Source of the DNA: Lathyrus oleraceus
Taxonomy: Eukaryota > Streptophyta > Magnoliopsida > Fabales > Fabaceae
Reading direction: 5' to 3'
NCBI RefSeq assembly: GCF_024323335.1
Contig: NC_066585.1
Location: 533,472,082 to 533,536,081, forward strand
DNA: 64,000 nucleotides
Every line of letters begins with the position of its first letter. Positions within the stretch are counted from its first letter, which is position 1. The notes under the pieces are model-generated. The model had not been told where the DNA came from. It saw only the letters and a list, made by a program, of their open reading frames with translations, and ran no database searches. Position numbers and translations under genes: made by a program. This document shows, piece after piece, positions 1-64,000 of this stretch.

Positions 1-540
1 ACAAAGTAGTTTTCGCTAAAATCGACCAACAAACAAATACTTTCTATCCAAAACTACGTAAGTCTTGAGTTTTCTATTGCACCCGGAGATACGTAGGAGC
101 AAAATTTGTAAATATTGTCAGGCTCATTAATAAAAAAATTAGGTTTAGTTCCTTCCTTCGCACATTAATAAAAATCCAAGAACATTTTCTCTTTCCTATT
201 ATTCTTTCCCTTTTAATAACTCGAGAAGCCTAACATTTCTAAGGTAACACTAACCCGCACAACTAACCTAATGGTTCCCGTTGAGTACAACAGACGTGAA
301 AAGTGCTAATACATTCCCATTGCGTAATCGACTCCCGAATCCTGATTTGATTGCGACGATCAATATCATTATCGTTATTTATTTGATTTTATCGATATTT
401 CCTCTTTATTTTTAGGAATAAATAAAGATCGGTGGCGACTCTGTTTAGTTCATCATGCAAGCGTGCAATTGTGCTTCGCTAAGTCGTGTTCTCATTTTTT
501 CGAGGTGCGATAAATGAGAGGGAAATTTTTGGGACATGAC
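1..540. mobile_element. Probable Ty3/gypsy LTR / primer-site remnant
   Basis: There is no open reading frame. Around 431-443 the sequence reads GGTGGCGACTCTG, followed at about 458-515 by a GC-richer stretch (GCAAGCGTGCAATTGTGCTT, then TTTTTCGAGGTGCGA). From memory, this combination recurs at the LTR/primer-binding-site junction of Ogre/Tat-type gypsy elements in legumes. The rest of the element would lie outside the window. The family assignment is recognition, not alignment, and it could be another repeat. Confidence 0.3.
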
Positions 541-1302
541 ACTTAGAATGTTTTAAACAAATTGTTTGATTTTACTAAAAAAAATGAAATTTTAAATTTC
601 TATTTTATTTTTTATTATTATATTGCAGTTTATGAACATGATTTAGAGCACTTTAGATCTGGAATAGAAGTCTATGCAATCTAGAGAAATCCTTCATACG
701 ATACTAATACTATTGTGCTCTTACCTTTCATTTTTATTAGATCTATGCTTGTGAATTTCAAAGTAAGATTGTATATTTTAGAATATGATTTAGCTCTCTT
801 CAAACCTTAAACTTTGTATAAAGGGAGCAAGGAATTTTAGAATATGAATTGGTCCTTATTGGGGTATTAATTATTGGTGAATTTTGGGTTATTGTGCAGA
901 ATTGGATTTTGTAACCTTGTTTGAAATTTAATTGCACATATTGTTGATATTTTGCCAATTCAAAAGTAACAAAAATAACATAAACTTGGCGGTGGTGTTT
1001 TTGACAGCTACTTATCCTTTTCCTTTTGGTATGTTTTACCTTTAGTATAAGTTTGATTTGAAACGTGCTTATTTTGTGCTCTTTAGTCAATTTAGTTAAA
1101 TTCTTTCACAAATTATGTTGGAGATTAATCTAATTATTATAATGTTTAAAAAATTGGAGGTAGAGTGTAAAAAAGAGAAAAAGTTATTTTTGTTTTTTTA
1201 ATAAATAAGTAAAAATCGGGGCAATTCTAACCGTTGAAACTGACATAATAGCACTTTTAACTACCATTCATACACTTTTTGTGTCAGCAATATTTAAATA
1301 AA
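541..1302. other. Intergenic AT-rich DNA, nothing recognised
   Basis: AT-rich sequence with only short chance ORFs, including a 96-codon one on the minus strand with no family features. No gene, RNA or repeat boundary was seen. Confidence 0.5.
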
Positions 1303-1589
1303 TACTCCCTCTATTTTTTATTATAAATCGTTTTTGACTTTTAACACGTATTAAGAAATGTAATAATTATGGTATGAAAAAAATAAATTATGAATGTTTT
1401 ACAAAATTGTCCTTCATTAACGGTATTGAAAAGATAAATTGACATAATTAAAAGGAGGGAGAAAAATAAATAATTAAGGGTATAATAGAAAAAATAATAT
1501 TAATGAATATTAATATTATAAAATGACTTATATTATGGTACAAAATATTTTTCTAAAGTGACTTATAATAAAAAAAAACGGAGGTAGTA
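1303..1589. mobile_element. Stowaway-type MITE (Tc1/mariner-derived)
   Basis: The left end begins CTCCCTCTATTTTTTATTAT after a TA dinucleotide at 1303-1304. The right end (TTATAATA, A-run, CGGAGGTAG, ending at 1587) is its imperfect inverted complement and is followed by TA at 1588-1589. The CTCCCTCC-type terminal inverted repeats, TA target duplication, length of about 283 bp and lack of coding capacity are standard for plant Stowaway elements. The interior is strongly AT-rich. Confidence 0.8.
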
Positions 1590-3879
1590 ATACAGACGAA
1601 GTAGTGTGTTGTTCTTCGACTTAAGAATCATTAATAATAGGAGTCGTAAATTTAAAAATCACGACTTATAATATTTTTTTGCATTTTTTTGCATGATCAA
1701 ACTTACAAGCAAATCATACTATTGCATGAATTTATTCAAATGACATGATTAAACTTATAAAAAAGTATAGTATTGCATGACTATATCCAAATTGTTAGAA
1801 TTAAATCAATTCAACATACATGCACTACATAAACATATTGTGACATATATTTTATGCAGAATCAAAATAGTCATACAAGCATGTATAGAATTATAGAATC
1901 AATAAATTGATTATAGAATATCTGGACCCATTGAGAAAATTGCCTTTGATGGTAATCCTAAACAACCTAGAAGTTGATGACTTTTGTGGTTCTTCCTTAA
2001 CCGGTACTCCTTATGCTTCAAATTCTATTCAGATGGGAAGAAAAAATAATTTGCTTGTGTATGGTATATCGGGGACCATAGCCTATATATAGTGTGATGG
2101 TCAATTAGGATTTCCATTATTTCCAAATGGGTCATCCTGACATCCACTCGTATTTGAGCTCATATCCAATTATTTAATTAATTAAATAATTTCTAAATAA
2201 AATCTAATCAGCTTTGTAACTTTATATGATCACTTAATTAATTGATAAAATAACTAATATAATATCAATTCTTTAAATAAATAAAAGTAGTTGATGGTTT
2301 ATATTATGCAACTTAATCTAGATAAGAATATGAAGTAGTTGATGATTTAAAAATATTTTTGATGTCTTAGTCGAGAGAGGAAATACTAAAGAAATTATAA
2401 AATTTAAGAGAGTAAACATTTTTTTGACCATAGCGTTCTAAATATATCAATAAATAAGTTATATAAGTGATTTTGAAGTTGTAAACGAATGTTATAATAA
2501 TTTATCGGAAGTTTGATGACGAACTTTGTGATATGATTTTAAGGTGACAAAGAACCGATTTCTATACTATGAAATATAGATCTTTAATTTCATCACAACA
2601 TATGATTTGAAGGTTCACCGCTAAGTTGTATGTTAAAAAATTGTTTAGTTCCTACCTAACTTATTTTTACTTTGCAGTAACTATTGTTAATCTCTACAAA
2701 CAAAACTATTTTTCGTTCAATAATATTACATTGACAAATTTTTATAATTTTTATTCTGATAAATTCAAAAATAACAAAGATATAGACGTTTTTAGAATCT
2801 TATAACTACATGTTTCTAAGTTATTAGATGAAGTTGGACAAATAATGCTCAACTCATGAAGAAGATAGTGAATATTGAAGTTCTTATAGGTTTATTTTCT
2901 TCTTCTTTGTCGGTCCTCCCTCTTCATGTTATTTGAGAGTGTTTTTCGACTTTGTAAAGTGAATAATATTGTCAAATTAAATTAAAGAAAGTGATTAAAA
3001 GGAAACATTAAAAAAAATGAATGTTAACTCGGCAAGTTATTATTTAAATAAAAAGACTTAGAAGTTACGCACAGTCACATTATAGCGAGTTTTTAAATCT
3101 AAACTATTAACTAAAATCAATAAATATAATTGAGCGTTCTTATTTTTTTACATTAATAGATACTCTAACTTTCACTAATAAGATGTGCTAAAAAATTAAA
3201 ATTATTATTTGAAGTAGTTTCAATTATAATAAAAATATTATGTATTTAATTATTTATTATATAATTTATATTCTTGTTCTATATTATTCATTGTATAGTA
3301 TAAAAAATAAACATTATGATTAGTAAGCACATCTTAAGAACAAATTTGGGCAATATAAATAATAGTAGTTTAATTATTTTAACACGTGACCATAATTCCT
3401 TTATTAATTGGTTGATTGTGTAAGAAGAGAATAATAAATATTCAATTTTTTTATATAGTTAGTCAATCTTAATAAAAAAACTCTTTTACATGATTTGTCA
3501 AATACAATATTCACATTTTGGTTGAAATTTATGTTAGTGTTTTAGTCCGCGAAATATGGGATCTCTTTCATGCAATATTTTCAATATTTTTTGAGATCAA
3601 TACTAGTTGATAATTTGTCGAGTATTGTTTCATATAATTATAAAGTTTAATTTTGTTATCAATAATTATTGTGTTTTCTTATCTTTTATTCTCAAATTCT
3701 AAGGCCGAGTTTACTATTAAAAAAAGATATTGCTCATGCATTAGCAAAAACAAGCATATAAGGTTAGTTACCCAGTTTTAATTATTCCTAAAGAATTTAA
3801 TTTAAATATATTAACAATATAAAATAATTTTATAGTGTTAGCTAATCATCTATAAAACAATACTTTTGTATTGTGATCT
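1590..3879. other. Intergenic AT-rich region upstream of the symplekin gene
   Basis: Very AT-rich. It contains only short ORFs (for example 61 codons at 1907-2092) with no recognisable motif. Apart from a weak inverted repeat near 3179-3338 (listed separately), no structure was identified. Confidence 0.5.
3179..3338. repeat. Small inverted-repeat element, possible MITE
   Basis: AATAAGATGTGCTAA at about 3178 is matched as an inverted complement by TTAGTAAGCACATCTTA near 3321-3337, about 160 bp apart, with an AT-rich interior. No clear target-site duplication was found, so a MITE identity is only suggested. Confidence 0.3.
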
Positions 3880-4068
3880 TGGATCCCAATAAACCCGACC
3901 CGGTTCTCTTACCAAACGAAAAAATGGTGAAACACAGTCCAACATGCGTTTAGCATTTCAAATCCCTTCTCCCTCTTATTCATAAACCTAGATAAAACAA
4001 TTGATCCTCTTTCGCTCGCAATTTCAATGCAAATTCTCCAAAATTAGGGTTTATTCTACTCTGTAACC
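3880..4068 (+). promoter_or_regulatory. Promoter/5' leader of the symplekin gene with telo-box
   Basis: This is the region just before the ATG at 4069. No convincing TATA box is visible. At 4044-4052 there is TTAGGGTTT, the inverted form of the AAACCCTAA telo-box that is frequent near the start of plant housekeeping genes. The transcription start was not determined. Confidence 0.4.
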
Positions 4069-19161
<15,093 letters not shown>

Positions 19162-19640
19162 ACTTAAACACGCATGGTTGTGTGGTGGAATCCACTAGTC
19201 AACTGTGAGACTCACAAGTTAAATTATAGCCCATACCTTACTGAGACTAAGCTGCTAGTAGTTATCTCAAGAAAATGGAATGGTGGACCAGAATTGATGG
19301 ATTTGTCATGTTCAAATGGCTGAATAGTTGGTCCACGTGCCAAAGGTTTTGTACATTTGCACGGGGCAACAATCTGACTTTGTATATTTGTAGGTGGAAT
19401 GATGTATTTTAGGATGGTATAAGAAGAATCATACTATCTCAAATTGGTCCCAATTTTGGGTTTCTGCTAGAGCATAGTGTTACTTTTAGGAATGTATACA
19501 TGATATATTGATCACCTAGTGGATGCCTTTCTTGTGTTAGTCTTGAACATTATATTTTTGTATCAAGGGTTTAAGACATGTATCTATGAGTATTACTCAT
19601 TCCCTTCAATAATAATATATATATTTTTAATTCACTTCAT
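19162..19640 (+). other. 3' UTR of the symplekin gene
   Basis: Sequence after the stop codon. AATAATAATATA near 19609-19620 is a possible far-upstream/near-upstream polyadenylation element. The end is not experimentally defined. Confidence 0.45.
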
Positions 19641-19799
19641 TTTTTAAAAACTTTGCAACAATATAAACCATGGATGGCACATAGCTTTGTGAGTTTTATA
19701 TTTTACTTTTTAAATTGTTGGTGTTTGAAAGAAAATTTGGCTGAAAAGCATAATCCATCTAAGTGAATGACTTGATACTGTTGGTTTACGGTATAAAAG

Positions 19800-20542
19800 A
19801 AAAGATCAAGGACATAAATATAAATATAAGAAAAATACGTGGACATAAATATAAATGTAAGTAGATTAGAAAAAACGGATCAAATTGACATTTCAAACTA
19901 AATTTAAAAAAAAATGATTTTTTTTGTTTGGTTCAAAAATTGAACTAAACAAATAACAATCAAGGTGCTTTGGTTTGATTTTCGATTTTAGTTTTTAGGA
20001 ATTGTCAAACATTGATGATTATAATAATTCTTTTTTGTGTTTCAAATTCTTAGTTAATTTATATATTTTTTAAGTTTATTCAACAAATTCTTTTTAGTTT
20101 TGTTGTAAAATAGTATTTTAAATTAATTTTCATATAAAATTTTTAAAATATTTTAGGTTTTTTTCAACATATTTTAGGTTTTTTCAACAGAATTTTTCAA
20201 TAATTTTGACGTGTGTTTGAGGTAAAAACATGTTAATATCTATTTATTGTTATTTCTTGTGTTTCATTTGTTATTGATTTGTATGGTTGAGTATACCTTT
20301 AAGTTGTTTGAAAAGAAAAACATCAAATATAAATGAAAAAGATTATATGAAATGCATTAGTTAAACAAATATTAGTATCAAATATTTTGAAAAATATAAT
20401 AACCGAGAATACACAAATTAATATAATGTTTGAAAAAAAATTATAAATTGATCAATCAAATCGATTAATTTGATTCAATTTTATATTTCAAAATACTAAA
20501 AATCGAAATAAAACAAATCAATAAAAATAGAGATTCATTACT
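19800..20542. repeat. Degenerate AT-rich dispersed repeat
   Basis: Contains GGTTCAAAAATTGAAC at about 19931 followed by GGTGCTTTGGTTTGATT. Closely similar wording occurs on the opposite strand at about 55800-55920 of this window, so this is a repeat family rather than unique DNA. The ends were not resolved. A possible right end is GGACACCCCTA near 20763-20773, beyond a nested MITE. Confidence 0.4.
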
Positions 20543-20698
20543 ATGCACTGTCAGTATAAAAAGATTTACACTGTCCATTCATCACCATCGTCCGTTTACA
20601 TTACTTTATAGATTTTTAAAATAAAAGTCAAATTTATTTTAATATTCAACGTCTAAGATTAACTGACAGTGTAAAATCTCTTTACACTGTCAGTGTAT
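20543..20698. mobile_element. Short MITE with ~30-bp terminal inverted repeats
   Basis: The left end (ATGCACTGTCAGTATAAAAA, continuing to GATTTACACTGTC) is the inverted complement of the right end (GACAGTGTAAAATCTCTTTA, continuing to CACTGTCAGTGTAT) with few mismatches over about 30 bp. The 156-bp length and lack of coding capacity fit a MITE. No unambiguous target duplication was found. It appears to sit inside the older repeat to its left and right. Confidence 0.7.
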
Positions 20699-20996
20699 TT
20701 CAATTAAATCCACAAAAATATTTAGACTTTTTTTGGAGGACCAAAATCAATTCAAACCATATGGACACCCCTATTAAAAAGGGTGCCAGAAAGGAACCAA
20801 GATTTTCTTTTATTTGATGAAGCAATACACATATAGAATTTTATAGGAAATGGGATAAACAAAAACGGCCTCATTCCAATTAAATGAGAAAATAAAATAA
20901 CTAAAACTCATTTCTCTATAAAGTATAAGAAACACATATGGACTGAAATTAAAAATATTGGAGCATATAATAAAAAAATTGTAACACCATATAATT

Positions 20997-22216
20997 AAGG
21001 GGTGGCAAATTGGGCGACCAATTCTGTTTAGTTGCATCCCATTTAAGCCCGTCTAAAAGTGGGATGGGGTAGGGCGTATCAACTTTGGCGTCTGAGTTTA
21101 AAAGTCAAGTCCACCATATTTACTAACGCAACAATATATTATTATTTTTTAATTTGATTTATTACATAATTTATAAAAGTGTTAATCATTATCAAAGAGG
21201 GCAACAAATTTTAAAAGCGCATGGTAAAACTTTAACAAGTCTTGATGAAAATATCATATTCTTCAATATAAATAAGACAACGTAACTATAATACCAAAAA
21301 CATAAAACAAACACACTAAAACCCCGATACATTTGGTTCAAATGATCAACAAGCACAACCTAGTTAAGAATATCTAGGGACACAAATCAACATAATAAAC
21401 TAGCACAAACCAAGAACCAACAATAAAAAACCAATCTTAAAGGCTCCATGACCAACACTTCATCAATCACCATCTATGTTGTGAACATATGAAACTTCGG
21501 TTGATATCGTAACCATTAGATGAAACCTTCCAACATCTGTCTCCTCATCGTCACCCACTATTTAATAATTATCAAGATCAACGACATCAAAATTAGTAGC
21601 TTTATTAAAGGAAGTATCTCAAAAATGAAACGATCCAAGTAAAATCAAAGCTTCATTCTTTAATAATTATCAAGACAAATAATAAGCACTTAGTTGAGCA
21701 TTTTATTGTCAAAAAATAAATGAAATGAGAACTCAAATATAACAATCTACAAATCAAAACTTTATTATCATAATGAGAAACAAACTCCTTTGTGCAAAAA
21801 TTGTCTTAAAGCTTTAGAACCCGACTCCAGTGACAACGAGTAATAGAAAAGAGACAAAAATGTATTCTCTATGTTTTACAATAATATTTTTCCTACTATG
21901 AGTGAAAATGAAGAACGAAGCAGAAACTAGTTAATGTCTTCAAATGAGGTGTTTGTGGTTATGTGAAAAAAGAATATTAGGGTTTGAAAAAATGTGAGTT
22001 GTTTTAAAAGTATGTCTACCATAAACCATGTTAATATTGTTTTAATTACAAGTAAAAGAAAAAAGCTCACGGGCAAACCCGTCTGCCCCGCCCTCGGTTC
22101 GTTTTAAAAGCGGGTTAGGCGGGACAAACCAACTTAAGACACCGAGTCAAAAACCTCGTCCGACCCACCAAAATGGTGGGTTAAATGAGTGGATCCGACC
22201 CGTTTTTCCACCCCTA
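20997..22216. mobile_element. Non-autonomous hAT-like element
   Basis: The left end GGGGTGGCAAATTGGGCG (about 20999) and the right end GACCCGTTTTTCCACCCCTA (about 22197-22216) are imperfect inverted repeats of the GGGGTGGCAAAACGGG type, common at the ends of plant hAT elements. Internal subterminal regions are rich in CCCGC/GCGGG words. No transposase frame is visible and the 8-bp target duplication is not recognisable, so it is old or degraded. Confidence 0.5.
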
Positions 22217-22259
22217 CCCATTTTTTCTTAAAAACTCACATTTGCGAGACAAGAAGTAG

Positions 22260-24200
22260 TTCTGTCAATTGATTCACTGACATCTGATAAATCAAAGTTA
22301 CTTCAGTTTTATTTTTGGAAGAAAAAAGGTTCGAAGTTCAAAGAAAAAAAATGCATAACAATCAACCTAAGAGTAGACTCTAATATAATTAACTAATGAA
22401 AGAAGAGAATTTTGAGCACGAACTTGTCCATAAAGCATCAAATAAGAACCTAGATCACACACTATATTGACAAGTGCATTTGCACAAGTATTCGAATCAT
22501 GGTATATATGACGAATCCCACCTCCTAATTCAGTTTGAGCAACTATTGAATTTATTATACCAATCACATCCCAGTTATACTACCTTGCCTAGAACCCAAA
22601 ATATTTTGAACAACCACTTTGGAATTTATACGAAGCTTAATAGCTCAAAATCCAAGCTCTTTGCTAATCTCAACCCTTCTAGCACACTCCAAAGTTCAAC
22701 AATAAATGCACTACAAGAACTCAAATATCTTTTGAAGCATTTAAGTCACACACTCGTACAACCTTTGAAAAGGCCACCATATTCCGCTATCAAACCATTC
22801 TTACTAGCTCCACTTGTGTTCAATCTCACCCAGCTCGAAGGAGAATGAGGAGGAGTCCACCTTATTTGCTTAGTCTCTCAAAGCCAACTTCATCTTACTA
22901 CCATGCAGACCCGTTGTCAAAAAATACTCATGAGTAACTTTAGTAACATGCCGCCACAAAATTCCAGGTTTCAAAAAATTCTCATCAAGTTGTTCCTTAT
23001 TCATCCACATCCAAAGTGCATGGAAATAGGTTGCCCTAAGTTTTGACCATGAAGGATCTCCACGAATACCAAAATTCAAACACAAATTAGTATCCACCCA
23101 CTCCTTAATATTACTAGTGAAAAAAGATCCCATTATATCCAATTTAACCACATTAGTTCAAATAGGAAAAGTAAAAGGACAATCATGTAAGACATGTATA
23201 ATAAATTCCACTTCTGTTCCACAATGACTGCAAAAGGCCTTCCTAGTTGCATTTTATTTTTTTTCTCATTGATCATTATTCTACCATGATACACCAACCA
23301 AATAAATGACCTTATTTGTTCAAAGACTTTAAGCTTCCATTCAACCTCCAACTATCCTAGCCATTTTGCCTACCAAAATTCTACATTAACTTATAACTTA
23401 ATGAAACAATATACTCACATTTTTATTGCTTGGCCAACAATAAATATATCTTCCACTATTATCATCAGGAAGGAGAATAGTTAGAATTTTAACTACCATA
23501 TTTTGAGGAAACATATGCTTTAAAATATCCATATTCCGTTGACCATGTTGATCCAATAAGTCCTCTAAATGTTAATAAGAAGTTATATTAACCTTATATG
23601 TATTAATATACATCAACTTCATATATGGTTCAATCCAACAATGAGACCAAACATCCATATTGAAACCATCTCATATAGACCAATGCACAAACTAAACAAA
23701 CTTAGGCGACAAGTTACTGAGATTCTTCCACAAATTAGAATCATTTTCCACAATCATGTGCTCATAACCAAACATTATTTCTCATATATTTGCCACACAT
23801 AACTTCACAACAAAGTGATTGTTTATTGCTTAGAATGTCCCAACCAAGCTTCAAAAGACAAACATTATTCATAACATCAAATCGTCTAATACTCAACCCT
23901 CTAAAGAACTTTGGCAATGTCATCACATCCCACTTCACAGAATGAACTCTTATATGCTCATCACTATCATCCCAAATAAAATAACATTGTAAATTTTGAA
24001 TCTCATGCAAAAAAAGCTTTAGGAATGCTAGTAGTCATCATAGTATAGATAGGAATGGCTTCAATAACACCTTTTGAGAGAGTTACCCGACCTGTAAAAG
24101 AAAGGCGTCGAGCATTCCAAGAGGCCAACATTGACTTAACTTGCTCCATGATATAATTAAAATCAGATCTTCTTGGTACTCTACTGAGGAGAGGGACAAC
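22260..24200 (-). pseudogene. Decayed LINE (L1-type) reverse transcriptase / RNase H polyprotein
   Basis: Minus-strand fragments follow the order of plant non-LTR reverse transcriptases. First comes the thumb region near 24150-24030. Next (24010-23762) is the stretch with F-I-W-D-D, then L-P-K-F-F-R-G-L-S-I-R-R and C-L-L-K-L-G-W. The zinc-binding zf-RVT region (23351-22870) contains I-R-S-F-I-W-L-V-Y-H-G-R. A RNase H-like tail (22567-22367) has D-S-N-T-C-A-N-A-L. Stops and frame changes separate the pieces, the catalytic palm is missing, and the 5' end is truncated. It is not functional. Confidence 0.8.
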
Positions 24201-24790
24201 AAGTTACTTTTCAAGCGAGTTTGTTTCATGGAAGGCCAAACATAGCATAAAATTTACAATGAACGTATATAAAAGTCTGTAATGTCCAAAAAGTACAGGT
24301 GCATGCGTGTTCCCCCTACAAGAGCAGAGAGACTCAGAGGCCCTAGTAGGTATTACACGTTTGAGGGTGAAGGAAAGCTCACAACGGTGAGTAGCCGTGT
24401 ATTTTGGTTTTTGAGGTTGTTTAAAGGACCCACTCACGTGATGTGAGAGGACCTGATAGTGGCCAACACTACTAGGTTGGAGGCATGTGATTAGATTAAT
24501 GTTGTTAAGGCTACCGAGAGCAAAGTTCTCTTCGAGTAGTGTTAGGTAGTAGTAAGCTTGTATGATTTTAGAGTCTCTTTTCTCCCATTATGGGAGAGGT
24601 ATTTATAAAGGCCTCTTAAGCTTGGGCTAGAGATCTAATTAGTGCTTCACCCTAGCTCTGTGACCAAAGAATGTGGTCATGGGAGGACTTGGTCTCCTTG
24701 GATTGTGCGAATAATGGTTCTTCCCTTTGACTGACTCTTCGTTAGTTAGTCATTGTCGATCCATGTCATCACCCACATTTACTGGGCGAG
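24201..24790. other. Unidentified repeat-like segment, possible LTR fragment
   Basis: This segment is GC-richer than its surroundings and has no long frame. It contains GGTATTTATAAAGGCC at about 24598, which resembles an LTR TATA region. LTR termini, primer site and target duplication were not found, so the assignment is open. Confidence 0.25.
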
Positions 24791-25165
24791 TGAAAGAAGA
24801 TAAAACCAATAAAAAAGATTATACATGTTTCAAATTTTTATGTTTAGTATAAAAATGTATTGAAAAAGTATTATACTAGAACATACCATGTAAAGAAAAA
24901 TTTAAAACTTGAGGGAAAAGTTAGGTATTGGGAGAACATCACTTTTTAAAAAAGAGATGCTCTATCTTCTCTCTAGAAAACCTCCCCTTAAACCTATAGG
25001 GTTTGATCGTGGTCGCCTCTTACCTTCATTTCATCTTCCATCTTTATGATGCTCATCTTCCCTATAAAGTATAATATCTCTCATTAAACCTCACTCTCAT
25101 GTTTCTACCGAAACTAAGTCACTCATCGGAGATTCTTTCTCTAAACCGCGAACCACTCCCAAGTC

Positions 25166-25202
<37 letters not shown>

Positions 25203-26370
25203 CTCTCTTCTCTCTCTCTCTCTCTCTCTCTCTGTTGACGCTGCCACCACTGGAGTCACCACCACTAATAAATGGAAAACTTGACAAGATTGTCTTAGCA
25301 TCTCAAACTCAACAATGGTATGTGTTCCTCTCTTGACTGTAACTGCTCCAACTCCCCTGATGTTGGCAACTTTCCGCCCTCCTCCAAAGCCTCCATGAAT
25401 ACTCTACATGTTGTAGTTTATTCCTCTATCATATCTATCTATTTATGTTTTAGTGTTGTCTATTTTTTGCTTTTGTCTTTTGGGGTATTAGTTTGCACTC
25501 CAGGTGCTTGATAAAAAGTCTCCAAAGAGTTTTTTGTCTTGAGCAACACCATCTCTAGTCATCAATTAACCTTTGAACATTCGATAAAAGTGGACAATTT
25601 CGATACAAAAGTTAATCGAAATGCACAAACACAAGTCAAAGAAATCACCCTTAATTGGATTTGAAAAAAGACAATGGATTCTCATTCATATATTGTCATT
25701 ACTGGCTTTCTTAAGAGAGTGAATGGATGGATGATATGTGGTTGTTTCAGAATTGATCGTGTCTTCTTGACTTGTGATCAAACTATGTTTAATATCTTTT
25801 ATTTATGTCTATGTAATTTTTACTTTTAGAGATGCTGCTAGACTATGGATGAGGTATATCCTATGTCATATATCTCTTGATATTTATAATGCCTATTGAT
25901 TTTTCACTTAATAGAATGACATCAAAATGCATAATTCATATGATTGTGAAAAGTAGAAAAGAAAACTAAATTTGTATTAATAGTAGACAAAATTAATTTC
26001 TTTTACAATAATAGATTAAGTTTATGAACTTTTTAAATAACCTTAATATTGAATTTATTAAATTTATAAATTTAATCATAAATTATTTAAAAGTTAATTG
26101 ACACATTTTTAAGTTTAATAAGGACATAAGTTTAATTTATTAACAAATTCAAGAATACAAGTAAACAACTTTAACTTCTTCTTTTTTTCAGTTCATTGAA
26201 GCATTTAAAATTTTCAGATATTTCAAAAATTCACATATTAATTAACTAATTTTTTATTTTAAGTAATAAAAAAAAACAGAAAAAACATGAAACAGCAATT
26301 GAACATGATAGATAAAGTTGGGCCTAATACTATGTGACATCACAAGTACATGTTTGTGTGTTTTTGTTGA
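24791..26370. other. Intergenic region upstream of the DnaJ gene, with (CT)n tract
   Basis: AT-rich intergenic DNA. A (CT)n microsatellite at 25166-25233 creates apparent ORFs on both strands (61 and 60 codons) that are artefacts. A short open stretch at 25320-25511 has no recognisable features. No gene is supported. Confidence 0.5.
25166..25233. repeat. (CT)n microsatellite
   Basis: About 68 bp of CT dinucleotides with two short CCT/TTC interruptions. Confidence 0.95.
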
Positions 26371-26376
26371 GCCCAG

Positions 26377-26495
26377 ATATATTTGTATCCATTTCTACAT
26401 TTGGATATTGTTTTTCTTTCACTTCATTCTTTTTCCACCGGTGACTCACATTGTTCCTTCTCTCCGGTAACAAAACCAAATCGGAGAAACAAGAT
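26377..26495 (+). promoter_or_regulatory. TATA-like box and 5' leader of the DnaJ gene
   Basis: GATATATTTG at about 26377-26386 is a TATA-like element some 110 bp before the ATG at 26496, which would leave a leader of about 80 nt. The spacing is reasonable. No heat-shock element (nGAAnnTTCn series) was convincingly seen. Confidence 0.4.
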
Positions 26496-29141
26496 ATGGG
26501 TGTTGATTACTATAAAGTCCTTCAGGTAGATCGTAATGCCAAAGAGGATGATCTCAAGAAAGCTTATCGCAAACTTGCTATGAAATGGCATCCTGATAAG
26601 AACCCTAACAACAAAAAAGATGCCGAGGCCAAATTCAAGCAAATCTCAGAAGCTTATGATGTATGTTGTTTATTTTTTATGTAATCCCAAATTGTGTTTT
26701 CTCGGTTTAGTTTCTGTAATGTTATTGGGTTGTAAATAGTTTTTGTTTTGGGGGTTTTGGGTGTGGGAAAGTTTGTGTTTTTATGGTGATTTTGGATCAT
26801 TTTGAGTTTTGGGGTTTTAGGGTTATGGTTTTGAATGATGAGGTGTTTGATTTTGTGTTTTTGTTTTGATTTAGAATCATTTGGGATTGTGGGGTGCAAT
26901 TTGGAATTTGGAATGATGGGGTGTTTAATTTTGTGTATTATAATCATTTGGGATTGTGGGGTGTTTTGGGGGTTACAATTTGAAATGTTGGGGTGTTTGG
27001 TTGTAGTTTTCTTGTGATTTAGAATCATTTTGGAATCGTCGGTTTTTGCTAGTAATTTGATTTTTGAATAGGTTTTGAGTGATCCACAAAAGAGAGCTGT
27101 GTATGATCAGTATGGTGAGGAGGGATTGAAGGGGCAGATGCCTCCTCCTGGTGCAGGTGGATTTTCAGAAGCCAGCGATGGTGGACCGACGACGTTCCGG
27201 TTCAATCCGAGAAGTCCTGATGACATATTTTCAGAGTTCTTCGGGTTTGCAAAACCGTTTGGCGGAATGGGTGATATGGGTGGTATGGGTGGTCATCCTG
27301 GTACTTCCGGCTTTCCGAGGGGTATGTTTAGGGATGACATTTTCTCTTCTTTAAGGCATGCAACAACTGGTGAAGGATCTGGCAATGTGCCGAGAAAAAG
27401 TGCACCGATAGAGAGAACATTGCCTTGCGGTTTGGAGGATTTGTATAAAGGAACCACGAAAAAAATGAAGATTTCTAGGGATGTTTCTGATTCTAGTGGG
27501 TGAGCTTTCAATTTTTGCCTATATTAACCTAGCTCCGTTCGTTTTATTGCACATATTTAGAATTTTGAATTCAAAGTCTGGTTTGGCGACTCTCTTTTGT
27601 TATGTGTTGTTCTATGTTGTTAATCCCTGATAATGTCGCGTAGCATGACCCCTCAAAAATGGTGTAGCGGATAGCTGGATAGCAGCTATTGTAAAGACTT
27701 CAAATCAGTTCTACACAAATTGAAGAGACTTTCATACTTAATAATAGAATAACCTTAAGTACATAGCAAAAAAGCTTAAACAGAGAAGAAAACCTAGTAG
27801 AACTGAACCAAAAGCAGGAAGAACATAACGAGTGTTACTTAGCAGTGTTGCTGATGGCAGAGAATCAAAATCCCGCCATACTGCCTGCTTTGCGGCGCTG
27901 TTATAGCGGATTATTGTGGAAAAACCTGCAATGTCGGCCGATATTTACCATTGCAGTGGATTTTTTAGTAAGAACATAATAGAATGAAGAACATAAGTTT
28001 ACTCTTAAAAGGTGTTCAATACGACACAGACACATGTAAACAATCAATTTCTTCCATTTTCTAACTATCATAAGTGCTGTATCCGGTGTTCCTGTCTATT
28101 TGGTGCTTCATAGTATTATTGGCCGATGATCATTTTCATTTTCGTAGTGTACATTTGCTGTTATATATGCCCCTAATAAGCAATTTACCACTAATAAGTG
28201 ACAGGTTTTGCGATGGTTTGAGACTTGAGATCTTTGATGTCTATGCAGTTTTGATAATTGTAGTTCTCAATGGGTGTAGACATTACCTGTCTATATGCTG
28301 TTTCATCACAAAAAAAAATCTTAATTTGCTGGCATCTGCATCCTTAGCGCAGTAGCTGACCAACCTTCATCATTGTGTTTATGATTTCATTCAAAACTAT
28401 AAAAAAAAGGATTTCATTTTACCATTCGCAATATTCATCAAACTCGTTGTGATGTGACTATTTATAATGTGTTGTGCAATAAGACATATTGAAGTGAAAA
28501 TTTGAAACTTAAACCAAACTTGTTATGCGAAAGTTTGAAACTTTAGCAATTAGATGTATTTAAACGCTATGCATATATCTTTAGTAAATATACATAGTCG
28601 GTCCAAACCCATATAAAAGGAGAGGATTGTGTTTGGTACTCGACAGTTAACGTAAAACTTTGTTGAATCTCTATGCATATTTCTTGATGTTTTCTTATTT
28701 TGTAGGAGGCCTACTACGGTAGAGGAAATTCTAACCATTGAGATCAAGCCAGGTTGGAAGAAAGGAACAAAAATAACTTTTCCCGAAAAGGGAAATGAAC
28801 AAAAAGGACTTATTCCCGCAGACCTTGTTTTTATCATTGACGAGAAGCCTCATAGTGTCTTCAAGAGGGATGGCAACGATCTTGTTGTCACTCAGAAGAT
28901 CACTCTTGTAGAAGCTCTGACAGGTTACACAGCGCAAATATCAACCCTCGACGGAAGGAATCTTACGGTCCCCGTCAACACCATTATCAGTCCATCGTAC
29001 GAAGAAGTTGTTAAAGGAGAGGGTATGCCGATTCCTAAAGAACCTTCCAAAAAGGGAAACTTGAGAATCAAGTTCAACGTAAAGTTTCCGTCTAGACTTA
29101 CATCAGAACAGAAGACCGGCATCAAGCGATTATTGACATAA
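26496..29141 (+). CDS. Type II DnaJ/HSP40 co-chaperone (DNAJB family), 3 exons
   Basis: Co-chaperone that stimulates HSP70 ATPase and delivers unfolded substrates; probably cytosolic/nuclear, since no targeting peptide is visible. Exons 26496-26660, 27072-27499 and 28706-29141 join in frame (1029 nt, 342 residues) with GT/AG boundaries. The J domain spans residues 3 to about 70, with the catalytic HPD at 32-34 (WHPDKNP). A glycine/phenylalanine/methionine-rich linker at about 74-150 contains [11 protein letters not shown]. The C-terminal substrate-binding domains start near residue 170 with the conserved [15 protein letters not shown] and run to the end. There is no cysteine-rich zinc finger and no CaaX box, which makes it class B/type II. 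The length is typical. Intron 2 (1.2 kb) carries unrelated repeat-like sequence at 27640-27970. The exact paralogue cannot be named. Confidence 0.95.
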
Positions 29142-31240
29142 ACATCTTCGAAAACATCGGTAGTGGTGGTACCTATACCTACCATATACGAAAATGTGTT
29201 AGATTTGGAATTTAATTTTATTTGCGGTTTTCAATCAATTGGAAATTCGTGGTTTTGTGAACTAGTTTTCAACTGGGAACAGAGTTATTAGAAGTTTGTT
29301 ATTTGTCTGTTGTTTCATAGTTTCTGATCTTCTGAGTGAATAATTCTCTTAATCACTGGCCTACTTGTTTCTGTGAAAAGTTTTGCTGGAATTCTATTTC
29401 TGAATTTGCTTATTTGTATCTATATTTCTTACTTTTAAGCCAATCCAGTTGAGTTCGAAAATGCGATATTCTACTTATTCACTGAAATCACAGTGATTAG
29501 GCTACTATACAAAATAATTGATGGAGAATGTAATGGATTTATACTTTTTTGTTTTACACTATGCATCTATTTCCTAAGTTGGCAACAAAGGTATCAATAA
29601 AAATTAATCAAAGTGAAGACATTTATGTAATAGCTTGAAACTGAACCTTATGGTAGATGATTTTTGTGAGATATTGTTTTCCATGCTTTTGAGGTTTTTT
29701 TTTACAGGTGAAGAAATCTGCACAGAAGTGTGTTCATTGTCAAACTATGCTATTATTCAATACTACTTTTCTAGTTGTTAGTAAGTAATTGGTGCATGTT
29801 TGAAAAATGGCGAATTGAACGAATTTATGGTGTTAGTGCAATTGTATTAGAAATGAAATGTAATAGAGTTTTTGTCCAAATCTGTGATAAACTTTAGATT
29901 TTTAAATTTCACTCTCAATTTAAATATCAGTTTAAATGAATTTTTAGTCTCTTTATTTTGATTAAAAAAACAAAGTTTAGTCTTTTATTTTCAAAGTTAG
30001 GTTTTTTCTTCTTCTTATCCTATCAACCTTTTTTAATGACAAAATTATATATAAAAGAAAAAAAAAGAAAAAATTCAACCACATATTCAAAATCAGAGTC
30101 AAACTAATACAAGAAGTGTCAACGAAACAAAAGATAAAAATATTTTTAAAAAAATTAACAATCGCAACAAAAAATAAATAAAAAATGTTAGGAGCATTCA
30201 AAAAGGATTATAATCTCATTAAAGCACTCATTTTACACACATTAGAAACTCGACTGAGGTTCAGACCGCAAGATTCATCATCAATATATCAAAGGAACCA
30301 CAAGCAACATCTAAAATCACTGAACACCTTTAGAACAAGTCAGAACTCTTGATATGTTATTGATTCAAACACATAATAGAGTTATGAAGTTAGTTAGGAA
30401 AGGAGGATGAGTTCAATGTTGATCTACTAAGAAACCAATTTCAAACAAAAAAAAACTTGTATCTTCCACCTCTTTCACATTTCTTGCCGATCTAGATTTT
30501 TTTTATCATTACGCACTGACCAAATACCCCACATCACAACATGTCAAATCATAATCAAACCACCGATTGACTTAGCCTTGACTCCTAAAGAATGAAAAAC
30601 TCAAAAATAACTCTAACCTCCTTAGGCAAAAGCCATTTCACCCCAATACCATCTTTTATTTTAAAAAGTTATTTTTTTTATTTCTACCACTTTTGATGAT
30701 GTAGCATCATCATTAATGATATGAAATTAGTAGGGTATGGATGAGATGAGAATCTTGATGTGAAATTAAGCGACATTCACATGATTTAACTTCTCATATT
30801 CAATGACCATGAGGTAAAATTATTTAGGAGTTCAAAGGAGCGTTTAGGGTTGGAAAGTAAGACAAGAGTATTAGTCTTTCTAAGAGCTTTTTTCATATTG
30901 TTGGGATGAATAAGAATAACCATAAGACCTCCTTTTTAATATAGTGCATGCATTAAAATCCACAAAAAAGAAAAGTTTGTAAAAGGTCCAAATCCGATCT
31001 AAAATCGATTATGACAAAGTCATAATTGACTATACACTTGCAAATAAGTAAAAAATTTATTCTAAAAAAGAAAAATCACTTAAGCTTTGGATCAGAGGCG
31101 AGTTTTTGTAGTTATGTCTATTTCTTGATGTTGTTCACTTACTTTTGATCTTTTAATCCAATCATCATAAACTTCTTACTTTTCTTATTTAAGTTAATAT
31201 TTCTTCAGTTTGTGATGATATTTCTGATAACACATTTGTT
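29142..31240. other. Intergenic DNA after the DnaJ gene
   Basis: The first few hundred bases are 3' UTR. The rest is AT-rich with A- and T-runs, and the 74-codon minus-strand ORF at 29977-30201 is low-complexity. No gene or bounded repeat was identified. Confidence 0.45.
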
Positions 31241-31249
31241 CTCTGTTGG

Positions 31250-31960
31250 CATCACCAACACTTCTTAAGCACATAAAATGACAACATTTGATGTCAATCG
31301 ATAACGTGAATACTCTCTTTCTTCCCGTACCTCAATTAGTGCCCAATACTCATTATGTGTCATGTTCTTCATGAGTTCTTTTACTTCTATTTCATCATTG
31401 TTTCTCATAGTGCCTTTAGCTGACACGTCAAGAAGAATTTAAGTATCGTCTCTTAATATGTGTGTAAAGTATTGGACATGGGCCATATTGTCCAGACTAT
31501 GTGTTGAACATCTTTTCAGCATCAATTTGAACCTCTCCCAAGAATCATAAAGAGATTCGACATCATCTTCTTTGAAGTTTGTGATGTCTTCCATCTTGCC
31601 CAAATACTTTCTAATTAAATAAAATCACGTCAAGGAAAAATTCTTTGAGCTTTTTCCATGTACGTATGACACCACTAGGCAGGGTATCTCACAAATCTTT
31701 TGATGTTCTCGTCAAGGTGAAAGCAAATAGTTTCAACTTCTTATGATCTTCAGTCACTTCATTTGGACAACAAAAAGAACAAGTTTATTGAAACCTGGTC
31801 AAATTTTCATATGGACTCATAGTTTGTCCTCCATCAAACAGTGTGTTTCGTAAACTAGCAAGAACATAATTTTAAATTTCGAATGCAAGTTAAGTGTAAA
31901 ACTAAATTATGCTTTGGTGGCGATCTTATGTGTCTTTTGGAACGCACGAAATATCTTCCT
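31250..31960 (-). pseudogene. Decayed Ty3/gypsy gag
   Basis: On the minus strand the translation includes S-W-E-R-F-K-L-M-L-K-R-C near 31540 and, further downstream, M-K-N-M-T-H-N-E-Y near 31345. This is the characteristic order of the gag retrotransposon core (ESWERFKDLLRKCP type) in plant Athila-like elements. Several stops and frame changes are present. A tRNA-Asp-type primer site lies 340 bp upstream on the same strand, consistent with a 5' LTR-PBS-gag arrangement. Confidence 0.65.
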
Positions 31961-32300
31961 GGATATATATAATATCTTCTGAATGTACAAATTCGCTTTC
32001 AGAATCCAACATGTCTGTTTTTTCTATTTCTATTACTTTCTTTGCTAACTGAGTTGTTTGCTAATCGAACTATTTTTTACTTATTTTCAATTGCGGTCTT
32101 TTCAGTCTCTAGATTAAACAACAGATTGTTTAGTCCTTTATTAGACATACACAAAAACAAGGAAAAATACCTCATTGGTACTGTAGACTTAATCAAAAAG
32201 CAAAATAAAATAAAAATAAAAATAAAAACTTAAATGATAAAAATAACGAAATTAAAATCTAAGAAAAAATATGAATTGACTTGATGAAATAACTAAAAAA

Positions 32301-32318
32301 TCCTTGGAAGCGACGCCA
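32301..32318 (-). other. Degenerate primer-binding site, tRNA-Asp type
   Basis: The + strand reads TCCTTGGAAGCGACGCCA. The 3' end of plant tRNA-Asp, including CCA, is TCCCCGGCAACGGCGCCA; 13 of 18 positions agree. Athila-class gypsy elements use this primer. The strand agrees with the gag remnant to its left. Confidence 0.6.
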
Positions 32319-33060
32319 AAAACTTGATTGGCTGAATTTGGAAAGTGTACAAATTACCGTCAAGTGAAAATATTTCTATGTTTGTATCCACGGGGATTGT
32401 TTCAATTTTAACTTAAGAGTTATTATGTTACTTAGATTTAGTGATAATAACAAAATAGGGGTATGTTGAGCATATAATTTGTTAGAGATCAAATTAAAAT
32501 AACTTTGATTAAAAATGATAAGGCCCTTTTCAAATATTTTATGTATCATTACTTGATAGTTTTGATCGAAATAACATCAATCTTGAACCTCTAGAATTCT
32601 GCATCCGTATCTCAATGATTGAAATTGGAAATCCTTGTTAATCACAACAAATTTAAATAAAATAAGGGTTTTGCATCATAGAAATTATGGCATGATGTGA
32701 TATCATCCTGGCACGATTTGTCACTTGACTGGCGTGGCAAGCTAATTTCGAAACGAATTGCGCCACAATGCTTTTTGATCATTGCACAATTTTAACATAT
32801 TGATTATTCCTTTGTGTTTTTATTGCAGAATCATGCCACAATCCTCCCTCATTGTGGCACAATTTCAACAGGACATTTATTCTTTGTTTATATCATGGTA
32901 TCATACCACCTTCCTCCTTGACGGAGGCACGATTTTTGAAAAGTAAGTCTTCCTTTCTTTTGGTCTTTGTGTTTTTGTCTTCTCTTTTGATCATGATAAC
33001 TTCCACAATGTATGAACATGATACACTTATCTGGTTAGCATGATTTGATGTGAGCTAAGA
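32319..33060 (-). mobile_element. Probable 5' LTR of the minus-strand gypsy element
   Basis: It lies directly outside the primer site on the LTR side. The sequence just beyond the primer site (GTGTACAAATTACCGTCAAG, then CCACGGGGATTG) matches wording I recall at the LTR ends of Athila-type elements. Several GCCACAATCC/TTGTGGCACAATT-like internal repeats occur at 32745-32940. The outer terminus was not found and no second LTR was seen. Confidence 0.4.
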
Positions 33061-33479
33061 CTTTGCAAAATGATATTGATTATTATATAATTTGCTACAA
33101 AATATGCGATATTAATATAAAATGATATTAAAATAATGTAAAAACTTGTTTATGGAAACACTATATGTAGTTGTTAATCTCATGTCTACTAATTAATTAT
33201 CACCCTTCCATTTGTCCTTAAATATCATCTTAATGGAACCCCTCCAAAGATATTGCAACATTGTGAATGTGGATGGTAGTATTGTTGGAAATTTGGGTAT
33301 TCCAACTGTGGTGGAATCATACAAACTTGTGAAGGAGATTTGATTCAAGATCTTAGTTTTTCTCCTTGAGTTTTCTACTAACATTATAGTTGAACTTCTT
33401 TCCATTTATCCTGGGTTGTGTTGTGAAATTTAAATGTTCAAACATACTAAGAACTTTGATGTGTCATACAAAGAAAAAT

Positions 33480-33690
33480 GACAACCAAAACGAATGAACT
33501 GAAACAATATTAATATTTCAAATTGTGTAAGAAAATCACAAGAACAAGAATAAAATAAATGAGAAATACAAACAAAATGTGTTTACGTTGTTCGATCAAA
33601 TTGAGCTACTCTACAAGAGAGAGCGACTCTTCGATTCACTATACTTCAAGAGATTATAAAACGAGTAACTCCTTGTTTTATATAGGTTTT
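33480..33690. repeat. Dispersed repeat, copy A
   Basis: Contains CAAGAACAAGAATAAAATAA, ATGAGAAATAC, TTCGATCAAATTGAG and CGATTCACTATACTTCAA in that order. A related series of words occurs at 40545-40642 and continues at 50354-50372, interrupted by the Sirevirus-like insertion. It is probably an LTR-end or non-autonomous element family; the name is not known. Confidence 0.5.
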
Positions 33691-34900
33691 ACCTAACCAC
33701 TCGGCCTACTCTTGTCCCTAAGAGTTTCCTCTTGACATTTTTACTACACGCATTCCAAAAAACATTCAACAATACTTTAAATTTAAACACGATCAACCCA
33801 CAAACCTACTAGCAAAAAACAAATTTTTTACACATACTTAGCTCAGGAACCTTCTGTGGAATCATGTTTTGCAGGTTTTATGATCAAGAAAGCTCTCAAC
33901 AACATACTCTTGGAAATGATTTTGGTGACGATAACTAACAACTTAAGTGCAAGCATAGCAAGCGATTAAAAGATGCAATCATATTAAGATAAGGGTTTGA
34001 TGAGTTTTGATCCTCTGATGATTGACACCTAAATGGAATATAACTCAAGCCTCATCTTAAATTAAAGTTCAAGCAAGTGTCTACAAAATTAAAATATCTG
34101 ACAAATCTAGAAGTGTGCGAAATCTCTTTTTGGCGCGTCTGAATGAATAAGTATTGTAAAAGCATAAGAGATTTCTCATAAAGTTTATGGCTAATCACCC
34201 CCCCACCCCCCCCCCCCCCCACACACACACACACATACGCACACACAAATGATTTTTATAATGTATTTTTCATAAGAAAATATTTCTAAAAAAAATCTTA
34301 AATCCATGCCAGTTGAATCGGGAGCTGTTAGAAAAGTTTTGGGAAATATCGTGAGCCCAACCCTAATTAAAAGCTCTTATCGACTCGAGAGAAGCCTGTG
34401 TGAAATATCGGTTCAGCCTTGGGACTAACCTCTTCAAGTTTCTATTTGAAAAGAACATTAACTGCTTCAATCTGATGTTTGGAAGGAAGAATAACTACTT
34501 ATCTCCTCAGTTTGTTGTTTGGTTGAAAGTTAGTCAAAAACTTTATTTTCCTTGTATAAGGGGACTCAAGAGTTCAACCTACTAAAATCTCTTAAGTTTA
34601 TTGGATACTATCACGATTAAATATTGGGGACATGACTACGTTTTCTTGACCGAACCTTTATAGTTCCTGGCATTTTCTCTCTTCCCTTAACTTTTACATT
34701 TCACATTTTAATCTTAAATTCTGTCACTAATTTCTAAAATATTTTCTAACATATTTTAAAATGATCTTAAACCTTAAAAATGATCCTAAAAGTTTTCTAA
34801 ACCAAATATTTTCAAAAACACACAGTCCTCCAATCGATTATAGGCAATACAAGAACCCTAGAATAATAGTATTTAGACTGAACCTCTTGAACTTTGAAAG
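33691..34900. other. Intergenic, with low-complexity C/CA tract
   Basis: No gene is supported. A C-run followed by (CA)n at about 34197-34248 gives a spurious glycine-rich minus-strand ORF. Short ORFs such as 34400-34585 lack motifs. Confidence 0.45.
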
Positions 34901-34921
34901 TACATCATAGGTGTAGGATGT

Positions 34922-35269
34922 TCAAAGGAATGGTAGCTCAAACAAATTTCCAAACTCTTTTGAGTTGATGCTGACTTCAACCCATTTTACCTGAGTTGTG
35001 AGAGTCAGGACTTCAATTTGGAGATTTAAGTTGATGTCTCTAACAATCATTGGAAACATTCGATTCAGGATTTTGGTAAATAAATCTCTAAGCAATCCTC
35101 TGCAGATATTCTCATAGGGTCTAAATTCTCTGAGAAACGTTGATTTCATACTTGTCAATTGAATAACCTTCTGGTTGGGCATATTTATTGGATTCTTTGA
35201 TGAGGACCCTTTTAAGTGACACTTATTTGAAGATAGATTTCTAGTAGACACACTCTTTAATGGAGCCAT
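34922..35269 (-). pseudogene. Fragment of an envelope-like / plant-transposon-protein ORF
   Basis: From a minus-strand ATG at 35269, an open frame of about 115 codons begins MAP, like the third ORF of the complete element at 42.3-43.4 kb. It includes S-I-N-S-K-E-F-G-N-L-F-E-L-P, resembling the GxLPxxLxxLLGLP-type stretch of the plant putative transposon/envelope-like family. It ends early and no downstream part is found, so it is treated as a relic. Upstream (35511-35542) it carries the same palindrome pair as the complete element. Family assignment is tentative. Confidence 0.35.
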
Positions 35270-35299
35270 AGCAAAATGATAATAGTAATAAAAAAAATA

Positions 35300-35328
35300 G
35301 ACACACACACACATACACACACACACAC

Positions 35329-35376
<48 letters not shown>
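35300..35376. repeat. (AC)n-(AG)n compound microsatellite
   Basis: ACACACAC at 35301-35330 is followed by (AG)n at 35332-35376. Confidence 0.95.
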
Positions 35377-35381
<5 letters not shown>

Positions 35382-35508
35382 GAAATAATAAAATAAGAGT
35401 ACCATTATATAATGATGGTTCTGATCATTTGTGCGTATAAAACCTTCATAAAATCCTTGATGATTCGGCCTAGAAAAGGTTGGAAGAAAATCTTTCCAAA
35501 AGTAGTGT

Positions 35509-35544
35509 GATAATCGTTTATTTTATGGGAATAATCGATTACTA
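35509..35544 (-). promoter_or_regulatory. Palindrome pair, TAATCG(T/A)TTA type, 21-bp spacing
   Basis: TAATCGTTTA at 35511-35520 and TAATCGATTA at 35532-35541 are 21 bp apart. A further TAATCGATTA is near 35653 and an AATCGATTA near 34829. The spacing equals that of the palindrome pairs in the Sirevirus-like LTRs and internal array. It lies about 260 bp upstream, on the minus strand, of the MAP-starting ORF. Regulatory meaning is inference. Confidence 0.4.
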
Positions 35545-36155
35545 GCTATCAAATCTAGGAAATTTGTGTGTTCTTCATCAATGCTCTTATTTTATTTTAT
35601 TTAACGAGAAGATAAAATCTCATATTTATTAAAATTTGAAATAGAGACACTATCTAATCGATTATTTTCCTTGTTTAAGTCTCATTGGTCTTTTGGGCCT
35701 TGGAATTTGGATTTGGCAGACTAATTTTGACACCTTTTTTTTTCATTCATATTGCATTCATTTATTAAGAACAATTACAAACTCAACCAGAACATTAGTA
35801 AGAATTATTTTGAATTTCTAAGCAATTAATAAACCACTTATTTAAATGGTTAATCAGATTTTTCTGATTTTTCAACCTTTATAAAATGTATCTTAAAACT
35901 CAAGTCAACTTGATAAAACTCCCCCATTTCGAGGGAAAGATAAACCACTGTCGTAAATCTTTCTATGTGATCATTTGATACGAGAGTTGGTTCAAGCCAC
36001 AAAAGTGATAAGTCCATTACAAACTTATCACCTTAACCTACTAAGATGTTACATAATCATCAGGATCATTATAATTGTTAGGAAACACCTTCAACGAGAA
36101 CACTTTGATCACATTCGTTGAAACACACCATCAACGATCATACTTTAATCACAGA

Positions 36156-39100
36156 TTAGGAAACAACCTTATGGAGTGTCGCCTTCCAACTAATTGTTGT
36201 GCCAAACATAATGAACACATTTCCATAAATAAGTTTTATGAAATCCATACAACCTGCATAATCAGAGTCGACAAATCCTTCGATTTTTACTTTGTTGTCA
36301 TCACCAAAGGCTCCACCATAAATAAGTACATTATTCAGAGACTTATTTATGTACCTTAGATTCCTCTTTAAGGCTTGCCAGTGCGCCTTCCCATGATTGG
36401 CCATATACCTTCTTACAAGGCTCACTTTGTACGTTATATCTAGCCTCGTACAGACCATAACATACATCAAAGAACCTATTATACTAGCATATGGAATGCT
36501 ATTCATATAAGCTCTTTCGAATTCAGTACTAGGACTTTGAGTCGAACTCAGCTTAAACTGAAGATTAGTCGGTGTTACAAGAGGCTTTGAATTCGATATA
36601 CCAAACTTGTCGAGAATCTTCTTCAGGCATGTCTCTTGAGATAAGCATAACCTCGACTATTTTCTATCTCTCCATATGTCAATTCTAAGAATCCTAGAGG
36701 CAGATCCTAGATCCTTCGTGTCGAACTCCTTATAAAGTTCAACCTTTACCTTCGTAACATCTTCGACACTGTTTCTTTCTATGAGTATATCATTCATATA
36801 AAGCAACAAAATAACAAGTGAATTTCCAGGTCGAAATATAAAGTAAACACGGTGGTCGAACTGGCTCCTAGTGAAACCTATGTGTGTCGTGAACTTGTCG
36901 AATCTCATATTCCATTGTCGAGGAGATTATTTCAGGCCATATAGCAACCTATTTAGGTTGAACACATAATCTTCCTTTCCCTTTTCTGCATACCCTTCAG
37001 GTTGCCTCGTCAAGATTGTTTCATCTAGATCACCATACAAGAAGGCGGTCTTCACATCCATCTGCTCAAGTTTTAGGTTAAACTTCACCACCATAAAAAG
37101 CAGCATTCAAATGGATCTATGCTTTACAATAGGTGAGAACACATCATTGAAGTCGACAACTTACTTCTGAGTGAACCCCCTAGCATCTAACCTTGCCTTG
37201 CATCTTTTCGATATCACTCATTTAATTCATTCCTTAACCTTGAAGATCCACTTATACCTGACTAACCTGGATCCTTCAGATGTCTCGATCAACTCCCAAG
37301 TGTTATTATCATGAATATATTTCATCTCATCATCCATAGCTTTCAGCCATTCAGTATTGTTTCAGCTCCTCACAGCTTCCTTGTAATCTATAGGTTCTTC
37401 ATCAAGGACCTCACTTACAGAGATTAAGGAAAATGATATGATATTTGCATAACCAAGTCTCTGAGGTGGCTTGATGACTCTTCTCGACCTGTCTCTTTCC
37501 AGCAGGTAATCATTATCGGTCTCCTCATCTTCGACATTAACTTATGATTCCTATTAGAATTCATCTAGGTTATGCAATTCAACATCAACATGCTCCATCT
37601 AAACAAGAATCTCTTCCTGTTCCAGATCTTCTTCAGAGATCTTGGTACTTCGACCAACGTCATCAGTTTTCTTGAACGCCATTTCCGCTTCATTAAAAAC
37701 TACATATCAACTTATGATACACCTCATGTGACCTGGCTCTAGGAACAACAACCTATAAGTTTTGACTCCTTTAGGATATCCAAGAAACATATATTTTAGA
37801 GCTCTAGGTTTGACCTTGTCTTGCCTAATGTGAGCATAGGTTAAGAAGCCAAATACTCTAACTTTGTCGAGATTCGGTGGATTTTCGACCAGACTTCTTC
37901 AAGTGTTTTCATCCCCAAAGCTGTCGAGGGACACCTATTTATCAGGTAAGCTGCAGTCGTGACTGCCTCAGCCTAAAACCCCTTCTTCAATCCTGCACTA
38001 ACTAACATGCACCTCACTATTTCCAAAATGGTTCAACTAAACCTTTCATCCAAACCATTTTGTTGAGGAGTCTCTGTAGTAGTTTTGTGTTTTGTAATAC
38101 CAGACACATCGCAATAGTTATCGAAAGCCTCATTGCAAAATTCAAGACCATTGTCGGTCCTTAACCTCTTGACCTTCCTGCTAGTTTGGGTATTCGACTA
38201 GGATCTTCTAACTCTTGAAATTTTCAAAAGTTTCATCCTTAGCTTTCTGAATAAATACCCATACTTTTTCTGGAACCATCATCAACTATGGATAGGAAAT
38301 ATTTTGCATCTGAGTGTGAAGGATTCCTTGCAGGGCCCCAAAGATCAACATGAATGTAATCAAGGGATCCATGTGTTCTTTGTTTTCCTTTGTTAAACTT
38401 CATTCTACAAGATTTACCAAATACACAAGGTTCACAAAACTCTAGTTTTTAAACCTTGTCACCACACAACAGATTTTGTTTAGACAATTCGACCATGCCT
38501 TTTTCACTGACATGGCCAAGTCTCTTGTGCTAAAGCTTAGTCTTCGACAGGTTTTATGGATACAACATCTATTTAACCACTTACAACCTTAACCTCAAGG
38601 GTATACAAGCCTTGTTCTTCACGCGCCTCAAGACTTCCTTCGACCCTTTCATTACCCTTATGATACTTTGCTCTCCTTTGAAAACATATCCTTTCTTGTC
38701 GAATTCACCAAGAGAAATCAAATTTATCTTAAGATCAGGTACATACCTAACATCAGTCAATAGCCTTATTGACTCATCATGAAGCTTGAATCTCACAGAT
38801 CCAATACCTACAATTTTGCAGGATTTGTTGTTTCCCAATAACACTGATATATCATCTTGATCACATAATTCCTCAAACACATCCTTATTTAGTGTCATGT
38901 GCCAAGTACAACCCGAATCCATAATCCACTCCTTGCTTGAGTCGCTACTTAAAACCACCAGGACATCATATGATTCATAACCATCTTGCACAATGGTTGC
39001 ATTACCATTATGCTTTCCACCATGATTATTCAGTCGATAAGGGCATACTTTTAATGTATGACTCTCATTCTTATAATGATAACACTTAATAGCAGGAACA

Positions 39101-39872
39101 TTACCACCATAAGAATTTTGTAGAACCTTACCCTTCTTTTTCTCAAACCTACCATCTTTTTTCAAGAATTCCCCTTAACGGACAATCCTTCACCAACTGT
39201 CGAATTCTTTTGCTCCCCTCGTTCGTTCGAGTTCTTAGAGTACAAGGCAGATTGAACATCTTCAAAGGTCAACGAATCTCTTCCATACAAGAGAGTTTCT
39301 TTGAAGTGACCATGAGACTTAGGTAAATAATACAATAGCAACACCGCTTGATCTTCATCATCAATCTTGACCTCAATATTTTCAAGATCAAGGATCAACT
39401 TATTGAACATATCAAGTTGCTCAGCTAATGCTTGTCTTTACTCATCCTGAATGAATACAAAGCTTGCGTCAGGTATAGGCAATTGACCAAAGATTTGGTC
39501 ATGTACAAACCTTCATGTTTTTTCCATACACCAACTGCAGTTTACTCCTTTGAAACATGTCGGAGAACCTTATCACCAATGCTCAATACTACGGTGTTGT
39601 GGGTTTTCAAGTATCATTGTCTTCTCCTTCTCTGATAGGACAACATCCATCTTGTCTGCTCCTTTATACCCTTCTAACAAACCCTGTTGAATAAGAAGGG
39701 CTTGCATCTTCAAGTGCCACAAACCAAAATCATTCACACATGTAATTTTCTTAATCTTATACTTTGTTGACAACATCTTCTCCTCCATGCTCACCACACC
39801 GGTTTGTTGTGAAATGATGTTGTCAATAACAGAACAAAGTTGAGATAAAGATTTAGTTTCTTGAACAAACAT
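36156..39872 (-). pseudogene. Decayed Ty1/copia polyprotein, Tork/TNT1-like
   Basis: Minus-strand fragments are in the order gag (39872-39162), zinc-knuckle-like and protease region (39165-38581, with W-I-M-D-S-G-C-T-W-H-M), GAG-pre-integrase, integrase (38.5-37.5 kb, many stops), reverse transcriptase (36908-36657) and RNase H (36506-36156, with S-D-Y-A-G-C). Wording is closest to TNT1/Tork-type elements. The reverse-transcriptase catalytic motif reads YMND instead of YVDD, so one aspartate is lost. Multiple stops and frameshifts make it dead. A purine tract GAAATGGGGGAG at about 35919-35932 (minus) could be its polypurine tract; LTRs were not recognised. Confidence 0.85.
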
Positions 39873-40480
39873 AAGAAACCCTATTAGGTTTTACAAAAGA
39901 GAGATAAGATAGAAAAAGAAGAAAAAAATTGGTTAAAACTTCTTTACTATTCACTTACTCAATAAGGATTCAAAGATTACAAGTGGATAACAACAATTAA
40001 CCTCTCTCAACAACCTGAGAGAACTAGTCTATTTATAGACTACCAAGCTAACTTAATCAACAAGCTAACTTAAATAATTGGGATTAAACAAATTCCTAAT
40101 TTGACATACTAACTTAGAACATAAGTTAATGTATTTCCACAACATGCTTGAACAGACTTCGACTACAGCATGCACAACTCCTGTCAAAATATCTAGCTAT
40201 CCTTGTTGAGATTAGAGTTTGATCCAAAATCTCACATATTATAATGTGTGCTTCAAGATACACTTGATAGTTTGACTTATATCAAATTGAAAAGGTTAAA
40301 AACATATTATCATGGGTCCAAATCAACTATATTAAATATATGAGTGTCTCGAGTTACATGTCTAAACAAACAAATGAAATGAACAACTTACAAACAAATT
40401 ACAAATACATGATAAATCAAATTACACATAAAATCACATTTAGACACAACATAAAAAAAAACAATATAGACTACAACTCA
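39873..40480. other. Sequence between the decayed copia and the repeat at 40.5 kb
   Basis: AT-rich. It could include the 5' leader/LTR of the decayed copia element, but no primer-binding site (TGGTATCAGAGC type) or matching LTR partner is visible. Confidence 0.35.
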
Positions 40481-40642
40481 ATTTCATGAAGAACAACAAC
40501 AACCAAAATAAATGGCCTCGAAAAATATTAATCTGTCAAACAATGTAAGCAAGTTACAAGAATAAGAATAAAATAAATGATGAGTACACACATAATTTGT
40601 TACCTAGTTTGATCAATTCAATATACTTTGAGGGAAAAAGTA
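40480..40642. repeat. Dispersed repeat, copy B, left part (split by insertion)
   Basis: The words AATATTAAT, CAAGAATAAGAATAAAATAA, ATGA and GATCAATTC match copy A at 33510-33620 in order. The expected continuation (CGATCTACTATACTTCAA) is found at 50356-50373, on the far side of the 9.7-kb insertion. The host repeat is therefore older than the insertion. Confidence 0.5.
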
Positions 40643-40647
40643 TTTCT

Positions 40648-41919
40648 TGTAAGTTGAGTATGTGCCTAAGGGGGGGGGGGGGGGGGGGGGGGGGGGAATT
40701 ATCTTCTTTGTGAACTTTTTCCGATTTTAAGAAAACTTGTTCTTTCTTTGCTGGTTTGGTTATGCAATGAACGGTGAAGTGCAGAAAGTAAAGAACACAA
40801 AGAGATATCCTGGTTCCCCTCACAGATCGAGAGTACTCCAGTCCCCTTTCAATATGAAAGAGATTTTACTATTATTAGGACTTTTATAAGACTCTTCCTA
40901 GTCTTTCTATATAGACACTAACAGTCACACCAAGGACAATCCTCTTGGATTTTTCACTAAGTTCAAAAAGAGAACAATCCTCCCTTTTAATGAACCTTTT
41001 GTTTCCAACAATCCTGGACAACAAGGACAAAGCAACAATATGAGATTTTACAAGTTTTTGACAAATGGAATAATCTACCAATCTATTGATTGATCTTCTC
41101 CTTTAAAGTAATCAAACTTCTTTATGATAAACATGTGCTCTAATGATGATATGGATGAAACTATATGAATGTGTATGAAAATTCTGTGTAAAAAGTTTCA
41201 CTAGAAAATTTAATCAAGAACACTTGAAATAATTTTCAAAAGATGAATGAAGAAGATTGTTTGAAAATATTTGTGAAAAATGAGGTGTGCTTAAATTCTG
41301 CATAAATGTGTTATATATAACCCTTAGACACCTCTCTAAATGGTTATGATACATGAAAGGATGCCATGCTTCAAGAACACACTTCAGAAAAAATTTCATG
41401 AAAGAATGCAATGTTTTCTGCACTAGTTCAGTGTAATCGATTACCTAATATGGTGTAATCGGTTACACCTGAGCATACGTTTAAATTTTTTGAAAAAATA
41501 AACTGTGTAATTGATTACCCAAAAGATGTAATCGACTACATGCTGTAAAAATTGTCTCACAGGGCAGCACACATAGCTGGTAATCTATTACCTTAATACT
41601 GGTAACCGATTACCAAGGTAATAGATTACCACACAGAATGGCAAAATGCATTTGAAATTGAAGTGAATGCCAAATGGAAAAGTTTAAGAGACCTAAACAG
41701 CCAAGATATGTATGGATGATAAAAACTAGAGCACTTGACTTATCATAGAGAGGTTGAGAGCTTAATACCTTAACACTTTGATCAAATCAATAACAATCTT
41801 CAAGACTTTCAAATGCTTTTAAAAGAGAAGTGTGTGCTTGAGTCTTGAGGAATTCTTTTTGCAATGCATATTTGTTGAGCATGTCTTCATCAAAACACTT
41901 TCAGAAGCTTGTCTTTACA
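40648..41919 (-). repeat. 3' LTR of the Sirevirus-like element
   Basis: 1272 bp, matching 49084-50348. On the minus strand it starts TGTAAAGACAAGC and ends CAACTTACA. It contains the palindrome array (41433-41629), a TATA box TTATATATAA at 41311-41320 about 113 bp downstream of the array, and a C-run (27 G on the + strand, 40670-40696) about 20 bp from its 3' end. Confidence 0.93.
41433..41629 (-). promoter_or_regulatory. Palindrome array in the 3' LTR
   Basis: GTAATCGATTAC-type 12-mers start at 41433, 41455, 41507, 41528, 41580, 41602 and 41618. Members of a pair are 21-22 bp apart and successive pairs start 73-74 bp apart. The array sits upstream of the TATATATAA of this LTR in the direction of transcription. 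A two-helical-turn spacing suggests paired binding of a dimeric factor on one DNA face, which is inference. Confidence 0.75.
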
Positions 41920-42111
41920 TTCTCCCCTTTTTTGATGATGACAACTCTTTATTGAAAATTTTATCCAATTTGCTTTCTCTAACAAATGAAAACTCCCCCT
42001 TGATTGAATCTCCCCCTTGATCCAAGATTGGGATTTTTAAAGGATTTGTTAGCTGCATTGTTAGAGAGACAAACAATATATAACAACAAAAAATACATCT
42101 TCTCCCCCTTT
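41920..42111 (-). other. Multiple polypurine tracts before the 3' LTR
   Basis: On the minus strand, AAAAAAGGGGAGAA (41920-41933) directly abuts the LTR and is the expected primer for plus-strand synthesis. Three more GGGGGAG-type tracts lie upstream at about 41993-42003, 42010-42019 and 42100-42111. Multiple conserved purine tracts before the 3' LTR are a described trait of the Sirevirus genus, supporting that assignment. Confidence 0.8.
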
Positions 42112-42310
42112 GTCATTAGCAAAAAGGATGAGAAAGACAAACAATATAACAGGTAAATAATATGAACACATACATAGATAACAAAATAACCATAGCACAT
42201 ATAATTTAATACAAAACCAAATTGTTCATTAAAACATAATTCTAAAGAGAAAAATTTAGCATAACAAAGGAAAACACGAAATAAAACATAATAATTGTTT
42301 TTAAAACACT

Positions 42311-43438
42311 TTAGTCACTTTTCGACATTCCCATATCCTCATCGTCTTCTCCTTGATCTTCATCACTCATCTCTGGGTTTTGGGATTTTTTAAGGTTTTC
42401 CAAAAGTCTTTTGATAGAAGCCATTTCAAATTTTTGCTCACAATAATTTTTCATCATAGTAGTCTCAACTGAGCAGATTTTCTTGTAGAGGACTTCATTT
42501 GAATATCCTCCTTCTGGAGCCGGTGCAGGAGCATTTGAAGAGGTTGAGGATTCATCCTTGTATTTATACATACCATCCATGTCCAAAAAGATACCAGTAT
42601 TCCTAACCGATGTTGAAGCGTTGATTTCATATTCCTTTGCAGTCATCTTCTTTTTTGGTTCCCTTTTCAGATAAATACCACATCCTTCCAAGATTTTGGT
42701 GATTAGCCTAGCATAGGGTAATCCACCAGTTAGGGATTGCTGATGCTTAATGTGGTACATGATGGTATATGCTCAATTAACCTGAATCTTGTTTTTGATA
42801 GCATACATAAGTTGTAATTTGAGATCACCAATTTGAGAGTGACTTGAGTGTTTAGGCATTAAAATATAAGAAATCAAGTAATGAAGCATCCTATCATTTA
42901 TGGTCAAATTCTTTGAAAATAAAAGTACTCGAGAAGAGGTTGGATTATTCTTACCAAGAATAGATTGCTGAGAGACACGACAGATGTGAAAGAAATAGTC
43001 CATCTTACTATAACCTTCCCATTCCGGGACTAACCCATGATGAAAAGCTTGACCCTCATACAGGATTCCCAAACAGTTCCCAAAAGCTTCTAAATCCAAA
43101 ATAATTTTAATATTCTTAACCTTATAGGTTAGGACATCCTTAACACTAGGAACAATAACCAGATTTGCATAAAAATCTTTAACCAAATCCGGGTAAAAAT
43201 TTCCACAGTCGAAAACCATAGAGTATACTCCTTGTCGTCTCAAGAATTTAGGAAAATCAAAACTATGAGAAGGGAAAGAGGAGAGGTTACCATATTTCAC
43301 CGACATAATGGACCGATTCCGGAAATCAAACGTAAGTCTCCTGGTTTTGAGGGATGGAGCATGTTGAGCAACTTCTTGATGTTCTGAGCTACCTTCATCA
43401 ATTTGGGTTTTTCCTTTATCTTTCCTTGATGGAGCCAT
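42311..43438 (-). CDS. Third ORF after pol: envelope-like / plant putative transposon protein, one internal stop
   Basis: The minus-strand frame from the ATG at 43438 to the stop at 42311 covers 376 codons, interrupted by a single in-frame TGA at 42773-42775. The two halves (221 and 149 codons) share one frame. The N-terminus is basic and hydrophilic (M-A-P-S-R-K-D-K-G-K). The middle has features of the plant putative transposon/envelope-like family (F-Y-A-N-L, then L-G-I-L-Y-E-G). The C-terminal part has a short heptad-like helix and a very acidic tail rich in D and E. No clear signal peptide or membrane segment is visible, so an envelope function is not supported by sequence. It lies about 750 bp after the RNase H end, where Sireviruses carry their extra gene. 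Its biochemical role is unknown. Confidence 0.75.
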
Positions 43439-43674
43439 GGGAGCTGGAAAAGTTAGGGTTTTTAGGAAAGATTTTTGGTTTGGGGTTTGGAAGGAGTTTG
43501 GGGAAGAGAGAGTTAAAGTATAGAAAGGTTTGTAAGTTGGGTTTTAATGGAGTTTAGGTTATGGAGATAAATGAGAGAGGAGAAGTTTGAAGATTTATGG
43601 TAGATGAAGAGTTAAAGGGTTTAGAGCAAAAGAATATTGGAAAGTGATAAATGAAAGTTGTATAAAAAAATTGA

Positions 43675-43929
43675 GTATAAATATTTAACAAAAAAAACAC
43701 TTATCCAAAAGACACAAATTTAATTAAAAAATCTGAAACGATCAGGTGTAATCGATTACCCAGAGAGGTGTAATCGGTTACACCATAAAATAGAGACATA
43801 AAGGAGTCACGTAACAGGGATGTAATCGATTACACCTAGAGTGGTAATCTATTACTTCATAAACAGAAACAATAGTGAATCACATAATCAGGGACGTAAT
43901 CGATTACACCCAAAGTGGTAATCGATTAC
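43675..43929 (-). promoter_or_regulatory. Internal palindrome array and TATA-like box upstream of the third ORF
   Basis: Six GTAATCGATTAC-type 12-mers start at 43748, 43769, 43822, 43843, 43896 and 43918. Pair spacing is 21-22 bp and the pair-to-pair period is 74 bp, as in the LTRs, although the spacer sequences differ. On the minus strand ATATTTATA at 43676-43684 lies about 64 bp downstream of the array and about 240 bp before the third-ORF ATG. This is a candidate internal promoter; function is inference. Confidence 0.6.
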
Positions 43930-44199
43930 CTCCAGGGAAAAACAGTGACTTCACCAAGACCACCATGCAATGAATTTTAAAAAGTCAATAATTACACATG
44001 ATCTAACATATCTTTTGGCAACTTTATGTGAGGCAAACAAGTAATACACACATTGTAAGGACATACAAAATTGTTTTTTTTTCTTCAAACTCGTGTAAGA
44101 AAATACATATATACATTTAAAAATAAAATATATTGGGTAAGAAGGGAGTGTACCTTTATATTTGAATTGAATAGTTTTTGAAGAATCAAATGTCACAAT

Positions 44200-47100
44200 C
44201 ATATAAAATCCCAAGTTTCCTTCGAATTTTGTAAAACGGTTCTCGTGCCAATGGTTTTGTGAAGATATCGGCGAGTTGATTATGAATATCCACAAATATG
44301 ACTTTGACATCTCCTTGAAGCATGCGATCACGAAGAAAATGATGTCGAATGTCAATATGTTTGGTTCTTTAGTGCATGACCAAATTCTTTGTAATATTTA
44401 TCGCACTTGTGTTGTCACAACATAGAGGAATGCCTCCAAGATCGAGTCCGTAGTCACAAAGTTGTTGCTTAAGCCAAAATATTTGTGCACAACAACTACC
44501 TGCTACTATGTATTTTGCTTCGGTCGTGCTAAGAGAAACACATGCTTGTTTCTTGCAAGCCCATGATACTAATGCATTTCTAAGAATGTGACATGTACCA
44601 CTGGTGCTCTTTCTATCAGTTTTACTTTCTGCATAATCAGCGTCAGAATAACCAACTAAATTGCAAATACTACCTTTAAGATATCATAGACCGACATTTA
44701 TTGTTTCTTTGAGATACTTCATGATCCTTTTAACAACGGTGAGATTTGATTCCTTTGGATTGGCTTGAAAACACGCACAAAGACACACATTGAACATTAT
44801 ATCAGGACAACTTGTCGTCAAATAAAGTTAGGAACCAATCATACCTCGATACTTTGTGATATCAATCAAAACACCTGATTCATCTTGATCAACATAAGAT
44901 TAGGATCCCATTGGAGTAGACACTACCTTGCAAGTTGCAACTATCCATGTCGAATCTTTTCAGCAACTCTTTGCAGTACTTTGATTGGTTGATGAAGATG
45001 CCATCCTTTATTTGCTTAATTTGGAGTCCAAGAAAATTGTTCATCTTATCCATCACGGACATCTCGATTTCTCTTTGCATCATTAATGAAAATTCTTCAG
45101 ACATTTCTTTGTTTGTTGAGCCGAATATGATGTCGTCAACGTAGACTTGAACCAATAAAATGTTACCTTTTATTTTCTTAATAAACAAGGTATTGTCAAC
45201 TTTACCTTTTTCAAATCCCTTTTCACAAAGAAAGTTGTTGAGACGATCATACCATGCTCTTAGTGCTTGCTTTAGGCCATAAAGAGCTTTCCTTAACTTG
45301 AAAACATGCGAAGGATTTTGAAGTCTTCAAAGCCCGAGGGTTGTTTGACATAGACTTCTTCATTGATGTAGCCATTCAAGAATGCACTCATGACATCCAT
45401 TTAGAATAACTGGAAATTAATTAACATGCATAAGCAAGTAATAAATGAATAACTTCTAACCTTGCAACCGAAACGAACGTTTCTTCAAAATTAATGCCTT
45501 CCTCTTGATTGTATCCTTGGGCCACCAACCTTGCTTTGTTTCGAACAATTATACCATTCTCGTCAAGCTTGTTCTTAAACACCCATCTGGTACCTATGAT
45601 GTGTTTACCACTTGGCCTAGGGACAAGTTCCTAAACTTGATTGCTTTCAAATTGGTTTAACTCTTCTTGCATAGAAATTATCCATTGGTCGTCACCTAAA
45701 GCTTCATCAACTTTAGAGGGTTCAATTTGTGAAAAAAATGCCATATTTAAGCATGCATCTTTCAGATTTAATCTTGTTGCAACGCCTTGACTAATATCAC
45801 CAATGACTTTATCAATTGGATGATCTCTATGAGTTCTCCATTCTTTAGGCAGGTCATTAGCATCTGACTTTTGTTGAATTTGTTCTTCATGATGTTCCAT
45901 TTGATTATCATTGATGCCTTTGTAAGTATCTTCTTGAGGAACATCTACATTATCATCATCATCATCACATAAAACAACATCCTCCTTGGGAGGGGTAGTT
46001 TCATCGAAAGAAACATGCATATATTCTTCAATAGTTAAAGTTCGTTTATTATAAATTTTATATGCTTTACTAGAGAGAGAATACCCAAGAAAAATACCTT
46101 CATCGAACTTTTCATCAAACTTACCAAGGTTGTCTTTGTCATTGTTTAAGACAAAGCATTTGCATCCAAATATATGAAAGTAAGAGATGTTTGGTTTCCT
46201 TCCTTTGAAGAGTTCATAAGGGGTCTTTTTCAAGATAGGTCTAATAATAATTCTATTACTTACATAGCAAGTCGTGCTTACCGTATCCTCCCAAAAATAC
46301 TTTGAAATATTTGAGTCGCTAAGCATTGTTTTTGCAAGTTCCACAAGTGATCTATTCTTTCTCTCCACCACTCCATTTTATTGAGGAGTCCTTGGTGCCG
46401 AGAAATTATGAAATATTCCATGTTCTTCGTAAAACTCTTTGAATGAGGCATTTTGAAATTCTCCACCATGGTCGCTTCTTATGGAGGCAATAGTTAGAGA
46501 TTTCTCATTTTGAATTTGCTTTTCATATTTCTTGAACGCCTTGAATGCATCACTTTTCTGCACTAAGAAGAATGTCCAAGTGTATCTAGAGAAATCATCA
46601 ATAATAACTAAAGCATACACATTACCTCTAAAGTTTCTTGTTCTTGATGGACCAAATAAGTCCATATGCAACAATTGTAGTAGCCTTGTAGTGGACACCA
46701 CATTCTTTGATGTGAAAGTTTATTTGGTTTATTTTCCCTTTTTACATGCATCACATAATCTATATTTGGAAAACTTTATCTTAGGCAATCCAATAACAAG
46801 ATCATGCTTTATTAGTTTATTCAAATGTTTCATATGAATATGAGCGAATCTTTTATGCCAACGCCAAGACTCATTATTGTTTGCCATAAGACATTTTACT
46901 TTCAAAGACACATCATCAAGGGAAATTATAAATATATTATTAAATATCTTACATTTGAGTTTTATCTCATGTGAGACTTCATCTTCAATCAAGTATTCAT
47001 CCTTGATGAACTTGATTTTGAAGCCTTTGTCACAAAGTTGACTAATACTTAGAAGATTGTGCTTTAGTCCTTCGACATAAAGGACATCTTCAATGGATGT

Positions 47101-47662
47101 GAAAGGTAGTGCTCCAACTTTTCCTATACCAAGAATTCCCCCTTTGTTGTTATCACCATAAGCGACATAACCCCTGGCCTTTAATGCTAGATTTGAAAAT
47201 TTGTTAATGTCTCCCGTCATATGCTTGGAACAACCACTATCAAGATACCAAAGGTTTGATGTGGTTTTCAAGCATACCTACAAAACAAAATTACGTTTGA
47301 TTAGGTACCCAAATTGCTTTGGGTCCTTCATAATTAGTGTCTTTCTTTACCCACACGTAATGACCACTTGCTATGCTAAAGTTTCTAACATAGCATGCAT
47401 TAGGAGTATGACCAACTATTCCATAATAAAAACAAGTAGGTTCAAAATTGATTCTATATCTAGGAACATACGATTTATTTTTAGAAAATCTTTTTCTTTT
47501 AGGATAGTGATGAACATCTTTTGGCTTGTTTACTTTCTCTTTGGATGGTTGGCCATTAGCTTTAAGAAAGATAGTTTTACTAGAACTTGGTTTGGAAAAC
47601 TTTGAATAACCAAGTCCACTTTTGTCATTGGAATATCTTTGTTGGCTAAGGACACCTTCCAA
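44200..47662 (-). pseudogene. Broken copia pol (protease, integrase, reverse transcriptase, RNase H)
   Basis: Minus-strand pieces in order. Protease has L-D-S-G-C-S-K-H-M-T-G near 47240, and the GAG-pre-integrase has R-W-H-K-R-F-A-H near 46860. The integrase core has D-L-F-G-P near 46660, D-D-F-S-R-Y-T-W near 46590 and D-H-G-G-E-F near 46470. The reverse transcriptase has YVDDIIFGSTN near 45130 and F-L-G-L-Q-I near 45020. RNase H ends in L-A-D-I-F-T-K-P-L near 44260. At least two frame changes (near 47280 and between 45630 and 45190) and several stops (near 46715, 46375 and 44370) break it. Reverse-transcriptase wording is of the SIRE1/Maximus type. Confidence 0.9.
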
Positions 47663-47872
47663 CCCAAATTGTACTTTCTCATACCTTTCAATAACCCTTT
47701 TTAATTGTACAATTTGGAAAGAAAGTGATTCATAATTTTTACATGCAAAATTCTATTTTTCACTAATCATCTTTTATTTTTCATCATCGACATCTTTTTC
47801 CATTGTCACAACTTTTTCTTCTATAGATGAAATTAATTTCTTTTGAGATAATATAGTTTTATACAGAATTTT

Positions 47873-49036
47873 TCATTTTTTAAGAAGTTCATTTATAGCA
47901 TCTTGTGCATCACTATCATAAAGATAAAAGTCATTACTAACCTCATCTTCTTCATCGTCAGAACGGTGTGAAGCCATTAATGCTAAATTTTCACATTCGT
48001 CGCTTTTCGATCCGGATGAAGAACTTATCTCATTATCTTCCCATGCAACATATGTCTTTTTATTCTTGAGTTCCTTCTTTCCTTTAAAGCCACCTTTCTC
48101 TGAGAGTTTCGGACAATCCGACTTTATATGACCTTGCTTTCCACATTCATAGCATGTGACATCTTGTGTAGATGTGGAAACCTCCATTTTCCTGAAATAT
48201 TTATTTCTTTTTGCATAAAAGGATTTGTCATTTTTAGAAAAAAACTTACCAAGTCTTTTAATAAGGAGCATCAAATTTTCATCTTCCTCCGGTGCGTCAT
48301 CATCTTTATCTTCCTTTGACTCTACCTTCAAAGCAATTCCTTTGAATTTCTTCTCTTGACTTTCATGTTTTTCAAGTCTTCCAAGTTCAAGTTCATGTTC
48401 TTGGAGTTTTCCGAATAATGATGCAGACGTCATAGTAGAAAGACTTTTCTTCTCTAATATGACCATTACTTTTGATTGCCATTCTCTAGTCAATGATCTT
48501 AGCACTTTAAGATTGAGATCATCATTTGTAAAGGTCTTTCCGAGAGCAATTAAATGGTTCATCAAGTGAACAAATCTTTTCTGCAATGCAACAATGGATT
48601 CTCCGGGATGCATTATGAACATTTCATATTCCTGACTCAATGTGTTTAATCTAGATCTTTTAACTTCAGCGGTTCCTTCTTGAGTCTCCACCAAAGTGTC
48701 CCATATTTCTTTTGCCGATTTACATTGAGATATGAGGAAGAACTCATCCATACTTAATGCACTTTGAAGAATATTGATAGCTTTCTTTTCATTAAGTATT
48801 CTTTTCTTATCGTCTTCGTCATATGAACTTTTAACCTTCGGAGTGCCAACACCATTAACCACACTAGTTGGATTATGTGGACCATTTTCAACGGTTTCCC
48901 ATATATCATCTCCTTGTGCTTCTAAATATGCTTTCATGCGGATTTCCAGAAGTCAAAATATTCTCCAAAAAAATAGAGGGGGTTTGTTGCTACTACCACC
49001 ATCTTTAAAAACCGGATTTACGCTTACGGAAGTCAT
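47873..49036 (-). pseudogene. Copia gag with CCHC zinc knuckle, frameshifted near its start
   Basis: Nucleocapsid/capsid polyprotein. The natural start is the minus-strand ATG at 49036, only 33 bp after the primer site, but a frame change near 48970 separates the first two dozen codons from the main frame. From 48937 a 354-codon frame is uninterrupted. It carries the UBN2/gag core (A-K-E-I-W-D-T-L, L-S-Q-E-Y-E-M-F, L-R-S-L) and the zinc knuckle CYECGKQGHIKSDC at about residues 262-275. A lysine/glutamate-rich region lies on both sides. Intact gags of this lineage continue with a coiled coil, also visible near 47873. Confidence 0.9.
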
Positions 49037-49069
49037 TTTCTGGATATGAGGAGCAAGTTACAATAACCT

Positions 49070-49081
49070 GCTCTGATGCCA
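49070..49081 (-). other. Primer-binding site, initiator tRNA-Met type
   Basis: The + strand reads GCTCTGATGCCA, that is TGGCATCAGAGC on the minus strand, starting two bases inside the 5' LTR. The canonical plant copia primer site is TGGTATCAGAGC (11 of 12 match). Confidence 0.9.
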
Positions 49082-49083
49082 AT

Positions 49084-50348
49084 TGTAAGTTGAGTATGCG
49101 CCTAAGAGGGGGGGGGGGGAGGGGGGGAGGTGTTGAATTAGGTTCTTTGTGAACTTTTTCCGATTTTAAGGAAACTTGTTCTTTCTTTTCTGGTTTGGTT
49201 ATGCAATGAATGGTAAATTAGAAAAAGTAAAGAACACAGAGAGCTATCCTAGTTCCCCTCACAGATCGAGAGTACTCCAGTCCTCTTTCAATATGAAAGA
49301 GATTTTACTATTATTAGGACTTTTACAAGACTCTTCCTAGTCTTTCTATATAGACACTAACAGTCACACCAAGAACAATCCTCTTGGATTTTTCACTAAG
49401 TTCAAAAAGAGAACAATCCTCCCTTTTAATGAACCTTTTGTTTTCAACAATCCTGGACAACAAGGACAAAGAAACAATATGAGATTTTACAAGTTTTTGA
49501 CAAATGGAATAATCTATCAATCTATTGATTGATCTTTTTCGTTAAAGTAATCAAACTTCTTTATGACAAATAAGTGCTCTAATGATGATATGGATGAAAC
49601 TATATGAATGTGTATGAAAATTCGGTGTAAAAAGTTTCACCAGAAAATTTAATCAAGAACACTTGAAATAATTTTCAAAAGATGAATGAACAAGATTGTT
49701 GAAAATATTTGTGAAGAATGAGGTGTGTTCAAATTCTGCATAAATGTGTTATATATAACCCTTAAACACCTCTCTAAATGGTTATGATACATGAAAGGAT
49801 GTCATGCTTCAAGAACACACTTCATAAAGAATTTTCATGAAAGAATGCAATATTTTCTGTCATTGGTTCAATGGCAATCGATTACCCAATATGGTGTAAT
49901 TGGTTACACCTGAGCCAACATTTAAATTTTTTGAAAAAATGAATTGTGGAATCGATTATCCAAAAGATATAATCGATTACATGCGGTAAAAATTGTCTCA
50001 CAGGGCAACACGCATAACTGGTAATCGATTACCTTGATACTAGTAACCGATTACCACACAGACAGAATGACAGAATGCATTTGAAATTGAAGTGAATGTC
50101 AAACGGAAAAGTTTAAGAGACCTAAACAACCAAGATATGTATGGATGAGAAAAACTAGAGCACTTGACTTATCATAGAGAGATTGAGAACTTAATATCTT
50201 AACACTTTGATCAAATCAATAGTAATCTTCAAGACTTTGAAATACTTTTAAAAGAGAAGCTCGTGCTTGAGTCTTGAGGCATTCTTTTTGCAATGCATAT
50301 TTGTTGAGCATGTCTTCATCAAAACACTTTGAGAAGCTTGTCTTCACA
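49084..50348 (-). repeat. 5' LTR of the Sirevirus-like element
   Basis: 1265 bp, matching 40648-41919. On the minus strand it starts TGTGAAGACAAGC and ends CAACTTACA. TATATATAA is at 49749-49758, and the palindrome array lies upstream of it at 49874-50056. The G/C-run near 49107-49130 is interrupted by A residues, unlike the pure run in the other LTR. Confidence 0.93.
49874..50056 (-). promoter_or_regulatory. Palindrome array in the 5' LTR
   Basis: AATCGATTAC-type cores start at about 49874, 49895, 49948, 49969, 50021 and 50043, giving the same 21-22 bp pairing and about 74-bp period as in the other LTR. Individual motifs carry different substitutions from the partner LTR, but the register is kept. 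It is placed about 116 bp upstream of the LTR TATA box. Confidence 0.75.
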
Positions 50349-50353
50349 TTTCT

Positions 50354-51780
50354 TCGATCTACTATACTTCAATAGTTGTCACTATAGATTACAAATGAGA
50401 TACAAGAAAAATAAGAATGTATCCTATTTTCTACCCGAGTGTTTCTCAATCTCTCCTCATCTCAATATATGAATCACATAAACTCAAACTATTTAAAAGT
50501 ATTTTCCAGTCCTCTTAGATACCCTTAAAGCTCTTTCAGCTCTTAGAACAATAAATCTTAAGAATCTCTTCTCCCTTTGCCTATCTAAGTTTCTCTTTTT
50601 TCAGTCCTCTTTGATACCTTCGAAGGTCTTCAAATTCTTAAAACAATAAATCATAAGAATCTCTCCCTAAAAAAAATTATAGAGTGTTTATGAAAAAAAT
50701 GCAGGAACACACCATATTCCTTGCAAATGCACCACATTTCTCTCAAATGCAATGTGTTATGGTGAACAATTTTCTAAGATTTTTGAGATAAATTTTCATA
50801 ATTTGAATAAAACTTACACTATTTATTATAAAGATGAAATCTTATGTTCATAATGCTTATCAACTTTATATTTAATCCAATATGAAGACATGAACTTTCA
50901 TCCTTATACGCCCATCACTCAACGTATTAATGACCCATCTTCTCAATATTAGAATATTTGCATTCTTCATACTCTTAAAGAAGATAATTCTTCGTGCAAA
51001 CTATTTTGCAAAGTTGAAAGTCTCTAAAGACTCTTATTTCATTCATATATTTGAGTCTCTCGCCAATATCAATAGTTTTCTTCTGATCGACAATTTTTTT
51101 TTAAAATATTTTTTTCACTTAATAAAAAATAGATTTTTTTAAATATAAATATTTTATGTATTAAAAGAACTAAATCTTTTCTAAAAAGATATTAGAAGAA
51201 TTAAATCTAACTTTGATAAATAAGCACAATACGCATCTTTACGGAAAAACTAATAGGTAATCTTTAGGAATTTAAAATAGGAATTTAAAATAAATTATTT
51301 TTACTTCATATATATGACCTAAAACGCAAATGCTACTATATAGATTTTAGGTGGTCATGGATATGAAGATTACATTCATTGTCGAATTAATCTAACTTTC
51401 AAATTAATCTCTTAAACCATCCAAATTTATATGTAGACGTTTCAAATTAATCTAACTTCTAACCTTACATTAATTGTCGAACTAATTTAAAGATCAATAT
51501 CAATCTCTTAATCATCAAGATTCATACGTGACTGTTTGAATCACACATCAATTTTAAAATTAATCTAACGATCACAATTAATCTTTAACTCATCAACTTC
51601 AACACATAACCATTTTAACCATATATCAACCCAACAATCAAAACTAATCTCTTAGACCATTAAAAATTAAAATTAACATGCAACCAATCCAACCTTTGAA
51701 TTAATTCAATAATTTAAAATTAACTCAACAATCAAATTAATTTCAATATTACGATTAATCCAATGACTAAGATTAAAAAT
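50354..51780. other. Right part of split repeat, then AT-rich intergenic DNA
   Basis: 50354-50373 continues the host repeat interrupted by the retrotransposon. The remainder has short local duplications (for example CTCTTAGATACC/CTTAGAACAATAAATC phrases at 50510-50660 and AATTAATCTAAC phrases at 51390-51760) but no gene. Confidence 0.45.
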
Positions 51781-52026
51781 AAACCCTAAATAGGAAATAC
51801 ACTATATAACTATAACTACACACTTATTTTTATTTTCTATAATTTTCCAACCTTAGTCTCTCTCTCTCTCTCTCTCATCATCCATCACATGCATCTTCAT
51901 TGCGATCGATCCTCTCCCATGGTTTAGCCACTTCCTTCAAACCTCAAATTCATCCTCACCGTCGATCTCACTCTTCAGAATCTTCTCGAAACTGAACCCA
52001 ATCGCGTAGATCTCAAATTAGGTTTT
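51781..52026 (+). promoter_or_regulatory. Core promoter and 5' leader of the Alfin-like gene
   Basis: AAACCCTAAA (telo-box) at 51781-51790 is followed closely by TATATAA at 51803-51809, which would give a start near 51835 and a leader of about 190 nt. The leader contains a (CT)n tract at about 51857-51876, common in plant 5' leaders. Confidence 0.6.
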
Positions 52027-54254
52027 ATGGAAATGGCGTCAAGTCCTCGCTCCGTTGAAGAGATCTTCAAAGATTTCAGTGCTCGTAGAGACGGTATCGT
52101 TCGTGCTTTAACTCAAGGTATTCAATTCAATTGATTTCAGTTCCGTTTTTTTTTCACTATTTCGAATTTTCAACTAACTAACTCATCGATTTTTTTTCAG
52201 ATGTTGATGAATTCTACACTCTCTGTGATCCAGGTAAACGAGAAGTTGAAGATCTGAAATTTTATGTTTTTTTCGTATATTTTTTTTTGGATTTGTTTTC
52301 GAATTTAATTGTTTTCTATGTGAATTGTGAAGTTGTTACTTGTTTCAAGATTTGTGAGAGTTAAAGCTTTTTATTTTCAGAGAATTTGAAGAAAAAATAA
52401 GTCAAAGTTTAACATGTCCCATGTGTTTTTTTTACTATTTGTTTGTTTGTTGGTTTATATATTTTATTTATTTATTTATTTATTTGGGCACGAATTCACA
52501 CACATCAACTAGTTTAACTATAAAACAGTTTATCAGTTAGTAAAATAAATAAATTCAGAATTATGAAGTATGGGTACACTGGAAACACTACAATGACATT
52601 TGGAGAGTATATATTTTAGCAGACGCCGAATTAGTTGAGTTAGATTAATGCTTTTATTATGATAATTATGAATCTGTGTTATTTCACTGACTTCAAAGCT
52701 TATCTATGTGAATGTGAATTTTAATTGAAGATAAGGATAACTTGTGCCTATATGGACATTCAAATGAATCATGGGAAGTGACACTTCCAGCAGAGGAGGT
52801 TCCACCTGAGCTTCCAGAGCCTGCTCTCGGAATCAACTTTGCAAGGGATGGCATGAACCGTAGGGATTGGCTTTCTCTTGTTGCGGTACACAGTGATTCA
52901 TGGTTGCTTTCTGTGGCATTTTATCTCGGAGCTCGTCTTAACCGCAATGAAAGGTACTGTCTATAGGGAATAAGTATGCGGTTATGTCAAATGTTGAAAA
53001 CCGAGGCCTGTAATTGTAGTAGTTCCTGAGCTGCATCAATAGCATCATTGTTATGTTCATTGGATAAGTTTGGATATATATGTTCATTGGATGGGTTAAG
53101 ATCAATTTTTATTTATTATCCATAACTTACAGTATTGTAAGGTGTAGGTTTAATTTAGAATTGAATAACTTATGTCTTCTATCTCTCCCCATTAGTACTT
53201 TCCATCCTTACCATATTGTGTTCGGAAGGGAATTACAGACTTAAAAGATTATTGATGGCAAATACCTGCAACTGAGTTTGGTCTATCATTTTAATGAGCT
53301 TATTTTGTAATTGGCCTTTGGCTCCCTCTTTCTCTTGATGGTTCCACTGATTCATGGCAGGAAACGTCTATTTAGCTTAATCAATGAGCTTCCAACTGTG
53401 TTTGAAGTTGTTACTGACAGGAAGCCAGTAAAGGACAACAAGCCCACTGTAGACAGTGGAAGCAAATCTCGGGGCAGCACCAAGGTTAGTGTAATTGTCG
53501 TTGTGCAAGGTTGTTAAATACTCGGAGCAAGCGTAGTAATGCTTGTATGTTCTAAAAGTTTGTAATTATCATATATTTTTAAAGCTATTTAACTATTTTT
53601 CTTATTTTTTGGTGTTTATCTGCCCAATCAAACACATAAACTATGCTCAAATGTTTGAATTGTTTATTTGCTGTAGTTGGATACTTGGTTAACATTCTGA
53701 AGTTGCTCTGAGTACCAAAAGAAAAAAACTAAACCTGATGTGGTTTTTTAAACTGTTCATAATGTATCACACACTCTTCAACTCACATCACTCTTCTTTT
53801 TGCTTATGCAAATGATCATGAAAATTGCAAGCAGAGTATACTTGGCCTGCATTTCATAAACACTTCGATCATGGTGTTTATTTGATGTTATTACACCATT
53901 TGTACCAATACTGTATAACTATAAATTAAAAGACGTCGTAGGGTACTAAATCTTGTCATGTTGTTGCAGCTTGATACATGTTTGTTCATTTTTCTGTAGA
54001 GATCGAGTGATGGGCAAGTCAAAAGCATCCCAAAGTTAGCCGATGATCAAGGTTATGAGGAGGAAGAAGACGAGCACAGTGAAACCCTTTGCGGGAGCTG
54101 CGGTGGACACTACAATGCGGATGAATTTTGGATTGGCTGTGATATATGCGAGAGGTGGTACCATGGGAAGTGCGTGAAGATTACTCCTGCAAAAGCTGAG
54201 AGCATAAAGCAATACAAATGCCCATCATGCAGCATGAAGAGAGGCAGGCCCTAA
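52027..54254 (+). CDS. Alfin-like PHD-finger protein (AL family), 5 exons
   Basis: Nuclear histone reader; Alfin-like proteins bind H3K4me2/3 through a C-terminal PHD finger and act in chromatin regulation and stress responses. Exons 52027-52117, 52201-52233, 52731-52953, 53361-53484 and 54000-54254 join in frame (726 nt, 241 residues) with GT/AG boundaries. The N-terminal Alfin domain (about residues 5-135) includes [22 protein letters not shown] and [20 protein letters not shown] charged linker has an acidic patch (EEEEDE, 177-182). The PHD finger C4HC3 set is C188, C191, C204, C207, H212, C215, C231 and C234, with aromatic W201 and W210. The C-terminus KRGRP is basic. All key residues are present and the length is usual. 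An alternative ATG two codons downstream (MASS) is possible. Subtype (AL1-AL7) is not assigned. Confidence 0.96.
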
Positions 54255-56690
54255 AAGACAACATGTGAAGTGAATAATATTGCTTTGTTGGTGCTGACAG
54301 ATACTGAAATATTGCGAAATCTCCTGTAGAAATTCATTTAATGGGTATAGTTTATATATGACTAGTGGGTAAATTTTCAGATATTATAGTTAATTTCTTC
54401 TATCAAGATGGATCAATAGTTCGTGTTACAAATTTGTCTCCTCTTAGTGAGAGGGGTGGGGGAAAATTCATGGTTATAATTATCTATTGAAAGATTTAAG
54501 TAGTTGATTTTAATTTTACGATTTGTTGCATATATTTTCGTATAATTTTATAGTTGATTTTTTTTCTTCATTTTCCCCCGGGTTCAGATCCTTATTGACA
54601 TTGTAATGTTGTAGCAAAGGTTGATGCACTCTTTTTGCAGGCTGCTTCTTCGATCAAATATTCACACTACTATTGAAACTTGATAAAACAGGTTTTCATT
54701 GTGATCGCATCTCTTGAAACTGAAGACTGAGTGATCTTCTAAAGCTCCATTTCATCTTTCATTGCATTAATCTATTCATGTTAATTTTTCTGTGATTATT
54801 GTTGCAGCAAGTTAACCATTTTGATGTTTTTAGAAAGTTCCTTTTTCATTATATGCTTTCATGTTGATTCTTATCATATTCTTTTGATGAAGTTCTCTAT
54901 TAAGGGCTATTATTTTAAGTGAAGACTCGTTGTTGACGCTTAGTACTAATTTTGCTCTTCAATTTGATTCATGTTCTAGTGCAAATGTTAGTTTCACAAC
55001 ATTCAAAATATTTAATTTTTCAAAAAGTTTGTTTTTAAAACTAATGTTCGTAGGTCTTTAAATCAATAAAAAAGAAGAGAAAAACAAGTTGTGTCTTGAT
55101 AAAAAAAAGTCTAACTATTTATGAAATGACCTTGTAAGTTCTCAAATAAATAACAAAATATGATTGTGATATTACAACTTACAAGCAATGAGGGGTCACT
55201 AGTAAAATATGACTGTTATTCAAATAACAAGAATTTAAATGTGATTTGACGTATAATTATGACAACGTGTAGTCAAGTCTCTTTGTCCAGAGTATCTGAA
55301 TCAAGCACGAGACACGGAAGGTATCATGTTAATATAGTCCAATAGTTGCTAAAAATATGTTTTAAATCAAATGTTGATATATTTGGATGTAGTGATGGCT
55401 TTTGAGCATTTTGTTTGGAACTTCTGAAAGCGGAGGAAAATATTGATTCCAATATAGGAATGGTCACTCTTTGTAGGCCCCAACAAAAGTAAAACTTTCA
55501 TATTGTTAAGGTTGATTTAGATGGGTTTTTTATTAAAATAATATTCGAACTGATTTCAACTTGTAATTTTTTAAGAAAAGAATCGAATTGAATTAATTGG
55601 TTGAGTTTGGTTTCCTTATTTTAAGTATATTTCAGTGTATTTTATATTATTATTTTTTTTAAATAATATATTTTTATATAATTTATTTTATATTTTATTT
55701 TTCAAACAACTTATTCGATATAAAACTGTGACATGATTTTCATTGTATCATAAAATAAATTCACAATCAAATTCAAGTCATTCATCGATTTAGTTAATGG
55801 ATTTGTCGATTCTTAAAAATTAAAATGAAGAATCGAATCAAAGCATCTCAATTTTTATTAATTCGGTCAATTTTTGAATCGAACGGAAAAAAAACATTTT
55901 TTATCTTGATTTAGTTTGGATTTTTTTTGTGATTCACTTGGACTCCTAATTCTCCACGTGAAAATTTTCACCTTTGAACAGTATCATATTTATCCTTTTG
56001 AAAACTTACCTCAAACATTTTATTTATTTTTGATGGTAAAAAAATGATATTAAATCTCTTCAATGGTTGGACAAGTGGTTGGATTGGGTTGAGTTTGGAT
56101 CGTAAAATCTAATCCGATCCAAATTGCGGGTCTAGAAGAAAATCCAAGTTTTGATCATTTATATGATCGGTTTTGTCGATTTATAAATTTGCGATTTGAT
56201 AACTTTTTGAATTGATTTAAGCGGTAATCTATTTTAGTTTTTCTTTATCATTAATCCATTTTAATTTTTGATCCTTATACTCTTTTAAATAACATTTTTC
56301 TTAAATTAGAAGTCTGCACTACGATTATTGGATTATTTTTTTCTTCATTTAGTCCAAATCAAATTTGTTTTCTAAATATTTTAAATTCTTTACCAACTTC
56401 ATTTAGTCAATTTTTTTCTTCATTTAATCCCAAAACACAATTTCTTATTTTATATATTACAAATTCTTCACTAACTTGATAGTGGCAAACAAAAATAAAA
56501 GATCAAACCCAATAATTACTTAAAAATGTACAAATTATAGTATTAAATTATCAAAATTAAATTTAAAATAAATATCAATAAATGACTTTAACTAGTAATA
56601 GTACTAAATCAATCAAATTAAAATATAAGTTTAAATAGGCTCTTAGTCCCTATAAGTTGACGTGTTTTTTATTTTTGTCATGTATTTTTT
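54255..56690. other. 3' UTR of the Alfin-like gene and AT-rich intergenic DNA
   Basis: The first 300-400 bp are probably 3' UTR. From 55500 to 56260 there is AT-rich repeat-like sequence with many AATCGAAT/GGATTGGGTTGAG words. Part of it (about 55780-55940, minus sense) resembles the repeat at 19870-20030. No gene. Confidence 0.45.
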
Positions 56691-57485
56691 TGTGTGAAAA
56701 TAATCTATCAATGTTAAAATTCGGTTGGTAGAACTCCTAAGGTATGTAGAACTCCTATTGACCTTGTGATCTACTATAAAATGAGAATAATTAGGGTAAA
56801 ATTCTTGACGATAGAATGTAATTTCATCTACAACTGTATCCTTGGACAACCGTCATTGGAAAACTTAGAGGAGGTCTCTTCAACCATTATGAAGATAAAG
56901 TTCAATACTTGGGAGGACCAAATCCTGGTATTAGAAACTGATTTAGCATCATTTGGGGTTACTTCTTAGCTCTTCTTGCGAATCAAACAAACATAGAGAA
57001 GTTTCATGACCTAAACAAAAAGGACGAATGGATACTAGAACTACGTTCTCGGCTAGAAGAATTGTTTCCTAACGAAGTCGAAGAGACTATAAAGACTACA
57101 CCATCAAAGGCTCAAAAGAAGACAGAGAGACTTGAACCATTCAAACACTTCACTACCATCTTCGTAAGAGGAGATACATAAAAAACCATCAACATAGAGG
57201 TCGATCTACCTGAACTCGTGCAAGAGGCACTAACATAGTGATTGCAATGGAACCATGATCTATTTGCCTGGTCGACGAGGTAAATTGTAGGTCTCAATCC
57301 GTAGATGGCATGCCATACCCTAACCCTTAGATACTAAGCCATCTATGTGGCAAAGCGTAGGCAAAAACAATCTCTTGAAAAGGCAGAGGAAATAAAAAAG
57401 AATGTCGAAGAACTCCTCAAGGTTTTATTAATAACCAAGGTAAGGTATACACCGTGTATATCCCACATAGTATTGGTGTGGAAAG

Positions 57486-57845
57486 TGCCCCGTTCAGGAG
57501 CTAGAAATGGATGCTCTAGCTATGCTTTGGAACCAAAAATTGAGTTAGTTGTATAGCTGGTGATCTTGAGCGGTGTCTCTGATCTCGTTTATGGTGGCGC
57601 AGGGTGGACTAACATGATTAACACTCCAACATCCAAGTCAGTTCAAGATTCAAGATGCGTATAATGAAAGTGGATAACATAGATTATACCTTGATCTTAG
57701 CATGTAAACTATTTTTATACTTTGGATCGAGTAAAGTGGATATCAAATGGATTGGGCTTTGACCAATTGAGCCTTTGACCGGTTCAGAAAAGAAAGCTAA
57801 CAAGAAATGATTCATATGCATCAATTATTAGAATTTAAATAAAGC
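57486..57845. mobile_element. Insertion in gypsy RT, possible solo-LTR fragment
   Basis: The RT reading resumes at 57846 in the expected order but is separated from its upstream part by about 330 bp of unrelated sequence. That sequence contains ACACTCCAACATCCAAGTCA at about 57621, followed by a segment ending in TTATACTTTGG, wording I associate with legume LTR ends. Ends and target duplication were not resolved. Confidence 0.35.
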
Positions 57846-58248
57846 ATTGCCTAAAAGATCATATCCATTTCCCAACTTCAATAAGCTTGTTGACATCTTA
57901 TCTAGATTTAGGCCCATATCCTTTATGGAAGCGTAATTTGGGTATAACTATATACCAATTGATCTCTATGACTGTAGCAACTAACTTATATGTTAACTTT
58001 TGTTACAAGGTCAAGAATGTTTAGACGATGTACTAGCGAATGGTGAACAAAGTCATCAAAAACTAGATCAGGACATACTAGAGATTTACATGGATGACAT
58101 GATCCTTAAATCTAAAGAACAAGAAGAATACACAACTTATATGGATATATATTTAGGAAGGTTAGAAGGCACGAAATATGGTGAACCCCAAGAAATGCAC
58201 CTTTGGAGTAATGCTTGGGAAGTTCTTAAGGTATTACCTCATAGAAAG

Positions 58249-58383
<135 letters not shown>

Positions 58384-60640
58384 CCTGATCAAATTCTAAT
58401 CGATGGTTAACATGGCAGCCCTTGAGACCAAAAAGAGGATCCAAAAGTTAAACAGAATGTTGGTCGTCTTATCTCGATTTATTTCCATATCTGGATAATC
58501 ATACATTACCATTTTAAAAACTCTTAAGGAAATAAGCAACATTCAAATGGACTTTGAATGCGACATTGCATTCACAAAACATAAATAGGTACTATCAGAA
58601 CCTCTCGTTCTAGTCCACTAAGAGAAGGAGAAATCTTTTTATCATTTTATTTCCCATCAACTAGTGGAAGCCATATTAATAAAAGGAATCGACTCTTCAC
58701 AACACCTGGTTAATTTCATCGAGAAAGTTTTGCAAGGGTCGTAAGTTCGTTACCATTAGGTTGAAAAGATCGCCTTGACACTTGTCATGACATCCAGAAA
58801 ATTGAGGCATTATTTCCTCGCTCATACTATACTGTTGAGAATTGAGTATCGCATCAGATATATACTCCATAACACCTCATACGAGCCAAAAAATCTCTCA
58901 ACGCTCAAGCTTTTTCGTATTTTGTAGTAAGACCACCACCGAGGAATCATACACTTCAGACATGTGTACTATGTTTGTAGATGGATCATCTAACACAACT
59001 AAAGTGGGACATGGATACTTCTTGAAAAACGACATGGTCTTAGGCTAGAGGTTTCCGTAAAGTTTGAATTATCTACCTCGAACAACCATGCAAAGTACAA
59101 AGTATGTTAAGTTGGGTTACAATTGATATATGAGATAAGGGCCAAAGAAGTAATACTCAATTTAGATTCATATTTAGCCACATAACAATCCTGAGGTGAG
59201 TACCAAGCCAAATAAACTATCGTGCAACACTATCTAACAAAGTCAAAGTCTTCCATGGCTAAATTAAAAAAAAGTAGAGATTAATCACATCCCAGGAGAA
59301 AAAATGTTCAAGCAGATCTCATATCCATTATGGCTGGCTCCACAAAATGAGATCATGATAATATCATCATAGATGAAACATTATCAATCCCTAGTATACA
59401 TGAAAAGTTGAACACAATGGAAAAGGAACAACCGTCATTAAGCTGGATGACAATGATAATGAGATACATAACAACTGGAGAGTTCCTAGAGGATCGGAAG
59501 GAAGCAACAAAAATCAAAAGAAATTCTTCACTAACTCCTTGCTGAAATGCCTGACAAAAAAAGGGAAAAGAGGTGCTAGAAGAAATTCATGAAGGGCCAA
59601 TAAGATAACACCTAAGAGTATACATTTTAGAAAATAAGACCCCTGCGGTCTGATATTTTAAACTAGCCATGAGATAAGATGCCAAATTATACGTCTAAAA
59701 ATGTGATAAGTTTTAAAGGCACAATGGCATCCACCTTTCCCCTCTAGTAAAAATGTGTGGGTTGTCTTCCCCATGGATTTTTCTTGGCGGGGAATGAATA
59801 TTTTAAGCATTTTTTAATTAACACCGTGGAAACTTAAATCCTTGATCGTAGTCGTCGATTATTTTACAAAATGGATCGAAGTAGAGTCATTAGGAAAAAT
59901 CATAGGCCACAACATATATGATTCTCCAAAAGGAATATACTCATATTGTTCAATTTTTAATAGGTTGTTATGACCGATAATGACACACAATTCACAAATG
60001 GGAAATTCCATGAATTAATGAATGATCTGTAGATAACACACTATTTCACTTCAGTGGAACACCCCCAAATTAAAGGCTAATCAAATTAAGCAAACAAGGT
60101 CTTACTAAGGGGACTGCAAAGAAGACTTGATGATTCCAAAGGGAATTGGGAAGAATAACTTCCACATGTCCTATGCGGATACCATACTACCATATTATTC
60201 TACGAAGGAAAGCTTTTTTTGAATTACTTATGGATATGAATCAGAAATTCCCGTGGAAATAAGAGAACTTGGATGGATAATTTCCCACTAGACCATCCGA
60301 GAGGCTAATAAAGAAGACTATGCAGAGGAGCAAGATATCTTAGAACAACAAAGTGATTGAGTCATTTTAAGAGAAGTTATCGTAAAGCAAAAAATCACAG
60401 CCAAAATATAACAATAAGGTTTTACCCATAATCTTTGCTCCAGGAGACTTCATCCTAAGAAGAGCATACGTCGATTGCAAGAACACCTCACAGGGAAAAC
60501 TAACACCAAAATGGGAAGAACCATATCGAGTCATTTTTAGTTTCGAGAAAATGGTCTACGCTTTGGAAAACCTAGCCGAATATGCAATACCCCATATTTG
60601 GAATTCGGTGAAACTTAAAGTATTTTACAATTAGTCGATT

Positions 60641-60984
60641 ATTATACATTGTAAGACTCATAATCAAATAATACAAAGTTTACAATTCAAGTTTTCTTGT
60701 ACCATCGCCATAATTTCTTACTCTATCAAAGAACAAGATCCAAACCTATTTATCAAAGAAACAAGGAACAAAGTCGAAAAAGAAAATCCACTAAGATGGT
60801 AGACAAGAGATTCACCCTTCCATGAATTTTAAACCAGGAAGGGGTAGAGCGTAGGCACCATTATCCGAGAATGCCCCTGGAATAAGATACACAAAATCAA
60901 AACAACCATTAATAAAAATAAACAAAAAATATATTAAGAGTTTAGTCACCCCCTCCCCCCCCCCCACACACACACCCCCCAAAT
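60641..60984. other. Gypsy 3' flank with C-rich low-complexity tract
   Basis: No frame. CCAGGAAGGGGTAG at about 60834 could be part of a polypurine region. A C/CA-rich tract lies at about 60950-60980. Confidence 0.35.
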
Positions 60985-63200
60985 ACAATGTTTAAAAGTT
61001 ACAACAAAAGATTGGTATACAATCCACGATCATATAAAATAGAGTACAAAATATCAAGGAGAATCATCAGGTGTGTTGACCAACTCCCCGTCAACAATCA
61101 ACTTCTCCAAATCTATATCTTCAAGGTTTAAAAATATCACGAAGTTAAGGAAGACAATTTTTTGGACTTCCTACTCAAATGATTGTCAAGCCAAAGCCAT
61201 CACCTGATCAATGATGTCCATATTCTCTTTAACAAATTCTCTTTCCATAGCTAACTTTTAACCAAGGACAGTCTTCTAATCCTTCTTCGCATCAACCAAC
61301 TCCCCTTTTAGAGATTACCGATTCTTTAGAAACAAAGATATTTCATTCATCATGTCATCTAGAGCTTTATGAGCCATCTATAATCCATATTCAACTATCT
61401 TTATTTTTTTTCTTAGAAAACTTTTCCCCGTTACTCAGTTCATCAATTGATTTGAATACCTCTCCAAAATGCTCCTTCAAGGCCTCAAATTTAGACCGAA
61501 ACCTCTCCTCCCTGATACGAAACTCTTCTTATGTCGTAAGCATGTAGCATGTGATAGTAACTACCTTAAATAGGTCGGGAAGACATTCAACACAAACTTT
61601 TTAGCAACCTAAATCCCCCATCTCAGCCATAAACTTGAAGTCCACATAAAAAATCATTCCAAAACTCTCTTTTAGAGAAATAGGAGAAAGACTAGTCAGA
61701 ACTGACATAAATTTCCCTTCCTCATAAACATATACAATTAGTTTTATCCTCTGTTTAGAAGAGGGAGTGGCAGATGAAGATGGAATAATTATCAGGTCAA
61801 CAATTCTCATTGAGGGACTCCCCTCATCTTAAGAGACTAGGTTTTCTCGAGCACACTTGACACGGGCATGCTTCACTAGGTATTGAGCCCAAATTTTTTT
61901 TAACGTCTTGAGTTTATCATCAAATTCAATTTTATATGCCAAGAGAAAACAAGGAACCATCAACAAAATAGTAAGAAAGATTATACATAAAAATTAGAAA
62001 CTAGAAGATTATCGAACACACCGAACAAGCTCTTAACATAGTCCCTCTCCACAGATAAGACCAGGGATAGTGTGTCAACATATCGGTTCCTCATATTAAC
62101 GTATTTATATTTTTCAGTTATGGGAGGAGATCTGATTAAAGTCACCAATGAAACATTGGAAGATGGCTAAACTCTCTTTCTTACCTCGAGAAATGTCTGA
62201 CAACTTAAAAGTAATGTATGCATTCTCAACAAAAAATACACTGGTTCCAACACTAGGGGAATTCAGGTTCAAATACTACGTTTAAGGCCTCCCCCTTGCA
62301 ACTACATATATTAGAGAGGGCCTTAGCTGTAATAAGCACATGTTTAACCACTACATAAAAAAATTTGATGTTTTATAAAGATTCAGTAAATACCTTAAAC
62401 AACTTTGGAGATTGTTTGAAAAGAGTTAAAGCATAAAGAAACGATTAACATTCCCAAGTAAGAGAAAAAACATGGAAAAAGACTCTAATAAAAGACTTTC
62501 ATTCAAATATTAGGACACCGACTTGAAAGCTCCAATGAAGAAATAATAATTAGGGTGTAATTGTGAAGGCACCAAAACTATATATCAAATGGCTTCCCAT
62601 CCAAAGGTAGTAAACAACAAGAAAAAATCCATCTCTCAAATTACTACGTCAAACATGGAGAAAGAACGATGAGTAAAGTCTTGGCATAATCTATCTGTAG
62701 AGGTCAGGATGCAACTTTCCAAGCATTAGCAGGACCTCATACTTCAACAAAAACTTTACAGTTCTCTGATTCCTCCAAATCAAAGTATATTGAAGGAGTC
62801 CCCAAATAAGTATCTTTGACCCAAGCATAAAAGTTGCATGTGACCTTATCAAGAATAGGCTCAAGGAGGTATTTGATGGCAACCATTGTACCAAGGCATA
62901 CATAAAATAACATAAGCTGTGAAGGAAGCAATCATATACACTCTCCATTTTTCCAAAATCTAGATAACAATTGAGTTAAAACTAGCTTCACACCGCCATT
63001 AATAAACCTGTTAAATACGAAGAACAAGGAAGAAATAATTACCAACATAAAATTATAAAGAATTTGCAGAAGAAGAAGAGAGATGACTTCAGGAGGAAAC
63101 GTGAACACTTCTAGCAAAAATAGGAAAATAACAAAGGAAGAAAAGTGGAAAGCGTAACAACTTGAAGTATTTATACTCGCATGAGAAGGAAAAAAGAAAG
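60985..63200 (-). other. Coding-like but unidentified minus-strand region
   Basis: Minus-strand translations give broken, hydrophilic, partly helical stretches (for example 61810-61601; 61390-61200 with A-L-D-D-M-M-N-E-I-S-L-F-L-K-N) and a more hydrophobic block at 62948-62691. This resembles the globular-plus-coiled-coil layout of plant gypsy-type transposon/gag-like proteins, but no signature motif is certain. It may be part of a second retroelement lying head to tail with the gypsy remnant. No gene is claimed. Confidence 0.3.
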
Positions 63201-63795
63201 TCAAAACTCCACAAACTAAAAACTAAAGGGCCAAGAGTCTATCAATAAACAAATAATACATCATTAAAGGTGTCTTCATAATGATAATAACAATGGTGTT
63301 CATAAGAAACTCATCATAAGAGGCCTAACAATAGGCCATCACCCTAATAGATATATAATGACCATGACAAACAACTAATAAGACATACATACAAGAGTCA
63401 CATCACTTATTGTCAGAAATACATAAGATGAATGAACTTTCACCACAATCATCACCGATTTTGTAAATCCTATCTATAAGAGCATCACAAGCCAAAACCT
63501 AGTTCTTCTGAGCCAAACTTAGGGGTAACTATTCCTACTCAGGTCGAGTTAAAAAGAATATCAACATATTAGGATATTGGGTTAGGGTATATGAATGTCC
63601 CAGTAATAACAAAGACCGTCATTGATTTTCCCCATCCTTATCTTAAAAGTTTGACCCAAAGCATAAAGTCTAGTAAAACAAAGATATTTACGATCACTTG
63701 ATGTTAGGGCAACAATGTTAAAAGAGAAAATATTAACGTTACACTTATCACCCAAAAGAAGGTTCTAGGCCTTAGAGAGAAAATATGTATTTTGT
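63201..63795. other. Intergenic DNA, nothing recognised
   Basis: AT-rich, no ORF of interest and no bounded repeat seen. Confidence 0.4.
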
Positions 63796-64000
63796 AACGC
63801 CTCGAACTACTTTCAGGATTACCGACTGACCCTATAAACCAACTTGGGCCTTTTTAGCATATTTTGGCCTCACTCACACGCTTTCCGAGAAACTTCCGAG
63901 AAGGTCACCTATTAAAATACTAGTCCAAGTCAAGCACAACTAACTATGGAGTTCTTATTTGTTAGGCTACCAAAAAGAAGATGCATCTTGTTTTTAGTAG
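63796..64000 (-). mobile_element. Cassandra-like LTR start carrying 5S-rRNA-derived sequence (cut by window end)
   Basis: TGTAACGCCTCGAA at 63796 resembles the TGTAACGCCCCGAA start of 5S-bearing repeats. Within 63883-63958 the minus strand matches the internal control region of plant 5S rRNA: AGAACTCCATAGTTAG (5S: AGAACTCCGCAGTTAAG), TGTGCTTGACTTGGACTAGT (5S: CGTGCTTGGGCGAGAGTAGT) and AATAGGTGACCTTCTCGGAA (5S: GATGGGTGACCTCCTGGGAA). Cassandra TRIM elements carry such 5S segments in their LTRs. It is too diverged to be a functional 5S gene. The other LTR would lie beyond 64000. Confidence 0.65.

What the first reader, a model, noticed from the sequence alone, without database searches (positions are those of the whole stretch)
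43675..43929. Internal copy of the LTR palindrome code in front of the third ORF: candidate second promoter
Six GTAATCGATTAC-type palindromes form three pairs (21-22 bp within a pair) repeating every 74 bp, 310-490 bp upstream of the third-ORF ATG, with a TATA-like ATATTTATA between. Both LTRs carry arrays with the same pairing and period, 113-116 bp upstream of the LTR TATA box. The spacer DNA of the internal array differs from that of the LTRs while motif, pairing and period are kept. This suggests selection on the arrangement rather than a simple recent duplication. Inference: the third ORF may be transcribed from its own promoter under the same host factor as the genomic RNA, instead of by readthrough or splicing.
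Basis: partly seen in the sequence, partly recalled or inferred. Interest (0 to 1): 0.85.

Follow-up and report, generated by a model that had tools for sequence, protein, structure and literature searches.

The report
Paired palindrome array before retrotransposon ORF3
A pea retrotransposon carries the same evenly spaced palindromes in its ends and in front of its extra gene, probably switch sites for a plant protein; this kind of double array was already described in related elements, so it is a well-supported new example, not a new system.

Summary
Six GTAATCGATTAC-type sites lie at 43748-43929 as three pairs (22 bp) with a 74-bp period, 310-491 bp upstream of the ORF3 ATG. Both LTRs carry matching arrays. 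Paired linker arrays occur upstream of ORF3 in 28 of 30 close copies, the window's own included. Two copies of a family with ORF3 only 44-45% identical also have motif arrays there. LTR and linker long spacers are unrelated, so this is no recent LTR duplication; the linker period itself comes from tandem duplication of a 74-bp unit.
The second-promoter reading is only partly supported. The TATA-like motif is not conserved (10 of 28; LTRs 22 of 25). A nearly G-free leader of about 200 nt before ORF3 (28 of 30) suits a separate mRNA, but a splice-acceptor-like AG next to the ATG (21 of 29) keeps splicing open. Bousios et al. 2010 (PMC2829016) already reported such palindromes in Sirevirus LTRs and upstream of ENV, with the internal-promoter hypothesis. 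This is a new member of that kind.

The parts
43748..43929 (-). Linker palindrome array: three pairs of 12-mers, 22 bp apart in a pair, period 74 bp
43439..43674 (-). Putative ORF3 leader: almost no G and no ATG in this copy; splice-acceptor-like TTTTCCAG ends 5 nt before the ATG
43675..43688 (-).
42773..43438 (-). ORF3, first 221 codons (weak PF20167); ends at an in-frame stop in this copy, the frame continues open to 42311
41433..41629 (-). 3' LTR palindrome array, three pairs plus a seventh site
49874..50054 (-). 5' LTR palindrome array, three pairs
41308..41322 (-). 3' LTR TATA box (GGTTATATATAACAC), 113 bp past the array
49746..49760 (-). 5' LTR TATA box
40648..41919 (-). 3' LTR (TG...CA), flanked by AGAAA
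49084..50348 (-). 5' LTR (TG...CA), flanked by AGAAA
49070..49082 (-). Primer-binding-site-like TTGGCATCAGAGC (assignment recalled)
41922..42109 (-). Polypurine tracts: AGGGGGAG at 42102, 42010, 41993; terminal AGGGGAG at 41922
47873..48937 (-). gag (Retrotran_gag_2, zf-CCHC)
44889..47271 (-). pol pieces: Pol_BBD and pre-integrase, rve, SH3, RVT_2 (frame broken in this copy)

Best explanation
The array is a cis-regulatory module of a pea Sirevirus-type retrotransposon. Each 12-mer is a dyad site for a dimeric host DNA-binding protein (inferred). The constrained outer halves (GTAA....TTAC) and the same-face spacing (22 bp, about 2 turns; 71-74 bp, about 7 turns) suggest side-by-side dimers on one DNA face (inferred). 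In the LTR the array sits at a nearly fixed distance, mostly 115-116 bp, upstream of the TATA box and activates genomic RNA (position shown, activity inferred). The linker array is an older, separately evolving copy of that module. It most likely makes ORF3 responsive to the same factor from a TATA-poor start shortly upstream of the G-poor leader (inferred). My confidence is about 0.8 that the sites are protein-binding regulatory DNA, and 0.5 for the full reading with a separate ORF3 start.
For: Paired linker arrays in 28 of 30 copies. Pair spacing is 22 in 65, 21 in 2 and 23 in 1 of 68 pairs; period 73-75 in 40 of 40. LTR pairs are 21-22 in 81 of 81; period 72-74 in 51 of 53. No site at <=1 mismatch outside the two places in 121,635 bases. 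A second family, ORF3 44-45% identical, has motifs at -454, -380, -306 and at -473, -400, -327 of the ORF3 match start, one with an LTR-side motif at +2000. Genome-wide, 5835 exact motifs against 474 for the reversed control; 1113 of 1129 exact pairs with gaps 3-33 have gap 9 or 10. LTR and linker long spacers are unrelated. Outer motif positions are kept at 0.91-1.00, the middle TCGA at 0.81-0.90. The position-specific C5 in the 3'-most pair is in 24 of 28 linker and 24 of 28 LTR arrays. LTR TATATA lies 104-117 bp past the array in 24 of 28, 17 of them at 116. <=6 G in the last 200 nt before the ATG in 28 of 30 copies. ORF3 median pairwise dN/dS 0.23 (29 copies, not independent).
Against: No transcript start or binding data. 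Linker TATTTAT, TATAAA or TATATA at 40-80 bp past the array in 10 of 28 only; looser TATA-like words occur at scattered places. 9 of 29 copies have an ATG in the last 230 nt, 4 of 29 in the last 200. AG at -6/-7 of the ATG in 21 of 29 keeps splicing open. Linker units are tandem copies, so their period is inherited. The motif-versus-flank contrast used ungapped columns, which lowers flank identity; in the gapped alignment the contrast is smaller. In LTRs the 10-bp spacer is as conserved (0.94) as the motif (0.91). 0 of 3 chromosome-1 copies of the 50-54% ORF3 families have exact motif pairs listed nearby.
Confidence: 0.5

Rival explanations
1. ORF3 is translated from a spliced mRNA that starts in the LTR; the pyrimidine-rich, G-poor stretch ending in TTTTC(C)AG just before the ATG is the 3' splice site, and the array has another role.
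For: An AG stands 4-5 nt before the ATG in 21 of 29 copies; in 9 of those 21 it is the only AG in the last 200 nt. Splice acceptors have been predicted for the ENV of BAGY2 and Athila, as cited in PMC2829016.
Against: 8 of 29 copies lack that AG, and 12 of the 21 have another AG within 200 nt. G is depleted in all contexts (AG 40, GA 47, TG 62, GT 52 in 29 copies), not AG alone as an AG-exclusion zone needs. It leaves the linker array unexplained.
Confidence: 0.2
2. The linker array is an internal enhancer that boosts the LTR promoters rather than a promoter for ORF3.
For: Same site type, pairing and face as the LTR array; no conserved TATA in the linker.
Against: It lies upstream of ORF3 in both families examined, with a G-poor leader between, seen in the one family whose sequence I hold. 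In PMC2829016 linker copies occur only with ENV, 77 of 79 upstream of it.
Confidence: 0.17
3. The array acts as RNA or cruciform hairpins (structure, packaging, or a small-RNA source).
For: RNA folds of the window's linker and 3' LTR arrays are far more stable than shuffles (z -7.4 and -6.3). Maize Sirevirus palindromes are small-RNA hotspots (passages of PMC10760457 and PMC5311732).
Against: The conserved variant makes a C-A mismatch in the local hairpin in 22 of 28 linker and 23 of 28 LTR 3'-most pairs. Changes in the first site are compensated in the second in 4 of 62 (linker) and 2 of 86 (LTR) cases. Small RNAs may map there without being the reason for conservation.
Confidence: 0.07
4. 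The linker array is a neutral relic of an ancient LTR duplication that expands by unit slippage.
For: Linker units are tandem copies; arrays have 3 pairs in 13, 2 in 14 and 1 in 1 of 28 copies. LTR and linker share the GTAACC variant.
Against: Spacers lost all detectable likeness while motif and spacing stayed; arrays in two families with 44-45% ORF3 identity.
Confidence: 0.06

Closest known systems
Sirevirus repeated motifs (RM) of Bousios et al. 2010, PMC2829016 (abstract, sections 9 and 10, and passages seen; figures not held)
   Same: Palindromic repeated boxes in the upper LTR, upstream of a TATA box, and again upstream of the ENV-gene in all nine RM-bearing elements of its Table 3 that have ENV; an internal ENV promoter is supported there.
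   Different: Their ENV-bearing elements have CGG-CCG cores; here the core is AATCGATT. The paired 22-bp/71-74-bp phasing, the shared position-specific variant and the G-poor leader are not in the text I saw.
Tnd-1 RM ACAATCGATTGT, Table 3 of PMC2829016
   Same: Same AATCGATT core.
   Different: Eight LTR copies, no ENV, no linker copies.
HD-Zip III binding site GTAAT(G/C)ATTAC (passages of PMC3510056 and PMC6320839)
   Same: Same GTAAT/ATTAC arms, plant homeodomain dimer site.
   Different: One base pair shorter in the centre (11 against 12 bp); no binding tested. A lead only.
L003-type LTR family of the same genome
   Same: Same 12-mer, 22-bp pairs, 71-72-bp period, about 80 bp upstream of a TATAAATAG.
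   Different: The fetched 3-kb locus has no blastn match to this element outside the array; lineage not identified.

Membership tests
Sirevirus (Ty1/copia) | copia-type gag and pol domains | tested here: met
   Retrotran_gag_2, zf-CCHC, gag_pre-integrs, rve, SH3_retrovirus, RVT_2
Sirevirus (Ty1/copia) | several AGGGGGAG polypurine tracts clustered near the 3' LTR, terminal one 10 bp from it | tested here: met
   Three AGGGGGAG at 42102, 42010, 41993, within 0.2 kb; the terminal tract has one G fewer, AGGGGAG, starting 9 bp before the LTR, so the terminal tract is not an exact match
Sirevirus (Ty1/copia) | polyC-rich signal at the 3' end of the LTR | tested here: met
   Run of 27 C in the 3' LTR at 40670-40696, a similar interrupted run in the 5' LTR
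Sirevirus (Ty1/copia) | palindromic RM cluster in the upper LTR upstream of a TATA box | tested here: met
Sirevirus (Ty1/copia) | inverted repeat around the PPT/3' LTR junction | not tested
   not examined
Sirevirus RM with linker copies | the same RM upstream of the third ORF | tested here: met
   paired in 28 of 30 copies
Sirevirus RM with linker copies | CGG-CCG core of RMs in ENV-bearing elements | tested here: not met
   core is AATCGATT, as in Tnd-1
Sirevirus ENV-like gene | transmembrane and coiled-coil domains (PMC3414828 passage) | tested here: not met
   maximal 19-residue hydropathy 1.07 and 0.79 in the two ORF3 pieces, below a usual transmembrane threshold (recalled); coiled coil not tested. 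The protein resembles PF20167, below its cut-off. So I do not call it ENV
HD-Zip III site | 11-bp GTAAT(G/C)ATTAC | tested here: not met
   12-bp site with CG centre
Internal promoter | transcript 5' ends between array and ATG | not testable with these tools
   no transcript data

The most novel reading that the evidence does not exclude
Pea LTR retrotransposons, including the L003-type LTR family that is unlike this one in sequence, share one host-factor docking grammar: 12-bp dyads two helical turns apart, repeated every seven turns. Sirevirus-type elements keep a second copy of it as a true subgenomic promoter that feeds a long, nearly G-free leader made for ORF3 translation.
Probability: 0.25. 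Interest if true: 0.7.

Novelty: new member of a known kind. Interest (0 to 1): 0.45.

Why it matters
How plant copia elements express a gene behind pol is unsettled; stop suppression, splicing and an internal promoter have been proposed (passages of PMC2829016 and PMC3414828). Here a high-copy family gives a sharply defined array, a clear leader and many natural variants, so the internal-promoter hypothesis can be tested directly by 5'-end mapping and a small reporter set. The motif also gives a bait for finding the host factor, which may serve several LTR families at once.

Tried and rejected
Recent LTR-to-linker duplication: rejected, long spacers unrelated. Copies lacking the array as counter-example: L045 (=L016) has foreign repeat sequence directly before the ORF3 ATG. 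Among the 40 listed matches only the locus itself covers the junction, and the foreign end recurs about 6.5 kb upstream on the same strand, so I read it as a nested LTR element, not a natural loss; the far side was not read. L033 keeps only one site. L035 and L047 lose homology to L042 before or within the LTR. Local RNA hairpin: disfavoured. Conserved TATA in the linker: not found. ORF3 as envelope: no hydrophobic segment. An exact-motif scan of viral contigs found nothing. Pooled z-scores for spacer similarity treat related copies as independent and I do not rely on them; several were high, the highest for LTR spacers against the L003-type spacers reversed (15.6) and against family-B LTR spacers (12.1). 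The single-pair permutations are used instead. There, LTR-LTR and linker-linker spacers between the two families are not significant, and family-B linker spacers against L003 reach p 0.001-0.011 among 55 tests, which I leave unexplained. Families with ORF3 at 50-54% identity could not be read.

Full report
What is there. The window is C7:533472082-533536081 of a 3.8-Gb assembly. Those ORF3 relatives in public proteins that bear an organism name are from Lathyrus oleraceus (pea) and lie on contigs with the lengths of this assembly's chromosomes. On the minus strand lies a copia element: LTRs 49084-50348 and 40648-41919, 92% identical, flanked by AGAAA on both sides; gag at 47873-48937; pol in pieces; ORF3 from 43438. 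ORF3 meets an in-frame stop at 42773 and the frame goes on open to 42311, so this copy is decayed. Polypurine tracts, polyC run and LTR palindromes match the Sirevirus description in PMC2829016 (abstract, passages and sections 9 and 10 seen).

The array. The six linker sites are exactly as described. I took the 30 best of 151 ORF3 matches in the genome, the window's own copy included (76-100% identical, which scored 150 of 4829 candidates). The choice is by similarity, so they are one family. At up to 2 mismatches 29 of 30 have linker sites; with the stricter pair rule 28 of 30 have paired linker arrays and 28 of 30 paired LTR arrays. The failures are L045 and L033 (linker) and L035 and L047 (LTR). 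Linker pair spacing: 22 in 65, 21 in 2, 23 in 1 of 68; period 74 in 32, 73 in 6, 75 in 2 of 40. LTR pair spacing: 22 in 61, 21 in 20 of 81; period 74 in 23, 73 in 20, 72 in 8, 66 and 76 once each of 53. Outside the two places there is no site at <=1 mismatch in 121,635 bases.

Genome-wide grammar. The exact 12-mer occurs 5835 times against 474 for its reversed control. Of 1129 exact pairs with gaps of 3-33, 956 have gap 10 and 157 gap 9. Of the 50 listed pairs with gaps 34-64 (of 2250), 48 lie at 49-51 or 71-74 bp start to start and 2 at 64. The listed strings show several unlike spacer types. L003 and L001 are examples with periods 71-72. The 3-kb L003 locus has no blastn match to this element outside the array; among the 40 listed relatives of its LTR body, six same-strand pairs lie 9.0-15.2 kb apart, as two LTRs of one element would. 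I did not identify its lineage.

A second ORF3 family. Two chromosome-1 copies with ORF3 44-45% identical (C1:7245211 and C1:21855892), the two of that class within the listed stretch, have motifs at -454, -380, -306 and -473, -400, -327 of the ORF3 match start; the first has a further motif at +2000, where the LTR array is expected. Family-B long spacers are not detectably related to the window's. For three chromosome-1 copies of 50-54% families (C1:50099030, C1:90041021, C1:120970513) no exact pairs are listed nearby (for the third only reaches that far). One own-family copy, C1:72825861, is also missed by this exact criterion, so the test is weak.

Duplication or constraint. Within the linker, long spacers of neighbouring units are related (normalised score 0.33 against -0.04 shuffled, 13 comparisons); within the LTR they are not (-0.19 against -0.16, 25); linker against LTR they are not (-0.12 against -0.14, 69). 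Single-pair permutations on the window's own spacers agree (linker-linker p 0.0005; linker-LTR p 0.16-0.87). So the linker array grew by tandem duplication of a 74-bp unit, while LTR and linker arrays have been separate long enough for the long spacers to lose all likeness. The 10-bp short spacers of LTR and linker stay more alike than shuffled ones (-0.06 against -0.30, 181 comparisons, not independent), mainly at their edges. Both places share C5 (GTAACC...) at the first site of the 3'-most pair: 24 of 28 linker and 24 of 28 LTR arrays. GTAACCGATTAC also heads pairs in family B in both places. An old common origin with retained function explains this best. Motif identity is 0.92 in linkers (0.95 without the CpG) against about 0.6 in flanks, but those columns are ungapped and the gapped alignment shows less contrast. 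Of 97 linker departures 27 are C-to-T or G-to-A at the CpG, of 129 LTR departures 34, as expected for methylated repeats (recalled).

Promoter, splice or hairpin. LTR: TATATA lies 104-117 bp past the array in 24 of 28, 17 of them at 116 (by the narrower count, 22 of 25). Linker: TATTTAT, TATAAA or TATATA lie 40-80 bp past the array in 10 of 28. But the sense strand between array and ATG turns almost G-free: G is at most 3% in every 20-nt bin from -200 to -21 and 5% in the last, against 12-22% in the bins from -640 to -260 (29 copies). 28 of 30 copies have at most 6 G in the last 200 nt; the exceptions are L045, with foreign sequence there (36 G), and L034 (13 G). 20 of 29 have no ATG in the last 230 nt, 25 of 29 none in the last 200. 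A G-poor, ATG-poor stretch ending at the start codon looks like an mRNA leader. The gag leader in this window is not G-poor (sequence). G-free leaders that favour translation are known from plant RNA viruses (recalled). The same stretch ends in a splice-acceptor-like AG in 21 of 29 copies, so splicing remains; in 9 of those 21 it is the only AG in 200 nt. RNA hairpins are stable in silico, but the conserved C-A mismatch and the near lack of compensation speak against them as the selected feature.

What is known. A full-text search for GTAATCGATTAC found 3 papers, all on bacteria (listing). AATCGATT with retrotransposon found 11, of which PMC2829016 is the only one about plant retrotransposons by its title (listing only for the other ten). 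PMC2829016 describes palindromic RMs in 13 Sireviruses, linker copies in the nine with ENV (77 of 79 upstream of it), and supports an internal promoter while not conclusively identifying one. What this locus adds is an AATCGATT core in an ORF3-bearing element, the strict phasing, the shared position-specific variant, the G-poor leader, and an LTR family unlike it in sequence that carries the same array. HD-Zip III sites (passages of PMC3510056 and PMC6320839) share the arms but are one base pair shorter.

Noticed in passing
L003:1268-1860: An LTR with no blastn match to this element outside the array (start TGTCATACCCC, TATAAATAG about 80 bp past the array) carries eight of the same palindromes at 22/71-72 bp; high copy (904 first-look candidates).
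   Followed up: partly
L045, ORF3 start: A foreign repeat ends within about 5 bp of the ORF3 ATG; its end recurs about 6.5 kb upstream on the same strand, so probably a nested LTR element.
   Followed up: partly
G000 C1:4508646-4515792: Two LTR-type arrays 7 kb apart with a linker-type array only 1 kb from one of them: possibly an element with a shortened or missing ORF3 but a kept linker array.
   Followed up: no
window 15474-15577 and 58249-58383: Short repeats that match each other in both orientations at 94-100%.
   Followed up: no
window 35531 and 35654: Two further GTAATCGATTAC-like sites (1 and 2 mismatches) 123 bp apart outside the element.
   Followed up: no
window 16987-17135: A perfect 72-bp direct repeat with a 77-bp period.
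   Followed up: no
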